Shown: in pieces, positions 1-64,000 of the stretch
Layout: every line of letters starts with the position of its first letter
Position numbering within the stretch: position 1 is the first letter of the stretch
NCBI GenBank assembly: GCA_024279945.1
Contig: JAJRRA010000080.1
Coordinates: 1-64,000, forward strand
Direction of reading: 5' to 3'
From: Gammaproteobacteria bacterium
GTDB taxonomy: Bacteria; Pseudomonadota; Gammaproteobacteria; Xanthomonadales; SZUA-36
Length of the DNA: 64,000 bases
Position numbers and translations under genes: made by a program
Notes under the pieces: model-generated
The model's database searches: none
Told to the model about the DNA's origin: nothing
The model's input: only the letters and a program-made list of their open reading frames with translations

Positions 1-315
1 AGCGATAGCGACAGTCGGCCGCAAGCGGCCTCTTACAGGGTAAGAGCGCGCTTGCGCGCGATGGGGAGAAACGATAGCGACAGTCGGCCGCAAGCGGCCT
101 CTTACAGGGTAAGAGCGCGCTTGCGCGCGATGGGGAGAAACGATAGCGACAGTCGGCCGCAAGCGGCCTCTTACAGGGTAAGAGCGCGCTTGCGCGCGAT
201 GGGGAGTAGCGATAGCGCCGGTCGGCCGCAAGCGGCCTCTTACAGGGTAAGAGCGCGCTTGCGCGCGATGGGGAGAAGCGATAGCGACGGTCGGCCGCAA
301 GCGGCCTCTTACAGG
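1..315. repeat. Tandem array of 69-bp family A REP-like units
   Basis: The sequence CGATAGCG recurs at 3, 72, 141, 210 and 279, an exact 69-bp period over about 4.5 units. The array probably continues left of the window. Each unit holds two GC palindromes, GGCCGCAAGCGGCC and GCGCGCTTGCGCGC, each preceded or followed by CTCTTAC or its complement GTAAGAG. Units differ by only a few bases, which suggests recent expansion. The layout (two opposed hairpins per unit) resembles REP/BIME elements of pseudomonads. The last unit supplies the stop codon of the neighbouring UDP-xylose synthase gene. Confidence 0.95.
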
Positions 316-1247
316 TCATGGAAATATGCCATGGTGGGTTTCAGGCCTTCATCCAGGGTGATGGTGGGTTCCCAGCCGAGGGTTTGGCGGGCCAGGGTGA
401 TATCGGGTTTACGCTGGGTGGGGTCGTCCTGGGGCAAGGGTTCGTAGACTATTTTCGAGCCCGATGCGGTCATGGCCACGACTTTCTCGGCCAGTTCCCT
501 GATCGAAAATTCGCCCGGGTTGCCCAGGTTGATCGGCCCGGTGACCTCTTCAGCGCTTTCCATCAGGCGGATCAGGCCTTCCACCAGGTCATCCACGTAG
601 CAAAAGGATCGTGTCTGGCTGCCGTCTCCGTAAATGGTGATGTCCTTGCCCTGCAAGGCCTGAACGATGAAGTTGGACACCACGCGGCCGTCATTGGGCA
701 GCATCCTCGGGCCGTAGGTGTTGAAGATGCGGGCAACCTTTATCGGCAGCTTGTGCTGACGCCGATAGTCGAAAAACAGGGTCTCGGCGCAGCGTTTGCC
801 CTCGTCGTAGCAGGAGCGGATGCCGATGGGGTTAACGTTGCCCCAGTAGCTTTCCGGCTGCGGGTGCAGTTCGGGGTCGCCGTAGACCTCGCTGGTGGAG
901 GCCTGCAGGATTCTCGCCCCGGTGCGCTTGGCCAGCCCCAGCATGTTGATCGCACCGTGCACGCTGGTCTTGGTGGTTTGCACCGGATCGCTCTGGTAGT
1001 GAATGGGTGAGGCCGGGCAGGCCAGGTTGTAGATGCGGTCGACTTCCACGTACAGCGGGAAAGTCACATCGTGGCGCATCAACTCGAAATTGGGGTGTTC
1101 CAGCAGGTGAACGATATTGCGCCGCGTACTGGTGTAGAAATTATCGACACACAGCACATCATGGCCCGCCGCCAGCAGGCGGTCGCACAAATGTGAGCCG
1201 AGAAAACCGGCCCCACCGGTGACCATGACCTGTAAAGGGTTATCCAT
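309..1247 (-). CDS. UDP-glucuronate decarboxylase (UDP-xylose synthase)
   Basis: A 312-residue short-chain dehydrogenase/reductase of the extended NAD-dependent sugar epimerase family. The Rossmann motif GGAGFLG is at residues 11-17, a QASTSEVYG segment near 116-124, and the catalytic YDEGK (Tyr147, Lys151) follows. The whole-length pattern matches UXS enzymes, which convert UDP-glucuronate to UDP-xylose in the cytoplasm as a sugar donor. The start at 1247 places the glycine motif at the usual N-terminal position; a longer reading would translate repeat DNA. It is the last visible gene of the leftward EPS operon. Its final codons GAC-CTG-TAA lie at the edge of the family A array. Confidence 0.93.
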
Positions 1248-1306
1248 TGTGTTTTTCCGTTTTTTGGTCCATGTGATTCTGATGTTTGAGTATGTTTTGT
1301 TTAGGT

Positions 1307-1431
1307 GGTCGGCCCCGAGGGGCCTCTTACAGGTCGGCCCCAAGGGGCCTCTTACGGGTTGGCCCCGAGGGGGCTCTTACGGGTCGGCCCCGAGGGGCCT
1401 CTTACGGGTCGGCCCCGAGGGGCCTCTTACA
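1307..1431. repeat. Five tandem 25-bp family A-type units
   Basis: The units start at 1307, 1332, 1357, 1382 and 1407, giving an exact 25-bp period. Each unit is GGTCGGCCCC followed by GAGGGGCCTCTTAC with minor changes, so each carries a GGCCCC/GGGGCC hairpin and the CTCTTAC tag shared with the array at the left edge. The array fills the space between the UDP-xylose synthase start and the WecA-like gene stop, and its last unit contains that stop codon. Transcribed from the right, it would give a string of GC hairpins between two EPS genes. Confidence 0.95.
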
Positions 1432-2524
1432 GGTCAGGGTCATTGTAGATGAAATTACGGCGCAAAAAACGCTGCTGTTTCCAGGTCTGCCTGAGGCAGG
1501 TGAAATAAGCGCCTGCAACTGCAATGAATGTCCAGAAACTCACATAATCCGGCACAGCCCACAGATCGAGCAGCACGCCCACGCAGGCCAGCGCCAGTGC
1601 CAGCAGCGTGATGTACAGCCAGGCCTGCCTCACACTGAAACCGGCACGCAGAAATGCATGGTGCAAATGGGTCCGGTCGGCGGCAAAGGCAGAGCGTCCG
1701 GAGCGCCAGCGGCTCCAGATCAGCACCGTGGTATCGAGCAGGGGCACCGCGAGCAACCACACGGCAGTCATGGGGATAAAGGCGCGAGCAGTGCCGTCGG
1801 GCCGGTCGCTGCCCAGGGCGATGAAGCACCAGGCCAGAATAAACCCCAGCAACAGCGATCCACCGTCCCCGAGGAAAGTCCACGCTTTTTCATTCCAGGG
1901 CAGCCTGGCGTTGAGCAGCAAAAACCCCAGCACCGCAGCCATTGAAAACAACAGGATCCACAGCACCTCACCCTGCCCCGCCTGGGTGGCAAACAGGGCC
2001 ATACCGGCAGCGGCAACCAGAAAAATGCTGCCGGCCAGTCCGTCCATGCCATCGATCATGTTGAAGGCGTTGATCACGCCCAGGGCGGAGAAAATGGTGA
2101 TGAGCACGGCCGCCCCATCCAGTTCCAGCACTTCGTCATAAAACAGGCGGCCAAAATCTTCCAGGCGCACACCGGCGTAGCGGATGATGATCAGGCAGGC
2201 GCCAACCTGGATCACCGCACGCAACAGGGCCGGGAGTTTCAGACGATCATCAAGTATGCCGGTGAGGGTCATTAGCAGGCTGCCGGCACCCATCGCCGTC
2301 ACAAAACGACTCGCCGGCAGGACCCACCAAAAGACCGCTGCGAGCGTGATGAAGATAGCCAGCCCACCGCTTACCGGTGTGGCGGAATCGTGCAACTTGC
2401 GCTGGCTGGGGTAGTCTACCAGGCCGAACTTGCGTACCAGCGGGATCAGCGCCAGGGTAAGCAGCGCCGCAGTCAGTACGGTGACGACGAGTGTCCACCA
2501 GGGATACTGTGGGTTGAATGGCAT
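1427..2524 (-). CDS. WecA/MraY-family undecaprenyl-phosphate glycosyl-1-phosphate transferase
   Basis: A 365-residue polytopic membrane protein that transfers a sugar-1-phosphate from a UDP-sugar to undecaprenyl phosphate, the first step in building lipid-linked repeat units. Family motifs are clear: DYPSQRKLHDSATPVSGG at residues 37-54, LDD at 91-93, NMIDGMDG at 155-162, GDGGSLLLGF at 219-228 and the HLHH loop at 286-289. About ten hydrophobic helices surround them. An AGGA ribosome site precedes the ATG. It lies between the polymerase/ligase-like gene and the UDP-xylose synthase. WecA-type (UDP-GlcNAc) specificity is likely but not proven. The stop codon lies in a family A repeat. Confidence 0.93.
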   Translation of the reverse strand: MPFNPQYPWWTLVVTVLTAALLTLALIPLVRKFGLVDYPSQRKLHDSATPVSGGLAIFITLAAVFWWVLPASRFVTAMGAGSLLMTLTGILDDRLKLPALLRAVIQVGACLIIIRYAGVRLEDFGRLFYDEVLELDGAAVLITIFSALGVINAFNMIDGMDGLAGSIFLVAAAGMALFATQAGQGEVLWILLFSMAAVLGFLLLNARLPWNEKAWTFLGDGGSLLLGFILAWCFIALGSDRPDGTARAFIPMTAVWLLAVPLLDTTVLIWSRWRSGRSAFAADRTHLHHAFLRAGFSVRQAWLYITLLALALACVGVLLDLWAVPDYVSFWTFIAVAGAYFTCLRQTWKQQRFLRRNFIYNDPDL

Positions 2525-2563
2525 GAATTAGTCCTTTTATTCAGCCAGGCTATTTAACCATAT

Positions 2564-4015
2564 TTATGAATCTGAAGAATAGGACTGGGCGCATGCAACG
2601 CCAAGGATTCCGGCATAGGTCATGGCCACGGCCGGCATCTGCAGGCTGAAGTCAAAATAAGAATGAACCCCCACCAGCACGGTGGCGGCAATGCCGGTGG
2701 CCGGATATACCCAGTCCCGGCCACGCCGGCGCAGGCCCCGGATGCAAATTGCACAAGGCAGCGCGATCACGGTAAACAACAACAAGGCGGCGGGCCAGCC
2801 CAGTTCGAAGGCATTTTCCAGGTAGGTGTTGTGGGACCGGTCGAGATAAGCATCGATGACATCGGTCCGGTACAGGCGGAAACTGTCGGCAAAGGTGCCG
2901 TAACCGAAACCCAGGATCGGATTGTCCCGGGTGGATTCGGAAATGACCTGGTAGGCGGCAAAACGCAGGTTGTTGTCAAACCGCGTCTGGTCGATCCGCT
3001 GGAGCAGTACCTCGCTGGTCAGCCAGAAAGCGATAAACGCGATACCCACTGCCAGGCCAACGGCAGCCAGGGAACCGGTGCTGCGAATCCGGCGGCGATA
3101 ATTGAAGCAGGCCAGCAAGACCACGCCGGCCACCAGGGTGCTGAAGAAACCACCGCGTGAGTGCGTCAGGATCAAAGCGGTGCTCAGCAACAGAATGATA
3201 ATCAGCGGTTTCCACACCTGCAACACACATCGCTCCAGCCATTCGGTGCGCCCGCTGATGTGGGCGCCGGGTGGAATCCGTCCCTTTGCCGGCATCGGTG
3301 AAGGCGGGCCACCGTGCACCACCATGCGCCGGTAAAACAAGCTAATTGCGCAGAGCAATATCAGCCCGGCATAGGTAGCGAAATGGTTGCGGTTCATGAA
3401 GGTGCTGCGTACATCCTGGCGAAAGCCCGGATCCTCGAACAGAAACAAGCCGTTACTACCGCTCCAGAACACCACCAGGCCATAAATGGCGTAGACCAGG
3501 CCGGCAAAGACCAGCCATTGCAAAGTTCTTTTGGCCAGGCGCTGGTCCCTGCCCCACTGGAAGGCGAGAAAAAATACCAGGCCGTAGCTGAGCAGGCGCA
3601 TGACGGCGGTGAAGCTGTCATCCGGGGCCAGCGAAATGCTGCCGGGGGATGGTGCAACAGCGCCTGGCGCCAGTACAGCGGATGACATGGCCCACAGGGG
3701 GTGTTTCCAGTGTTGCGGAACAAAACCGCTGGTTTGTACCACTGCCCAGGCGCAAACCAGCAGGAAGGCAATCATCAGCGCCAAGTTAAGCCGGAGTGAC
3801 TGCTTTGTCCCACCAAACAACGACAGGGCGGACCAGCCAAGGGCCAGAACAGAAATCAGTGCGGCACACAGCGTCCACGACCACTCACGGTTGCTGCCCA
3901 GCGGCAATGGCGCCAGCACCAGCACCAGCAAAAACAGGTAGAACAGAAAGGTGTTGGCACCGTTCGTCACGCTGTTCGGTGGCCTGCTGGTGGCATTGCG
4001 ACCGGGCCTATTCAT
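2564..4015 (-). CDS. O-antigen ligase/polymerase-like membrane protein
   Basis: A 483-residue protein with about eleven hydrophobic helices and a large periplasmic loop in the second half, where the segment GFGYGTF is followed downstream by the SHNTYLE motif. This is the layout of the Wzy_C (O-antigen ligase/polymerase) superfamily, which joins lipid-linked glycans at the periplasmic face. In this operon, polymerisation of the EPS repeat unit is the likely job, but sequence alone does not separate polymerase from ligase. The ATG at 4015 overlaps the stop of the upstream Sel1-SPOR gene (ATGAATAG), which decides the start and suggests translational coupling. Confidence 0.85.
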   Translation of the reverse strand: MNRPGRNATSRPPNSVTNGANTFLFYLFLLVLVLAPLPLGSNREWSWTLCAALISVLALGWSALSLFGGTKQSLRLNLALMIAFLLVCAWAVVQTSGFVPQHWKHPLWAMSSAVLAPGAVAPSPGSISLAPDDSFTAVMRLLSYGLVFFLAFQWGRDQRLAKRTLQWLVFAGLVYAIYGLVVFWSGSNGLFLFEDPGFRQDVRSTFMNRNHFATYAGLILLCAISLFYRRMVVHGGPPSPMPAKGRIPPGAHISGRTEWLERCVLQVWKPLIIILLLSTALILTHSRGGFFSTLVAGVVLLACFNYRRRIRSTGSLAAVGLAVGIAFIAFWLTSEVLLQRIDQTRFDNNLRFAAYQVISESTRDNPILGFGYGTFADSFRLYRTDVIDAYLDRSHNTYLENAFELGWPAALLLFTVIALPCAICIRGLRRRGRDWVYPATGIAATVLVGVHSYFDFSLQMPAVAMTYAGILGVACAQSYSSDS

Positions 4016-5378
4016 TGCCGTCTCGCTCCGCGGCAACCATCAAATCCTGGATCATGCCGAACTGGCGAATCCACAACTGGTCGGTTTTCTGGATGCTGCG
4101 CGGGAAGTTGTCACGCGCCCGGCGGGCAGCGTCTACATCCGCGTAGTTGCCCTGGACCAGTATGTACAGGGTCTTGCCATTGCGTCGCACCGTGTAAGTG
4201 GCGAACGGCGCCAGCGCATCATGGCCCTCGACCAGGCCGTTAAGCTTTTCCGCCGCACTCAGGCCAATCACCTGGATGGTATAACGATCCGGATCCTGCG
4301 CCATTATCCAGGCCACAGGAAGAATGTCGGTAGCCTTCGGCGCATTCTGTGTTACTGACATGGATTCCGGATGCGGCTGCGCCGATCCGGAATGACGGGC
4401 CGTAGGCTGCGCCGATCCGGGCACACTTTCCGTCATCCCGGATTCGCGTAGCCTTCTTCCGCCCGTCATCCCGGATTCGCGTAGCGACATCCGGGATCCA
4501 GCCACCGGGGTGGTGGGTGTGGGCGGCGGCGGATCGCGCATGGCGCTGTACAGGGCGGCCTCTGCGCCGGCATCGCCCTGGGCTGCAGCGGCGGCCAGGT
4601 ATTGCTTGCCCATGGTGATGTCCTGCTCGGTGCCCCAGCCGTTCAGGTAGAAAATACCGAGGTTATATTGACCGTCCACTTCGCCCTGGCGGGCCGCCAG
4701 CGAGAACCACTTGAACGCCTGTTTGTAGTCCTGCTCAACCGCGATGCCCTTGGTGTAGAGGTAGCCCAGTTTGGTCTGCGCACCGGCATGACCCCGATCG
4801 GCGGCTTTTTGCAGCCAGATAGATGCCGCGAAATAGTCCTTTGGCACACCCTGCCCCATCCAGTAGAGCATGGCGATGGCGTAAAGGGTTTCGGCGTAGA
4901 TGGCCGGATGGGTGTTCTCTGCGGGGGCATCCACCACCTCTCTCCAGTCCTCCATGGCCTGGGCGTACAGGCCGGCATCAAAGGCATTGAGGCCGGATTG
5001 GAAATCGGCGGAAGTTGTTGGGGGGAAGAGGAGGAGCAACACTAGCAAGGCGCTGCAGGGGCGCGCAAGCGCGCTTTTGCTGGATCCCGGATGCGGCTGC
5101 GCCGATCCGGGATGACGGGCGGAAGAAAGCTGAGCCGATCCGGGCACATTTTCCGTCATCCCGGATTCGTGCAGCGACTTTTCCTCCGTCATCCCGGATT
5201 CGTGCAGCGACTTTTCCTCCGTCATCCCGGATTCGCGCAGCGACTTTTCCTCCGTCATCGCGGATTCGCGCAGCGACTTTTCCTCCGTCATCCCGGATTC
5301 GCGCAGCGACTTTTCCTCCGTCATCCCGGATTCGCGCAGCGACATCCGGGATCCAGTCGCTTTAGTCGGTGAGGTCAT
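4008..5378 (-). CDS. Sel1-repeat and SPOR-domain protein invaded by palindromic repeats
   Basis: A 456-residue protein in the EPS operon. The start is fixed by an ATGA overlap with the upstream phosphoesterase stop. After only about seven ordinary residues, residues 8-98 are encoded by family B repeat DNA (recurring SLRESGMTEEK). A hydrophobic export segment then follows (ALLVLLLLFPPTTSA, about 107-121). Sel1/TPR-like repeats (AIWLQKAADRGHAGAQTKLG, AFKWFSLAARQGEVDGQYNLG) occupy roughly 155-280. A second family B insertion makes up residues 293-340. A SPOR-like domain (YTIQVIGL to LYILVQGNYAD) lies near 360-440; SPOR domains bind denuded peptidoglycan. The domains suggest a periplasmic scaffold or EPS-assembly accessory. 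Whether the repeat-encoded N-terminus still allows secretion is unknown. Confidence 0.85.
   Translation of the reverse strand: MTSPTKATGSRMSLRESGMTEEKSLRESGMTEEKSLRESAMTEEKSLRESGMTEEKSLHESGMTEEKSLHESGMTENVPGSAQLSSARHPGSAQPHPGSSKSALARPCSALLVLLLLFPPTTSADFQSGLNAFDAGLYAQAMEDWREVVDAPAENTHPAIYAETLYAIAMLYWMGQGVPKDYFAASIWLQKAADRGHAGAQTKLGYLYTKGIAVEQDYKQAFKWFSLAARQGEVDGQYNLGIFYLNGWGTEQDITMGKQYLAAAAAQGDAGAEAALYSAMRDPPPPTPTTPVAGSRMSLRESGMTGGRRLRESGMTESVPGSAQPTARHSGSAQPHPESMSVTQNAPKATDILPVAWIMAQDPDRYTIQVIGLSAAEKLNGLVEGHDALAPFATYTVRRNGKTLYILVQGNYADVDAARRARDNFPRSIQKTDQLWIRQFGMIQDLMVAAERDGNE
4360..4501. repeat. Family B palindromic cluster inside the Sel1-SPOR gene, inner site
   Basis: Two complete 38-bp family B elements, 4360-4397 and 4464-4501, face each other as an inverted pair with partial copies between them. 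The full element begins CGTCATCCCGGA and ends TCCGGGATCCAG, with an inner GCGTAGCGAC-type core. The cluster lies inside the reading frame of the Sel1-SPOR gene without any stop codon. It encodes the linker at residues 293-340, including SLRESGMT, between the Sel1 and SPOR domains. Confidence 0.93.
5080..5356. repeat. Family B cluster inside the Sel1-SPOR gene, N-terminal site, with 33-bp tandem array
   Basis: A complete inverted copy at 5080-5117 and a complete forward copy at 5319-5356 bracket a tandem array of half-elements. GTCATC recurs at 5155, 5188, 5221, 5254, 5287 and 5320, an exact 33-bp period equal to 11 codons. On the minus strand each unit reads as ESGMTEEKSLR, or ESGMTEEKSLH in the two copies nearest the left end. 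The array separates the first codons of the gene from the hydrophobic core of its export signal. Near-identical units point to recent expansion. Confidence 0.95.
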
Positions 5379-6190
5379 GAGGTGGGGGTTCCGCCGGTTT
5401 GCAGGATGCGTTGTTGTTCGCCCTCCAGCACCAGGGCGGTCAGTACGCCGGTGACGAAGGCTCCGGTGTCGATGCCGATTCGATTGGGCAGCAGTTCCGG
5501 TTCAGCACTGATGGAATGGCCGTGTACGATGACGGCGCCGTGGTTCGCCGTGCTGGCGGTGAAGGGTTCGCGGATCCACAGCAGGTCTTCAAAGTTCTGT
5601 TTCTCCAGCGCCACGCCGGGGCGGACACCGGCATGGACGAAATAGTAGCTGCCCTCGGTATGACACAGCTTGCAGTTCTCGTAGAACTCGCGGTGGCTGG
5701 GGGGCAGCTTTTCTTCCAGTTCGGCCCGAATCTTCTCCAGTTGATGCGCTGAGGAGACCAGACCCGCCTCGATTCCGTAGCTGTGCAGGGCGGCCACGCC
5801 GCCAAAGCCCAGCCACGCGGCCATTGCCTCGGGATTGAGCAGAAAATCCAGCAGCGCCTGTTCGTGGTTGCCCAGCAGGTGGATGGCCTCAAAACCCGCC
5901 AGTGGCTGCTCCAGCAGGATGTCCACTACCCGTTTGGATGCATCGCCCCGGTCAATGTAATCACCCAGGTACAGAACCTGCTTTTTTCCAGCGTAGCCGG
6001 CCGCATCTGCCGCAATCATTTTATGCAGTTGTTCCAGCAGGCCGGCGTGGCCGTGAATGTCACCCACGCAATACAGGCGTTTACCATCCGGGTATACCGG
6101 CCGTGCTGCACCTGACCGCCCGTCCGGGCCCGGCGCAGTATCCCGTGCGCCGGCCCTGAGCCTGGGTTTAAATTTATCGAGTATCGCCAC
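5375..6190 (-). CDS. Calcineurin-like metallophosphoesterase (Ser/Thr phosphatase/ApaH-like)
   Basis: A 271-residue cytoplasmic protein with the full bimetal phosphoesterase signature: GDIHGH (residues 43-48), LGDYIDRGD (75-83), LLGNHE (105-110) and a later VHGHS near 223. This is the PPP-type protein phosphatase/ApaH fold. In an EPS operon carrying a tyrosine autokinase, it may dephosphorylate a component of the export machine, but dinucleotide tetraphosphate hydrolysis is equally possible from sequence. It overlaps the VpsP-like gene by 17 bp upstream and the Sel1-SPOR gene by ATGA downstream, so it is part of a tightly coupled operon. Confidence 0.9.
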   Translation of the reverse strand: MAILDKFKPRLRAGARDTAPGPDGRSGAARPVYPDGKRLYCVGDIHGHAGLLEQLHKMIAADAAGYAGKKQVLYLGDYIDRGDASKRVVDILLEQPLAGFEAIHLLGNHEQALLDFLLNPEAMAAWLGFGGVAALHSYGIEAGLVSSAHQLEKIRAELEEKLPPSHREFYENCKLCHTEGSYYFVHAGVRPGVALEKQNFEDLLWIREPFTASTANHGAVIVHGHSISAEPELLPNRIGIDTGAFVTGVLTALVLEGEQQRILQTGGTPTS

Positions 6191-6869
6191 CGAGGGATGC
6201 CTCCATTTCAGTCAACACATTGCTGTGCGCGCCGGCCAGCAAATATTCCATCCGGGTTATCAACAGCGTATTGTTTTTCAGCGCTGCGGTCACCTGCCGT
6301 GGCTGAAGCTGCCAGGCCAGCAGGGCCTGGTCGCGCATCAGGCCAATGCCCTCCTGGTCCATCATGGGCAGATAGGACAGGCCCAGCGTCAGACGAGCCA
6401 TGAACAGTGAGGGATCGACACGGCCGGTGTAAACGGCCATTTTCAGCGCCGCGATCACTTCCTGCGGCGGGTATTTAAGCCAGGCGCGGGCGCTGGCAAT
6501 ACGAAACCAGGCGCGGGGCTGGGAAGGCGCCCGGCCCAGCGAGACCGTGGCGGCGTCAATCGCGCGTTCGAAGGCCTGGCGCCGCTCATTCAGGGGCTTG
6601 CTGCTGTCGCCGCCCTGCAGAAAATACAGCAGGCTCAGGCCATCCCAGTAGCGGTAATGGGGATAGATGGCAATACTTTTCTCAGCGCGCTGCTGCAATC
6701 CCTGCAATTGTTGTGACGGGGTTTCGCGGCTGTCCCAGTAGTGGGAGATCGCTGTATCCACCGGCAGGTACAGCAGGCTGGCCTGCAAGCGGGGCCAGGA
6801 CAGGGACAACGTGAACAGCGCCGCTGCAGCGACAAGCAGAATCCCGGAAATTAACTTTGCTCTGCTCAC
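6174..6869 (-). CDS. VpsP-like polysaccharide biosynthesis accessory protein
   Basis: A 231-residue protein with one N-terminal hydrophobic segment (about residues 7-24, after MSRAKLI), then a mostly helical periplasmic part with RIASARAWLKYPP and TLGLSYLPMMDQEG segments. Length, the single membrane anchor and position between a Wzc-like kinase and a phosphoesterase fit the VpsP family seen in Vibrio-type polysaccharide loci. Its biochemical role is not established. The start is separated from the kinase gene by three family A hairpins, and the stop overlaps the phosphoesterase start. Confidence 0.65.
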   Translation of the reverse strand: MSRAKLISGILLVAAAALFTLSLSWPRLQASLLYLPVDTAISHYWDSRETPSQQLQGLQQRAEKSIAIYPHYRYWDGLSLLYFLQGGDSSKPLNERRQAFERAIDAATVSLGRAPSQPRAWFRIASARAWLKYPPQEVIAALKMAVYTGRVDPSLFMARLTLGLSYLPMMDQEGIGLMRDQALLAWQLQPRQVTAALKNNTLLITRMEYLLAGAHSNVLTEMEASLGGDTR

Positions 6870-6870
6870 C

Positions 6871-6970
6871 CTGTAAGAGCCCGCTTGCGGGCGAAAGGCT
6901 GTGGAAGGTCGCCCGCAAGCGGGCTCTTACGGTGGTGCTGTGGAAGGTCGCCCGCAAGCGGGCTCTTACA
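6871..6970. repeat. Three family A REP-like hairpins between EPS genes
   Basis: Three copies of a GTAAGAGCCCGCTTGCGGGC-type hairpin fill the spacer between the kinase and VpsP-like genes. The copy at 6871-6894 faces one way; those at about 6909-6930 and 6948-6970 face the other, with GTGGAAGG linkers. The opposed arrangement resembles a BIME. Transcribed with the operon, the hairpins could stabilise upstream mRNA or reduce downstream expression, as known for REP elements in enterobacteria. Confidence 0.9.
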
Positions 6971-6983
6971 AGATAGCGGGGGC

Positions 6984-9266
6984 TTAGCTGTTGTAATATT
7001 GTCCGTAGCGGCCATAGTGGTAATAGTACCCCGAATCACCATAACCAATGCGCCCGTAACGCTTCAGATCCACCTGCTGCAACACGATACCGCCAATGTC
7101 GGTGCCGCCCTGGCGCAACAACTGGATCGCCGCCCTGGCCACTTTTCTCGGCGTTTTGTCCCAGCGCACCACGAACAGCGTGTTGTCGACCAGGTTGCCG
7201 AGCACCCGCGCATCCGCCACTGCCATCACCGGAGGCGTGTCGAAGAGGACATAGTCGTACTCCTGCTTGAGCAGATCGACAATGTCCTGCATCCGCTGTG
7301 AGGAGAAAATATCGGTGGCGCTGGCGTACCTGGCATCTCCGGCACGAATAAAGTCGACGCCGGTTTTTTCATCGTGGATCACAAAGCCGCTGATATCGTC
7401 GCTGTCCGACATCACCAGGTCGGTCAGACCCGGCACATCAGAGGGCAGGCCCAGCAGTTTCTCGATACTCGAGCGGCGCAGATCCGCTTCCACCAGCACC
7501 ACCCGGGCGCCGGATTGCACCATGGTTATCGCCAGGCCGATGGCCAGTGAAGATTTGCCTTCCTCGGGAATGGACGAGGTGATCTGGATGGCCTTGACCC
7601 GTTTATCCGGATCGGAAAGCTTCAGCGAAACCCGCAGGGAGTTGATCGCCTCGACGAAACCGGAGTGGGGTTTGTTCAGAATGTACTCGTGAGTTTGTGT
7701 TTTCTGCGGCAACTTCGGAATCATACCGATTGCCCGGATACCCAGATCGTGCTCGATTTGCTCCGGGCTGTAGATGCCCGGATTCAGGAACTGCAGGCCG
7801 AGCACCATGCCGCAAGCGCCCATAAAGCCCAGCAGGATATAAATAATCAGCATGCGTCTTCGATTCGGAGAGGACGGGAGCGCCGGAATTTCCGCCTGTG
7901 ACAGCACCCTGGCATCGGCCGATTCCATACCCTCGATGCTACTGGTTTCTTTGAAACGACTGAGGAAATTCTCAAACAGGACCCGGTTGGCGGCCGCCTC
8001 ACGCTCCAGCGCACGCAGTTGCACGGCCTCCTGGCTTTGCTCATCGAAAACCGATTCCAGTTCCTGCAGGCTGCTCTCCAGGCTGCTTTCGCGCAGGCGC
8101 GCCATTTCTATTTTGTTTTCCAGCGCAAGAGTAATGTTATCCATCTCGGTGGCCAGGCGGCGTTCGAGGTCTTCGATCTCGGCATTAATCTGCAGCATCC
8201 GGGGATGCCTGGGTCCGTACTCAACCGCCAGCTCAGACCTTCTGCGCACCGCTTCGGCTTCCTGGTTACGAATTTGCTGGATCAGGGTTGAGGCCAGCAC
8301 CTCGGCCGAGGTATCCAGGCCCTGGCGGTTGTTGTCCAGCAGGCGGTTCATCTGCGCCAGGCGCGCTTCGGCTTCGGCACGCTCGACCCGTGCGATGATC
8401 AACTGGCTGTTGGTTTCGGACAGTTGCTTGGCCAGCAGGCCGGTTCCGTCCGTCTCCGACAGGTCATTTTCCTGGCGGTAGATTTCCACTGCCCGTTCCG
8501 AATCCGCTACCTGGGTTTTCAGTTCTTCCAGTTGCTCGGCCAGCCAGTTGGTCACTTTTTGCGTGGCCTCAAACTTGGCCTCTAACTGGCCGACGATATA
8601 GGCTTCGGGTATTTCGTTGGCAATGCGGGCGGCCAGTTTCGCATCATGGGATTCGAAGCTGATGTTGATCACATCGGAAAACTTCACCGGCACGACGCTC
8701 ATCTTGTCGCGGAAGATATCCACTGCCGTGACCATTTTTTCCCGCTCAATTTCCTCCCTGGTGGGCTCTACCGTGACCACTTCACCGCTGCGGGCCTGGC
8801 TGAACAGCGTGCTCCAGTCGTCCGGCAGCCAGTTCAGCGGATTGAGGGAGCGCAGAAAGTCGAAAAAACCACTTTCAGGCTCTTCCAGCGAGGGGTTGAA
8901 TTCAGCCAGGTTCAGTAAATTCAGCTTGTTGATCACTTTTTCCGCCAGCCCCCTGGATTTCAGTATTTCCACTTCCTCCATGGAATCGAGGTTGTTGAAG
9001 TACTGGTACATGTAGCTGTTGAAATCCGACACCGGAGCCTGCTGGATGCCGATCAGTATGGAAGATGAGGCCGAGTAGATATTGCGTAGCTGATTAATCT
9101 GGATGTAGCCGATCACCGACACCAGCAGCGTGATCACCAGGATCAGCCGGCGGCGGAACCACAACAACTGCAGGTAATCGAGCAGCGGGAAAGGCTCTTC
9201 GTCCTGCTGTTGCAACTCATACGATGAGTACTCGTATGGTGCGTTGGCTGAGGGGTGGTTTTCCAC
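6984..9266 (-). CDS. Wzc-like polysaccharide co-polymerase and tyrosine autokinase
   Basis: A 760-residue inner-membrane protein. A Wzz-type domain starts with a first membrane helix near residues 38-55, followed by a long coiled-coil periplasmic region (about 240-430) and a second helix near 465-485. The cytoplasmic BY-kinase domain has Walker A (SSIPEEGKSSLA, about 565-576), A' (VVLVEADLRR, about 588) and B (YVLFDTPP, about 672). The C-terminal 25 residues are a tyrosine cluster with GYGDSGYYYHYGRYGQYY, the usual autophosphorylation tail. Such proteins set chain length and work with the Wza-like channel, encoded just upstream. The C-terminal family A repeats lie outside the frame. Confidence 0.95.
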   Translation of the reverse strand: MENHPSANAPYEYSSYELQQQDEEPFPLLDYLQLLWFRRRLILVITLLVSVIGYIQINQLRNIYSASSSILIGIQQAPVSDFNSYMYQYFNNLDSMEEVEILKSRGLAEKVINKLNLLNLAEFNPSLEEPESGFFDFLRSLNPLNWLPDDWSTLFSQARSGEVVTVEPTREEIEREKMVTAVDIFRDKMSVVPVKFSDVINISFESHDAKLAARIANEIPEAYIVGQLEAKFEATQKVTNWLAEQLEELKTQVADSERAVEIYRQENDLSETDGTGLLAKQLSETNSQLIIARVERAEAEARLAQMNRLLDNNRQGLDTSAEVLASTLIQQIRNQEAEAVRRRSELAVEYGPRHPRMLQINAEIEDLERRLATEMDNITLALENKIEMARLRESSLESSLQELESVFDEQSQEAVQLRALEREAAANRVLFENFLSRFKETSSIEGMESADARVLSQAEIPALPSSPNRRRMLIIYILLGFMGACGMVLGLQFLNPGIYSPEQIEHDLGIRAIGMIPKLPQKTQTHEYILNKPHSGFVEAINSLRVSLKLSDPDKRVKAIQITSSIPEEGKSSLAIGLAITMVQSGARVVLVEADLRRSSIEKLLGLPSDVPGLTDLVMSDSDDISGFVIHDEKTGVDFIRAGDARYASATDIFSSQRMQDIVDLLKQEYDYVLFDTPPVMAVADARVLGNLVDNTLFVVRWDKTPRKVARAAIQLLRQGGTDIGGIVLQQVDLKRYGRIGYGDSGYYYHYGRYGQYYNS

Positions 9267-9307
9267 GGCGCTGCTGTCCTTTCTCTGGGGGCCTGTCCTG
9301 AGCCTGC

Positions 9308-9946
9308 TCAGAATAACCGTTCCGCCACGCGGATGATATCACCGGGCTGGACTTTCAGGTCCACGTCCATCTTGATCTCCTCCCGGTCCGGGTCATCGCC
9401 CTGGATAACGTAGACCACACCTTTTTTGGCCCGGTAGGTATAGCCGCCGGCGATGGCGATTGCCGTCAGGTAGGTCATGCCCTGCACATAATTATAGGAT
9501 TTGGGACTCTTGACCTCACCGATAATGTAATACGGGCGGTAATTACTGATCTCCACCGCAACCCGCGGATTAACCAGGTAGTCGGGCTTGAGCCGGCTGA
9601 CCAGGAAGCTTTCCAGTCCCGAGGCGGTCAGCCCACCGGCCACCACGGTGCCGATCAGCGGCATGGAAAAGCGCCCTCTGCCATCCAGCACATAATCCCC
9701 ACTCAGGTCGTCCTGATTGTGCACCCGGATGTGGATGCGGTCACCCGGACCCAGGCGGTAGCCGGTATCTTCTTCGGCGTCTGCTTCAACCGCAGGCGCC
9801 GTGTCGGCGGAAACGGCGACCCCGGGAGCCCCTTCACCGCTTGCTTTGCCATCTTGCGCCCACAGGCCACCCGGGATGAGGCTGAACAGGAAAACAAGCA
9901 ATGTGAGGAGATATAGCGGCGCTTGTACCGCTCGTGATGGCTTCAA
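9308..9946 (-). CDS. Wza/EpsE-like polysaccharide export protein, SLBB domain
   Basis: A 212-residue secreted protein if translation begins at the TTG at 9946, which gives an ideal signal peptide (LLTLLVFLFSLIPGGLWAQ, cleavage after Ala). No ATG or GTG fits; longer readings would translate the antisense of the upstream gene. The polysaccharide export domain starts at YRLGPGDRIHIRVHNQDDL, and a SLBB-type soluble-ligand domain (YYIIGEVKSPKSYNYVQGMT) follows. It lacks the lipobox and long C-terminus of E. coli Wza, matching the shorter EpsE/VpsN type. It lies 10 bp after the beta-barrel gene stop and probably forms part of the outer-membrane EPS exit path. Confidence 0.85.
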   Translation of the reverse strand: MKPSRAVQAPLYLLTLLVFLFSLIPGGLWAQDGKASGEGAPGVAVSADTAPAVEADAEEDTGYRLGPGDRIHIRVHNQDDLSGDYVLDGRGRFSMPLIGTVVAGGLTASGLESFLVSRLKPDYLVNPRVAVEISNYRPYYIIGEVKSPKSYNYVQGMTYLTAIAIAGGYTYRAKKGVVYVIQGDDPDREEIKMDVDLKVQPGDIIRVAERLF

Positions 9947-9956
9947 ATCACCATGC

Positions 9957-11267
9957 TCAGCGCTCCAGCCCCAGCACCAGCCAGAAGCGGTTCGCCGTGA
10001 AGTCATCGTTAAGGACATTGGTAGAAAAATCGTTGTAATCATACGAAGCGCTGAGGTATACACTGCGGTTGAAGAAATAAGTCGCGCCAATCGCCGCTGA
10101 CCAGTACTTATCATAAGACCTGGAAAATTCAGTCGCATTGTCGTTCTGCTGATAATCATTATCGGTGTAGGACACCATTCCGATCAACTGCAGGTTGCGC
10201 AACAGTTCGTGATCGACCCGCAGGGAATACAGTGTTCTGAGGTAACCGGAACTGGTCGCGATGGTAGTCTGCTCAACGCCGCTGGTAATGGATGCGTTGA
10301 CGGTGGTCAGCGTGGTGGGCAGCCAGGTCAGGCCCATGCCGCCGGCCCAGCCGCTGACATTATTCAACTGCGGGTCATCATAACTCTGCTCGTGGTAGCT
10401 GACGAATACATCACCGCTGAGCACGCCGCTAATGGAGAAGTCAACGCCGCCGTTGAGGCTGTAGCCGTCGGAATTCCGGTTCAGCCCGCTGCGATCGAAC
10501 TCCTGATCGTAATCGACGTTATTGAAAACAACTGAAACAAAGGCCTGCTTGCCGGGCTGGAACTGGTAAGCCGCGCGCAACTGCAGCGAGCTTTCATCAC
10601 GATCCCGGTCCTGGTTGTCAATGATGCCACCGTCGAGTTTCCTGACGTTGTCGAAGTCCAGTTGCCGCAGGCTGGCGAGGATACCGAGCGACAGGCGATT
10701 GAAGGTGTGGTTATAACCCAGGCTGCCGCCGGTCAGAGTGAAGACCGTAGGCGTAACGCCCTGCTCTGCACTGCGGTTGTTGCGCTCCTCATGCAATTGC
10801 AGGTAATCCAGGCCGTAGTTGAAATTGCTGCGACTGGTGACATCCACCATACCGCTGAGCTGGGCAAAATAATCTTCGTAATCGCGCTCACCATAATCAT
10901 TGTAGCGGGCCACATCGGCGGCCAGGCGAACGGTCAGCGAATGGCGGCTCCAGGTGCTCTGGGCCGTGACATAGGGTCGGATGTGAAAGATGGTGTCGCT
11001 GAGCTCAAAACTGTCGGTGTACAGAATGTTGTCGTGAAATTCTGTTGCCAGTTCCACGCCGGGATGCAACATGAAAGAACCTGCTCGTACGCCCAGGGGT
11101 TTGTAATCAGGGGGGTGACTGGTAACGGGTTGCTCACCCAGGCCAGGATTGTCATAGGCATCCTGCGCCCATAAAGAATTGGAAAAACAGAATAGAAAAA
11201 TACAAATTGCGGTCTTAACAAGACGACCGAACTTGGACCATTCCATGTCCAGATTGATAGACTTCAT
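9957..11267 (-). CDS. Outer-membrane beta-barrel protein of the EPS operon (EpsL/VpsM-like)
   Basis: A 436-residue protein with a signal peptide (hydrophobic AICIFLFCFSNSLWAQ) and a C-terminal half of alternating aromatic beta strands ending in RFWLVLGLER, typical of outer-membrane barrels of the BBP2-like group found in EPS loci. The ATG at 11267 has an AAGGACT ribosome site about ten bases upstream; a second ATG at 11246 is possible. It is the first gene of the leftward operon. Its exact role is not established; it may be the outer-membrane exit porin used with the lipid-free export protein next to it. Confidence 0.85.
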   Translation of the reverse strand: MKSINLDMEWSKFGRLVKTAICIFLFCFSNSLWAQDAYDNPGLGEQPVTSHPPDYKPLGVRAGSFMLHPGVELATEFHDNILYTDSFELSDTIFHIRPYVTAQSTWSRHSLTVRLAADVARYNDYGERDYEDYFAQLSGMVDVTSRSNFNYGLDYLQLHEERNNRSAEQGVTPTVFTLTGGSLGYNHTFNRLSLGILASLRQLDFDNVRKLDGGIIDNQDRDRDESSLQLRAAYQFQPGKQAFVSVVFNNVDYDQEFDRSGLNRNSDGYSLNGGVDFSISGVLSGDVFVSYHEQSYDDPQLNNVSGWAGGMGLTWLPTTLTTVNASITSGVEQTTIATSSGYLRTLYSLRVDHELLRNLQLIGMVSYTDNDYQQNDNATEFSRSYDKYWSAAIGATYFFNRSVYLSASYDYNDFSTNVLNDDFTANRFWLVLGLER

Positions 11268-11298
11268 AGCTGATAGTCCTTGGACCATTCCCGTCCAA
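11234..11298. promoter_or_regulatory. Duplicated TTGGACCATTCC dyad at the EPS operon head
   Basis: TTGGACCATTCC occurs twice 46 bp apart, at 11234 and 11280, and each is followed by a GTCCA half-site, so both form an inverted repeat (TTGGAC, 7-8 bp, GTCCAA/G). The upstream copy lies in the leader and the other just inside the first gene. Spacing and symmetry suit an operator for the EPS operon, but the duplication may be chance; no known regulator site is recognised. Confidence 0.3.
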
Positions 11299-11556
11299 TT
11301 TTGTGACTTAGTTTTTATGTTTGGCCTGTGTATAGAATAACTGGGATTCAGACAAAAAACCATTGTTATTCAAAGATTAGTCCTCAAAATCCAGCCCAGA
11401 CCAGCTATTCCGATCCGCTCGCAGCCCACCAACTGCACCTGATTCGTGTGATGTACACGGTTTATGTTAAGCTGTTACTTTTATGAAGAAAGTATTGCGA
11501 ATTACACTGCCAACGACATTGCACCGGTCCCAAACAGAGAATTAAAAGGTAATTCC

Positions 11557-12681
11557 GTGAAGACACTGAACAAGTTGCTGCTGCCCGCTCTCATTGCCCT
11601 TGCCCTGGGTTCCGTTGCTGCATCTGCACAGGCTGGCAAGCAAACTTATTTATTTACCTCCACCGATGTCGGTAAAACCATCCTGACCAAGAATGGCCAG
11701 TCCATCGAAATCGGACCGGCGGAAGCTGCTGTCGCTGATGGGAGTGGCATCAGACATGTCTCTCAGATTCCTGAAGCGCTGGGCTGGCCCTGCAATTCAC
11801 AGGCTGCGAGAGACCGAAAATTCCCCGCCTACCGGATTGACAGCCTGCCGGAAGGCAACAAGGCCCGGGAAATTGTGAAGCGCTACCTTGAGGAGGCTGA
11901 AGTTATCGAACCGGTTCTGCGCCTCAGGAATGGCGGTGTCCACGGCACCTTCAGCGTGAGCGAATTGATGCAGTTCGTTTCACCGGAGTACTGGTACAAG
12001 CCGGACAAGTCTCGGCCTATCCTGACGGACAAGCGTCCGGATACCCTCGAGATTTCACTCTATGTGGGGATTCATCAGGCAGTGGCGGACAACTACACTT
12101 TCAGGGCGCTGCAGGAAAAATATGGGGACGAGATCCCGACTTTGTTCGTCTTCAACGACTCCAACGTGGTGCCGATCAGCTACTTTGGCCCCAACGTCAG
12201 CATGAAAGAAATCGTAAAGGCCTACTCGGAACGCGGCATCAACATTGCCGATGTACCCATGTGGGAACTGGGCGACCACCATTTAAGCCCGACTGTTTCG
12301 GAATTTGAAAAGCTGTTCGACATCCCATCGCTGGAGTCCATCAGCCCCGAACGGCAGGCGGCCCTGAAGGCAGACCTCGAAAAATACGGTTTCTCCAGAA
12401 AGCCGGTGTTTGTTTCCCTGCTGGCTTCAGCAGAACAGGTCTCCGTCGATCAGCCTGATCGCGTGCGTGTAGCGGCTTCGATGGGAATCAAGCGCATTCC
12501 AACCCGGATCACGGTAATTACGCCCGATGTGCTGGTTCAGCACTGCGGTCCCGGCGCACCTGCCGGCACCTCAATCGGCGACGTCGTTTCTGGAGGCACT
12601 ACTCCGATTGGCGGCGCCTCGTTTCCACAGGGTTCACCCGTTGTGCCGCCACCAACGGATCCGGCAGCCAGCGACTCCTAG
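11557..12681 (+). CDS. Secreted protein of unknown function at the EPS operon head
   Basis: A 374-residue protein divergent from the EPS operon. The GTG at 11557 has an AAGGT ribosome site eight bases upstream and yields a clean signal peptide (LLLPALIALALGSVAASAQA). The mature protein is rich in mixed alpha/beta segments, with no domain I can name. The C-terminal 35 residues are Gly/Pro-rich (GGTTPIGG, VVPPPTDP), a likely flexible tail. CGTGTGATGTACACG, a dyad with one good CRP-like half (TGTGA), lies about 100 bp upstream. It is followed by a FecR-domain gene on the other strand. Position suggests a role in EPS production or surface attachment, but this is inference. Confidence 0.8.
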   Translation: MKTLNKLLLPALIALALGSVAASAQAGKQTYLFTSTDVGKTILTKNGQSIEIGPAEAAVADGSGIRHVSQIPEALGWPCNSQAARDRKFPAYRIDSLPEGNKAREIVKRYLEEAEVIEPVLRLRNGGVHGTFSVSELMQFVSPEYWYKPDKSRPILTDKRPDTLEISLYVGIHQAVADNYTFRALQEKYGDEIPTLFVFNDSNVVPISYFGPNVSMKEIVKAYSERGINIADVPMWELGDHHLSPTVSEFEKLFDIPSLESISPERQAALKADLEKYGFSRKPVFVSLLASAEQVSVDQPDRVRVAASMGIKRIPTRITVITPDVLVQHCGPGAPAGTSIGDVVSGGTTPIGGASFPQGSPVVPPPTDPAASDS

Positions 12682-12795
12682 CCCGCATATTGCACCAGCA
12701 CCCAGTACTGTAGGCTCAAAAAAGTTTTAGGTCAGTAAAGAAAGCGCAGGGTCAGAACTCAGGCACCTGCCGGGAAACGGGTGTGCGGGAGCTTG

Positions 12796-13284
12796 CTAGG
12801 GGGAATCGTTTTCGGTGCAGATCTGGTCACCGCACAGCATCACGGCAAATTCTGTTCCGCGTACACCCATTAAAGCCACGGGTGTGCGCACCTTGTAGTT
12901 TTCCGGATTGGATTTTGCCATGGCGCCGGTGAGTACTCGCAGGCCTCCGGATACCAGGCTCAGAGTTGCGATGTCCTGGTCGGTACCGTTATAGACATAG
13001 TCTTCAATCACCATGGCTGAATTTGGCCGGATGGTAACTTTAGCGCCATCAACAAACTGCAGCACGGCAAAACTGAGCTTGCCGGTCACAATCTGGTCGT
13101 TGACAAAAATATCATCACCCTGCTTCAGGGTCCGTTGTTCGCCCCCATAATCCGCGGTAACGGTGCCACGCGATGCGATCACGATGCCGGTGTTGTCTGC
13201 AGTCATCGCAAAGCTGGACACGAACAGGGAAGCCCCTATGACCAGGCCTGTCAGTACTTTGCTATGCTGTTTCAGTTTCAACAT
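12796..13284 (-). CDS. Secreted FecR-domain protein
   Basis: A 162-residue protein with an N-terminal signal peptide (LTGLVIGASLFVSSFA) followed by one FecR domain (IASRGTVTADYGGEQRTLKQ through VRTPVALMGVRGTEFAV). Nearly the whole mature protein is this domain; there is no membrane anchor and no sigma or anti-sigma part. Stand-alone FecR domains often occur in secreted or surface proteins. Two cysteines near the end (LCGDQIC) could form a disulphide. The gene is on the opposite strand from the unknown secreted protein and ends 114 bp after it, so the two converge. A perfect dyad lies about 100 bp upstream of the start. Confidence 0.85.
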   Translation of the reverse strand: MLKLKQHSKVLTGLVIGASLFVSSFAMTADNTGIVIASRGTVTADYGGEQRTLKQGDDIFVNDQIVTGKLSFAVLQFVDGAKVTIRPNSAMVIEDYVYNGTDQDIATLSLVSGGLRVLTGAMAKSNPENYKVRTPVALMGVRGTEFAVMLCGDQICTENDSP

Positions 13285-13742
13285 AATTCCAAATCCCTTT
13301 CATTTTGGGACAACAGTTCCAGCCCAAACTGCGCGATTCCGAAAAAACGCGTTTACCGTTTCGGCACCTGCAAAAACTGAAGACGTCAGATGCTTATCTG
13401 ACTATGTTAGCACAGTAGAGGAGATAGCATCATCGCGAATGCGCCGCCAATCCTCGCATCTGTTCCTTCAACTCTGAGCAGTTCACACCTCTGACCAGTC
13501 TGTACACTTTTCGTCAAGCCATGCAGGCCATGGGTAACCGCCACGGACGAATGTTCCATCCGGTCGTTGATGCAGTGACGGTACCGCCCGGGAAGGATCA
13601 AAAGCCGGCACCCGGGCAACGACACACCCGGCAAGCAACCGACGAACGGTACCACTGACCATACAGACGGGCACCCTGCTTTGCTGTACTCTTTGGCCAT
13701 CCGGGGCACAGCACCCGGGCAACTGGAGCAAGCACCCACAAT
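13285..13742. other. 458-bp divergent intergenic region
   Basis: Between the divergently transcribed FecR-domain gene and the GST gene. I find no convincing gene: short open frames here lack ribosome sites and family features. The part next to the FecR gene is AT-richer, with a perfect dyad at 13385-13402 and a CCGAAA...TTTCGG inverted repeat around an ACGCGT core near 13338-13363, so promoters and operators for the FecR gene are likely here. The part next to the GST gene is GC-rich and featureless. Confidence 0.6.
13385..13402. promoter_or_regulatory. Perfect 7-4-7 dyad upstream of the FecR-domain gene
   Basis: GTCAGAT, four bases, ATCTGAC forms a perfect inverted repeat about 100 bp upstream of the FecR-domain start. 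The short arms and small loop suit a dimeric regulator's operator; there is no T-run, so it is not an intrinsic terminator. The cognate regulator is not identified. Confidence 0.4.
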
Positions 13743-14366
13743 ATGAACACCGAAAAATTGAAACTACTCGGCATGATGGGTTCACCCTTTGTTCGCCGCC
13801 TGGCGATATCCATGCGTATGATGGGCCTGGATTATGAGTACCGGCCCCTGTCCATTTTCCGCAATTACGATGAGTTGCGCGCGATTAATCCGCTGGTCAA
13901 GGTGCCCACGCTGATCCTGGACAACGGTGAAATGCTGGTGGATTCCAGCCTGATTCTTGAGTTCCTGGAGTCGATTTCTTTACCTGAAAAACGCCTGATG
14001 CCACAGGAAACCGTGCCCAAACTCAGCGCGCTGCGCACCATTGGCATCGCCCTGATCGTGATGGAAAAAACCGTCCAGTTAATTTATGAAACCCTGCAAC
14101 GGCCTGAGGATTTACAGCACCCGCCGTGGATCGAACGGCTGCAACAGCAGTTGGAAGGGGCCTGCCTGCTGCTGGAGGGACGGGTGCTTGAACAAGGCGG
14201 AACCCCACAACGACTGAACCAGGCCGACCTGACCACCGCGGTTGCCTGGCGCTTTGTACAGAATGTTTTCCCGGAAAGAGTGGATGCCAACGACTATCCG
14301 GCACTGGCCGCATTTTCCGCACAGGCAGAACAGTGGCCGGAGTTCATTGCCTGCCCTCTTGATTAA
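13743..14366 (+). CDS. Glutathione S-transferase family protein
   Basis: A 207-residue cytoplasmic protein. The N-terminal thioredoxin-like domain (residues 1-80) has LLGMMGSPFVRRLAI, in which Ser occupies the usual catalytic site, then NPLVKVPTLILDNGE with the cis-proline and VDSSLILEFLES binding the gamma-glutamyl group. An all-helical C-terminal domain follows (LNQADLTTAVAWRF). GSTs conjugate glutathione to electrophiles or bind ligands; the substrate here cannot be named. It stands alone, and a family B repeat begins 11 bp after the stop, possibly acting as its transcript end. Confidence 0.9.
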   Translation: MNTEKLKLLGMMGSPFVRRLAISMRMMGLDYEYRPLSIFRNYDELRAINPLVKVPTLILDNGEMLVDSSLILEFLESISLPEKRLMPQETVPKLSALRTIGIALIVMEKTVQLIYETLQRPEDLQHPPWIERLQQQLEGACLLLEGRVLEQGGTPQRLNQADLTTAVAWRFVQNVFPERVDANDYPALAAFSAQAEQWPEFIACPLD

Positions 14367-14376
14367 AGGCCGCTCC

Positions 14377-14414
14377 CGTCATCCCGGAATTGCATAGCAA
14401 CTTCCGGGATCCAG
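14377..14414 (+). repeat. Family B 38-bp element, left flank of the GIY-YIG gene
   Basis: A complete 38-bp imperfect palindrome (starts CGTCATCCCGGA, ends TCCGGGATCCAG). Its inverse at 14803-14840 matches at 37 of 38 positions, and the two bracket the GIY-YIG nuclease gene like terminal inverted repeats. Confidence 0.95.
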
Positions 14415-14501
14415 CCAGCGCTGCGTATCACCTCCCATTTCCTACAAATATTCGTGCAAATTACTTTCACGCAAATTTGAATATTCATCGAAAATAGCCG
14501 G

Positions 14502-14795
14502 ATGCGAAAGAATCCCTGTGTTTACATCATGGCCAGCAAGCGCAATGGAACGATCTATGTTGGTGTTACTTCCAGCATTCAACATCGTGCGTGGCAACAC
14601 AGAACAGGATTTTGTGGTGGTTTCACCAAGAAGTATCAAGTAAATCAGCTCGTCTATTTCGAATTCCTGGCCACGATGCCGGAAGCGATCAAGAGAGAAA
14701 AGCAACTGAAGAACTGGACCAGAAAGCGGAAGCTGGCCTTGATTGAATCAATGAACCCCGAGTGGAAGGATTTGTTTTCGTTTGTAATTGCATGA
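14502..14795 (+). CDS. Small GIY-YIG nuclease-domain protein
   Basis: A 97-residue protein consisting of one GIY-YIG domain. The motif halves are VYIMAS (residues 7-12) and IYVGVT (18-23), with the conserved Arg in IQHRAWQHRTG (about 26-36), followed by the catalytic glutamate region EAIKREKQLKNW (about 62-73) and the typical NPEWKDLF ending. This is the small YhbQ/UPF0213-like group, whose members cut or bind DNA but whose roles are mostly unknown. The gene has no clear ribosome site. It is bracketed by inverted 38-bp family B elements (14377-14414 and 14803-14840), and a tandem family B array follows, so it may be part of a mobile unit. Confidence 0.88.
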   Translation: MRKNPCVYIMASKRNGTIYVGVTSSIQHRAWQHRTGFCGGFTKKYQVNQLVYFEFLATMPEAIKREKQLKNWTRKRKLALIESMNPEWKDLFSFVIA

Positions 14796-14802
14796 GTGGC
14801 TT

Positions 14803-14840
14803 CTGGATCCCGGAAGTTGCTACGCAATTCCGGGATGACG
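14803..14840 (-). repeat. Family B 38-bp element, right flank of the GIY-YIG gene
   Basis: The inverted partner of the element at 14377-14414, 37 of 38 bases identical. It begins 8 bp after the GIY-YIG stop codon. Together the pair and the gene span 464 bp. Confidence 0.95.
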
Positions 14841-14853
14841 AGGGGGTGCGTTG

Positions 14854-15030
14854 CCATATTTCTCCGTCATTCCGGATCGGCGTTGCCATATTTCTCCGTC
14901 ATTCCGGATCGGCGTTGCCATATTTCTCCGTCATTCCGGATCGGCGTTGCCATATTTCTCCGTCATTCCGGATCGGCGTTGCCATATTTCTCCGTCATTC
15001 CGGATCGGCGTAGCCGTATCCGGAATCCAG
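14854..15030. repeat. Family B tandem array, 32-bp period
   Basis: CGTCATTCCGG recurs at 14865, 14897, 14929, 14961 and 14993, an exact 32-bp period with CCATATTTCTC linkers. The last copy is a complete 38-bp element (14993-15030, variant ending CCGGAATCCAG). The other four are half-elements truncated at GCGTTG. The array lies between the GIY-YIG gene and the HAD phosphatase gene, whose stop is 15 bp away. Confidence 0.95.
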
Positions 15031-15044
15031 TGGCTTCTAATCCA

Positions 15045-15932
15045 TTAATCTCCGCAGCCTTGCGGGGGGGTGTATTCGGGGAAGAAGAAGTTATCTCGGC
15101 CGAGCATGGTCAATACCTGCCGTAGTGGCGGTCTGATCTGTAGCCACAATTCGGCCGCCTTGTCGCGGTCAAAGGAATTTACGGCTCCATCTTCGCGACT
15201 GTAACGCCAGGCGTGCACGGTGGTGCCGCTGCCCTGGAATGTTTCCATGACCGCCCGAAGGTTACGCTCCTTGTCATCCGCCATCACAATCACGGCCGGC
15301 CAGGGCGTGCCGGTTTTGTCCAGCAGGGCACGCAGCATGGTGCCTTTATTCTGCCCCGCAGTCATGAAAACACCATCTTCGTAACGCGCATCACGCGTGC
15401 CGCCTGCGGGAACGAAAACCTCCGGATAGCCGCGCTCAGGCCCGATCGCCGAGGCGTAAAAGCTGAAACCGTTGCGGCGCAATTCGCGGAAAGTAGCCAG
15501 GCGAAAATCCGGTCCACGCGAGGTGAGAGCGATCACTTTCAGGCCATCATCCTGCAAACGCTGCACCAGTTCAGCGGCATCCGCTTGGGTTGGCCGCATG
15601 GCACTAACATAAAAAAGAGCCCCCTGAACCGCGAGGCGGTCGCTGACCAGGCGTGCATCGCAGGGGTCGGTCAGTTGCAATCGACTCTGCCAGTCATACC
15701 ACTGGTCTGAGCCCAGTCCCTGCTTCATCGCCATCAGTGTGTTGTCGATATCGAACACCACGAGAACCCGATCTGTGCCATGAGTTTTCGCTGAATCCCG
15801 GGCATCATCAAGCACATAAGCCAGGCTGTTGGTCTCCTGCAAGCTACTTTCGGTGCGGGGAGCACTCGCGCAGGCCGTCAGGAACATCAGCAGCAGTGAA
15901 AAAGTGAAAACGGACTTGAGTTTGCTGGTCAT
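15045..15932 (-). CDS. HAD-family acid phosphatase-like lipoprotein (DUF2608-like)
   Basis: A 295-residue lipoprotein: signal peptide MTSKLKSVFTFSLLLMFLTAC with lipobox LTAC, so it is probably anchored in the outer membrane facing the periplasm. HAD motif I is VVFDIDNTLMAM (DxDxT), motif II the IALTSRG segment, motif III/IV VIVMADDKERNL. A VLDDARDSAKTHGTDR helix precedes motif I. The pattern fits the DUF2608 branch of HAD hydrolases. Substrate unknown. The start at 15932 is chosen because it begins the lipoprotein signal; upstream translation would run antisense through the tRNA-Ser gene. The stop abuts a family B array. Confidence 0.85.
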   Translation of the reverse strand: MTSKLKSVFTFSLLLMFLTACASAPRTESSLQETNSLAYVLDDARDSAKTHGTDRVLVVFDIDNTLMAMKQGLGSDQWYDWQSRLQLTDPCDARLVSDRLAVQGALFYVSAMRPTQADAAELVQRLQDDGLKVIALTSRGPDFRLATFRELRRNGFSFYASAIGPERGYPEVFVPAGGTRDARYEDGVFMTAGQNKGTMLRALLDKTGTPWPAVIVMADDKERNLRAVMETFQGSGTTVHAWRYSREDGAVNSFDRDKAAELWLQIRPPLRQVLTMLGRDNFFFPEYTPPQGCGD

Positions 15933-15998
15933 TTTGGGCTCGCCTCGCTGGTCAGTCGATACTCTGCCAGCGCAGGCCCACTTTCGCAACGCACAACA

Positions 15999-16027
15999 TT
16001 GCCAAAGCTGCCCACATCCCCTAAAAT
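15999..16027 (+). promoter_or_regulatory. Sigma-70 promoter of tRNA-Ser
   Basis: The -35 box TTGCCA (15999-16004) and -10 box TAAAAT (16022-16027) are separated by 17 bp, followed by a GC-rich stretch and then the tRNA 36 bases after the -10. This suits a strong, growth-rate-controlled tRNA promoter. Confidence 0.6.
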
Positions 16028-16063
16028 TGCCGCCCCTTCCGGTCGAAAGGGAACAGGTTTTAT

Positions 16064-16156
<93 letters not shown>

Positions 16157-16195
16157 GAAATACACAAGCCCCGCTTTGGCGGGGTTTTGTATTTC
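16157..16195 (+). terminator. Intrinsic terminator after tRNA-Ser
   Basis: A long near-perfect hairpin: GAAATACACAAGCCCCGC pairs with GCGGGGTTTTGTATTTC around a TTTG loop. The inner GCCCCGC/GCGGGG stem is followed by TTTTGT, and symmetry makes it likely to work in both directions. Confidence 0.85.
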
Positions 16196-16323
16196 TGATG
16201 CAGCGCCGGGGTTCGAAGCCTCGCGACGCACAGCGTCGCACGAGGGTTTGACAAATTTGTCTGGAACAAATTTGGTCGCACAGAGTGCGCCCGCAGGGAG
16301 GGAAGTTGCTACGCCCACCCCTC

Positions 16324-16407
16324 CGTCATTCCGGATCGGCGTAGCCGTATCCGGAATCCACATGGGTGGCTAGATCCCGGAAGTTGCTATGCAATTCCGG
16401 GATGACG
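16324..16407. repeat. Inverted pair of family B elements downstream of tRNA-Ser
   Basis: A forward 38-bp copy (16324-16361; CGTCATTCCGG variant) and an inverted 38-bp copy (16370-16407; nearly identical to those flanking the GIY-YIG gene, ending CTAG instead of CCAG). They are 8 bp apart and would fold into one large cruciform or hairpin between the tRNA and the AhpD-like gene, whose stop is 21 bp further. Confidence 0.93.
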
Positions 16408-16427
16408 GGAGGGAAAAGGTGGCTGTG

Positions 16428-17024
16428 CTATGCGTGTTGCCATTCGTTGTTGTCGGGGGAGAGGCCGAGTTTTTCGCCGTCGGTGCTGACGCCCAGGCCG
16501 GCGACGGTGCGGTTGGCGTAGGCGAAATAGGCGGCTACCTGGTTGATTTCAAGGATTTCACCGTCTTTCAGGCCGGCGGCCTGCATCTTTTTGATATCTT
16601 CTTCGCTGATTTCTCCGGGCGTGTTGCTCAGCTTGCGCACGTAAGCGAGAGCGGCGCGTTCAGCAGGCGAGAACGGCGGACCCGGTTCATCCTGCGCCAG
16701 TTCTGCGACAATTGCCTCGAAGCGTTCGGTTTCGCCGGACAGGATGCGCTTGAGGCCGGCGCGGTGGTGGCTGACGCAATAGGTGCATTTGTTCAGCATA
16801 CTGACCTGCACGCCGATGGTTTCAAGGAACCACAGCGGCAACTTGTTGTGTGGGTGGTGCAGCACAGCCTTGTACAGTGCCATGTGCCCTTCGAGCGAGT
16901 GCGGGCGAAGGCTGTGAACCTGTAAAACGTTGTCTACCTGGCCGCCCGGACCGCTCACACGGGCATAGATTTTCGCCAGCCTGCCAGTGGCGGATGCGGG
17001 GTCGATCACTTTTATGAATGCCAT
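16428..17024 (-). CDS. AhpD/carboxymuconolactone decarboxylase-like peroxidase-related protein
   Basis: A 198-residue all-helical protein with the AhpD-type motif ETIGVQVSMLNKCTYCVSHH (about residues 67-87): a CxxC pair, a downstream His and an upstream Glu, the proton-relay set of alkylhydroperoxidase D. The length matches the 'uncharacterised peroxidase-related enzyme' subgroup rather than carboxymuconolactone decarboxylase itself. Likely role: thiol-dependent peroxide reduction. Only 48 bp separate its start from the divergent EEP gene, so they probably share a promoter region. Confidence 0.85.
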   Translation of the reverse strand: MAFIKVIDPASATGRLAKIYARVSGPGGQVDNVLQVHSLRPHSLEGHMALYKAVLHHPHNKLPLWFLETIGVQVSMLNKCTYCVSHHRAGLKRILSGETERFEAIVAELAQDEPGPPFSPAERAALAYVRKLSNTPGEISEEDIKKMQAAGLKDGEILEINQVAAYFAYANRTVAGLGVSTDGEKLGLSPDNNEWQHA

Positions 17025-17072
17025 TGCAACTTGTTCCTTCCTGAGGCCTTGCGACCCGTATATTATAGGGCG

Positions 17073-18281
17073 ATGCGTACCATCGCTCTCTTATTTATTG
17101 CGCTCAGCGCATTGACGCTTTGTCGTGCCGGCAGTGCCGCAGAAAATGAACTGCGTATGGCCACGTTCAATGTGGCCATGGGCTTGCCGCAAGCGGGACA
17201 ACTCGGCCGCAAGCTGAGCAGTGGGCAGGATCCCCGCCTGCGTCAGGTCGCTGAAATTCTGCAACGGGTGCGGCCGGATATTATCCTGTTGAACGAATTC
17301 GACTACGATCCGGATTCTGATGCGGCCACTTTGCTCAATGAAAACTACCTGGCGAAATGCCAAAACGGCCAACTACCCATCTACTACCCTTACAGCTTCC
17401 GCGGCCCGGTCAACACCGGCATCGACAGCGGCCTGGACCTGGACGGCAACGGCACAGTCGGTGAGCCCCAGGATGCCTGGGGTTTCGGCAATTTTCCCGG
17501 CCAGTACGGCATGCTGGTCCTGTCCCGTTTTCCCATCCGCGAGGAGCACAGCCGAAGCTTCCGCTTGTTCCCCTGGTCTGCCCTGCCCGATGCTCAAAAG
17601 CCGCTGAATCCGGACGGCTCCGCTTTTTACCCCGATGACATCTGGCGGCAACTGCGCCTGAGTTCCAAGAGCCACTGGGATCTGCTGATCGATGTCAATG
17701 GCCATGAGCTGCACTTTCTCGTGAGCCACCCGACGCCTCCGGTGTTCGACGGCCCGGAAGACCGGAACGGGAAACGAAATTACGATGAAAACCACTTCTG
17801 GATCGAATACCTGGGTGATTCCGACAAAAACACCATCGTCGATGACCAGGGCCACAGCGGCGGCCTCAAACCGAACGCCTCTTTTGTCATCGCCGGCGAC
17901 CTCAATGCGGACGCCCTGGATGGCGACTCAATCAAGCGGCCGGGTGCAACCAGTGCAGCAGTGAATAAGTCCGGCAGCGCTGCCGGCCAGTTACTGGCCT
18001 TTCCGCAGATCAACGCCGCATGCACTCCACGCAGTTCGGGCGCACCGCAAGCATCTGCCGTTCAGGGTGGTAAAAACCGGCAGCACCGAGGCGATCCCGC
18101 TGCCGACACCACGGATTTTAACGATGAACGAACCGGCAACCTACGCCTCGATTACGTGCTGCCATCGGCAGATCTGACGGTCCTCGCCTGCGGCGTGTTC
18201 TGGCCGGCGCAGGGCGAACCGGGCCATCAACTGATCAGCGCGTCCGACCACCGTCTGGTCTGGCTGGATATTTCTTTATGA
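17073..18281 (+). CDS. Secreted endonuclease/exonuclease/phosphatase-family protein
   Basis: A 402-residue protein with signal peptide (MRTIALLFIALSALTLCRAG) and an EEP fold: RMATFNVAM (metal ligand Asn), ILLNEFDYD (catalytic Glu), FVIAGDLNADALDGDS (Asp/Asn) and SASDHRLVWLDI (SDH). These are the metal and catalytic residues of DNase I-like phosphodiesterases; the substrate may be extracellular DNA or phosphoesters. The start at 17073, with AGGG upstream, gives the signal peptide; a start at 17031 would add residues that spoil it. The stop overlaps the next gene by ATGA. Confidence 0.9.
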   Translation: MRTIALLFIALSALTLCRAGSAAENELRMATFNVAMGLPQAGQLGRKLSSGQDPRLRQVAEILQRVRPDIILLNEFDYDPDSDAATLLNENYLAKCQNGQLPIYYPYSFRGPVNTGIDSGLDLDGNGTVGEPQDAWGFGNFPGQYGMLVLSRFPIREEHSRSFRLFPWSALPDAQKPLNPDGSAFYPDDIWRQLRLSSKSHWDLLIDVNGHELHFLVSHPTPPVFDGPEDRNGKRNYDENHFWIEYLGDSDKNTIVDDQGHSGGLKPNASFVIAGDLNADALDGDSIKRPGATSAAVNKSGSAAGQLLAFPQINAACTPRSSGAPQASAVQGGKNRQHRGDPAADTTDFNDERTGNLRLDYVLPSADLTVLACGVFWPAQGEPGHQLISASDHRLVWLDISL

Positions 18282-18721
18282 ATACAGAGAACAAACCGGG
18301 CAGCATCGACGACCTGGCCCAACTGTACCGCAAAATTATTCTGCGACACTCTTCTAACCCCGTGGGATTTCAAAAGCTTATCAAGGAAACTTGTCGCCAC
18401 GAGTTGTTCAATCCCTTGTGCGGTGATCGCATCGTCATCATGCTGCAGCTTGAGGGTCAAATCATTGAGGACGCGGCTTTTGACGGCGAGTCCTGCGCCA
18501 TCTGCAGGGCATCGGCTTCCCTGTTGTGTGAGCAGGTGCCGGCTGGGGGGATCGAAGAATTTACCCACACGCAGCAGTGGCTGGAGCGTGCGCTGACATC
18601 AAGTGAAGAAACGGACGGCCCGCCGGCCCTGCAAGCCCTGCTCGGGGTGCGCAAATACCCCAGCCGGATCAAGTGCGTCACCTTGCCATGGACAGCGGCG
18701 GCGTCTGCCTTGTCGCAGTAG
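18278..18721 (+). CDS. SufU/IscU-like iron-sulfur scaffold protein
   Basis: A 147-residue protein with the SufU/NifU-N pattern: LCGDRI (Cys48, Asp50), GESCAICRASAS (Cys73, Cys76) and IKCVTLPW (Cys133), the three ligand cysteines plus the aspartate. SufU proteins either scaffold Fe-S clusters or pass sulfur from SufS. No other suf gene is nearby. It overlaps the secreted EEP gene by ATGA, an unusual partnership for a cytoplasmic Fe-S protein, so co-expression may be incidental. It converges with uvrB, 9 bp apart. Confidence 0.88.
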   Translation: MNTENKPGSIDDLAQLYRKIILRHSSNPVGFQKLIKETCRHELFNPLCGDRIVIMLQLEGQIIEDAAFDGESCAICRASASLLCEQVPAGGIEEFTHTQQWLERALTSSEETDGPPALQALLGVRKYPSRIKCVTLPWTAAASALSQ

Positions 18722-18730
18722 TGGGCTGGC

Positions 18731-20749
18731 TTACTGCAACAATACACGCTCTTTGAGCTTGTGAATCCGGTCCCTGACCTCGGCTGCTTCTTCAAATTCC
18801 AGCAATTCGGCATGTTTGAACATTTTCTGTTCCAGTTCCGCAATGGCCTGGCCCAGATTGTCCGCCGTTACATCGCCATACTCCGCGCCGGCTTCGGCCA
18901 CGCGTGCGAAACGGCGGTTCCGGGGTGAGCTGTCGTCGTAGGCGCCCTGCATGATATCGGCGACCTTCTTCCGGATGGTTTGCGGGGTGATGCCGTGTTC
19001 GGTGTTGTAGGCGATCTGCTTTGCCTTGCGCCGGGCGGTTTCCGCCATGGCGCGCTCCATTGAGCCGGTTATCCGGTCGGCATAGAGGATGGCTTTGCCG
19101 CGTACATTGCGCGCCGTGCGGCCCATGGTCTGAATCAGGGAGGAATCCGACCTTAAGAAACCTTCGCGGTCAGCATCGAGAATAGCGACAAGTGAAACTT
19201 CAGGCATATCAAGACCTTCTCGCAACAAGTTAATGCCAACTAGTACATCAAATTCGCCCAGGCGAAGGTCCCGTATGATCTCAACGCGCTCCACGGTGTC
19301 GATGTCCGAGTGCAGGTAGCGCACACGCACCTTGTGATCAGCCAGGTATTCCGTCAGGTTTTCGGCCATACGCTTGGTCAACGTGGTTACCAGCACCCGG
19401 TCACCCAGCGCGGTGCGCTGGTGAATCTCCGATAACAGGTCATCGACCTGGTCCGTTGCCGGGCGAATCTCTACTTCCGGATCAACCAGGCCGGTCGGCC
19501 TGACCACCTGCTCCACCACTTCCCCGGAACGTTCAAGTTCGTAGGGCCGGGGCGTGGCCGAGCAGAAAATCGACTGCGGCGCCCGGGCCTCCCATTCCTC
19601 AAATTTCAGCGGCCGGTTGTCCAGCGCCGAAGGCAGGCGGAAACCGTAGGTCACAAGGTTTTCCTTGCGCGAACGGTCCCCTTTGTACATGGCGCTCAAC
19701 TGGGGAATCATCACGTGGCTTTCATCCAGCACCAGCAAGGCGTTGTCGGGCAGGTAGTCGAACAGGGTCGGTGGCGCTTCCCCGGCGCCCCTGCCGGTCA
19801 GGTGGCGGGAATAATTTTCAATGCCGTTGCAGTAGCCCAGTTCCAGCATCATTTCCAGATCGTAGCGGGTGCGCTGCTCCAGGCGCTGCGCCTCCACCAG
19901 CTTATTCTGTTCGCGCAACAGGGCCAGGCGTTCCTTGAGTTCAGCCGAGATGGATTTGGCCGCATCCAGGACCACCTGGCGGGGCGTCACGTAATGGGAT
20001 TTTGGGTAAATGGTGATCCGCTGCAGCTTGCGCAGAATCTCACCGGTCAGCGGATCCAGTACACACAGGGAGTCCACTTCCTCGTCAAACAACTCGATGC
20101 GGATCGCCCGGGCCTCCTCATCGCCCGGGAATATATCAATAATGTCGCCACGAACCCGGTAGGTTCCCCGGTGCAACTCCATATCGTTACGGCTGTATTG
20201 CATTTCCGCCAGGCGCCGCAGGATGGAGCGCTGGTTGATCGTTTCACCGCAGGACAGGTGCAGCACCATGCTCAGGTACTGGGTAGGATCGCCCAGGCCG
20301 TAGATTGCCGATACGGTCGCCACGATGATGGTGTCCGGTCGCTCCAGCAACGCCTTGGTGGCCGACAATCGCATCTGCTCAATGTGTTCGTTGACTGAGG
20401 CGTCCTTCTCGATATAGGTATCCGAGGACGGCACATAAGCTTCGGGCTGGTAGTAATCGTAGTAGGAAACAAAATATTCCACCGCATTGGCCGGGAAAAA
20501 TTCGCGGAATTCGCCGTACAACTGGGCAGCAAGGGTCTTGTTCGGCGCCAGCACCAGCGTGGGCCGCTGTTCCTGCTCAATCACATTGGCGATGGTGAAT
20601 GTTTTGCCGGAACCGGTCACGCCCAGCAGGGTCTGGTGGGCCAGCCCGGCCCGTATGCCCTCAATCAGGCCGGCAATGGCCTGAGGCTGATCACCAGCGG
20701 GTTTGAAATCACTGTGCAGAACAAAGGGTTTGGTGGAAACGGCAGGCAT
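18731..20749 (-). CDS. uvrB: Excinuclease ABC subunit B
   Basis: A 672-residue helicase-fold protein of normal UvrB length. Walker A is [14 protein letters not shown] near residue 45; the beta-hairpin region has [20 protein letters not shown]; the Walker B motif is LLVLDESHV; the helicase C-domain has MGRTARN; and a UVR domain ([20 protein letters not shown]) ends the protein for UvrC contact. UvrB verifies bulky DNA lesions in nucleotide excision repair after UvrA loading. The start at 20749 gives the standard N-terminus. No LexA box is evident in the 80-bp divergent spacer. Confidence 0.98.
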
Positions 20750-20829
20750 GCAACATAATCCGCTGAGCAAACTTGCTATTATACGCAATTGCCGTTTCCA
20801 CTAATGACGATAATTACGGAGATTAATTC

Positions 20830-21300
20830 ATGAAATACGCCCTGAGCCTGATGTTCCTGTTGCTCATTCAGATACCGGTCTATGCCCAGTCTCCAGGCAA
20901 TACCGCCGATCGTGAAATCGCCATCGCCCGGCGCATGATCAACGACCAGCGAAATACCTCTCTGGCATTCAACATGAGCTTTACCCAGGAGGAAAAAGAA
21001 GCATTCTGGCCGCTGTATCGTGAATACCGCGAGGCCATGGGCAATGTCGGCAACCGGCAGTTACACATCATCGTTGATTTCGCTGAACACTATGCAGACA
21101 TGACTGAAGAAAAAGCCGGGGAGTTGCTGGACCGCACACTCATTTACGAAGAGCAGGCGCTAAAAGTAAAACAGCTCTATGTGAAAAAATTCCGGCGCAT
21201 TCTGCCCAATACCAAAGTGGCCAGATTGATGCAGATCGAGAGTCGGATGGACACGGCGATCAAAATGAAACTGTCGCAGGAAATTCCGCTGATTGAGTAG
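20830..21300 (+). CDS. Small secreted helical protein, function unknown
   Basis: A 156-residue protein with signal peptide (ALSLMFLLLIQIPVYAQ) and a mature part that is almost wholly helical and charged, with the segment FTQEEKEAFWPLYREYR and a QALKVKQLYVKKFRRILP helix. The length and helical hairpin character recall Spy/CpxP-like periplasmic proteins, but no LTxxQ motif is visible, so I do not assign it. An ACGGAGATTAATTC ribosome site precedes the ATG. It is divergent from uvrB and 50 bp upstream of the aminotransferase gene. Confidence 0.8.
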   Translation: MKYALSLMFLLLIQIPVYAQSPGNTADREIAIARRMINDQRNTSLAFNMSFTQEEKEAFWPLYREYREAMGNVGNRQLHIIVDFAEHYADMTEEKAGELLDRTLIYEEQALKVKQLYVKKFRRILPNTKVARLMQIESRMDTAIKMKLSQEIPLIE

Positions 21301-21350
21301 AGCTCCAGGCGGAATTGTGATCAGGAAAATAAACTTTAACAGGTACATTC

Positions 21351-22544
21351 GTGTCCAGAATCTCTCATCGCGTAGATCAGATCAAGCCCTCGGCTACGGT
21401 CATGACCAGCATGAAAGCCATGCAACTGAAAGCGCAGGGCAAAGACATCGTTTCGCTGGGGTTCGGGGAGCCTGATTTTGATACACCCGAACACATCCGG
21501 CAAGCGGCGATTGCCGCCATTAATGAAGGCGACACCCGCTACACCGCGGTAGACGGTACGGCGGAACTGAAACAGGCCATCATCGGGAAATTCCGCCGCG
21601 ACAACGGGCTGGACTTTGAGCCTGCCCAAATCCTGGTTTCCAACGGCGCCAAGCAAAGCCTGTTCAACCTGTTTGTGGCGCTGCTCAATCACGGTGACGA
21701 GGTCATCGTGCCGGCGCCGTACTGGGCTTCCTATCCGGACATGGTCAAACTGGCCGATGCCGAACCGGCTATCCTGATCGGCAAGGCCAAACATGATTAC
21801 AAAATAACTGCCCGCGATCTGCGCAATACCCTGAATGAAAACACGCGCTTGCTGATTCTCAATTCACCTTCTAACCCAAGCGGCAAGGTCTATACCGAAG
21901 AAGAATATCGCGAACTGGGCGAAGTGCTGATTGACCACCCCAAGGTGTTCATCGCCTGCGATGAAATCTACGAACACATCTACTGGGGCAAAGGCAGCTA
22001 TCGCTCCTTTCTGAATGCCTGTCCCGGACTTGCTGAACGGGTCATCATCGTCAACGGGGTTTCCAAGGCCTATGCGATGACTGGTTGGCGCATCGGCTAC
22101 CTGGCCGGACCGCAGGATCTGGTCGCGGCCATGCGCAAGGTGCAGAGCCAAAGTACTTCCTGTGCCGGTTCGGTTTCACAAGCCGCCGCAGTTGCGGCCC
22201 TGAATGGCCCGCAGGACTGCGTTGAACGAATGCGCGATGAGTTCAAACGCCGTTACGAGTACATGCACGCTGCGCTCAATGACATCCCCGGTGTCGAGTG
22301 CCCGGACTGCGATGGCGCCTTTTACGCCTTCCCCTCTTTCCAGGGCTTTCTGGACAGCAGGGATGACCTTCGGGACGACCTTGAACTCACTTCCTGGCTG
22401 TTGGATGAAGCCGGCGTTTCAACCGTACCTGGCTCTGCCTTCGGCGCGCCGGGCCACCTCAGGTTGTCCTACGCCGCTGGTATGGATTACCTGGAAGAAG
22501 CGATCTCCCGTATTCGCAATGTGGTAACGATTTGCCGAGCTTAG
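21351..22544 (+). CDS. Class I pyridoxal-phosphate aminotransferase, aspartate aminotransferase-like
   Basis: A 397-residue fold-type I PLP enzyme. The N-terminal SLGFGEPDFDTP and the NSPSNPSGKVY segment bind substrate; the Schiff-base lysine is in NGVSKAYAMTGWRIG (about residue 239), and the phosphate/carboxylate arginine is in the C-terminal LRLSYA. These match bacterial AspAT of the I-gamma group, which interconverts aspartate and oxaloacetate with 2-oxoglutarate/glutamate; some members also accept prephenate. The start is GTG at 21351 with AGGT upstream. It is likely monocistronic or co-transcribed with the small secreted protein. Confidence 0.93.
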   Translation: MSRISHRVDQIKPSATVMTSMKAMQLKAQGKDIVSLGFGEPDFDTPEHIRQAAIAAINEGDTRYTAVDGTAELKQAIIGKFRRDNGLDFEPAQILVSNGAKQSLFNLFVALLNHGDEVIVPAPYWASYPDMVKLADAEPAILIGKAKHDYKITARDLRNTLNENTRLLILNSPSNPSGKVYTEEEYRELGEVLIDHPKVFIACDEIYEHIYWGKGSYRSFLNACPGLAERVIIVNGVSKAYAMTGWRIGYLAGPQDLVAAMRKVQSQSTSCAGSVSQAAAVAALNGPQDCVERMRDEFKRRYEYMHAALNDIPGVECPDCDGAFYAFPSFQGFLDSRDDLRDDLELTSWLLDEAGVSTVPGSAFGAPGHLRLSYAAGMDYLEEAISRIRNVVTICRA

Positions 22545-22577
22545 GTTCCCGAACCTGACCCTGGCTTTGAATCGGCA

Positions 22578-22612
22578 GCAAACCAGACTGATGCCGCTTC
22601 ACGCTCCGAACG
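22578..22612 (+). repeat. Dispersed family C repeat, copy 1
   Basis: A 35-bp sequence starting GCAAACC and ending CTCCGAACG matches the copy at 60709-60743 at 31 of 35 positions, on the same strand. It lies just after the aminotransferase stop. Confidence 0.8.
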
Positions 22613-22683
22613 GGGATTTTCCTACCCTGTAACGCGGGGTTCTCCTCTACCATATCCCTGTTGTTTCGGTACGCTCAACCGTC

Positions 22684-23226
22684 ATGGGATTCCGATACCG
22701 GCAAACGCGCGATGGCTTCACTGTGATCGAACTTATGGTCGCCCTGGCTATTAGCGCCATTCTCATCAGCCTGGGTGTTCCGGCATTCCAGGACTACCTG
22801 CTCAGGCAGCGTATGAACGCATCGATTAGTGCTTTGCACAGCGACCTCCTGTATGCCCGCAGCCAGGCGGTCTACCGCAACACACAAGTTGTTGCCTGCC
22901 CGGGCAGCCCCACCGAAGGATGCCTGGAATCAGCAGACTGGACCGGAGGCTGGATCGTTTTCAGCGACGTCAATGGCGACCGGCATCGCCAGGATGATGA
23001 GGAACTATTGCGCCACGGCCAGGGCCTGGAGCAGGTCATGATCCACGGCTCAAGCGGTCGTACGAACGTCCGTTTTTTCCCCGATGGCACAACACCGGGA
23101 AGCAATGGCAGCTTCAGCCTGTGTGGCCCGGGCGGGCCGGAACATGCACGGAAACTGGTGATTTCCAACCTGGGCAGGATCCGGCGCGACACAGCGCAGA
23201 AACTGGACCCGGCCCACTGCCCGTGA
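22684..23226 (+). CDS. GspH/FimT-family type IV pseudopilin
   Basis: A 180-residue prepilin-like protein. The cleavage site is G/FTVIELMVALAIS, with Glu at +5 (residues 11-25) followed by the usual hydrophobic helix, and the rest is the GspH beta domain (YARSQAVYRN, GWIVFSDVNGD, VRFFPDGTT, CGPGG). FimT/GspH are minor pseudopilins that prime pilus or T2SS assembly. Two cysteine pairs are present. There are no other pilus genes in the window; FimT-like genes often stand alone. Confidence 0.92.
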   Translation: MGFRYRQTRDGFTVIELMVALAISAILISLGVPAFQDYLLRQRMNASISALHSDLLYARSQAVYRNTQVVACPGSPTEGCLESADWTGGWIVFSDVNGDRHRQDDEELLRHGQGLEQVMIHGSSGRTNVRFFPDGTTPGSNGSFSLCGPGGPEHARKLVISNLGRIRRDTAQKLDPAHCP

Positions 23227-23274
23227 GTGGTGATCGGGCTGGACCCCAGCACCTGAACATTTGATTTGCTTCCA

Positions 23275-23380
23275 CTGGATCCCGGATGTCGCTGCGCGAA
23301 TCCGGGATGACGGGGGAGGAGCACGCTGCGCGAATCCGGGATGACGGGGGAGGAGCACGCTGCGCGAATCCGGGATGACG
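23275..23380. repeat. Family B element and 34-bp tandem half-elements upstream of tRNA-Asn
   Basis: An inverted 38-bp copy (23275-23312) is followed by two further half-units with a 34-bp period (ATGACG at 23307, 23341 and 23375), separated by GGGGAGGAGCACGCTG linkers. The cluster lies 72 bp before tRNA-Asn. Confidence 0.93.
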
Positions 23381-23451
23381 GTGGGGGGGAGAGGATCTTG
23401 CTACTTGACTCGCCTGGCTAAAGCACGGAAAATACCGCGCCTCGAAGCAAT

Positions 23452-23528
23452 TCCCCAGTAGCTCAGTTGGTTAGAGCGGGTGACTGTTAATCACTAGGTC
23501 GGCAGTTCGAGTCTGTCCTGGGGAGCCA
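23452..23528 (+). tRNA. tRNA-Asn (GTT anticodon)
   Basis: A 77-nt cloverleaf: acceptor TCCCCAG pairs with CTGGGGA, D arm GCTCAGTTGGTTAGAGC, anticodon loop CTGTTAA (anticodon GTT), T arm TTCGAGTC, encoded CCA. It reads AAC and AAU. Confidence 0.96.
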
Positions 23529-23536
23529 TACAAAAC

Positions 23537-23570
23537 AAGGGCTTGCAAGTTATTGCAGGCCCTTTCTTTT
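23537..23570 (+). terminator. Intrinsic terminator after tRNA-Asn
   Basis: AAGGGCTTGCAA pairs with TTGCAGGCCCTT (one mismatch) around GTTA, followed by TCTTTT. It begins nine bases after the tRNA. Confidence 0.85.
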
Positions 23571-23681
23571 AGGCTTCGGCCAATTTTTGCCGATTGTGCC
23601 GGCAGGGTCATCTGTTCAGACCGCTTTAATGCCTGTTCTGCTATGGTGGACTTTCACCATCACGACTGTACATACACCCCG

Positions 23682-25547
23682 ATGACAAGCGCATTGTTCA
23701 ACCCACCCCCAAGTCCCGCAGAGCCCCCCTGGCAACACCGCTTGACGATTGCTTTACTGATCCTGCTCGGCAGCCTGATCATGATCAATTCCTCTTCGGT
23801 GGTGGATACCGCGCGGGATATTTACAACGCATGGCAGATCGCCACAGCCGGCAATTTCCCCCTGGAAGGACCGCATGTGGGGGCGGTGGTGCACGGCGGG
23901 CCAATCTGGTTTTATGTGCTGGCCACTCCCTTGTTATTCACCTCAAGCTGGGTCGTCATGAGCCTGTGGGTGGGCTTGCTGACTGCCCTGAAATACGCCC
24001 TGGCCTATGCCTGCGGCAGCCGTCTGGGTGATCGCAATTTTGGCTTGATCTGGGCCTGCCTGCTGGCGCTGCCGAACTGGACCTCGATCAATTACCTGAT
24101 TTTTTCCCACACCAACCTGGTGGAAACTACCGTGTTGCTCAGTTTCTATAGCCTGATCCGCTGGCAGCAGGGCTCCACCGGCTGGTTTTTTGTCTTGTGC
24201 CTGGCGCTGGGCATCGGCATTCATGCCCATCCCACCGTCTACGCGGCCGGCGTGGTGGCGCTGCCGGTGGTCATTGCGTCCCTGTGGCGACGGCAGTTGC
24301 CCTGGACTCATGTGATTCTCGGCGCTGTGCTGGTGGCCGCCCCTTTGCTTCCCTACCTCATCAGCCAGTACGTTCAGCAATGGCCCGATCTTCAGACCAG
24401 CCAGGGCTATCTGAAATCACAGCCCCTGTGGCACAACCTGACCGGCTTTTTTGATGTCATGCAGGGCGCGCTGATGGACGGCCCCGTCATTGCCCTGCAG
24501 CACGTGCTCGGGCTGCAGGGCGCCCTGCTTTACCTGGCCTACGCTTTGCTTGGCCTGCTCTTGTCGGCCGGACTGGGGCTTGGCCTGTATGCCGCCCTGC
24601 GCCGCCGCGGGGACCGGGTGGCGCAGGTTCTGCTGGCGGTAACCCTTACCTTTATCGCCTGTGTTGCACTGATCCGTAACGTCACGCCGTTTTACATGAC
24701 ACTGGTCATCTACCCGCCCTTCTACGGGCTGGTCGCACGGGGCTGGTCGCAGGGCATGGCGAAGTCTGGATTTCGCCTGACCCCCGGGCTGAGCGCCATT
24801 GCTGTTCTTTCCTTGTCCGGATTCTTTTTTGCCACCCTGATTACCGGCCGCCAGGGTCATCTTTTCATCCCGCAATTATCGTTGATTGACGTTCGCGCAC
24901 ATGCGCTGGATGACTTCACCGAGACCATCTACTTCCCGGCATGGGGCCGGCAGCAACTCGGCACATTCATCTGCAGCCAACCGCAACCGGTCTATTTCCA
25001 CGGCTATGCCAGCCTGGTCCTGGAACAGAGTTACGCCCTGGAAGCAAGGATGCGCTGTGACAGCAGTGCGGTGTTTATCGGCGGGCAGGGATCGGGGCGG
25101 CACTATATTGGTATCAGTCGCTGGGATGCCGCTCACCTGGCGATCCGCCCGGTTATCACAGCCGGTTCAATGGGCTTGTACCCAGTGACCCAGGTGATCA
25201 TGCCCGAGCAGCCCCTGACCATACCGGTGGGAGATGTCTATCCGCCACGTGCGTATTTCTGGACCGGCAAAGATAAGGTGACAACGCGGTTTACCAGCGG
25301 GGCGGATGAATGGCTGGCGATCACCAACCTGTTCTATTTCTGGATGCCCTCATCGTTCATTGTGTCGCTGAATGGTCAGCCGGTGGAACCCGTGTACAGG
25401 ACAGCACTAAGCGCCTGGTTCCACTGCAGCGACTGCTCAGCCGGCGCCGTTCAAAACTGGTCCGTGACGATAACAGCGCCCCAGGCGCAACGGGTGGAAC
25501 TGGTGACTTTTGCTCCCGGGCCTAAAAAAAGGGGTCAGGTTAAATAA
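23682..25547 (+). CDS. GT-C-type membrane glycosyltransferase (PMT/ArnT-like)
   Basis: A 621-residue protein with an N-terminal membrane domain of about ten helices (residues 20-400) and a soluble C-terminal periplasmic part. The first loop has SVVDTARDIYNAWQIA followed by HGGPIWFY, a GT-C pattern in which the Asp binds or activates a lipid-linked sugar donor. This fits dolichyl/polyprenyl-phosphate mannosyl-type (GT39/GT83) enzymes that glycosylate proteins or lipids at the periplasmic face. The ATG at 23682 is taken as start; 23643 is possible. The last eight residues are encoded in the 5' arm of the terminator that follows. Confidence 0.8.
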   Translation: MTSALFNPPPSPAEPPWQHRLTIALLILLGSLIMINSSSVVDTARDIYNAWQIATAGNFPLEGPHVGAVVHGGPIWFYVLATPLLFTSSWVVMSLWVGLLTALKYALAYACGSRLGDRNFGLIWACLLALPNWTSINYLIFSHTNLVETTVLLSFYSLIRWQQGSTGWFFVLCLALGIGIHAHPTVYAAGVVALPVVIASLWRRQLPWTHVILGAVLVAAPLLPYLISQYVQQWPDLQTSQGYLKSQPLWHNLTGFFDVMQGALMDGPVIALQHVLGLQGALLYLAYALLGLLLSAGLGLGLYAALRRRGDRVAQVLLAVTLTFIACVALIRNVTPFYMTLVIYPPFYGLVARGWSQGMAKSGFRLTPGLSAIAVLSLSGFFFATLITGRQGHLFIPQLSLIDVRAHALDDFTETIYFPAWGRQQLGTFICSQPQPVYFHGYASLVLEQSYALEARMRCDSSAVFIGGQGSGRHYIGISRWDAAHLAIRPVITAGSMGLYPVTQVIMPEQPLTIPVGDVYPPRAYFWTGKDKVTTRFTSGADEWLAITNLFYFWMPSSFIVSLNGQPVEPVYRTALSAWFHCSDCSAGAVQNWSVTITAPQAQRVELVTFAPGPKKRGQVK

Positions 25548-25579
25548 CCTTTCGGTTACTTCAACCCGACCCCTTTTTT
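25524..25579. terminator. Terminator-like inverted repeat overlapping the glycosyltransferase stop
   Basis: AAAAAAAGGGGTC...GACCCCTTTTTT forms a strong outer stem, with GGTT/AACC pairing inside and a T-run after. The first arm lies within the coding sequence. A-rich on one side and T-rich on the other, it could terminate transcription from either side. Confidence 0.8.
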
Positions 25580-25647
25580 CCTTTTTTTTCCCTTTTTTCG
25601 TGGCATCATGGCTGTCAGGCAAACTGATGGCGGCAGGAGTAGCTGAC

Positions 25648-26001
25648 ATGACTGAAATATACGATGAATTCAAGCTCTGGGATTTGCGCATCGAGGTGGT
25701 CGGTGACCAGGATCACATGGTTTGCGACCACAAGGTGGGTGACTACTTTGAGTTGTCCGGCGAAAATCTGAGGTTTCCGGACGGCCAGTCGTTTTCCATC
25801 TATTCGCTGGCAGCCTTGTTGCCCCTGTTACCGGCCAAACAACGCATGACCGACATGAACGACTGGATGACGACCGATACGGAAGTCGCCTGCCCCGACC
25901 CATATTGTGCGGCCCGCTTCCGGATCATACGCACTGGAAAATCAAGCTTCCGGCACAGTGAGACCACCGTCGTGCCACTGGGTCAGACAGGAAATGAATA
26001 A
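25648..26001 (+). CDS. TIGR04076-family small protein
   Basis: A 117-residue cytoplasmic protein of the TIGR04076 type: GDYFELSGENLRFPDGQSF, then IYSLAALLPLLPAKQR and a cysteine-bearing end (VACPDPYCAARFRI). The function of the family is unknown; members often neighbour aldo/keto reductases, as here. The ATG at 25648 has AGGAG ten bases upstream. The stop overlaps the aldo/keto reductase start (ATGAATAA), so they are translationally coupled. Confidence 0.8.
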   Translation: MTEIYDEFKLWDLRIEVVGDQDHMVCDHKVGDYFELSGENLRFPDGQSFSIYSLAALLPLLPAKQRMTDMNDWMTTDTEVACPDPYCAARFRIIRTGKSSFRHSETTVVPLGQTGNE

Positions 26002-27025
26002 AATCGAGCGAATCGATCTGGCGCCGGGCTACTCCATCGCGCGGGTCATCAACGGTTGCTGGCAACTGACACCGGATCACGGTGGCGGGCCGGGTTCTGA
26101 GAAGGCAACTCAGCGGATCTTCGCCGAACTGCTTGATCACGGCTTTACCACGTTTGACTGTGCCGATATCTATATTGGTGTCGAGGAGACCCTGGGCCGG
26201 TTTCGTCGCAGCCTCAGCGATCCGGACCGGATTCAGATCCACACCAAATACGCACCGGATCGCAATCGCCTGCATGAACTGAGCAACAAAACCATTGATG
26301 CCGCAGTTGATCGCTCGCTGACCCGCCTGGGTGTCGAGCGACTGGATCTGCTGCAATACCACTGGTGGAACTACGATGTGCCGGGACTGGAGCGGGTAAC
26401 CGAACGCCTGCTGCGGGCTCAGGAAGCGGGGAAAATCCATTTCCTGGGGCTAACCAATTTCGACACCGCGCATGTGCGCGAAATAGTCAGCAGTGGCGCT
26501 AAAATCGTATCCCTGCAGGCACAATATTCCCTGCTTGACCGGCGCCCTGAAAAACAGATGTCCGCCTTTGCCGCACAAGCCGGCATTTCCCTGCTGCCCT
26601 ACGGGGCGCTGGCCGGGGGTTTCCTGACCGAAAAATACCGGGGCATGCCATCCCCTTCCGAGATGAACCGCTCGCTGCAGAAATATCGGCTGATCATTGA
26701 GGAATACGGCGGCTGGGATGCCTTTCAGAAACTGCTGGAGTTGCTCGCCCGGATCGCCGCCAGGCACCAGACCTCCATCGGGGCCATTGCAACGCGCTGG
26801 GTGCTTGATCAGCCAGGAGTTGCCGCAGTCATCCTCGGTACCGGCAGCAAATCCCGGGCCCGGGAAAATGTCGGGCTGAGCAGCCTGAAGCTCGATCCGG
26901 AAGACCATCTGGCCCTCACTGAACTGATTCAGTCCCAGTCCGTCCCGCCCGGTGACATGTACGATCTGGAGCGGGATTCCAACAGTCCGCATGCGGGTAT
27001 CATCAAGACAGACTTACACGATTGA
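25994..27025 (+). CDS. Aldo/keto reductase
   Basis: A 343-residue (alpha/beta)8 NADPH-dependent oxidoreductase. The tetrad is visible: Asp in TTFDCADIYIG with Tyr nearby, Lys in HTKYAPD, and His in LLQYHWW. The NADP-binding end has VILGTGSKSRARENVG. It reduces carbonyl compounds; the substrate is unknown. The start overlaps the TIGR04076 gene by ATGAATAA, indicating a two-gene operon, with the NSS transporter 76 bp downstream. Confidence 0.93.
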   Translation: MNKIERIDLAPGYSIARVINGCWQLTPDHGGGPGSEKATQRIFAELLDHGFTTFDCADIYIGVEETLGRFRRSLSDPDRIQIHTKYAPDRNRLHELSNKTIDAAVDRSLTRLGVERLDLLQYHWWNYDVPGLERVTERLLRAQEAGKIHFLGLTNFDTAHVREIVSSGAKIVSLQAQYSLLDRRPEKQMSAFAAQAGISLLPYGALAGGFLTEKYRGMPSPSEMNRSLQKYRLIIEEYGGWDAFQKLLELLARIAARHQTSIGAIATRWVLDQPGVAAVILGTGSKSRARENVGLSSLKLDPEDHLALTELIQSQSVPPGDMYDLERDSNSPHAGIIKTDLHD

Positions 27026-27101
27026 AGTAACCCATTAAAACCACAAGAACCCGAATCACGATGTTGAAACTAAACCGCCGCATGGGTGAGGCAGCCTGAG
27101 A

Positions 27102-28478
27102 ATGGGCCAAAACAGCAAGGCCGCCAACGAACGTAAATGGTCATCGAACCTGATGTTCCTGGCGGCGGCAATTGGTAGTGCAGTTGGCATCTCGAATGTC
27201 TGGAAATTTACCTATGTAGCGGGAGAAAACGGCGGCGGCGCCTTTGTCCTGGTCTACGTCGCGGCGATTGCGTTGATTGCCGTACCGGCCCTGATTGCAG
27301 AATTTCTTATCGGCCGCCGTGGCGGCGCCAGCGTCGTCAAGTCCATGGATAACCTGGCGGAACGTGAGGGCATCAGCCGCTACTGGCGCTATTACGGCCA
27401 GATGGCGGCACAGGGTGCCTTTATGGCGCTGAGTTTTTACAGCGTGGTGGCCGGGTGGACTATCGACTACTTTTACCATGCCCTGACGGTCGGATTTTCC
27501 GGCATGACGCCGGAACGCTCGTCAGCAGCGCTGGGCCAACTGATGAGCAGTCCGGGCCGGATGATCGTGTCTCAACTGGTTTTTCTGGGCCTGACCGCCA
27601 TCACTGTCGCTGCCGGCATCCGGCGCGGACTCGAAAATGTGCTGCGCTGGTTAACTCCTGCCCTTTTCGTCATTTTGTTCGTGCTGCTGGGCTACGCCAT
27701 GATCGAGGGCGATTTTGCCGCCGGGGCCGCCTTCCTGTTTATTCCGGATTTTTCAAAACTCAATGCACAGACCGTTCTGCTGGCCATCGGCCAGGCATTC
27801 TTTTCACTGGGTATCGGCCTGGGCGTGCTGATGACGATCGGCGCTTACATGGACCGTAAATCGTCCATCGTCAAAGCAGCGCTGATTGTTGCCGCCGCTG
27901 ACGGCGGTGTCGCACTGCTCGCCGGCCTGGCGATCTTTCCGATCGTTTTTGCCCACGGGCTGTCGCCTGCAGGCGGTCCCGGACTGATTTTTGAAACACT
28001 GCCCATCGCTTTTGGCCGAATGCCGGGCGGCGCCGTTCTCGGCCCGATGTTTTTTGTCCTGATGGCCTTCGCTGCACTCACCTCGGCAATCACCATTATG
28101 GAATGCATTGTCGCCACCGTCGAAGATTACTCCGGGATGCCCCGGCCCCGGATCGTTGCCGTGGTGATCCTGTTATTGTGGCTGCTCGGACTCGGAACGG
28201 TCTTCTCCTTCAGCACACTGAAGGATTTTTACCCGCTCGAATTCTTGTCCGCCTTTGCGCAACGCAATATTTTTCAGTCACTGGACTACATGGTGTCGAA
28301 CTTCATGATGCCGGCCGGAGGTGTACTGGTCGCGGTACTGGCCGGCTGGAGTCTGAGTAAATCTTCTACCCTGAACGAACTGCAAGTGAACGATGGTCAG
28401 TGGTACCGAAGCTGGCGGATTCTGGTGCGATTCGTCGTGCCGGCCGCGATCGCAGGGGTGTTTATCGTCAACCTGTAA
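27102..28478 (+). CDS. Neurotransmitter:sodium symporter-family transporter
   Basis: A 458-residue inner-membrane protein with about eleven to twelve helices. The N-terminal AAIGSAVGISNVWKFTYVAGENGGGAFVLVY segment carries the unwound TM1 and the conserved GNxxRFP-like region of the SNF/NSS family, here ISNVWKF. Helix 6 and 8 signatures (FFSLGIGLGVLMTIGAYM) are also present. NSS proteins import amino acids or related solutes with sodium. The length suits the eleven-to-twelve-helix bacterial type. Confidence 0.92.
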   Translation: MGQNSKAANERKWSSNLMFLAAAIGSAVGISNVWKFTYVAGENGGGAFVLVYVAAIALIAVPALIAEFLIGRRGGASVVKSMDNLAEREGISRYWRYYGQMAAQGAFMALSFYSVVAGWTIDYFYHALTVGFSGMTPERSSAALGQLMSSPGRMIVSQLVFLGLTAITVAAGIRRGLENVLRWLTPALFVILFVLLGYAMIEGDFAAGAAFLFIPDFSKLNAQTVLLAIGQAFFSLGIGLGVLMTIGAYMDRKSSIVKAALIVAAADGGVALLAGLAIFPIVFAHGLSPAGGPGLIFETLPIAFGRMPGGAVLGPMFFVLMAFAALTSAITIMECIVATVEDYSGMPRPRIVAVVILLLWLLGLGTVFSFSTLKDFYPLEFLSAFAQRNIFQSLDYMVSNFMMPAGGVLVAVLAGWSLSKSSTLNELQVNDGQWYRSWRILVRFVVPAAIAGVFIVNL

Positions 28479-28670
28479 ATCACCGGTTTCCAGCCCTGCT
28501 TCGGGCTGCCCGCAGGAATATATGCACAAAAAGGACTTCTATTTCTCTGCAAAATTAGTCTATACTTAAAATAGTTATAACTAACCAGCCTATCCGGTAC
28601 CACATTTGCACCATTGAATTATCTCACTCCGTTGATCACTGTCGGGTTCACCACTCTCAAGGAAATATAC

Positions 28671-31139
28671 ATGCAAAATCATCTAAAAGTGCTCTTTCCT
28701 TTAACTCTGTTAACCGTATTTGCCTTCGTTGCGCCCCCTGTTATTGCCCAGGAATCCGGCGCGGTGCTGGAAGAAGTTACCGTAACCGCCCAGCGACGGG
28801 AACAGAACCTGCAGGAAGTACCGATCAGTGTGTCCGTTTTCACCGGCGCCACGCTGGACAAGCAAAATATCCGCTCCTCCATCGATTACCTGGCGATCAC
28901 ACCCAATGTCAGCTTCACCGAAGACGGCCAGACCGGTAGTCGCGGCCTGGGTATCGCCATCCGCGGCATCAACAACCTGGTGTCCGGCGAAAACGCTTTC
29001 GTCAACTCGGTGGGTATCTACCTGGATGAATTCAGTGTTGCCTCGGTGCCTAACCAGGTCGCCAACCCCAACCTGGCGGATATGGCGCGCGTTGAGGTAT
29101 TGCGCGGCCCGCAGGGAACTTTTTTCGGCCGCAACGCACTGGGTGGCGCACTCAACCTGACCACCCAGAAACCGACCGATGTATTTGAGGGTGAGGTCCG
29201 GCTCGGTGGCGAAACCTACGAGAACGCCGGCAGCCAGTACAATGTGACCGCCATCCTCAATGTTCCCGTATCCGACACCTTCCGCCTGCGTGGCATGATC
29301 TACTATGAAGACAGCAGTGGCTGGGTTAAAAATGCCTGCGCCACCGGCGCCAGTGCAGCCTCCTGCCCCGGAGCGGCAGAGAATGGTTTCACCCCCAACG
29401 GCTCCAAAAACAGTGGTCACGACATGCTGAATTTCAGGCTTCACGCTGCCTTCGATCCGTCGGAGAATTTATCGATACTGGGCTCCTTGTACTACAGCGA
29501 TGAAAGTCAGGGCACCGATGAAAACGTACCGTCGGGTATCCTGGACATTGACTCCATTGACAGCTTCGGCCTGTCCCAGGCCATTGATCCCGGCACCGGC
29601 TTCTGGCCGCAGAACCAGAACAGGCTGAGCCACGATCTGCCCGAGCGGACCGATAATCAATCGCTGGTGGGCATCCTCAACATTGCTTACCACCTAAATG
29701 ATCACATGACCATCAAGTCCATCACCGGCTTCATTGACGCGGACCTGGATCGTGTATTTGATAACGACCTGGTCGGCGGCGCCGATACACTGATCCGCAC
29801 CAATGCCTATCGCGGCAAATCCTGGAGCACCGAACTGCGCCTGGAAGTCGCACAGGACAGCTATGAGTTTATTACCGGCGTGCTGTATGCCAGCGATGAT
29901 CAGGAGCAAAGCAACAATGTGGCGATTTCAAGCAAAGCTTACGCCACCATCGGCGGCGTTGGCTGGCTGCCCCCCTTCCCGGAAGGACTGGGGCTGGCTC
30001 TGAATAACAAGAACTGGGAAGTGGAAAGTATAGCTGTCTTCGCCGATTACACCTGGCATGTCAATGACCAATGGGACCTGACCGCCGGAGCGCGCTATAC
30101 CAAAGACAAGATAAAAAATGAGTTGCAGGCCTGGGGTATTGCGCCAACCTGCTGCTTCCCCGGTTCACCCGGCTATCCCGGCGGCCCCGGTTTTGATTTC
30201 TTCCAGAGCTTCACCAACTTCGCCCGGCCTTTTGTAAGTGAAAAAGACAGTTTCGCAGATATTTCCCCCCGCTTTGTCGCGCGCTATCAGGTCAACGATG
30301 ACGTCAGCGTTTACGGCACCATTTCCAAAGGCTACAAAGCCGGAGGCGTGGCAGTGGGTAATAACACCAATGCACCCGGTCAGCCCGGATTTGGCGTGCC
30401 TTACAAGGAAGAAACCCTGTGGAACTACGAGTTGGGATTCAAGAGCGAACTATTGGATCACCGCGTCCGCCTGAATGGTTCGGTGTTTTTCCTCGACTGG
30501 TCTAACCTGCAGGTGGAAGCTTTTCGCTTCCTGACACCGGGTGATCTGTCCTCCAACTTCGAGCAGGTAACCAGCGTTAAATCCGCCGAAGCCGCCGGAG
30601 CCGAACTGGAGTTAGTGATGGCAGTCACAGACAACTTTTTGGTGACCTCCAGCATCGGCTACCTGAGTACTGAAATTACCAGCGACACCATTGCCCAGAT
30701 CACTGGCGGTTTCGAGGTCGCACTGAAAGGCCTGGACATCCCCAAGGCGCCGAAACTCACCTTCAATATCAATGGTGAATATCGCTGGCAGATTGGCCAG
30801 AACAGCGCCTGGACGCAATTGGAGTTCATCCATCGCGATGGCCAGTATTCGGACATCGAGAGCCTGACCTACCTGCAAACGGACGGAGCTTCACCCAATG
30901 GCGCTCCGCCGCGTAATTCCGTTGCCACTTACGGTAACTTCCCCTTCCGCACACCGAATTACGACATCGTCAACCTGCGCGCCGGCTTCGATATGGAGAA
31001 AGTCAGCTTCATCGCCTACGTGCAGAACCTGTTCGAGGAAGATTACTACACCGGCACTCAGGAAAACTTCGGCGTCAGTGGTTTTCGTTTGCGCCCGCAC
31101 CCACGTGTGATGGGAGTCAACGTCAGCTATCGCTTCTGA
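28671..31139 (+). CDS. TonB-dependent receptor
   Basis: An 822-residue outer-membrane receptor: signal peptide (LFPLTLLTVFAFVAPPVIAQ), TonB box-like EEVTVTAQRREQNLQEVP, plug domain (VSVFTGATLDKQ to RVEVLRGPQGTFFGRNALGG) and a 22-strand barrel ending LRPHPRVMGVNVSYRF, with a C-terminal aromatic. The ATG at 28671 has AAGGA upstream. The QNLQEVPISVSVFTG type is common in marine proteobacteria that import organic substrates or siderophores. It opens the catabolic region, so it may import that region's substrate. Confidence 0.95.
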   Translation: MQNHLKVLFPLTLLTVFAFVAPPVIAQESGAVLEEVTVTAQRREQNLQEVPISVSVFTGATLDKQNIRSSIDYLAITPNVSFTEDGQTGSRGLGIAIRGINNLVSGENAFVNSVGIYLDEFSVASVPNQVANPNLADMARVEVLRGPQGTFFGRNALGGALNLTTQKPTDVFEGEVRLGGETYENAGSQYNVTAILNVPVSDTFRLRGMIYYEDSSGWVKNACATGASAASCPGAAENGFTPNGSKNSGHDMLNFRLHAAFDPSENLSILGSLYYSDESQGTDENVPSGILDIDSIDSFGLSQAIDPGTGFWPQNQNRLSHDLPERTDNQSLVGILNIAYHLNDHMTIKSITGFIDADLDRVFDNDLVGGADTLIRTNAYRGKSWSTELRLEVAQDSYEFITGVLYASDDQEQSNNVAISSKAYATIGGVGWLPPFPEGLGLALNNKNWEVESIAVFADYTWHVNDQWDLTAGARYTKDKIKNELQAWGIAPTCCFPGSPGYPGGPGFDFFQSFTNFARPFVSEKDSFADISPRFVARYQVNDDVSVYGTISKGYKAGGVAVGNNTNAPGQPGFGVPYKEETLWNYELGFKSELLDHRVRLNGSVFFLDWSNLQVEAFRFLTPGDLSSNFEQVTSVKSAEAAGAELELVMAVTDNFLVTSSIGYLSTEITSDTIAQITGGFEVALKGLDIPKAPKLTFNINGEYRWQIGQNSAWTQLEFIHRDGQYSDIESLTYLQTDGASPNGAPPRNSVATYGNFPFRTPNYDIVNLRAGFDMEKVSFIAYVQNLFEEDYYTGTQENFGVSGFRLRPHPRVMGVNVSYRF

Positions 31140-31154
31140 CGTAGACCGGCCCAA

Positions 31155-31610
31155 ATGACAGACCGTAAGTCATTCATGCTCGGCATGATGACGGCCTTTG
31201 GCGAATGCCTGGCCGGGGAGGCAAAGAAATGTGCCTTCAGTCCGCCTTTTTATCCGCAAGACTATGCCGTCCTGAAAACCGAGGCAGAGCGGATTGCAAA
31301 GGAACTGAGTATTTTTCTCTGGCTGGAAGAGAACGAAGAGATAAAGGAAGAAAACCGCGTACTGTGGTGGGTGATGTACAAGTTCCCGGAAATTCTGGAC
31401 GAATACCACAACCTCCGCGCGAAAGGTTTCAACCCGGCTTATGAATTTGATGAATTCAGTGACTTGCTGAGCTATGGCTACGCCTTTGGCGCGAATTCCG
31501 AACAGGTTTCATCCCGTATCAGAAAAAAGGAAGACACCATGGAAACAGTCACCCGCATCCTCTTTCAGGCGGGTGACTGGCCGTTGCCTGTGGATTCCCG
31601 CAAGCGTTAA
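31155..31610 (+). CDS. Conserved-looking hypothetical protein
   Basis: A 151-residue acidic cytoplasmic protein with no signal peptide. It starts 15 bp after the TonB receptor stop. Notable features are CLAGEAKKCAFSPPFYPQDY, the aromatic IFLWLEENEEIKEENRVLWW and FDEFSDLLSYGYAFG. I do not recognise a domain. The ATG has no strong ribosome site, suggesting coupling to the receptor. It may bind a substrate or assist the downstream oxidoreductase, but that is speculation from position. Confidence 0.7.
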   Translation: MTDRKSFMLGMMTAFGECLAGEAKKCAFSPPFYPQDYAVLKTEAERIAKELSIFLWLEENEEIKEENRVLWWVMYKFPEILDEYHNLRAKGFNPAYEFDEFSDLLSYGYAFGANSEQVSSRIRKKEDTMETVTRILFQAGDWPLPVDSRKR

Positions 31611-31653
31611 CAAGCAGGCTAAAAATCACCCCCCTAATTTTGGAGCAAGCTAA

Positions 31654-32652
31654 ATGCGTTTCAGTGTCCGCCTCATCCAGCACCTCGGCAGTCCGAGGGA
31701 TATCGTCAATTTGGGAATACTTGCCGACCAGGCGGGTTTCGATCAGGCCTGGTTTCCCAGTGATAAATTCATGTACCACGCCTGGCCGATTATTTCGGCC
31801 CTGGTTGAACACACCGAGAACATAGTAGTAGGCCCCAATGGCCCCGAGCCTTATGCCGTTTCCCCCGGCGAGATCGCGGTGTTCATGGCGACCCTGGATC
31901 ACCTCAGTCAGGGCCGTGTCGCCATCGGCTTTGGAATGCACACTGAACTGATGGTGAACTGGCTGGGGTTCGATGCCTCGGACCGCCTGCAGCGCCTCCG
32001 GGAAGCCACTGAATTGATGCGCCGGGTGTGGCGTGGTGAAAATGCGCAATTCGATGGCGAGGTATACCACTGGTCTGAGCAGTGCTACCTGCGGTTCAAA
32101 GCATTTCGTGAGCGGATTCCGATCTATATTTCCGGTTTCGCCCATGATGATCTGGAACTCAGCGGTGAACTCGGGGATGGCAGCCTGCCGATGGTGACGC
32201 CACCGGAATCGGCCAGGTTGATGGCTGCACGGATTCTTAAAGGGGTGCATAAAGCCGGGAAAGACCCCGCCGACTTCGATATTTGCGGTTGCGCCTGGTT
32301 TTCCATCTCCGAGGACGGAAAAGGTACAAAGACCGATACGCTGAGGGATATCCTCGCTTATTTCGGCAATTACCTGGACGAGGAAGCGCTGGGCACGGTC
32401 GGCTTGAGCCAGGCTCATTTTTCCGAGACACAAGCCCTGGTGTCTGCCGGCGATTACGCCGGCGCACGGGCCGCAGTGACCCCCGAGATGATGCAGCTTG
32501 CGATAACAGGCACGACGAAAGACGCGATTGCCAAAATCGAAATGCTGGCTGAAGCCGGGGTAACCCAGGTATCGGTAGGCGGCCCGCTGGGCCCCGACCC
32601 GCGCGAAACGATCCGCTTGTTCGGCGAACAGGTCATTCCCTATTTCCGCTAA
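31654..32652 (+). CDS. LLM-class flavin-dependent oxidoreductase
   Basis: A 332-residue (alpha/beta)8 protein of the luciferase-like monooxygenase superfamily. It has the IQHLGSPRDIVNLGILADQAGFDQAWF opening, the GRVAIGFGMH segment, and IPIYISGFAHDDLELSGELGDGSL. The family uses FMNH2 or F420. A flavin-reductase-like gene occurs later in this region. GGAG lies nine bases before the ATG. The UbiD-like gene follows closely, so both may act on the same compound. Confidence 0.88.
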   Translation: MRFSVRLIQHLGSPRDIVNLGILADQAGFDQAWFPSDKFMYHAWPIISALVEHTENIVVGPNGPEPYAVSPGEIAVFMATLDHLSQGRVAIGFGMHTELMVNWLGFDASDRLQRLREATELMRRVWRGENAQFDGEVYHWSEQCYLRFKAFRERIPIYISGFAHDDLELSGELGDGSLPMVTPPESARLMAARILKGVHKAGKDPADFDICGCAWFSISEDGKGTKTDTLRDILAYFGNYLDEEALGTVGLSQAHFSETQALVSAGDYAGARAAVTPEMMQLAITGTTKDAIAKIEMLAEAGVTQVSVGGPLGPDPRETIRLFGEQVIPYFR

Positions 32653-32702
32653 CGGTTTTAATTGCTGATGCAATTCGAAGCATCAGGCCTGTGGCATAAA
32701 CT

Positions 32703-34021
32703 ATGCGCAACTATATTAATAAGTTGAAAGCGGATGGAGAGCTGAAAACGGTTGCCGTGGCCGTGGACCCCCAATTCGAACTCGCCGCCGTGACCAAACA
32801 GGCACAGCGACACAGTGACGATGCCGTCTTTTCAACCAGGTAAAAGGTACGGCTTTTCCCGTTGTGACCAACCTTTTCAGCAGTCGCCACCGCCTGTGTG
32901 AACTGATTCAGGCGGAGGATGGAAATTTCTGTCCTGCCTGGAACCGGATCCTGGATGAAACGGCCTCCATGCCCTCGGGCGGCACCTGCAGCAGCGCTGC
33001 ACCGGCGGATCTGGTCACGGGCAAACTCAGTGACTTGCCGCTGATCCACTACCATGAAAAAGACGCGGGCCCGTACCTTACCTCTGCCATTTTCCTGGCA
33101 AAAGATCCGCACACAAAAATCCCCAATTTGTCGTTCCACCGGGCCATGTACGTCAGTGACCAGGAACTGCGCATCCGATTGGGCAGCACTCACGATCTGT
33201 ATCACTATCAGCAAAAGGCGGAAGAACGAAACGAAGCACTGGAGGCGGCCTTGTTGATTACGGTATCTCCGGCGCTGTTTCTGGCTGCCTCGGCCTCAAT
33301 ACCACGGGACTGGAGCGAGTTGGCCCTGGCAGCGAAGATTTCCGGTGAGGAAATTGAGACTTACCCGGCGCGAACCATCGACCTGGAAATACCCCGGGCA
33401 GCCCGGATCGTGGTGGAAGGCAGAATACGGGCCAATGAAAGACGCCCGGAAGGGCCGTTTGGCGAATTCATGGGCTACTACGTGCCACAGGCGGATAATC
33501 ATGTGTTTGAAGTCACCAGCGTGTACTCGCGCCGGAACGCGGTGTTTCACAGCATCCTGTGCGGCTCCAGCGAAGACCTCACCCTGCTGGAAACGCTAAC
33601 TGCAGCCAAAATGTACCGGCATCTGAATAAGGTACTGCCGGGGATTGTCGATGTCAGTTGTTCTCCCGCCTTCATGAACACCACCGTCAAAATCTCCCAG
33701 CAGTATGAGGGCCATGCCCGGCAGGTCATCATGGCCGCATTCGGCGCAGACCTGGATTACAACAAGGCCGTGTTCGTGGTGGATGAGGATATTGATATCA
33801 CCGACATGAACGAAGTGATGTGGGCCTTTCTCAGCCGTGGCCGGGTCGATAAGCGCACCATGGTGATTGATGATGTACCGGGCTTTTACCGTGACCCACA
33901 TAAAGATCACTGGGGCAGACTGGGGCTTGATGCCACGATGCCGTTTGGCCGGGAAGCAGAGTTTGAAAGAAAGCGCATACCCGGCGAAACCGACATCGAT
34001 CTGGATGAGTACTTTAAATAA
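32703..34021 (+). pseudogene. UbiD-family decarboxylase broken by a frameshift
   Basis: The N-terminal 46 codons (GELKTVAVAVDPQFELA, AVFSTR stop at 32841) match a UbiD start, but translation stops. The rest, in another frame, reads NQVKGTAFPVVTNLFSSRHR and then the whole UbiD body: PEGPFGEFMGYY with catalytic Glu, VSCSPAFMN and the C-terminal WGRLGLDATMPF. One T missing from a T-run near 32828-32831 (TTTT instead of TTTTT) would restore DAVFFNQVKG, as in normal UbiD. UbiD enzymes decarboxylate aromatic or unsaturated acids with prenyl-FMN. A GTG at 32864 could express the body without its N-terminus. It may be a true mutation or an assembly error. Confidence 0.8.
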
Positions 34022-34085
34022 CGCGGCCCCATTCCGGGCCGGGAAACCAGAGCTTAAACGATGACATATACAGGCTGGGGTATGC

Positions 34086-35327
34086 ATGACTGAGCAGGGC
34101 AAGAAGTCTAAATCCATCTATTACGGCTGGTGGATCGTCGCCACCGCAGCGGTCGGCATGTCCACCGGGCCGGGCCAGTTTGCCTTCGGTTCACTGGGCT
34201 TGTTCATGATACCGCTGGGTGAGGAATTTGGCTGGAACCGGGCGGAAATCAGCCTGGCCCTGATGTTCTTTACCGGCGCACTTGCCCTTGCGATCCCTTT
34301 TATCGGCCGACTGGTTGATCGATTCGGCAGCCGGAAAATCCTGCTGCCGTCCTACGCGATCTTCTCCGTTTTGCTGGCCTTGATCCCCCTGTTTGCAGAC
34401 AAACTGTGGATTTTATATCTGCTCTTCATATTGATCGGTTCACTGGCAGCCGGCGCCAACGCCCTGCCCTACCTGCGCTCTATTTCCGCCTGGTTCGACC
34501 GGCGCCGGGGACTCGCCCTGGGGATCGCCATGGGCGGCAGCGGCATGGGGTTTGTGTATGTTCCGCCGATGGTGCAACACATGATCGACTCCTATGGCTG
34601 GCGTTCGGGATACCTGATGCTCGCCGTGGTGTCATTCGTCGTCGCCGTGCCGCTGGTTTATTTTGTGCTGCGCGAAGTGCCGTCAAAAACTGAAATCGAG
34701 GACTACGATGAGCTTCTCCATGAACCCCTGAACAGCGATCAGGAGTCGGTCGCAAGCATTCCCCTGTCGACCCTGCTCAAGAACCGGCTGTTGTGGCAGT
34801 TGTTTATCATCTTTGCCCTGCTGTCCTTCAGCCTCTACGGCGTTCTGTCCCATCTCGTGCCCATGCTTTCTGATCGGGGCATGTCGTCAGGAGAAGCCGC
34901 TGCGGCCATGTCCACCCTGGGCATATCCATTGTCGTCGCGCGGATCATCATCGGTTACGTTATCGACCGTTTTTTCGCACCCTACGTTGCTGCAGTCTGT
35001 TTCGTGGTGGCAATCATCGGCGTCAGTCTGTTGGCAAGCGGCGCGGTGGGTCCGCTGGCCTTTGTCGCCGCCATACTGATCGGCTTCAGTATGGGCGCCG
35101 AGTTCGACATGCTGTCCTTCCTGACCAGCCGCTACTTCGGCGTCGATAACTTCGGCCAGGTTTACGGCCTGCTGTTTACCTCGTTTCTGATCGGCACTTC
35201 CGCCGGGCCGGTAGCCTACGGCATCGGCTACGAATCAATGGGTTCCTACATCTGGATGCTGCTGGCCAGCATCGTGTTGATGATTGTCTCGACCGTATTT
35301 ACGCTGCTGCTGCCGAAATATTCCTGA
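34086..35327 (+). CDS. MFS transporter (OFA/monocarboxylate-like)
   Basis: A 413-residue protein with twelve helices. It has YYGWWIVATAAVGMS at the start, an RLVDRFGSRKI loop (motif A, between helices 2 and 3), FDRRRGLALGIAMGGSG between helices 4 and 5, and a SFSLYGVLSHLVPML helix 7. This is the OFA/MCT type of organic-anion transporter. It follows the UbiD-like gene by 64 bp and is probably its operon partner, importing or exporting an organic acid. Confidence 0.88.
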   Translation: MTEQGKKSKSIYYGWWIVATAAVGMSTGPGQFAFGSLGLFMIPLGEEFGWNRAEISLALMFFTGALALAIPFIGRLVDRFGSRKILLPSYAIFSVLLALIPLFADKLWILYLLFILIGSLAAGANALPYLRSISAWFDRRRGLALGIAMGGSGMGFVYVPPMVQHMIDSYGWRSGYLMLAVVSFVVAVPLVYFVLREVPSKTEIEDYDELLHEPLNSDQESVASIPLSTLLKNRLLWQLFIIFALLSFSLYGVLSHLVPMLSDRGMSSGEAAAAMSTLGISIVVARIIIGYVIDRFFAPYVAAVCFVVAIIGVSLLASGAVGPLAFVAAILIGFSMGAEFDMLSFLTSRYFGVDNFGQVYGLLFTSFLIGTSAGPVAYGIGYESMGSYIWMLLASIVLMIVSTVFTLLLPKYS

Positions 35328-35380
35328 AAGTGTGCTGCTACTTAATAAAATGCGGCTGTAAATATAAGCTGTACTGACAA

Positions 35381-36871
35381 CTAAAGCCGAGCAATAACCG
35401 ACTTCAATTCCGTATACTGCAACAAGGATTCATAACCATTCTCACGCCCCCAGCCCGACTGCCGGTAGCCCCCAAAAGGAACCGCCATATCCGGAATCCC
35501 ATGACAGTTGATCCAAACCAGCCCCGCACGAACGGCATCCGCCGTGAGATGCGCCTTACTGATGTCGCGCGTCCAGATACTGGCCGCCAGGCCAAATTCG
35601 CTGTCATTGGCCAGAGCCACGACTTGTTCCTGCCGGCTAAAGGGCATAGCAACCAGCACCGGACCAAAAATCTCGTCACTGACCACGCTCATACGATGGG
35701 TGGTATCAGCCAAAACCGTGGGCTCGATGAAATAGCCGCCACCGTCGGTGATCAGCTTTCCGCCGGCGGCGAGTTTCGCACCTTCGGCCAGCCCCGCTTC
35801 AACCATGCGATACACATCCTGCAAATGCTGCCGGGAGATTAACGGCCCCATGTCCATGGCGCTGTTGGTGGCCGGCCCTACCTTCATGTTTTTGGCAATC
35901 TCCGCCACGCCGCTAATCACCTCGTCGTATACAGAATCCTGCACGTACAGACGGGATCCGGCGACACAAACCTGGCCGGCAGAAGAGAATATGGCCTCAG
36001 CCGCGCCGGCGATGGCCCCTTCCAGGTCGGCATCATCAAAAACGATGACCGGTGATTTGCCACCCAGTTCAAGAGTCACTTTCTTCAGATTGCCCTTCGC
36101 CGCATCGATGATCTGTTTGCCCACCTCAGTGGACCCGGTGAAAGACACTTTACCGACATCCGGATGTTCCGCCAGCAGGCGGCCAATGGTGGAGCCGCCT
36201 CCCGAGATAATATTGATAACACCGTCAGGAACACCTGCCTCGATCATCAACTCACCCAAGCGGGTGATCGACAGCGGTGTCTGAGAGGCGGGCTTGATCA
36301 CCACGCTGCAACCGGCTGCCAGCGCCGGGGCGATTTTCCACGCCGCCTGCACCAGCGGGCCGTTCCAGGGAATGATCAGCGCCGCCACGCCGATGGGCTC
36401 GCGCTGGGTGTAAATATGGAACGCCTGGCCGGGAACCGTGGAAAGCTGCTTGGTCGTCCCCTCGATTTTGGTGCACCAGCCTGCGTAGTAGCGGAAACAT
36501 TCCGCCGCGAACGGAACCTCACCGTTGAGTGCACCGAGGTAAAACTTTCCCGCATCGAGCATTTCCAATTCGGCCATTTCTTCGGCATGAGCTCCGATCA
36601 GATCGGCCACGCGCCACAATACCTTCGCCCGCTGCGCCGGGGTCAGACCGGTCCAGCGGTGATCGTTGAAACTGGCCCGTGCTGCGGCCACCGCACGGTT
36701 GGCGTCTTCTTCGGTAGCCGTTGCCGCAGTGGTGATGATTTCACCGCTGGAGGGATTGAAAATATCTTCGCTGCGCCCATCGCCGGCAAGCTGCCACTGG
36801 CCGTCAATCAGCAGCCGCTGGACGGCTTCGAGCCGCCGGGCGACCCGGGGTGTTATTGCATGTTCAGCCAT
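35381..36871 (-). CDS. Aldehyde dehydrogenase
   Basis: A 496-residue NAD(P)-dependent enzyme. Key sites are IPWNGPL (cofactor), VSFTGSTEVGKQI, the general-base Glu in VTLELGGKSP (about residue 266) and catalytic Cys in AGQVCVAGSRLY (about 301), and the EIFGPVLV segment. It oxidises an aldehyde to an acid; the substrate is unknown. It faces the MFS gene and is 18 bp downstream of the HisC-like aminotransferase, so the two are likely one operon, running leftward with the nitrilase and oxidoreductase genes. Confidence 0.95.
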   Translation of the reverse strand: MAEHAITPRVARRLEAVQRLLIDGQWQLAGDGRSEDIFNPSSGEIITTAATATEEDANRAVAAARASFNDHRWTGLTPAQRAKVLWRVADLIGAHAEEMAELEMLDAGKFYLGALNGEVPFAAECFRYYAGWCTKIEGTTKQLSTVPGQAFHIYTQREPIGVAALIIPWNGPLVQAAWKIAPALAAGCSVVIKPASQTPLSITRLGELMIEAGVPDGVINIISGGGSTIGRLLAEHPDVGKVSFTGSTEVGKQIIDAAKGNLKKVTLELGGKSPVIVFDDADLEGAIAGAAEAIFSSAGQVCVAGSRLYVQDSVYDEVISGVAEIAKNMKVGPATNSAMDMGPLISRQHLQDVYRMVEAGLAEGAKLAAGGKLITDGGGYFIEPTVLADTTHRMSVVSDEIFGPVLVAMPFSRQEQVVALANDSEFGLAASIWTRDISKAHLTADAVRAGLVWINCHGIPDMAVPFGGYRQSGWGRENGYESLLQYTELKSVIARL

Positions 36872-36889
36872 TGAGCCTGTCTCCCTGTC

Positions 36890-38023
36890 TCAGCTTGCCA
36901 TGTACTCGCTCAGTGCTTCGATGACGGCCTCATTCTCGTGATCGAGCCCGACCGTGATGCGCAGAAACGCGTCAGAGCCTCCGGCAGGACGCGGGATAAT
37001 GCCGCGTGACTGCATAAACGCTGCGGCCTGAGATCCTGATTTGCCGCTTGCGGCATCGAATTTAAGCAGATATAAATTGGTCGAGCTGGGAACCACTTCG
37101 ATTCCGAGTTGTATCAGTTCCCGGCTGATCCGCTGCAGCGAACGCTTATTGTATTCCTTTACACCCCGAATATATTCCACATCCTGCACGGCAGCCGCCG
37201 CTGTCGCCAGCGCCGGCCCGTTGGTGTTGAAGGGTGTCCTGATACGCTGCAGAACCGAAATCACCTCGGTCGGGCAGTAGGCCCAGCCGATGCGCAAGCC
37301 GGAAAGCCCGTAAATTTTGGAAAAGGTCCGGGTCATCATGACATTTTCAAATTCATCGACCAGTTTTTCACCACTGGCAAAGTCCTGCTGATCAACGTAT
37401 TCCGCATAGGCGTTATCGATCAACAGCAGGCAGTTTTTTGGCAAACCGGCGTGCAGTCGCCTCATTTCTGATTCGCTGATGTAGGTTCCGGTGGGGTTGT
37501 TCGGGTTGGCGATGGTGCAAAAACGGGTCTTTTCACTGACCCGCTCAAGCAGTGCGTCGACATCAATCCGGTAGGATTTTTCCGGTGCGATACGCAGCCT
37601 GGCGCCTTGCGCGGTACAGTGAATATTACTCATGATGAAGCCGTTTTCACTCAGCAGCGCTTCATCACCGGGTGCCAGGTAAGCCCGCACGGCGAGCAGG
37701 ATCAGCTCTTCCGAACCGCTGCCGCAGATGATCCGCTCGACATCCAGGCCATGAACGCCGGCAATGGCCTGGCGCAATGCGAGCTGTGAACCATCCGGGT
37801 AACGGTTGAGTTCGCCCGCACTTTCCCGAAAAGCCCTGAGTGCCAGCGAACTGGGCCCGTGGGCGGATTCGTTGGAGGAGAGCTTGATCGGGTTTTCCAC
37901 TCCGGGAATAAGGCTCTCACCCTGAATATAGGCGGACAATTTCATCACGCCCGGAACGGCTGTCAGGCCTGCCGGGGAATTATTATCCGGTCCTGCAGAT
38001 GCAATTCTGTTTGATTCACTCAT
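36890..38023 (-). CDS. HisC-like aminotransferase
   Basis: A 377-residue class II PLP enzyme: KLSSNESAHGPS, ANPNNPTGTY, DNAYAEYVDQQDF, Lys in FSKIYGLSGLRIGWAY and LRITVG near the end, matching histidinol-phosphate aminotransferase. Since no his genes are near and it lies among catabolic genes, it may act on another amine. AAGGA lies upstream of the start. A small membrane protein gene lies immediately upstream. Confidence 0.9.
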   Translation of the reverse strand: MSESNRIASAGPDNNSPAGLTAVPGVMKLSAYIQGESLIPGVENPIKLSSNESAHGPSSLALRAFRESAGELNRYPDGSQLALRQAIAGVHGLDVERIICGSGSEELILLAVRAYLAPGDEALLSENGFIMSNIHCTAQGARLRIAPEKSYRIDVDALLERVSEKTRFCTIANPNNPTGTYISESEMRRLHAGLPKNCLLLIDNAYAEYVDQQDFASGEKLVDEFENVMMTRTFSKIYGLSGLRIGWAYCPTEVISVLQRIRTPFNTNGPALATAAAAVQDVEYIRGVKEYNKRSLQRISRELIQLGIEVVPSSTNLYLLKFDAASGKSGSQAAAFMQSRGIIPRPAGGSDAFLRITVGLDHENEAVIEALSEYMAS

Positions 38024-38077
38024 CGCTGTATTCCTTGATCACGCGTCTTTCGTTCCGCCCCAATCACTTCGCAGCCT

Positions 38078-38332
38078 TCATTTTGGACCGCTGCGTTTGC
38101 GCCGATGGCGGCGACGATAACGTAGCAGGAAGAAGGGAAAACCCAGGAAGTAGACCCACACCATCGGATTGGACAGCGCCTTGCCCAGTGCGGAAACAAT
38201 GTCATCCGGGCTGATATAGACTTTGCTTTCCATGCATCGCGTGGCATCGGAATGAATGATCAGGTGATCCTTTTTATACTGGAATTTCCCGAATACAAAA
38301 TCAATGTCGGCGAGTTTACTCCTGACTTTCAT
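38078..38332 (-). CDS. Small hypothetical protein with one C-terminal membrane segment
   Basis: An 84-residue protein with a soluble N-terminus (KVRSKLADIDFVFGKFQYKK) and one hydrophobic segment (VWVYFLGFPFFLLRY, about 58-72) ending in an Arg/Lys-rich tail, so the C-terminus is likely cytoplasmic. GGAG is eight bases upstream of the ATG. It fills the gap between the nitrilase and aminotransferase genes in the same direction. No family recognised. Confidence 0.6.
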   Translation of the reverse strand: MKVRSKLADIDFVFGKFQYKKDHLIIHSDATRCMESKVYISPDDIVSALGKALSNPMVWVYFLGFPFFLLRYRRRHRRKRSGPK

Positions 38333-38349
38333 ACGCTACTCCGGCGGCG

Positions 38350-39504
38350 TCAATCCTTTCTCAGGCGCCCGGTTTTCTGAGCGTAATCAATTCGTTTCTG
38401 CAGCAGTTTGGAAATGTCCTCCGGTTCATAGCCTGCCGGCGGCGTAAACTGACCCCGCGCATACAGATCATCGAACACTTCCTTGCAGATGGTGACCTTG
38501 TCGGACAGCGTTCTCGGCGGTTTACCCGTCGGAAAGCGATTGGGCGGGTAGATCGGATTTTCATAAATCTGCCGGAAACCCTCGGTGCGTATATCCACCC
38601 AGCAGTTGTGAATGGTGCGGGTGCGGTGGGTGCGCAGAGCTTCGATATCCAGTTGCACCGCCAGCACCTGTTCTGCCGGGTACGGCGCTTCGCGCAGGAC
38701 CATGCCCGTATAGTCAATCGCGAAGGAATGGCCGGGACAAAAGGCCTTGGGATAATAATCGTAGTTGACCGATCCCCAGTTCGAGCCCAGCAGGTAGCAC
38801 ATGTTATCGTGCGCCCGGGTGCGGCGGGTAAACATCCAGAAATCCCAGGGCTGGGAAACCCCCTCCACTTCCTGGATAGCGCCGGGGTGGCAGATCACTT
38901 CCGCGCCATTGAAGCCCAACGCCCGTGACACTTCAGGGGTGCAGCCATCGTGACAGGTCATGGTGCCGAGCTTGCCGATTTCGGTATCGATGACCGGAAA
39001 CAAATCCTTAATGTCACCACCGAGTCTGTCGCAGTACTCGTCAAACAGATCGTGGGGGCTGGTGCCAAGGCCGATGTAGGCCGGTATATGCCACTTGTGA
39101 TACTTGAGGACGACATCGCCGGAGGGGCCGATGATGAAGTTGGAATTGAACCAGCGATCGGGGAACTCCGGCACCTTCTCCATCACCCCGCCCCCGCACA
39201 GATAAAGGCCATATTGCTGGGCAATTTCCGCCAGTTGGTCAATTTCCGGGCCGGGAATGGTCACCACTTTTTTCATCGCATCCTCGATTCCGGTTTCACC
39301 CTTGCCCGGGGTGCCGACACCCTGGAGAAAATATTCCGGCAAAACCACCAGGCGAACCGGCACTTCCCAGAAGTAACCGACGCCGAAATGAATGAGATTT
39401 TTCACCCGGTCGAGGTTTTGCTGGATACCTTCGCGATCATTTACCACCGTCACTTCCGGCTGGATAATCAATGCGGTGTACGGTTCTATTCTGTCTCTTG
39501 CCAT
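38350..39504 (-). CDS. Nitrilase/carbon-nitrogen hydrolase-family enzyme
   Basis: A 384-residue enzyme with the Glu-Lys-Cys triad: LPEYF (Glu57), LKYHKWHIP (Lys137) and MTCHDGCTPE (Cys184). It hydrolyses a nitrile, an amide or a carbamoyl group, and the extended C-terminal tail (about 90 residues after the core) suggests an amidase of the aliphatic amidase/formamidase type rather than a nitrilase. It lies 13 bp after the oxidoreductase gene, in the same operon. Confidence 0.9.
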   Translation of the reverse strand: MARDRIEPYTALIIQPEVTVVNDREGIQQNLDRVKNLIHFGVGYFWEVPVRLVVLPEYFLQGVGTPGKGETGIEDAMKKVVTIPGPEIDQLAEIAQQYGLYLCGGGVMEKVPEFPDRWFNSNFIIGPSGDVVLKYHKWHIPAYIGLGTSPHDLFDEYCDRLGGDIKDLFPVIDTEIGKLGTMTCHDGCTPEVSRALGFNGAEVICHPGAIQEVEGVSQPWDFWMFTRRTRAHDNMCYLLGSNWGSVNYDYYPKAFCPGHSFAIDYTGMVLREAPYPAEQVLAVQLDIEALRTHRTRTIHNCWVDIRTEGFRQIYENPIYPPNRFPTGKPPRTLSDKVTICKEVFDDLYARGQFTPPAGYEPEDISKLLQKRIDYAQKTGRLRKD

Positions 39505-39517
39505 GTCTGTTTCCTAT

Positions 39518-41101
39518 TCAAAAATCACAGTCGTCATCCTCTTCCCGGATGCCCAGATCAAGAAGGATTTCGTCCGCTGCAACCGTTCCCATGCCGCAGA
39601 TACCGCCACCCGGATGACAGGACGGCCCGGTCATGTAGAGCTTTTTGAGTGGGCCGCGATAGTTCGCATAATTGGGGAATGGCCGAAAAGCGCCCATCTG
39701 CGCCAGCGTGCGCTCGCCCCCAGTGGTTACACCCCGGTGAAAACAGCGGTTGGCGCGCTCCAGGCTGGGGCCGGTTTCAACGTATTCGGCGATGATATTG
39801 CCCGGATCCATGTTGCTGGTGTAGTTCTGCAATTGCCGCAGCAACACCTGGCGGCAATAATCGGGCGCAATCTCTTCCCAGTCCTCGCCGCTGGCCAGAT
39901 CAACCGGGACGAAGGTATCCATGATCAGCGTGTGCTTGCCGTCCGGCGCACGAGTGGGATCGATAGTAGTCCATGCAGCGGTCCATAAAAACGGGTCGCT
40001 GGGTGCTTTACCGGCAGCGATTTCGAGGTACTGGCGGTCGATATCCGCCACCGTGCCGAAAATTCTCTGGAAGGCTGTTTTATCCATTTCCGGGCCTGCT
40101 TTGAATGCAGGCGCTTCATGCAAGGCATAGTGCACCCGGGCAATGGTGATGTCACCGAATTTAAAATTGCGGACCATGTCCTTGAAGCCGTCAGGCAATT
40201 CGTGGTCTTCAAAGCCCTGAAGATAGGTCTGGAAGGGATCCAGCCCACTCACCACGGCCTGGCCGGCAAGGATTTCTTCACCGTTGTCCAGTCGGACACC
40301 CCGGCACACGCCGCCATCGGCGATGAATTTACGCACGGTAGCGCCCGTGCGCACGGTTCCGCCGTTTGCCTCTATGTAGCTCTTCAACGCTTCAGAAAGC
40401 ATGCCGCTGCCACCTTCGGGAATGGACTGGCCGAAATAATGGATGCTGGGGATCATCACATAGAAGCCCGCTGCCGTGCCCAGTTGGTCGGGCAGGGTCT
40501 GAGGCGCCATCGCCCAGCCCAGAATAAAGGCACGCACATGATCGTTTTCGAAATTCTCCAGGGTAAACTGGCGCGAACTGAGCTGGTAATTTCGCAGGCG
40601 CTTGAGACCCTCTGGATTGTTTTCCAGGCCTTGGTACAGATAGCTGGGCGGCGCCGGCGGACTAAACATACTCTTCACCACACCCTCCCGGATCTCACCA
40701 AATTCCTCATAAATTTCGCGGTAGCGACGGGCGTCTGCACGGGAATACTCGGCGATGCTGTCACAGGTTTTATCGACATCCTTGTAGACGATGATGCCGG
40801 GGCCTTCGTACTTATTGGGATGGCCGGTGATGTGATCCTCCGACCAGATGTATTTCAATCCGTGTTTTTCCAGTTCCGGCAGCAGTTGCTGGAAGGCCGG
40901 ATTGAGATGGATCCATACGTGGGAGGAGCCGAAGGGGTCGTGTTTGAAACCGGGCAGCGTCAACTCGCGCGTGATAACGCCTCCGCCGACCTGGTCATTA
41001 CGCTCAAGCAGCAATACATTCAGTCCGTTACTGACCAGTACGGCCGCACAAATCAGCCCGTTGTGGCCGCCGCCTGCAATGATTACGTCATAATCCGCCA
41101 T
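39518..41101 (-). CDS. Phytoene dehydrogenase-like FAD-dependent oxidoreductase
   Basis: A 527-residue flavoprotein with the dinucleotide motif VIIAGGGHNGLICAAVL (residues 6-22), LLLERNDQVGGGVITREL, and a C-terminal FAD-binding end (KLYMTGPSCHPGGGICGMG). This is the phytoene-desaturase/CrtI-like group, which in many bacteria is used outside carotenoid synthesis. No crt genes are present. First gene of the leftward operon; the AT-rich regulatory region is upstream. Confidence 0.88.
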   Translation of the reverse strand: MADYDVIIAGGGHNGLICAAVLVSNGLNVLLLERNDQVGGGVITRELTLPGFKHDPFGSSHVWIHLNPAFQQLLPELEKHGLKYIWSEDHITGHPNKYEGPGIIVYKDVDKTCDSIAEYSRADARRYREIYEEFGEIREGVVKSMFSPPAPPSYLYQGLENNPEGLKRLRNYQLSSRQFTLENFENDHVRAFILGWAMAPQTLPDQLGTAAGFYVMIPSIHYFGQSIPEGGSGMLSEALKSYIEANGGTVRTGATVRKFIADGGVCRGVRLDNGEEILAGQAVVSGLDPFQTYLQGFEDHELPDGFKDMVRNFKFGDITIARVHYALHEAPAFKAGPEMDKTAFQRIFGTVADIDRQYLEIAAGKAPSDPFLWTAAWTTIDPTRAPDGKHTLIMDTFVPVDLASGEDWEEIAPDYCRQVLLRQLQNYTSNMDPGNIIAEYVETGPSLERANRCFHRGVTTGGERTLAQMGAFRPFPNYANYRGPLKKLYMTGPSCHPGGGICGMGTVAADEILLDLGIREEDDDCDF

Positions 41102-41557
41102 TTTTGTCCCGCCGGGTTTACCCCTTCCACATCATGCCATCCGGCAATGGCCTGGAAAAACCAGGAGGTTTCAGGGGTCTTTTTAGCGATGGTAATGAAT
41201 GAGTACAAGCTATCAATAATCCCATGAATTGTCAATTATGACAATGGCCCGTTCCTGAGTTGGAAAAGCTGCTGCTTGTGAAAAATAAATACGATCTATT
41301 ATTATTTATATACAATAGCTTATCTAATATAAATAGAAATTATTTCAACTTGGAATAGAGCCGATAGCTAAGCGGGAAAGGCGCTTCAAACTGAGTGCTT
41401 TCCTATCTGAAATAAGAGGGATTGCTGTATTTTAATCCCATTATACCATCCGATCATATATACTTTGTCGGATCAGGCAGGCTGTTCCGGCCGGCATGGT
41501 GGTCAATGGATGCGGCGTCTGGAGCTTGTTGCACGGTGCCTGGCGGAGGACTTTAAA
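41102..41557. other. 456-bp AT-rich divergent regulatory region
   Basis: The spacer between the phytoene-dehydrogenase-like gene and the FadR-type regulator gene is markedly AT-rich (41270-41350 is about 75% AT). It holds the dyad at 41228-41245, a TATACT -10-like box at 41459-41464 and an ATCCGA...TCGGAT inverted repeat (41448-41453/41468-41473) around that box. Promoters for both directions probably lie here. No gene is seen; a reading frame from a TTG at 41465 lacks a ribosome site. Confidence 0.6.
41228..41245. promoter_or_regulatory. Perfect 18-bp dyad ATTGTCA-ATTA-TGACAAT
   Basis: ATTGTCA and TGACAAT are perfect inverted repeats around ATTA, about 125 bp upstream of the leftward operon and 310 bp before the GntR-family regulator gene. 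FCD-type regulators bind TTGT...ACAA-like dyads, so this is a candidate operator. Confidence 0.45.
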
Positions 41558-42295
41558 GTGAAGAAAACATCCGGCAGAGGCCAGGTGAAATCGGTGGTCG
41601 ATATTCTCGGCAAGAGAATTGCGGCAGCGCAGTACAAGGAAGGTGAAATCCTGCCGATTGAGCAACAGCTTGCAGACAGCCTGGGCGTTGGGAGAAATGC
41701 CCTGCGCGAAGCGGTCAAGGTACTATCCGGAAAAGGCCTGATTGCGACCGCTCCACGCAGTGGTACCCGGATTCGGCCCAGGGATGAATGGAACATGCTT
41801 GACCCCGACGTGCTGTCCTGGCATGCCGATCCCGAAACTGCAACCCCTGAATTCCTGCTCGCCCTGCTTGAAATCCGACGTATTATTGAACCCAGGGCGG
41901 CAGAACTGGCGGCAGTTCGAGCCACCCGGGAGGATGTCGCCACCATACTGGCCGCATACGATGACATGCAGCGCTACCAGGAAGACCCTGATCGCCGGGT
42001 GAGCGCTGACATTGAGTTGCATACCGCGATACTGGCTGCTTCCCACAATGCCTACATCAGCCATTTCAGGTATGCGATAGCCACCTACCTTAAAGCACAT
42101 TCCAAGATCGGCCAGAGGAGCGACCGGGAAAAACTTCGCAAGGATCTTGAGTTACATCACGACATCGCCTGGAGCATTGCCCGGTGCAAGGCCAAATCCG
42201 CCTATTCCAATTCAGTCAGGATGCTCAATCACGGCCGTTTGAGAGTAGAGGAGGCAGAACACAGCCTGGCAGAGGAGGCGAAACGAAGCGCTTAA
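41558..42295 (+). CDS. FadR-type GntR-family transcriptional regulator
   Basis: A 245-residue regulator from the GTG at 41558, which has GGAGGA eleven bases upstream. The winged helix (VDILGKRIAAAQYKEGEILPIEQQLADSLGVGRNALREAVKVL) is GntR-type; the C-terminal FCD domain has the metal/ligand residues in EIRRIIEPRAAELAAVRA, DIELHTAILAASHN and HHDIAW. FCD regulators respond to organic acids and usually act on neighbouring catabolic genes. It ends overlapping the convergent DUF819 gene by 4 bp. Confidence 0.9.
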   Translation: MKKTSGRGQVKSVVDILGKRIAAAQYKEGEILPIEQQLADSLGVGRNALREAVKVLSGKGLIATAPRSGTRIRPRDEWNMLDPDVLSWHADPETATPEFLLALLEIRRIIEPRAAELAAVRATREDVATILAAYDDMQRYQEDPDRRVSADIELHTAILAASHNAYISHFRYAIATYLKAHSKIGQRSDREKLRKDLELHHDIAWSIARCKAKSAYSNSVRMLNHGRLRVEEAEHSLAEEAKRSA

Positions 42296-43434
42296 GCAAG
42301 CATCGCAGTAACACTAACGCCGATAAAGGTGCCAATGACATAGCCGAAAATACCACACATGATGCCGGGCGTTACCAGGTTACGCCAACCGCGCGAAGTA
42401 GCGATGGCCGCAGTAACCGCCGGGCCGACCAGGGCCGCGCCGGAGGCCACCACCGCCTCGGCCAGATCAACTTTCAACAACTTCGCGGCCAGTAGCACCA
42501 GCACTAAATGCACCACAATGATGAACAGGCCGTAGACGAACAATATCAAAGCCGTTGAGGCGAAAAAATTGGCATTTGTACCGGCGCCGACTGCGGCGAA
42601 AAAAACGTACATGAGTAACATCCCCAGGTCGAAATCACCCTCCAGGGCATTCATGGTTTTGGGCATCAGGTTGGCGACAGCGATGGTCAGCAGGGTAATG
42701 AACAGAATGTAATACTGGGGCAACGACAAGACATCCCCCACCCACCTGGCGACAGCGCAAATCGCAAAGCTCAGCGCGATGGCGCCGCTGATGTGGGTTA
42801 GTTTGAACTGCGATTCTTCCGGCTGCCCCGCGCACTCCCCGGCTTGCTCTGTGGGCTCGTTGATCTCGTCTGACGGAAGCCAGCGGCTGATCCAGCGTAT
42901 CGACGGGATAGCGACGAGCAATACCAGCGCGATGTTGCTGACCATGGAACTGGCGCTGATTGATACACTGAATTCCTCAGATGTCATTTCCACTGCCTGG
43001 GAGACAGCCAGGAAATTTACTGCCCCGCCGATCCAGCTTCCGGCATAGACACCGGCCACTTTGGGGCCGATCTCGCCCAGGTCCAACAGGTAAAAACCCA
43101 ACACGGCGCCGACTACGGTTGCTGCACTGGCAATTGCGAAGGTCAACATGACAGGACCGCTTTCACGAAAAATCTTGCGCAGATCCGCTTTGAACAGCAA
43201 CAGGGGAATGGCCAGGGGCACCAGCGTCCCGCCGACAAAATCATAAGTCGGACTGCTGAAAGGAATCAGCTTGAAATTGGACAGGACCATGGTGCCGGCC
43301 AGCACCCAGATCACTCCGGAAGTCTTTTTCCCCAGGGGTGTGGTGTCTATCCAGAACCCAAGCCAGGCGACGCCGAAAAGTATGGCGCTGAGTGCGATGA
43401 TATTCTGTCCTGAAATAACGCTGATTTCTGTCAT
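42292..43434 (-). CDS. DUF819-family membrane protein
   Basis: A 380-residue protein with about eleven helices. The pattern GVYAGSWIGGAVNFLAVSQAVEM followed by a charged cytoplasmic loop (WLPSDEINEPTEQAGECAGQPEE) and a second half ending VASGAALVGPAVTAAIATSRGWRNLVTPGIMCGIFGYVIGT matches DUF819 (YjcL-like), a putative transporter with an inverted repeat fold. Substrate unknown. It is divergent from the ThDP enzyme gene across an AT-rich spacer with an operator-like dyad. Confidence 0.88.
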   Translation of the reverse strand: MTEISVISGQNIIALSAILFGVAWLGFWIDTTPLGKKTSGVIWVLAGTMVLSNFKLIPFSSPTYDFVGGTLVPLAIPLLLFKADLRKIFRESGPVMLTFAIASAATVVGAVLGFYLLDLGEIGPKVAGVYAGSWIGGAVNFLAVSQAVEMTSEEFSVSISASSMVSNIALVLLVAIPSIRWISRWLPSDEINEPTEQAGECAGQPEESQFKLTHISGAIALSFAICAVARWVGDVLSLPQYYILFITLLTIAVANLMPKTMNALEGDFDLGMLLMYVFFAAVGAGTNANFFASTALILFVYGLFIIVVHLVLVLLAAKLLKVDLAEAVVASGAALVGPAVTAAIATSRGWRNLVTPGIMCGIFGYVIGTFIGVSVTAMLA

Positions 43435-43523
43435 TGCTTTCTGCCCTGGAGGCCGGGATCAGTGCCGCAAACCGGCCCCATCTGATTGCCTGCTTTAGCT
43501 ATTAAATCCCATTAATAATCTGA

Positions 43524-43534
43524 TACAATTTGTA
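43524..43534. promoter_or_regulatory. TACAATTTGTA dyad in the DUF819/ThDP-enzyme spacer
   Basis: TACAA-T-TTGTA is a perfect 11-bp palindrome between the divergent DUF819 and ThDP-enzyme genes. The 251-bp spacer is AT-rich and contains TATACT-like boxes. It is a plausible operator for the FadR-type regulator. Confidence 0.3.
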
Positions 43535-43685
43535 GATTGCCTGGATATACTTATACTATGACACAGCACAGGATTCCATAATATTTTATAAGTGTATATT
43601 ATTATTAGTTTTAATATTGACATAACGGTAGATTTTTAAGCAAGCATCCCTAATTTAATCATCCTATTTATCAGGAGAACTCCCC

Positions 43686-45320
43686 ATGAGCAGGATTACC
43701 GGAGCCGATGCCCTGGTGGAATCGTTACTCGCCAACGGCGTCAACACGGTGTTTGGCCTGCCCGGGGCTCAACTCGACCAGTTGTTTGACTCCATCTACC
43801 GCAGTGAAGGCCGGATAAAACTTGTACGGTCCCGGCACGAGCAGGGCAGCGCCTACATGGCATTCGGCTATGCCCGTTCCACCGGCCGGGTCGGCGTATA
43901 CGCCGTTGTACCCGGCCCCGGCCTGTTGAATTCCAGTGCGGCCTTATGTACCGCCTACGCGACCAACACCCCGGTATTATGCCTTTCCGGACAGATTCCG
44001 TTGGAAGATATCGATTCCGGCCTCGGGCATCTGCATGAAATCCCGAATCAACTGAACCTGATCCGATGCATCACCAAATGGGCCGAACGCATTGAGCACC
44101 CGACCCTCACCCCCACACGGATGAACGAGGCATTCCGGCAAATGAAAACGGGCCGGCCCAGGCCGGTTGAAATCGAAATGCCCATGGACGTCATGGCGCA
44201 GGTCGCAGAAATCAGCGCCCCTGCTGCACCGCCCTCACCCGTTCTCATGCCCATCGATGCCGGGCAGCTTGAGCGTGCGGTTGAGTTGCTCGCCGGAGCA
44301 AAAAGGCCCCTGGTGATTGTGGGTGGAGGCGCTGTCGAGGCGGGGGCTATCCTGTTGAAACTGGCAGAGAAACTGCAGGCTCCGGTTGTTTCAAAACGCC
44401 ATGGGCGCGGTGTGGTCAGTGACCGGCACTACCTCAGTCAGACCCTGCCCGCCGGCCACTATCTGTGGCGCGACGCAGACGTGGTGCTGGTGGTCGGGTC
44501 CAGGGCCAAAATGCCGCTGACCATGTGGGGCCATGATGACAAGCTGAAAATAGTACGGATTGATATTGATCCGGTGCAGATCAAAAAACCGGTCGAAAGT
44601 GAGGTGGCGATGGTCAATGATGCCGGCACAGCCCTGCAGGCGATTTATGATGTGCTGGATCAGCGCATTCCGGACCGGCCTTCACGCGAGCAGGAACTGA
44701 CCGCGCTGAAAGAGGATTTTCGGCGGCAGTTCGCGGAGTGTGTTGGTCCGCAGTTTGCCTACCTGCAGGCAATCCGCGAGGCTCTTCCGGATGACGGTTT
44801 TTTTGTCGATGAAATCACCCAGGTCGGTTTCTGTTCCTGGTATGCGTTTGAGGTCTACCATCCGCGGCATTTCATTTCCGCCGGTTACCAGGGCACGCTG
44901 GGCTACGGATTCGCTACCGCCCTGGGGGTGCAGGTGGGCAACCCGGACAAGGCGGTCGTTTCGATCAACGGCGACGGCGGCTTCATGTTCAATCTTCCCG
45001 AAATCACGACCGCGGTGGAGTACAACATCCCGCTGGTAACGATCGTCTTCAATAACAACAGCTACGGCAACGTCAAACGCCAGCAGAAAGAGTGGTTCGG
45101 GGGGCGGTATATAGCCTCAGATCTGCACAACCCCGATTATCTCAAACTTGCTGACTCTGTCGGCATGCAGGCTTATCGCGTTGAGTCTCCGGAGGACTTG
45201 AAAAGCACTCTTGCAACGGCGTTCCAGGCACGGCGGCCCTGCCTGATTGAAGTGCCGGTCGGGGAAATGCCGTCGCCGTGGCAATTCATTTTGATGGAGC
45301 AGGTCCGGGGGCAGACTTAA
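43686..45320 (+). CDS. Thiamine-diphosphate-dependent enzyme (acetolactate synthase-like)
   Basis: A 544-residue ThDP enzyme with the three domains of the POX/AHAS/BFDC family. The N-terminal catalytic Glu is in SRHEQGSAYMA (Glu52). The central domain has PLVIVGGGAVEAGAI, and the ThDP motif is INGDGGFMFNLPEI...FNNNSYGN (about residues 427-462). The acceptor-specific residues cannot be called. AGGAG precedes the ATG. It may decarboxylate a 2-oxo acid from the catabolic region, and it needs the cofactor made by the thiamine operon downstream. Confidence 0.9.
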   Translation: MSRITGADALVESLLANGVNTVFGLPGAQLDQLFDSIYRSEGRIKLVRSRHEQGSAYMAFGYARSTGRVGVYAVVPGPGLLNSSAALCTAYATNTPVLCLSGQIPLEDIDSGLGHLHEIPNQLNLIRCITKWAERIEHPTLTPTRMNEAFRQMKTGRPRPVEIEMPMDVMAQVAEISAPAAPPSPVLMPIDAGQLERAVELLAGAKRPLVIVGGGAVEAGAILLKLAEKLQAPVVSKRHGRGVVSDRHYLSQTLPAGHYLWRDADVVLVVGSRAKMPLTMWGHDDKLKIVRIDIDPVQIKKPVESEVAMVNDAGTALQAIYDVLDQRIPDRPSREQELTALKEDFRRQFAECVGPQFAYLQAIREALPDDGFFVDEITQVGFCSWYAFEVYHPRHFISAGYQGTLGYGFATALGVQVGNPDKAVVSINGDGGFMFNLPEITTAVEYNIPLVTIVFNNNSYGNVKRQQKEWFGGRYIASDLHNPDYLKLADSVGMQAYRVESPEDLKSTLATAFQARRPCLIEVPVGEMPSPWQFILMEQVRGQT

Positions 45321-45379
45321 GCACAATGCTGGTAACAGGACACGTTGCTTGAATTTATGTAGGTCTATTTTCGGGGGGC

Positions 45380-45497
45380 GCCCGTTCGGAGCAAGGGGCC
45401 TTCTTCCAGGACCCGGCATAAACACATCCCTGTGGCCTGCTCTTGAAACTTCCTGTTTCAAAGCGTCCTGGAAGAAGGCCCCTTGCTCCGAACGGGC
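45380..45497. repeat. Perfect 33-bp inverted repeat with nested hairpin
   Basis: The arms 45380-45412 and 45465-45497 are exactly complementary (33 of 33), beginning GCCCGTTCGGAGC and ending GCTCCGAACGGGC. The 52-base loop contains a second hairpin, TTGAAAC-TTCCT-GTTTCAA (45443-45461). There is no T-run after the arms, so it is not a standard intrinsic terminator. It lies between convergent genes, 59 bp past the ThDP enzyme stop and 16 bp past the flavin-reductase-like gene. Confidence 0.95.
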
Positions 45498-45513
45498 TGG
45501 TACTGGGCTGACA

Positions 45514-46215
45514 TCAATACTTGATATCGTCTCTGCCTACTGACTTGCCAATGTGCCCTACCCGCCGGCCCATGGTATAAAATTCGCCGCTGCCGGCAGT
45601 CATGCCGAAAAAGGGAACATTGTCGACGATCAGCCGGCCGTTCTCGTCACACACGCCTTCGTGCACTGTGGTGGCAACCACATCGGCAAAGAAAACGGTG
45701 CGCTGAGGCGGGACTCTAATCGTATTGAAAACCCTGCATTCGACCTGGATGGGGGCTTCCATCACGGTCGGGGCATTGACCACCTCGGCCTTTCCTTCGG
45801 TCAGTTTTGACAGCGCATATTTGTCGCCCACTTTACTGGAGTTCATGTCGACGACATCAAAAGCATCGACTATTTCCGCTGAGGGAACATTCAGCACAAA
45901 CTCTTTATGCCGCTTGATCAGGTCACCGGCAACGTGGTAGTCCGCCACGCTGATGCCGATTTGGGGTGGCTGCCCTTCCAGGATGAAGGTCCAGACCACG
46001 GATATTTCCTTCGGGTCCCCGGGTTTTCCATTCACCGTTAACAGAATGGCCGGCACCGGAGGAACCATCGGCCCGTTTTCCGCCAGCCGGATGCGTTTCT
46101 CATCCGGGTGCTCCCCGGCCAACAAATTGCTGCTGCCGACCCCACCCATACCCGCCCCGAGGCCGGTCATAACGAGGGGAAAAACCGTATTATTGATAAA
46201 AACTCGACGCTTCAC
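45514..46215 (-). CDS. Flavin reductase-like protein with Tat-type signal
   Basis: A 233-residue protein with the flavin-reductase/FMN-binding split-barrel fold: ILLTVNGKPGDPKEISVVWTF, PPQIGISVADYH and KEFVLNVPSAEIVDAFDVV. The N-terminus (MKRRVFINNTVFPLVMTGLG) looks like a twin-arginine signal, so the folded flavoprotein may be exported. Family members supply reduced flavin or bind FMN. Export is unusual for a flavin reductase, and the second Arg site could instead be a coincidental start. It is divergent from the thiamine operon. Confidence 0.8.
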   Translation of the reverse strand: MKRRVFINNTVFPLVMTGLGAGMGGVGSSNLLAGEHPDEKRIRLAENGPMVPPVPAILLTVNGKPGDPKEISVVWTFILEGQPPQIGISVADYHVAGDLIKRHKEFVLNVPSAEIVDAFDVVDMNSSKVGDKYALSKLTEGKAEVVNAPTVMEAPIQVECRVFNTIRVPPQRTVFFADVVATTVHEGVCDENGRLIVDNVPFFGMTAGSGEFYTMGRRVGHIGKSVGRDDIKY

Positions 46216-46302
46216 CTTCTTCTCCAGAGAGCCGTTTTAAATACCTTAGCAAAAATATCATTTTCCGGGTGTCTTGAGGCAAAAAATGTTTTATAGTTAC
46301 TT

Positions 46303-46391
46303 CTGGCCTTAGGGGCGGCTCGTATGAGCCTGAGATCTCGACAGAGGGACCCTTGGAACCTGATCCGGTTAGTACCGGCGTAGGAAGAGGA
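46303..46391 (+). promoter_or_regulatory. TPP riboswitch (thi box)
   Basis: The aptamer elements occur in order: AGGGGCGGCT...AGCC with P3 stem GGCT/AGCC, then CTGAGA (46329-46334), ACCCTTGGAACCTGAT and the CCGG-TTAGTA-CCGG stem followed by CGTAGG (46379-46384). These match the thiamine pyrophosphate riboswitch consensus on the strand of the downstream TonB receptor, about 60 bp before its start. P1 can be formed by CCTT and AAGAGG at the ends. Confidence 0.95.
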
Positions 46392-46415
46392 CAATCTGCC
46401 CAAACTCCCGCTTGA

Positions 46416-46448
46416 TACGCCGGATCTCTAATCTTGTATAGAGATCCG
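46416..46448 (+). promoter_or_regulatory. Riboswitch expression platform (RBS-sequestering hairpin)
   Basis: CGGATCTCTA (46421-46430) pairs perfectly with TAGAGATCCG (46439-46448), the latter just 3 bases before the ATG and including the weak ribosome site. TACGCCGG (46416-46423) also matches the aptamer strand CCGGCGTA (46375-46382), so the two pairings exclude each other. With TPP bound, the hairpin would form and block translation. Confidence 0.7.
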
Positions 46449-46451
46449 CAC

Positions 46452-48659
46452 ATGTTCATAAAATTATTGGTTTTATCTGCACTGGCGTTGCCAGGTGCAA
46501 TCTATGGCGCTGACACCCGTGAAACGGATTCAGCAGACTCTTTGCTGGAAGAAATCGTAGTATCCGGCTACCGCATAACCTCCCGGTTGGAAACCAACAC
46601 CAGCCTGACCCTGCTGGGTGAGGAAACCATCGGGCTTTCCACCGTGGAGCATTTCGAGGAACTGGTACAGATGGTGCCCAATATGAACCTCTCAGGAGAG
46701 GGTTCCCGGGCGCGCTATTTCCAGCTTCGCGGCATCGGTGAGCGTGAACAGTACGAAGGTGCGCCCAACCCCTCGGTCGGCTACATCATCGATGACATCG
46801 ACCTTTCAGGAATCGGCGGGGTTGCCAGCCTGTATGATGTTGAACAGATTGAAATACTGCGCGGCCCGCAAAGTGCACGCTACGGTTCCAGTGCGCTGGC
46901 CGGCGTCATCTATATGCGCAGCGCACCTCCAACCGAGCAGACTTCCATGAACGTGGAACTGACAGCCGGCAACGATGGCCTTTTCTCACTGGGCGCGGCC
47001 GCCGGCGGCAAACTGACCGAGCGCAGCAGCGGGCGCATCTCCCTGCACCGCTATGAAAGCAACGGATTCCGCAGCAACGACTATCTGGGCCGCAACGACA
47101 GCAACGGTCGCGATGAACTGACTGCGCGCGGCAAGCTCCAGTGGTCGTTTGCAGGCGACTGGAACGCCTTGCTCAGTGGTCTGTATATGGATTTTGACAA
47201 TGGTTACGATGCCTGGACCGTGCACAACGACGACATCACCCATACCGACAAACCCGGCCGGGACAGCCAGCGGACCCGGGCCGGTTCCCTGCGCCTGAGC
47301 GGTCCACTGAATGACCGGGTCGACCTGGTCAGCATCACCGCACTGGCCGATTCAGATATTTTCTTCAGCTACGATGGCGACTGGGGCAATGATGATTTCT
47401 GGCAGCAATACGGCGACTACGTCTACGACTACCAGTACCTCAATCCCCGCCAGCGCAGCAGTGCGAACCAGGAATTCAGGCTGCTTTCTTCACCCCAGGG
47501 GCGTCTGTTCAACGATTCGACCGACTGGGTGCTGGGTGTTTTCCTCCAGCGACTGAAGGAGGACAACCAGATTTCATCATTTGGAATCTATGATGACAGT
47601 GGCGAGGAAAACTATTGTGCGCCCTGCCTCACCGACCGCCGGATCAGCAGTCAATACAAGGCCGACACCCTGGCTTTTTTTGCCAGCCTGGACAGCAAGC
47701 TCAGTGAAAAACTGGGTCTGTCGATGGGCTTGCGCCTTGAGCGCTGGGATGCCAGCTATGCCGATCAATGGCGGGACCTCAACTATCCTAACCAGCCTCC
47801 CGGCGGAAACAGTTGCGCCCAATTCGACTGTGAGCCCGGGGAAAACATGCTGGGAGGCCACCTGGCGCTTAGCTACGACTGGCGGGAGAACCTGACGGGC
47901 TATGTCCGTATCGCCCGTGGTTTCAAGGCGGGCGGGTTCAATCCATCGCTGGCCGCCTTGCAGGGCGTGGCGATATTGGGACCGGAATTCATTCCGTATC
48001 AGCCGGAATACCTGTGGAATTTTGAGCTGGGGCTGAAGGGACTGTGGCTGGATGGCAGCCTCAGCGGTGACCTGACGCTATTCTATATGGACCGGGACAA
48101 TGCCCAGCTCAGCCAGTCCAGCCAGCAGGTACCATATGACCCGAACAGTTTCGTCTTTGTGACCTACAACGGCGATGCCCGCTCTTACGGTCTGGAAGCC
48201 AGCGCAGCCTGGCAGATTAACGATAGCTGGCAACTGCACGGCTCGCTGGGCTTGCTCGACAGCAAAATCCGCCAATCGGAAAAGACGCTTGTGGTAAGCC
48301 CGGACGCGGTCAATCGTGACCTGGCCCACGCCCCACCCTATACGCTGAATATCGGGGCGACCTACACGGCAGCCAGTGGCTGGTTTGCACGCCTGGATAT
48401 CAACGCCGTTGACGCCTTTTACTTTGATATCAGCCACAATCAGAAGTCAGATGCTTACCGTCTGGTCAACCTGCGGATCGGCAAACAATGGGGCGCCTGG
48501 GGCTTGTCCGCCTGGGGCCGCAACCTGTTTGATGAAAATTATGCGACCCGTGGATTCTACTTCGGCAATGAGCCTCCATGGTTTGAAAACACGCTGTACA
48601 CAAAATTCGGCGATCCACGCAGCTATGGCCTCACATTGACCTATGACTACGGAAACTAA
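46452..48659 (+). CDS. TonB-dependent receptor for thiamine (predicted)
   Basis: A 735-residue outer-membrane receptor: signal peptide (FIKLLVLSALALPGAIYGA), plug domain with LLEEIVVSGYRI, FEELVQMVPNMN, RYFQLRGIGE and EILRGPQSARYGSSALAG, and a long barrel ending DPRSYGLTLTYDYGN. The ATG at 46452 follows the riboswitch hairpin directly. Thiamine-type specificity is inferred from the riboswitch and the three thiamine genes behind it. It works with TonB-ExbBD to bring scarce thiamine or a phosphate ester into the periplasm. Confidence 0.9.
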   Translation: MFIKLLVLSALALPGAIYGADTRETDSADSLLEEIVVSGYRITSRLETNTSLTLLGEETIGLSTVEHFEELVQMVPNMNLSGEGSRARYFQLRGIGEREQYEGAPNPSVGYIIDDIDLSGIGGVASLYDVEQIEILRGPQSARYGSSALAGVIYMRSAPPTEQTSMNVELTAGNDGLFSLGAAAGGKLTERSSGRISLHRYESNGFRSNDYLGRNDSNGRDELTARGKLQWSFAGDWNALLSGLYMDFDNGYDAWTVHNDDITHTDKPGRDSQRTRAGSLRLSGPLNDRVDLVSITALADSDIFFSYDGDWGNDDFWQQYGDYVYDYQYLNPRQRSSANQEFRLLSSPQGRLFNDSTDWVLGVFLQRLKEDNQISSFGIYDDSGEENYCAPCLTDRRISSQYKADTLAFFASLDSKLSEKLGLSMGLRLERWDASYADQWRDLNYPNQPPGGNSCAQFDCEPGENMLGGHLALSYDWRENLTGYVRIARGFKAGGFNPSLAALQGVAILGPEFIPYQPEYLWNFELGLKGLWLDGSLSGDLTLFYMDRDNAQLSQSSQQVPYDPNSFVFVTYNGDARSYGLEASAAWQINDSWQLHGSLGLLDSKIRQSEKTLVVSPDAVNRDLAHAPPYTLNIGATYTAASGWFARLDINAVDAFYFDISHNQKSDAYRLVNLRIGKQWGAWGLSAWGRNLFDENYATRGFYFGNEPPWFENTLYTKFGDPRSYGLTLTYDYGN

Positions 48660-48683
48660 ACGGAAAACGAAACGGAGACAGCC

Positions 48684-48953
48684 ATGAAAATTACCGTTGA
48701 TATCAGTTTGTACCCCCTGGATGCGGACTACATCCCCACCATCAAGGCATTTATCCTGCGCCTGCGGACCTTCCCGGGGCTGGAGATCGTGACCAACCAG
48801 CTCAGTACGCAACTTCGGGGTGAGTTCGAGCAGGTGACCACGGCCATCAACACTTGCATCCACGAAAGCATGTCGGGCGGGCAAAAAATGGTCTTCGTTA
48901 CCCGCTACCTGAATTCCGATCTGGAAATCGGCAGATTGCCCAACATTGATTGA
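48684..48953 (+). CDS. Thiamine-binding protein (MTH1187/YkoF-like)
   Basis: An 89-residue protein of the MTH1187/YkoF fold: a DISLYPLDADYIPTIKAFI strand and helix and a KMVFVTRYLNSD end. Such domains bind thiamine or its pyrimidine part in the cytoplasm. No signal peptide is evident. It starts 24 bp after the receptor with GGAG at -8, and overlaps the next gene, consistent with one operon. Confidence 0.82.
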   Translation: MKITVDISLYPLDADYIPTIKAFILRLRTFPGLEIVTNQLSTQLRGEFEQVTTAINTCIHESMSGGQKMVFVTRYLNSDLEIGRLPNID

Positions 48954-49554
48954 ACTGGCAGCACAGTTGGGCGATGCGCTGCAGGCCATGTCGCTGTGGG
49001 AACTCACCGCCGTAGTGCTGGCCCTGATTTACCTGGTGCTGGCAATCCGCGAGAACATTGCCTGCTGGTTCGCCGCCATCGGCAGCACCAGTATCTATAT
49101 CATGCTGATGTACCAGGCCGGCCTGTACATGGAATCCGCCCTGCAAGTGTTCTACATCGCAATGGCGGTCTATGGCTGGTATAGCTGGAAGCACGGCGAG
49201 GGGCCGGACCATTCACTGCCGGTCAGCAGTTGGCCGCTGCGCCGGCACGTTGCACCGCTGGTATCCATCCTGTTCCTAACTCTGGCCAGTGGTTTCCTGC
49301 TGTCCCGTTACAGCAATGCCGCCATGCCCTATCTCGACTCCTTCACCACCTGGGGCGCCATTGTGACCACCTGGATGGTGGCGCGGAAAATTATCCAGAA
49401 CTGGCACTACTGGTTCATTATCGATTCTGTTTCGGTTTACCTGTACATCAGCCGGGGCCTGTGGCTTACCGCCCTGCTCTTTGTCCTCTACCTGGTGTTG
49501 ATCGTGGTCGGATACCGTCAGTGGCGCCACAGCATGGAGGAGGTTCATGCCTGA
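48946..49554 (+). CDS. pnuT: PnuT-like thiamine transporter (PnuC family)
   Basis: A 202-residue inner-membrane protein with seven helices: ELTAVVLALIYLVLAIRENI, STSIYIMLMYQAGLYMESALQ and IQNWHYWFIIDSVSVYLYISR are typical of PnuC proteins, which import thiamine (PnuT) or nicotinamide riboside by facilitated diffusion. The TTG at 48946 overlaps the previous stop; an ATG at 48988 is possible. Thiamine specificity is inferred from the TPP riboswitch and kinase gene. Confidence 0.85.
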   Translation: MIELAAQLGDALQAMSLWELTAVVLALIYLVLAIRENIACWFAAIGSTSIYIMLMYQAGLYMESALQVFYIAMAVYGWYSWKHGEGPDHSLPVSSWPLRRHVAPLVSILFLTLASGFLLSRYSNAAMPYLDSFTTWGAIVTTWMVARKIIQNWHYWFIIDSVSVYLYISRGLWLTALLFVLYLVLIVVGYRQWRHSMEEVHA

Positions 49555-50380
49555 CATCACCCCCGCTCAGAAGATACTGCTGGATGGGATTAACCTACTC
49601 CGGGGTGCGGATATCGTTGAAAAACTGGCCGGCGGCCCAGCCAGCGACAGTTGGCTGCTGAGGCGGGGCGATGAGCAGTTTGTCGCACGATTTGACCAGC
49701 CGCTGGCGCAGGTTTTTGCTTTGGACCGGCGAGCCGAGCGAGACGTTTTACATACGGTATCCGAAGCCGGAATTGGCCCACAAGTCATCTGGGCCGATCC
49801 GGACAAAGGCGTGCTGGTGACTGGCTGGATTCCCGGTAATGCCTGGAGCATCACGGATATCCATCAGCCGGCCAAGCTGCGCGCACTGGCAGCGACCCTG
49901 CGCCAGTTACACTCACTGCCGCCGCGCGGGCCAGCCTTGGCGCCGGGGAAAATGGCCCTGGCCTACGCCAGGGGAGCGGGGACTTCCACCGCTTTGTGCC
50001 TCGCCGGGCAGGCTACCCGGGGAGCAGAAAAATTGTTATCAGAAACAGACCAGCCCGCTCTTTGCCACAATGATCTGGTGCACAGCAACATCATTGGCGA
50101 AGAGACCGTCAAACTGATCGACTGGGAATATGCGGCGGTTGGTGATCCGTACTTTGACCTGGCGATCGTGGTGCGCCACCACCCGTTGGACAGGCAGCGG
50201 ATTGAAGATTTTCTCACGGCCTATTTTGGAACTACCGGCGCAAAGCATTTTTCCAGGCTGAATGATTTTTGCCGTCTTTACGACCAGCTTGCAGCCCTGT
50301 GGTATATGTCGGTGACGAGCCAGGCCGGGCACGATGCGGGTTATGATGAAGAGTTGGAACGGGTAATGGCCAGGTTCTAA
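49547..50380 (+). CDS. Thiamine kinase-like phosphotransferase
   Basis: A 277-residue APH/choline-kinase-fold enzyme. The catalytic loop is ALCHNDLVHSNI and the metal-binding segment is VKLIDWEYAAVGDPYFDLA. Thiamine kinase (ThiK/YcfN type) phosphorylates imported thiamine, trapping it in the cell as thiamine monophosphate. The start overlaps the PnuT stop by ATGCCTGA, so the kinase is made with the transporter. Substrate is inferred from context; the fold alone also fits other small molecule kinases. Confidence 0.85.
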   Translation: MPDITPAQKILLDGINLLRGADIVEKLAGGPASDSWLLRRGDEQFVARFDQPLAQVFALDRRAERDVLHTVSEAGIGPQVIWADPDKGVLVTGWIPGNAWSITDIHQPAKLRALAATLRQLHSLPPRGPALAPGKMALAYARGAGTSTALCLAGQATRGAEKLLSETDQPALCHNDLVHSNIIGEETVKLIDWEYAAVGDPYFDLAIVVRHHPLDRQRIEDFLTAYFGTTGAKHFSRLNDFCRLYDQLAALWYMSVTSQAGHDAGYDEELERVMARF

Positions 50381-50404
50381 ACTTGCGCTTCTCTTGCTGT
50401 GGAC

Positions 50405-50722
50405 CTATTCGTGTTCGGCAGATCCGGAATTTCGGGGATGGGCTGATTTATTCAGCGAAATGGAATAGACGTTGGACGGGAGCCTGTTAGCGATATTGGC
50501 TGCACAAGCTTGATGATAGTCACTGAACAGGGTGGCCAGACGCAATTCCGCCAGCGCCAGCGCCTGCTGCATCCGTTCCCGCGATTCATCGGGGTGTGAC
50601 GGCTCACAAGCGGCGATCATGTCCTGCCAAAAAGATATTTCTGCGCACAATAACGGCTCGTTTACCCCACCGCTGTACCACGCGGAATCCTGATTATTAT
50701 TCTTTCCAGTGCCGGACTTCAT
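50405..50722 (-). CDS. Hypothetical protein
   Basis: A 105-residue soluble protein from the ATG at 50722 (GAGGCAAAA just upstream). Its middle is helical and charged: EISFWQDMIAACEPSHPDESRERMQQALALAELRLATLFSDYHQ. No signal peptide or domain is recognised. It is convergent with the thiamine kinase gene and divergent from the AraC-family regulator. Longer readings upstream overlap the regulator gene and are not favoured. Confidence 0.55.
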   Translation of the reverse strand: MKSGTGKNNNQDSAWYSGGVNEPLLCAEISFWQDMIAACEPSHPDESRERMQQALALAELRLATLFSDYHQACAANIANRLPSNVYSISLNKSAHPRNSGSAEHE

Positions 50723-50842
50723 TTTTGCCTCGTTAGCCGTCTCGCCGCAGGTATGATTTTGCGCCCCTTCTCTTGCATGGATGGTAGCGTACGGAAAGTT
50801 CCCGGATATCTCTTGGCGAAACAGGACAATCGCTTGACTGAA

Positions 50843-50872
50843 TTGACTATACTTAGGCCAAACCCTTATACA
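50843..50872 (+). promoter_or_regulatory. Predicted sigma-70 promoter of the AraC-family gene
   Basis: TTGACT (50843-50848) and TATACA (50867-50872) are separated by 18 bp, 33 bp upstream of the regulator's start codon. Another TTGACT just before it adds ambiguity. Confidence 0.45.
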
Positions 50873-50904
50873 AATCCCAGCACCATGACAAAATCCGCCC
50901 GCAT

Positions 50905-51897
50905 ATGACCGTCTTTGCCCCCACACTTGGCGTGCTCTGGAGACAACTGGAAAGCTACGGTATTGACCCGCGACCCCTGTTTGTTGAAGAAGGCATCGAT
51001 CCCGAAACCCTGTTTGATCAGGGTGCAAGGATTTCAATCCAGAAGTATCAGCGGCTGGACCTGAAGGCTGCTGAGCAGTCCGGCGATCCATTTTTCGGTC
51101 TCAAAGGTGCCGAACACTTCCGTCCGGCGCACCTGGGCTCACTGGGTGTTGCCTGGCTCGCCAGTTCCAGCCTGAGAACGGCATTCCAGCGCCTGAGCCG
51201 TTATGCCCAGGTGATCCAGGAAAAACTGATTATCGATTTGGAAGAAGATGGGCGGTTTTTTAAGGTGGCCATCGATGCACAAACGCCACTGTTAAATGAA
51301 CGAATCCGGGAAGACGGACAACTTGCCGCACTGATCAAGATGTGCCGCACAATTGCCGGCAAGGACTTCAAGCCGGTAAAAGTCTGTTTCAGGCAGGAGG
51401 AACCTGCAGACACAGGCTATTACTATGAACTGTTCCGCTGTCCGGTCGAGTTCGGTGCAAAACATACCCTGTTTGTCATTGCCCTCGGGGAAGTGGACAA
51501 AAGGCTGACCGGTTCGAACGACCAACTGGCCAGACTGAACGAGCATATCGTCGTCAAATACCTTGCTCACCGGGAAAAGGCCGACATTCTCAACCGGGTC
51601 AAGGCTGCCATTATCGACAAGCTCAGCTCCGGCGGCGTCAGCGAGGCTTCGGTTGCCGAATCCCTGCACATGACGCCCCGCAATATGCACCGCAAGCTGC
51701 AAAAAGAAGCGACATCCTTCAAGGTCCTGTTGACGGAAATCCGACGGGAACTGGCGCAGCAGTACATTCAGGACCGGACCAAGACACTGACTGAAATTTC
51801 CTTCTTGCTGGGCTTTTCGGAAGTCAGTTCGTTTTCCAGAGCATACAAGGGCTGGACCGGTCATCCGCCGAGTGAAGCGCGACAGATTCTGGCGTAA
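50905..51897 (+). CDS. AraC-family transcriptional regulator with PF12625-like N-terminal domain
   Basis: A 330-residue regulator. The N-terminal effector domain (about residues 15-210: VLWRQLESYGIDPRPLFVEEGID, GSLGVAWLASSSLRTAFQRLSRY) is the arabinose-binding-like type of OruR/ArgR regulators, and the C-terminal AraC domain has two helix-turn-helices (SEASVAESLHMTPRNMHRKL; LTEISFLLGFSEVSSFSRAYKGWTGHPPSEAR). Target unknown. Lies between the thiamine operon and the SYLF genes. Confidence 0.9.
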   Translation: MTVFAPTLGVLWRQLESYGIDPRPLFVEEGIDPETLFDQGARISIQKYQRLDLKAAEQSGDPFFGLKGAEHFRPAHLGSLGVAWLASSSLRTAFQRLSRYAQVIQEKLIIDLEEDGRFFKVAIDAQTPLLNERIREDGQLAALIKMCRTIAGKDFKPVKVCFRQEEPADTGYYYELFRCPVEFGAKHTLFVIALGEVDKRLTGSNDQLARLNEHIVVKYLAHREKADILNRVKAAIIDKLSSGGVSEASVAESLHMTPRNMHRKLQKEATSFKVLLTEIRRELAQQYIQDRTKTLTEISFLLGFSEVSSFSRAYKGWTGHPPSEARQILA

Positions 51898-51908
51898 AAA
51901 TTCGGGAT

Positions 51909-51921
51909 GTGATCTAATCAC
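51909..51921. promoter_or_regulatory. GTGATCTAATCAC dyad upstream of the SYLF genes
   Basis: GTGAT-CTA-ATCAC is a perfect inverted repeat just after the regulator stop and 92 bp before the SYLF start. With an extra T it reads TGTGATCTAATCAC, near the CRP consensus but one base short in the spacer. May bind the AraC-family protein or a CRP-like factor. Confidence 0.3.
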
Positions 51922-52012
51922 TCGTTAGCCTTATCATCAGGGTAAGCCGTGAAACAAATTCCCGGCCCTGGGGTCCTAGAAATCGGAACAGCCCTTTTCA
52001 CAGGAGAATACT

Positions 52013-52549
52013 ATGCGCAAAGCAGCGCTTTCGTTTATGGCAATTGCACTACTCATCACCAGTTCCGGCCTGTGGGCCTTCGAACCCGACACAAGCGACC
52101 CTTTACAGCTTAATGTAGCCAAGGCCATTCTCGACCTGCAACAAAAAGACCCCGGAATGAAGGACTTCTTCGAAAATTCAGCCGGTTATGCTGTCTTTCC
52201 CAAGGTTGGCAAAGGCGGTATCGGCATCGGTGGCGCGCACGGAAAAGGCCTGGTCATCGTCAACGACAAGGTGGTAGGCAAAACTTCGGTCAGCCAGGTG
52301 ACCATCGGATTCCAACTGGGCGGCCAGGTCTATGCCCAGTTTATATTCTTTGAAGATGAAACCGCGTTGAAAAATTTCCAGCGGGGTAATTTCGAGTTTG
52401 GCGCCGAGGCCTCTGCGGTTGCAGTGACCCTGGGCGCATCTGCCGATGCCAATTACGACAAAGGTGTTGCCGTATTCACCAATGTCAGTGGCGGGCTGAT
52501 GTACGAAGCCACCATCAGTGGGCAGAAATTCAAATATAAGGACCTCTGA
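52013..52549 (+). CDS. SYLF-domain (lipid-binding, YSC84-like) secreted protein 1
   Basis: A 178-residue protein with signal peptide (LSFMAIALLITSSGLWAF) and SYLF/YSC84 domain: FENSAGYAVFPKVGKGGIGIGGAHGKGLV, VTIGFQLGGQVYAQFIF and EASAVAVTLGASADANYDKGVAVFT. SYLF domains bind phospholipids. It is almost certainly periplasmic or outer-membrane-attached. AGGAGA precedes the ATG. It is the first of two tandem paralogues; the second starts 19 bp after the stop. Confidence 0.9.
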   Translation: MRKAALSFMAIALLITSSGLWAFEPDTSDPLQLNVAKAILDLQQKDPGMKDFFENSAGYAVFPKVGKGGIGIGGAHGKGLVIVNDKVVGKTSVSQVTIGFQLGGQVYAQFIFFEDETALKNFQRGNFEFGAEASAVAVTLGASADANYDKGVAVFTNVSGGLMYEATISGQKFKYKDL

Positions 52550-52567
52550 TAAGCCATGGAGAGAAAT

Positions 52568-53113
52568 ATGCGCAAAATTGCAGTATTCGTTACCTTGTTA
52601 GCCCTGGTCCTGGTAAGTGGCAAAGTATTGGCGTTCCAACCGGACCCGTCCGACAAAATGGAGCTGAATGTCGCCAGGGCCATTCTGGATATCAAGACAA
52701 AAGATCCCAGCGTTCAGAAATTCTTCGATGACTCCGCCGGCTATGCGGTATTCCCCAGCGTGGGCCAAGGCGGCATTGTCGTTGGCGGCGCTTTCGGGCG
52801 CGGCCTGGTCATCGCCAATGATCAGGTGGATGGTTACGCCTCCCTGTCACAGGCCACCATCGGCCTGCAATTGGGTGGCCAAAGCTATTCCCAATTTATT
52901 TTCTTCAAGGACAAGACAGCGTTGGAGCACTTCAAGCGCGGCAACTTTGAATTTGGCGCCCAGGCGTCGGCCGTAGTCATAACGGCGGGAGCATCGGCGG
53001 ACGCAGCTTACGACTCAGGTGTCGTGGTCTTTACCATGCCCAATGGCGGCTTGATGTTTGAAGGCAGCATCGGCGGTCAGCGTTGCAGTTACGAGCCAAA
53101 GAACGCAGATTAG
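52568..53113 (+). CDS. SYLF-domain (lipid-binding, YSC84-like) secreted protein 2
   Basis: A 181-residue paralogue of the preceding protein, alignable end to end (FDDSAGYAVFPSVGQGGIVVGGAFGRGLV). The signal peptide is MRKIAVFVTLLALVLVSGKV; the ATG at 52568 has GGAGAG eight bases upstream, which an earlier ATG lacks. Two cysteine-bearing tail residues (GQRCSY) are unique to this copy. Its stop overlaps the stop of the convergent gene by 4 bp. Confidence 0.9.
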   Translation: MRKIAVFVTLLALVLVSGKVLAFQPDPSDKMELNVARAILDIKTKDPSVQKFFDDSAGYAVFPSVGQGGIVVGGAFGRGLVIANDQVDGYASLSQATIGLQLGGQSYSQFIFFKDKTALEHFKRGNFEFGAQASAVVITAGASADAAYDSGVVVFTMPNGGLMFEGSIGGQRCSYEPKNAD

Positions 53114-53817
53114 TCCGGGGGGCCGACAACCCGCATAATTTCCACCGAATACAGGTGATAATCCGTCCCGTCCCGGCTTAAACGCACCGTGGTCCAGCCT
53201 GAACTGGTGGCCTTCAAGGCCACCAGGATGTGCTTTTTGCTGCCGGCCTCATCCTCAAACGTCTGTTTGCCGCCTGCAGTCTCAAGCAGATAGGTTCCGC
53301 CACCCCAGCTCTGTACCGAAAAATCAAGCAGATAGGTCCGGCCTTTCTCAACCTTCATCTTGACGCCGGCACTACCCGGATACGCACTGTTGAAATTGAT
53401 CGCAGTCTCTGGGTGGACACGGTAGGCCAGGTTCAGGGTCAGAAACCCCTGTTCGCTGAAATAGGGGTGTCTGGCCGACAGCAACAGATGCTCAAGTACA
53501 GGTTTTTCCTCCGCCCCGCCACCCCCCGGCGCTGGAAGTTCTCCGCTGCCGCCCAGGCTTTTCAGGATTTCGGATTTAGTGGTTGCATCCAGCGGCGCCG
53601 GTGGTACCGGTGTTTGCGCATTGGGCATCAATATGGCGGCACTGCGTTGCACCGGAGCGACTTCAAATATTTTCACCGCTGCTTCGCTGGTGGCTGGCGG
53701 GGGGGGCAATTGTTCCGGCCGGGGCTTTGCCACCGCCAGTGAATTCCACACCAAACAACTGAGAAAAAGTCCGCTGATAAGAATCGACTGTGTTCCAGAG
53801 TGTGCGTGTTTCGCCAT
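53110..53817 (-). CDS. Secreted protein of unknown function
   Basis: A 235-residue protein with an N-terminal signal (LISGLFLSCLVWNSLAVA), a Pro/Ala-rich stretch (EQLPPPPAT, TPVPPAPLD), Gly-rich PAPGGGGAEE, and a C-terminal beta domain (GVKMKVEKGRTYLLDF, HILVALKATSSGWTTVRLS). The second ATG, at 53817, is chosen because GGAG lies seven bases upstream. I do not recognise a family. A short divergent spacer separates it from the fhs gene. Confidence 0.65.
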   Translation of the reverse strand: MAKHAHSGTQSILISGLFLSCLVWNSLAVAKPRPEQLPPPPATSEAAVKIFEVAPVQRSAAILMPNAQTPVPPAPLDATTKSEILKSLGGSGELPAPGGGGAEEKPVLEHLLLSARHPYFSEQGFLTLNLAYRVHPETAINFNSAYPGSAGVKMKVEKGRTYLLDFSVQSWGGGTYLLETAGGKQTFEDEAGSKKHILVALKATSSGWTTVRLSRDGTDYHLYSVEIMRVVGPPD

Positions 53818-54018
53818 TACCATGCTCCGTTTTACTGTGATCAGGCTTGCCGGGGATTTTACCAGACCCGGCCCTCCGGCGTGCCGGGCTGTGAGGCGTA
53901 AGAACCGGTACACTCGTTCTTCCCGGGGGGGCTGGTGCAACGGCTCTGCCTGGATGATAATGTGCCGCTGAAGGAATCAGGCGCCGACCATTCCAGTAAC
54001 AGTTTACGAGGGAAACCA

Positions 54019-55689
54019 ATGCTTTCTGACACCGCTATCGCCGCGCAAGCCCGTGTCGAACCCATCCGCGCCGTTGCCGATCAACTGGGCGTTGATGAAC
54101 GAGACCTGATTCCTTATGGAAACCAAATTGCGAAGGTGCACCTGAATGCACTTTCCAGGCCCCGACAGCGGAGCGGCAAGAGCCGCCTGATCCTGGTTTC
54201 GGCAACCACACCCACAGCGGCCGGGGAAGGCAAAACTACCACTTCCATCGGCCTGGGCCAGGCCTTCCGCCAGTTGGGTGAATCGGTGTGTATTGCCCTG
54301 CGTGAACCCTCGCTGGGTCCCTGCCTGGGCATGAAGGGCGGAGCGACCGGCGGTGGTTACTCACAAATTCTGCCGGTCGACCGGATCAATCTGCATTTTA
54401 CCGGTGACTTTCATGCCGTTACATCGGCCAATAACCTGATATCGGCCTCGCTCGACAACCACATTTACTGGGACAACCCCTTGCAGATCGACCCGCGAAT
54501 CGTGGAATGGCGCCGGGTCATGGATATGAATGACCGCAGTCTGCGCAAGATCGTGCTGGGGCTGGGCGGACGTTTCCAGGGAATTCCCCGCGAGGGCGGT
54601 TTCGATATCACGGCCGCATCGGAAATCATGGCCATTCTGTGTCTGGCCAATGACATGGACGACCTTCGCCGGCGCCTGGACCGCATCCTGATCGGCTATA
54701 CCTATAAGGGTGAGGCGGTATTCCTCAAGGCGCTGGGCATCACCGATGCCGTTCTGGCCCTGCTGCGTGACGCCGTTCATCCCAACCTGGTACAGACTCT
54801 GGAAGGTACTCCCGTATTGATGCACGGCGGCCCCTTCGCCAATATCGCGCACGGCTGCAACAGCGTATTTGCCACCCGGATGGCCATGCATTTTTCCGAC
54901 TGGGCCATCACCGAGGCCGGCTTCGGTTTTGACCTGGGTGCCGAGAAATTTTTTGACATCAAGTGCCGTTCGGCCGGCCTGGATCCTGATGGGGTGATCC
55001 TGGTAACCACCATCCGCGCACTCAAGATGCACGGTGGCAAATCAACGGATCGCCTGACCGAACCGGATACCCAGGCGGTTCACGATGGCCTGGAAAACCT
55101 CGACAAGCACATTGAAAGCGTGATGCAGTTCAACAAGAAGCCGATCGTCGCTCTGAACCGCTTCGAGGCCGATACCGATGATGAAATCCGCCTGGTCAAA
55201 GAACGCGCCAATCAGGATGGCGTGTTCTTTGCCGAGTCCCGGCACTTTATGGAAGGCGGGGAGGGGTCGAAAGACCTGGCTCATCAGGTCATGGCGGCGG
55301 TCAACGGCGGCCGGCCTTTCCAGCCACTGTATGATCTGGACATTCCGGTGATCGAAAAAGTCCGTGCTGTCAGCAAGGGCATGTACGGCGCCGATAGCGT
55401 GGCCTTTACCAAAGAGGCTGAAAAGGATCTGAAAAAGGTGGAGGAACTGGGCATGGACAAGCTGCCCATCTGCATTGCCAAGGCGCCCAGTTCCCTGTCA
55501 GACGACCCTGCCCTGCACGGCAGGCCAAGGGATTTCGAAGTCACGGTGCGCAACATCCAGATAAATTCCGGCGCCGGTTTCCTGGTGGTGCTGACCGGAG
55601 CCATCATGCGCATGCCGGGTTTGCCCAGAAAGCCCAAGGCGCTTGATGTCAAGGTACTCCCGGACGGCACCATCGAGGGTATCGGCTAA
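54019..55689 (+). CDS. fhs: Formate-tetrahydrofolate ligase
   Basis: A 556-residue enzyme, the normal size for Fhs. The P-loop is TPTAAGEGKTTT (about residues 64-75), then LREPSLGPCLGMKGGATGGGYSQ, and EAGFGFDLGAEKFFDIKC follows in the core. It joins formate to tetrahydrofolate with ATP to make 10-formyl-THF for purine and C1 metabolism. GAGGGA precedes the ATG at 54019; upstream residues would disrupt the standard start. It converges with the lipid kinase gene. Confidence 0.97.
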   Translation: MLSDTAIAAQARVEPIRAVADQLGVDERDLIPYGNQIAKVHLNALSRPRQRSGKSRLILVSATTPTAAGEGKTTTSIGLGQAFRQLGESVCIALREPSLGPCLGMKGGATGGGYSQILPVDRINLHFTGDFHAVTSANNLISASLDNHIYWDNPLQIDPRIVEWRRVMDMNDRSLRKIVLGLGGRFQGIPREGGFDITAASEIMAILCLANDMDDLRRRLDRILIGYTYKGEAVFLKALGITDAVLALLRDAVHPNLVQTLEGTPVLMHGGPFANIAHGCNSVFATRMAMHFSDWAITEAGFGFDLGAEKFFDIKCRSAGLDPDGVILVTTIRALKMHGGKSTDRLTEPDTQAVHDGLENLDKHIESVMQFNKKPIVALNRFEADTDDEIRLVKERANQDGVFFAESRHFMEGGEGSKDLAHQVMAAVNGGRPFQPLYDLDIPVIEKVRAVSKGMYGADSVAFTKEAEKDLKKVEELGMDKLPICIAKAPSSLSDDPALHGRPRDFEVTVRNIQINSGAGFLVVLTGAIMRMPGLPRKPKALDVKVLPDGTIEGIG

Positions 55690-55721
55690 ACGGGATCTCA
55701 CCCCCGGTTTGACTCTCAACT

Positions 55722-56612
55722 TCAGTCAGCGAACATTTCCAGGTCAGCGGCAAGGCAACTGATGTCCGCTGGTGAGTGACCGCGAAATTCACCATCCGGC
55801 GCCAGCAATCGCCCACCCGGTGCATGAATCCGGATTTGCCGCGCCTGGAAAGTCGATACTTCTTCGTACTGCACATGCCGACCGCTGTAGATGGTGGGAA
55901 ACAACTGCAGCAAGCGCCTGCGCGGCAGGCGGGACAACAGTGTGACATCCAACAGCCCATCATCAATCCGGGCATCGGGTGCAATCAGGAAGCTGCTACC
56001 GGTGTAGCGGGAGTTTGAAATTTCGATAAAAACATTATCTTGTTTAACATGTTTTCCATTAATTTCAACATGTAACGGATAACTCTTAAGCTTAATTGTC
56101 TCCCACAAGGTACCCAGTGTATAGGCCGCATTACCCAGTATTTTCAGTTTTTTGGCCGCCCTTCCGGCATCTACTGCAAAGCCCATGCCGATGATATTGA
56201 GAAAATAAAAAGTCTCACTGCGGGTTTGTACACGACCGACATCCACCTTTCTGGGCCGGTTTCGGGCGATGAGATCAACCCCCTTCTGCCAGTCTCCGGG
56301 CAGCAACCCCAAATCACGGGCAAAGGCATTACCGGTACCGGCAGGAACCAGGCCCAGCGGAACCCGTTCGCCGGGCGCCTTGCGGTAGAGACCATTGAGA
56401 ACCTCAAACAGTGTGCCGTCCCCGCCCGCCGCTATCACACCGTCAAACGCTTCCAGATCAGCTTCGGCGACCAGATCTGTAGCATGTCCGGCATAACGGG
56501 TCTGAATCCTGTCTACCGTCGCGAACCGCTCCAGGGCCCGGGTAATTTCAGGCAACAGTACTGCGGCGCGGCCCATGGCCGCCTGCGGATTGAATATCAA
56601 AAGCAGTTTCAC
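55722..56612 (-). CDS. Diacylglycerol kinase-family lipid kinase (YegS-like)
   Basis: A 296-residue kinase: IFNPQAAMGRA, then VIAAGGDGTLFEVLNGL with GGDGT near residue 65, and a C-terminal LLAPDGEFRG. These are the nucleotide-binding and catalytic marks of the DAGK/YegS family, which phosphorylates lipids such as phosphatidylglycerol or diacylglycerol. The GTG at 56612 is preferred; the TTG one codon earlier is possible, as either overlaps the DUF481 gene stop. It is probably co-transcribed with that gene. Confidence 0.9.
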   Translation of the reverse strand: MKLLLIFNPQAAMGRAAVLLPEITRALERFATVDRIQTRYAGHATDLVAEADLEAFDGVIAAGGDGTLFEVLNGLYRKAPGERVPLGLVPAGTGNAFARDLGLLPGDWQKGVDLIARNRPRKVDVGRVQTRSETFYFLNIIGMGFAVDAGRAAKKLKILGNAAYTLGTLWETIKLKSYPLHVEINGKHVKQDNVFIEISNSRYTGSSFLIAPDARIDDGLLDVTLLSRLPRRRLLQLFPTIYSGRHVQYEEVSTFQARQIRIHAPGGRLLAPDGEFRGHSPADISCLAADLEMFAD

Positions 56613-56615
56613 CAA

Positions 56616-57644
56616 TCAGAACTTATAGCCGATTGATGAAGTGACGCCGTAGTCGCTACTGGCGCCTTCGGTTGAAATCGGAGCGCTGTCGTAGTTGGCG
56701 TAGAAGTTCAGTTTCCAGTACAGGTCATTGATCAATTCAAAACTATAACTGGTATCAAAGGTCGCACGCCACCGCCCAAAATCGGTGATGCTTGGGAAAA
56801 TTGTAAAATCAGCCTTGAACGATCGTTCCGGTGAAGAATACGTGTAGTACTCATAGACCATCATGGCCGCGGCTTCCAGATTGGTCTCACTCTGGCCCAC
56901 ATCCGGTATTTCGCGGTTGACATCCAGGCCGGCTGAAAGTGAAAACCAGTTCTTCTGGGAACGGATGGGAACCCAGCCATAACCTGCCCCCACCAGAGCT
57001 CTCAGGTCAATACCCAGTTCATCGTTTTGTTCAAGATTGCCAAAATAGATCCGAAACTTCTTGTTTGGCATGAAGATCGCATGATTGGCGTTGAGTACAT
57101 TACGCGCCGTAGAATCCACCTGGTCCTGGGTGGTGATTTCCATGCTGAAGTTTGCCCGGGTTATGGACTGGGTACGCCGGAAAGCCGAATCAATACCGAG
57201 GTTGTATTTACCCACATTACTGCCCTTATCCCAACTGAAACCCAGGTTAGCGCTGATGTCGAACCGATCCCAGAAGTTGGCCTCGACCGGATACATGCCG
57301 ATCACATCCAGCGTGTTGACACCCACCGGTCCGTCGCCGGTTCTCACCACCAGCATATCGTTATTATCCGGTTTCATCAGGGGGCCGTAAAAACGCTGCC
57401 CGTTGGTCAGTTCGACCGCCTGCCCGGTCGTACTGACGATCTCCCGGATATCATGCCACTCAATGAACACCGTACCCATATTGTCCGTGGCGAACTCCAG
57501 CTTACCGCGAAACAGCGATTTGACTTCACCGGTGACCCGGTCGCCGTTTTTCAAATAAACCACATCGGTTTTTTCCGCCAGCACGACCTGACTTGCCAAC
57601 AGCAACAGGATAATCACAAGCACCCGTAGTACGACTCTGAACAT
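56616..57644 (-). CDS. DUF481-family outer-membrane protein (YdiY-like)
   Basis: A 342-residue protein with signal peptide (VLRVLVIILLLLASQVVLA), a small N-terminal beta unit (DVVYLKNGDRVTGEVKSLFRGKLEFATDNMG) of the kind often found in front of DUF481 domains, then an antiparallel barrel ending SDYGVTSSIGYKF with terminal Phe. Likely an outer-membrane barrel of unknown function. GAGG precedes the ATG. First gene of a two-gene unit with the lipid kinase. Confidence 0.88.
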   Translation of the reverse strand: MFRVVLRVLVIILLLLASQVVLAEKTDVVYLKNGDRVTGEVKSLFRGKLEFATDNMGTVFIEWHDIREIVSTTGQAVELTNGQRFYGPLMKPDNNDMLVVRTGDGPVGVNTLDVIGMYPVEANFWDRFDISANLGFSWDKGSNVGKYNLGIDSAFRRTQSITRANFSMEITTQDQVDSTARNVLNANHAIFMPNKKFRIYFGNLEQNDELGIDLRALVGAGYGWVPIRSQKNWFSLSAGLDVNREIPDVGQSETNLEAAAMMVYEYYTYSSPERSFKADFTIFPSITDFGRWRATFDTSYSFELINDLYWKLNFYANYDSAPISTEGASSDYGVTSSIGYKF

Positions 57645-57716
57645 GTTTGCCTCAATACATTGAAACCCGACCTGGGAATGATTTTATACTGTCCGCATTA
57701 CAGGAGACACAAGCAT

Positions 57717-58643
57717 ATGAAATTCCGCTTCAGCTTCGCCCTGATATTGATATCACTTACTGCTTGCGATGCCATTGAAACTCCGTCGACCGTTGATGCC
57801 GCAGAAAGCGGATTCATGCTGAGCGCCATCCTGGAATCCAGGGAACTGGATGAAGTCAGCGGCATCCAGTCGAGCGCCGGCGGTGTGTTCTTCCTGCACA
57901 ATGACAGCGGCAGCCCCTCGGTCTATATCGCCGGACCGGATGGACGCAATCTGGGTAAAGTCCGGATCCGCGATGCAAAAAATCGAGACTGGGAAGATAT
58001 AAGCCGTGTTCCCGGCCCGGACGGACCCTTGCTGGTGCTGGGCGACATCGGCGATAACCAGGCCCGCTATAAATCCGTCAGGCTGTATTTTGTCGCCGAA
58101 CCCCGCACCACCAGAAACGAGGGCTACCCGGAGAAAGTCGACCTGCTGCACAAGCTGAAAATCCGTTACCCGGACGGACCACGGGACTGCGAAGCGATGG
58201 CCTATGACGCCGGTAGTAAAATGATCCTGTTCCTGACCAAGCGGGACCACCCTCCGCGCCTGTACGGACTACCGCTTGACCAGGCCTTGCAAAATGACGC
58301 AGCCGAACTGCAATACCTGGGCGATGTACCCAGTTTCACGCCACCGACTGCAAACGACCTTCTGCGCCACAAAAAACCGGGAAAATGGTTTTCCCAGCCA
58401 ACCGGCCTGGATATTTCAAGCGATGGCAGGCGGGCTGCAGTGATTACTTACAGCAGCCTTTACGTGTTTGAACGCGCACAGGGCGAATCGTGGGCCAGGG
58501 CTTTCCTCAATACTCCAATCGAATACACCGGACCACCCAGCCTGCAGAACGAATCGGTCACTTTTGGTTTCGATGAACCCGCTGTGTACGTCAGCAGCGA
58601 ACACCTGCCGGCACCCATATATCGGCTGGAAATCCACTTATAG
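57717..58643 (+). CDS. Lipoprotein with beta-propeller-like repeats
   Basis: A 308-residue lipoprotein: MKFRFSFALILISLTAC with lipobox SLTAC. The mature part has recurring beta segments (GGVFFLHNDSGSPSVYIAGPDG, RDWEDISRVPGPDG, LLVLGDIGDNQARY, PRDCEAMAYDAGSKMILFLTKRD), suggesting a propeller similar to SdiA-regulated or YncE-like proteins. AGGAGA is eleven bases upstream of the ATG at 57717. TTGAAA-19-TATACT (57660-57690) may be its promoter. Its stop overlaps the convergent asparagine synthetase by 6 bp. Confidence 0.75.
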   Translation: MKFRFSFALILISLTACDAIETPSTVDAAESGFMLSAILESRELDEVSGIQSSAGGVFFLHNDSGSPSVYIAGPDGRNLGKVRIRDAKNRDWEDISRVPGPDGPLLVLGDIGDNQARYKSVRLYFVAEPRTTRNEGYPEKVDLLHKLKIRYPDGPRDCEAMAYDAGSKMILFLTKRDHPPRLYGLPLDQALQNDAAELQYLGDVPSFTPPTANDLLRHKKPGKWFSQPTGLDISSDGRRAAVITYSSLYVFERAQGESWARAFLNTPIEYTGPPSLQNESVTFGFDEPAVYVSSEHLPAPIYRLEIHL

Positions 58644-60548
58644 CGCCATCCGATTTGTTGGGGCCACCTCTTGTGAGCGAATGTTGACATATTTGATCAG
58701 GTCTGAGCGCACATGGTCGACAGATTCTTCTAATAAACAGACTCGTGACCATACGTCGAGATGCAACAGCCGCATTTTTAACTCTTGATCAGCCTCTTCC
58801 AGAGTGGCCGCAATTTGTTTCATAGACAGTTCGAACTGATCCTGAATAAATGAGTTTTTGAAATATTCAGCGGCTACAACCATGCGTTCTGCAGTCGTTG
58901 TCCAAAACCCCATTTTTACACGTTGGCTCAGCTTCCGAGGAATCCAGCGATCCGCAACTTTACGAATGACCCATTTATCCCGAATGAAGGGATGTGCGCG
59001 TTCAAGTGTTTTGGGTGAAAAGCGCAGTTTAAAGCGTTTTGGCATATTAACGGCTGAATGGACTACATGGTGATCTAAAAATGGAAATCGTGACTCAATA
59101 CTCGCCTCCATTCCCTGACTGTCGTTGCGATGGAGTAGAGTTCGCAAGTGGAAATTCAAGTAATCAATAGACGTCAGATGATCCTGGTTGATTTGAGTGG
59201 AGTTGAGGCGGGCGATTCTGTTTCGTGCCTGAGTTCTGTCATCTGCAATTTCTCGCTGATTAAACATGTCACGCAGAACGTTATGATTATTTGAGTTTTG
59301 TGGCCAGAGAATATGACCCAGTTCAGGGATTTTATGTACTAACCGCTGAAGTTTAGTGCCTAGCTGGTAGTAAGCGTTGACCAGAGTCTCTCGTCCCATC
59401 CATGGATAGCCAAGAAACAGCTCATCTGCGCCTTCTCCGCTTAACAAGCCTTTGATCCCGTTATCGCGCGCCAACCTTGAGACCATCATAAAAGGAGCGC
59501 AATTGGGGTGGTAAGTATAGGGGTGTTCATAATGCCTGATTACATCAGGCATCATGGTAATGAAGTCAGACTCTTTTACATCAACAACATTAAGATCCAA
59601 TTTGAGGTGCTGACTTAAAGCTTTTGCCGCATTGACCTCACTCCACGGGCCTACTACGTTGGCATGGAAAATAGCCAAATTAGAGTGCACCTTGCGCGCC
59701 ATTGCCACCAGCAGGGATGAGTCTACTCCACCGCTACAGTATGCTCCCACTGGAGCATCTGCGAACATATGGCTTTCGACACTACGGTACATGAGCTCTT
59801 CAGTATGATCTACAATTTTCCTGGGTGAGAAGCCCTGAAGTTTTTCCGCATGGTCGGGGTCAAGAAAATCGGGCATAGAAAAAAATGTTTCACAACGAAG
59901 TTCTCTCCCTGGCGCGATAACTATGTAACTTCCAGGAGTTACAGATGTGACTCCTTTATAGAAGGTAGCTCCTTTTGTCGGGCCGCCAAAACCCAGTAGA
60001 TAAGAAGATATTGGAAAAGGATTGAAGTCGAAATTAATCCATGGCCTAAAAGCTTTCACTTCAGAAGAAAAGATAAATCGGTCATTATCTTTGTAGATAT
60101 AGAGAGGTTTCATTCCAAACCTGTCACGAGCTAAAAGTAGTGTCCCTTTTTCTTTGTCAAAGTAAGAGAAGGCAAACATACCTTCAAGTCTGGCTAACAG
60201 CTTGTCAGAACCGATATGTATCAGCCCTTTCAGGAGAACCTCGGTGTCACTGCTTGTACTAAAATGTATGGATTGTTGCTCAAGTTCCTCCCTTATCTCT
60301 TTGAAGTTATATATTTCACCATTATAAACAAGAGCGTATCGCTTACTTTCGTCCCAAAAAGGTTGGTTGCTTCTTGGATCCGGGTCAACAAGAGCAAGCC
60401 GCGCATGAGCAAAAGCAAAACGGCCTGACGAGTAGGTGCCAGAGGCATCCGGTCCTCTGTGATGGAGCAGGTGAAGCGAAGCTTTGAGTTTACTGGCTGG
60501 AAGAGTAGCTTCTGAGGAGAGACTAACAACACCGAAAATACCACACAT
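58638..60548 (-). CDS. asnB: Glutamine-hydrolysing asparagine synthetase
   Basis: A 636-residue enzyme. Cys2 starts the class II glutaminase domain (MCGIFGVV, LLHHRGPDASG, YNGEIYNF), and the synthetase domain has the PPi loop YCSGGVDSSL (about 270) and LLSGEGADELFLGYPW. It amidates aspartate or a related carboxylate with glutamine. The C-terminus (about 480-636) is longer than E. coli AsnB. GC is clearly lower than that of its neighbours (many A/T third positions), suggesting recent acquisition; asnB-like genes are frequent in O-antigen islands. Confidence 0.92.
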   Translation of the reverse strand: MCGIFGVVSLSSEATLPASKLKASLHLLHHRGPDASGTYSSGRFAFAHARLALVDPDPRSNQPFWDESKRYALVYNGEIYNFKEIREELEQQSIHFSTSSDTEVLLKGLIHIGSDKLLARLEGMFAFSYFDKEKGTLLLARDRFGMKPLYIYKDNDRFIFSSEVKAFRPWINFDFNPFPISSYLLGFGGPTKGATFYKGVTSVTPGSYIVIAPGRELRCETFFSMPDFLDPDHAEKLQGFSPRKIVDHTEELMYRSVESHMFADAPVGAYCSGGVDSSLLVAMARKVHSNLAIFHANVVGPWSEVNAAKALSQHLKLDLNVVDVKESDFITMMPDVIRHYEHPYTYHPNCAPFMMVSRLARDNGIKGLLSGEGADELFLGYPWMGRETLVNAYYQLGTKLQRLVHKIPELGHILWPQNSNNHNVLRDMFNQREIADDRTQARNRIARLNSTQINQDHLTSIDYLNFHLRTLLHRNDSQGMEASIESRFPFLDHHVVHSAVNMPKRFKLRFSPKTLERAHPFIRDKWVIRKVADRWIPRKLSQRVKMGFWTTTAERMVVAAEYFKNSFIQDQFELSMKQIAATLEEADQELKMRLLHLDVWSRVCLLEESVDHVRSDLIKYVNIRSQEVAPTNRMAL

Positions 60549-60708
60549 TGTTCTTTACCTATATGTTTGGTGGGTAACTTTGAGGGTATATGGTGGTTCT
60601 CCCCCGATCCCACGGAGATTCAGTTAAGAGCAGTCTGATGGGATACCTTTAGCTTACGTCTTTTCCTGTGCTTGTAAAATGCTTCGGTGTAATCGACGTC
60701 CATAAGCG

Positions 60709-60743
60709 GCAAACCGGACTGGTGCCGCTTCGCGCTCCGGACG
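60709..60743 (+). repeat. Dispersed family C repeat, copy 2
   Basis: A 35-bp sequence starting GCAAACC and ending CTCCGGACG matches 22578-22612 at 31 of 35 positions, in the same orientation. It is 15 bp past the ligA stop, in the 209-bp spacer between asnB and ligA, which otherwise shows nothing. Confidence 0.8.
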
Positions 60744-60757
60744 ACAGAGTAAGGGAC

Positions 60758-63524
<2,767 letters not shown>

Positions 63525-63548
63525 TGCCCGTATTCCGTCAAAAATCCA

Positions 63549-64000
63549 TTAACTGTCAGCCAGTTTTGCCGCTTCGTCAACATCGACCTGAACCAGCCGG
63601 GAGACGCCGGGCTCACTCATGGTTACACCGCTCACCTGGTGCGCCATTTCCATGGTGATTTTGTTGTGCGTTACAAACACGAATTGCACCGTATCCGACA
63701 TTTCCTTCACCATGCTGCAAAAACGGGCCACGTTGGCATCATCCAATGGTGCGTCAACCTCGTCAAGCATGCAGAATGGCGCCGGGTTCAGGCGAAAGAT
63801 GGCAAAGACAAATGAAACGGCGGTCAGCGCTTTTTCGCCACCGGACAACAGGTGCAGGTTGCTGATCCGCTTGCCGGGAGGCTGAGCCATAATACTCACA
63901 CCGGTGGTCAGCAAATCTTCCCCGGTAAGCTCCAGGTACGCGTAGCCGCCACCAAACAGGCGGGGAAACAGTTCCTGCACGCCCTTGTTTACCTTCTCGA
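63549..64000 (-). CDS. smc: Chromosome segregation protein SMC, C-terminal part
   Basis: Only the C-terminal 150 residues are in the window; the frame stays open through position 64000. It shows [24 protein letters not shown], the ABC signature [17 protein letters not shown], Walker [17 protein letters not shown] and the H-loop [13 protein letters not shown]. With the missing N-terminal part, it forms the ATPase head of SMC (MukB-like function), which compacts chromosomes. The cluster smc-zipA-ligA is standard. Confidence 0.97.

Follow-up and report, generated by a model that had tools for sequence, protein, structure and literature searches.

REPs are among the commonest repeats of bacterial genomes and fall into two large superfamilies, GTAG and CGTC. 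The known partner enzyme of the GTAG REPs is the RAYT, a Y1 HUH transposase. The CGTC REPs, which include dRS3 of Neisseria and RPE-4 and RPE-6 of Rickettsia, are defined by an unpaired CGTC end, a stem starting with AT and an unpaired CCA tail, and the published families 1-4 have stems of 8-9 bp and loops of 4-5 nt (Di Nocera et al. 2013, PMC3733652). According to the same survey, the CGTC REPs “apparently lack a dedicated transposase”, and it was suggested that their transposase has perhaps died out (PMC3733652). GIY-YIG is mentioned neither in that survey nor in three later papers citing it, and palindromes are not mentioned in a 2006 survey of GIY-YIG enzymes (PMC1564403). A literature search that covered few subscription papers and no preprints found no earlier report of a link between GIY-YIG proteins and REPs.

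The window, the whole stretch of 64,000 nucleotides analysed here, contains two inverted palindromic arms separated by 388 nt, between which an ORF for a 97-aa GIY-YIG nuclease is the sole gene of note (Table 1). The arms are identical in 37 of 38 bases with one mismatch, and the protein matches the Pfam GIY-YIG family PF01541 with an E value of 8e-16; the arrangement described in an earlier note on this DNA is thus borne out. As single-stranded DNA, both arms fold into a hairpin consisting of CGTC, a stem of 13 bp interrupted by one bulged C, a 3-nt loop and CCAG, with an energy of -11.6 kcal/mol and z scores of -5.9 to -6.9 relative to shuffled sequence. The nuclease gene is single-copy in the source genome, where the only other GIY-YIG match is of UvrC length.

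Table 1. The nuclease gene, its arms and the dispersed CGTC palindromes of the window
Feature	Position	Strand	Remarks
CGTC palindrome within CDS 4008-5378	4363-4396	-	
CGTC palindrome within CDS 4008-5378	4465-4498	+	
CGTC palindrome within ORF 4008-5378	5083-5116	-	
CGTC palindrome following tandem half-unit array	5320-5353	+	
Upstream CGTC palindrome	14377-14414	+	CGTC head points away from GIY-YIG gene, CCAG tail towards gene
97-aa GIY-YIG nuclease gene	14502-14795	+	Pfam GIY-YIG match, invariant active-site positions, AlphaFold2 model
Downstream CGTC palindrome, inverted copy of upstream arm	14803-14840	-	CCAG tail towards GIY-YIG gene
Tandem array, 32-bp unit carrying palindrome left half (CCGTCATTCCGGATCG)	14848-15013	+	
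CGTC palindrome, GGATCGGCGTAGCCGTATCC variant	14994-15027	+	
CGTC palindrome, inverted doublet partner 1	16325-16358	+	
CGTC palindrome, inverted doublet partner 2, variant as in arm at 14377	16373-16406	-	
Dispersed CGTC palindrome	23278-23311	-	

The earlier note had also described the palindrome as spread through the window in solo and paired copies, and such copies, 85-98% alike, recur at other places in the window as well as on further contigs, with about 10 close matches genome-wide. A loose CGTC-REP pattern, GTCATNCC(6-26)GGNATCCA, occurs at 30 places in the source genome, compared with 1 for the reversed pattern. At 14848-15013 and ~5155-5350, tandem repeats of ~32-33 bp, each composed of half a palindrome and a spacer, adjoin full palindromes. 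The predicted CDS at 4008-5378 (minus strand, 456 aa) carries several CGTC palindromes in frame as RESGMT-type peptides; one palindrome block lies mid-protein, which can be likened to the Rickettsia palindromic elements, and some of the N-terminal repeats may precede the true start. We also note that a HAD-type gene segment at 15045-16428 is inverted relative to a congeneric genome (G001, locus L286) and is flanked by inverted CGTC palindromes, as would be expected had these palindromes mediated an inversion.

Many genomes of the order contain homologues of the nuclease at 41-60% identity, and in 68 of 82 order-level loci the inverted repeat formed by the upstream and downstream sequences beats all of 100 shuffles. 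A named set of 80 loci, one genome per species, extends over Proteobacteria, Planctomycetes, Armatimonadetes, Chloroflexi and candidate phyla. A bracketing inverted repeat with a score of at least 15 is seen at 63 of the 76 named loci with enough flank. Within the same loci, such a repeat surrounds 2 of 412 positions placed 0.9-2.3 kb away and 9 of 215 ORFs other than the nuclease gene, and it is found at 0 of 21 loci of UPF0213-type GIY-YIG genes, a related control family. Almost all of the bracketing repeats follow a single design, CGTC-AT-stem-loop-stem-AT-CCA, and the CCA tail of the upstream arm faces the gene in 104 of 127 cases. About 17% of the homologues lie without a bracketing repeat; a general lack of palindromes at homologous loci, which the earlier note named as counter-evidence, is contradicted by the named and the order-level loci alike. 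The window locus is one case of a general pattern.

Most homologous loci elsewhere resemble the short-stem CGTC-REP design. Nuclease homologues are also present in carriers of CGTC REPs named in the 2013 survey, namely A. lipoferum, S. meliloti and M. aeruginosavorus (PMC3733652). In Neisseria gonorrhoeae (L204, represented by two chromosome-sized records filed as plasmids), one copy of the homologue lies among dRS3-type repeats. In Planktothrix agardhii (L213) a homologue is found on a plasmid, between a MmeI-like restriction enzyme gene and the DISARM gene drmA.

The type of palindrome is coupled to the type of nuclease. When the arms are sorted into classes (short-loop NGC4, TGCGAG, CTTGA, CTGAACTTG and TGAGCG) and placed on a nuclease tree of 95 columns in which many forks are weak, 17 class changes are required compared with 43.1 for shuffled labels, and none of 200 shuffles gives a number as low. 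For 48 named loci whose labels were shuffled within host class, the corresponding values are 5 and 15.9 (lowest 12; 0 of 500 as low), and host descent therefore does not explain the coupling. Multi-copy genomes (e.g. G045, G192 and G138) hold nuclease copies with different palindromes. The list of residues that differ between the nucleases of two palindrome classes may include differences due to descent and is therefore no guide to recognition residues. In another genome (G094, locus L010), two CGTC hairpins, CCCGCGAAAGCGGG and CCGGGCGAGCGTAGCGAGACCCGG, are paired in alternating arrays.

The partnership between nuclease and palindrome is well supported, and the REPIN-like pairing with a GIY-YIG enzyme that the earlier note had put forward is upheld as a partnership by the bracketing, the coupling of types and the copy numbers described below. 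The gene and its two palindromes probably constitute an autonomous unit of a CGTC-REP system, in which the nuclease is the dedicated partner and is likely to cut or spread the palindromes. Beyond the partnership itself, we infer recognition, nicking and mobilisation by the nuclease, as well as the identity of the joining activity.

Comparison of orthologous sites reveals that the gene is absent from relatives at five loci, that of the window included, and the empty sites that the earlier note had suggested looking for thus exist. In Azospirillum lipoferum 4B the sufB-sufC interval is 617 nt long and holds a palindrome doublet, the gene and a further palindrome doublet, as opposed to 91, 87 and 129 nt with neither gene nor CGTC palindrome in A. 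ramasamyi, A. oryzae and B510, respectively. The corresponding lengths are ~690 nt with the gene in Shinella HZN7 versus ~120 nt in H4-D48, and 665 nt with the gene in G079 versus ~11 nt (G073) and ~21 nt (G112). In a further genus, the bracketed gene is present in four species, a single palindrome stands without the gene in G179 and G187, and G148 has neither. Next to the window's neighbour gene, the congeneric G001 is without palindromes or nuclease, and gene order there is also rearranged. A solo palindrome, which could be a target or a remnant, is present at two of the gene-less sites and none at the others (the relatives of G079, Azospirillum, Shinella and the window). Since the gene is present or absent at orthologous sites, the gene-palindrome unit comes and goes, and because the empty relatives of G079, Azospirillum, Shinella and the window hold no palindrome, palindromes and gene look to have been inserted together. 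Neither a target-site duplication nor a precise insertion boundary is readable at the compared sites, because the intergenic DNA of the relatives has diverged. Two further candidate empty sites were rejected: in Sinorhizobium the stretch with the gene can be aligned between Ak57 and M103, which differ there by a repeat array, and Rhizobium CIAT894 has an IS as upstream neighbour of the gene and offers no clean empty site.

These sites bear on a reading that we consider unlikely, in which the nuclease is a selfish homing enzyme that cuts a pre-existing solo palindrome, repair copies in the palindrome-gene-palindrome unit, and the palindromes themselves spread by other means. The single palindrome found in G179 and G187 at the place where four species of the genus carry the bracketed gene speaks for such homing, and GIY-YIG domains are known in homing endonucleases. 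The palindrome-free relatives listed above argue against it, however; the protein has no separate DNA-binding domain of the kind present in I-TevI, and homing leaves unexplained that the number of palindromes tracks the gene.

This tracking is observed across 200 genomes, in which the loose pattern occurs at a median of 8 places in the 59 genomes with the gene and 1 in the 141 without (p 3e-12), and the effect persists under shuffling inside families. Paired genus means show more palindromes with the gene in 11 of 16 genera (p 0.004); in the remaining 5 they are not more numerous with the gene, the pattern missing variants such as GTCGTCCCGG...CCGGGACC. The 21 palindrome-rich genomes (at least 20 copies) comprise 17 with the gene and 4 without, so that an abundance of palindromes in genomes lacking the gene, which the earlier note regarded as adverse to its proposal, is true of a minority and does not hold for the majority. 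The gene-less four (G073, G087, G102 and G108) have 53-87 places, two of their assemblies being 86% complete. The count of 66 in G073, compared with 180 and 157 in the congeneric G079 and G112, fits a loss of the gene with palindromes decaying.

The copy numbers also bear on the idea, which we hold to be improbable, that the gene is a passenger, carried as cargo between palindromes moved by a RAYT, an IS or replication slippage. RAYT-type Y1 genes are indeed present in the source genome: the statement of the earlier note that no RAYT is found is correct for the window and incorrect for the genome, which has two Y1_Tnp genes. REPs also occasionally bracket unrelated genes, as in the 9 ORFs counted above. 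Across the 200 genomes, however, Y1 (RAYT/IS200) genes show no association with palindrome number (p 0.28), and several of the highest counts are from genomes that have the nuclease and no Y1 gene, namely G079 (180 places), G112 (157), G047 (145), G040 (95) and G094 (68). Neither Y1 gene of the source genome lies among CGTC palindromes, and one has its own REPs on its flanks, in an array of clearly different sequence, GTAAGAGGCCGCTTGCGGCC. A RAYT or IS200 as the mover of the CGTC palindromes was rejected on these two grounds. Covariation of nuclease type and palindrome type across phyla is, moreover, not what one would expect of cargo. As a separate observation, a RAYT-type Y1 gene of the source genome (locus L100, G000:C26; gene at 3693-4022) has long arrays of its own REPs, GTAAGAGGCCGCTTGCGGCCGACCGG.

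The protein itself is a single domain with no separate DNA-binding module. Among 20 diverse members of the family, its active-site positions Y8, Y19, G21, R29, E66 and N85 show no variation, in keeping with an active GIY-YIG enzyme as judged from sequence. The AlphaFold2 model has a pLDDT of 94, and its nearest folds are UPF0213, Slx1 and the N-domain of UvrC. The substrates cut by Slx1 and UvrC are branched or damaged DNA, and reading of a hairpin by the nuclease is therefore plausible. PADLOC gives no match for the nuclease as a defence gene, and NCBIfam holds no curated family for its subfamily. A phage origin was rejected, the phage matches being distant and with less than 80% coverage.

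The proximity of the fold to Slx1 and UvrC would equally suit a host structure-specific nuclease that removes cruciforms and is kept beside the palindromes it polices. We regard such a repair role as very unlikely, given that the gene is patchily distributed, that one genome may hold several divergent copies whose palindromes differ, and that the gene is present or absent at orthologous sites. That the arrangement reflects chance or a general crowding of palindromes in intergenic DNA, where palindromes are common in these genomes, is refuted by the offset, ORF and UPF0213-type controls and has a negligible probability.

Partnership with a nuclease that acts on the palindromes thus stands as the preferred reading; the nuclease most likely propagates the REP hairpin by cutting it, and an unrelated enzyme would then fill the place that the RAYT has elsewhere. 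The nuclease would recognise the hairpin of the palindrome in single-stranded or extruded DNA and would nick at or close to one of its unpaired ends, the CGTC head or the CCA tail. The host's replication and repair machinery would then complete the copying or insertion by which solo, paired and gene-carrying units reach new sites. HUH transposases transesterify DNA, whereas hydrolysis with no covalent intermediate is what one expects of a GIY-YIG enzyme, and the joining must therefore come from the host; host-supplied joining would be the weakest step of this model.

To the broader proposal, that these units are a second and unrelated answer to the REP problem, a class of transposase-free mobile DNA whose cognate hairpin is cut by a minimal GIY-YIG nuclease and then spread by host repair, we give an even chance. 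If true, it would explain CGTC REPs in general, including dRS3 and the Rickettsia palindromic elements. Other palindromes would perhaps also be explained, because CCGTTCGCCCTGAGC palindromes flank the genes of a further GIY-YIG subfamily. This subfamily, with the motif GHTDNL (loci L090, L094, L095, L098 and L256-L259), has CCGTTCGCCCTGAGC...GTCGAAGGGC palindromes on both sides at ~5 of 7 loci. The nuclease described here is the best candidate for the long-missing spreading enzyme of the CGTC REPs, and as it is specific, tiny and easily purified, the question is testable at once. A widespread protein known in databases only as “GIY-YIG nuclease family protein” would thereby gain a function, and technology might gain a new nuclease that reads hairpins.

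By comparison with known systems, the palindromes are best filed as a long-stem variant of the CGTC REPs, the protein as a GIY-YIG nuclease whose subfamily has no curated name in NCBIfam, and the two together as a REP system that resembles RAYT-REPIN in operation without being one. The window arms share with the published CGTC REPs the CGTC head, the AT stem start, the CCA tail and the dispersed solo and paired copies, some of them intragenic; they differ in the 13-bp bulged stem and the 3-nt loop, which fall outside the published size criterion (PMC3733652). With UPF0213/YhbQ (PDB 1zg2) the nuclease shares its size and the nearest solved fold. Nevertheless, it lies outside the UPF0213 branch, with ~24% identity to 1zg2 and a weak profile match, and the UPF0213 loci are unbracketed. 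The GIY-YIG homing endonucleases of the I-TevI type have the same catalytic domain and a mobile-looking distribution; the present nuclease differs from them in its lack of DNA-binding modules, its location outside introns and inteins, and its flanking palindromes. A parallel in organisation is REPIN/RAYT, where a dispersed hairpin family is likewise accompanied by a gene bracketed by inverted copies and the palindrome variant of a genome matches its gene. The two systems differ in that the enzyme here, a GIY-YIG nuclease, has no relationship to HUH transposases and the head of the palindrome is CGTC rather than GTAG.
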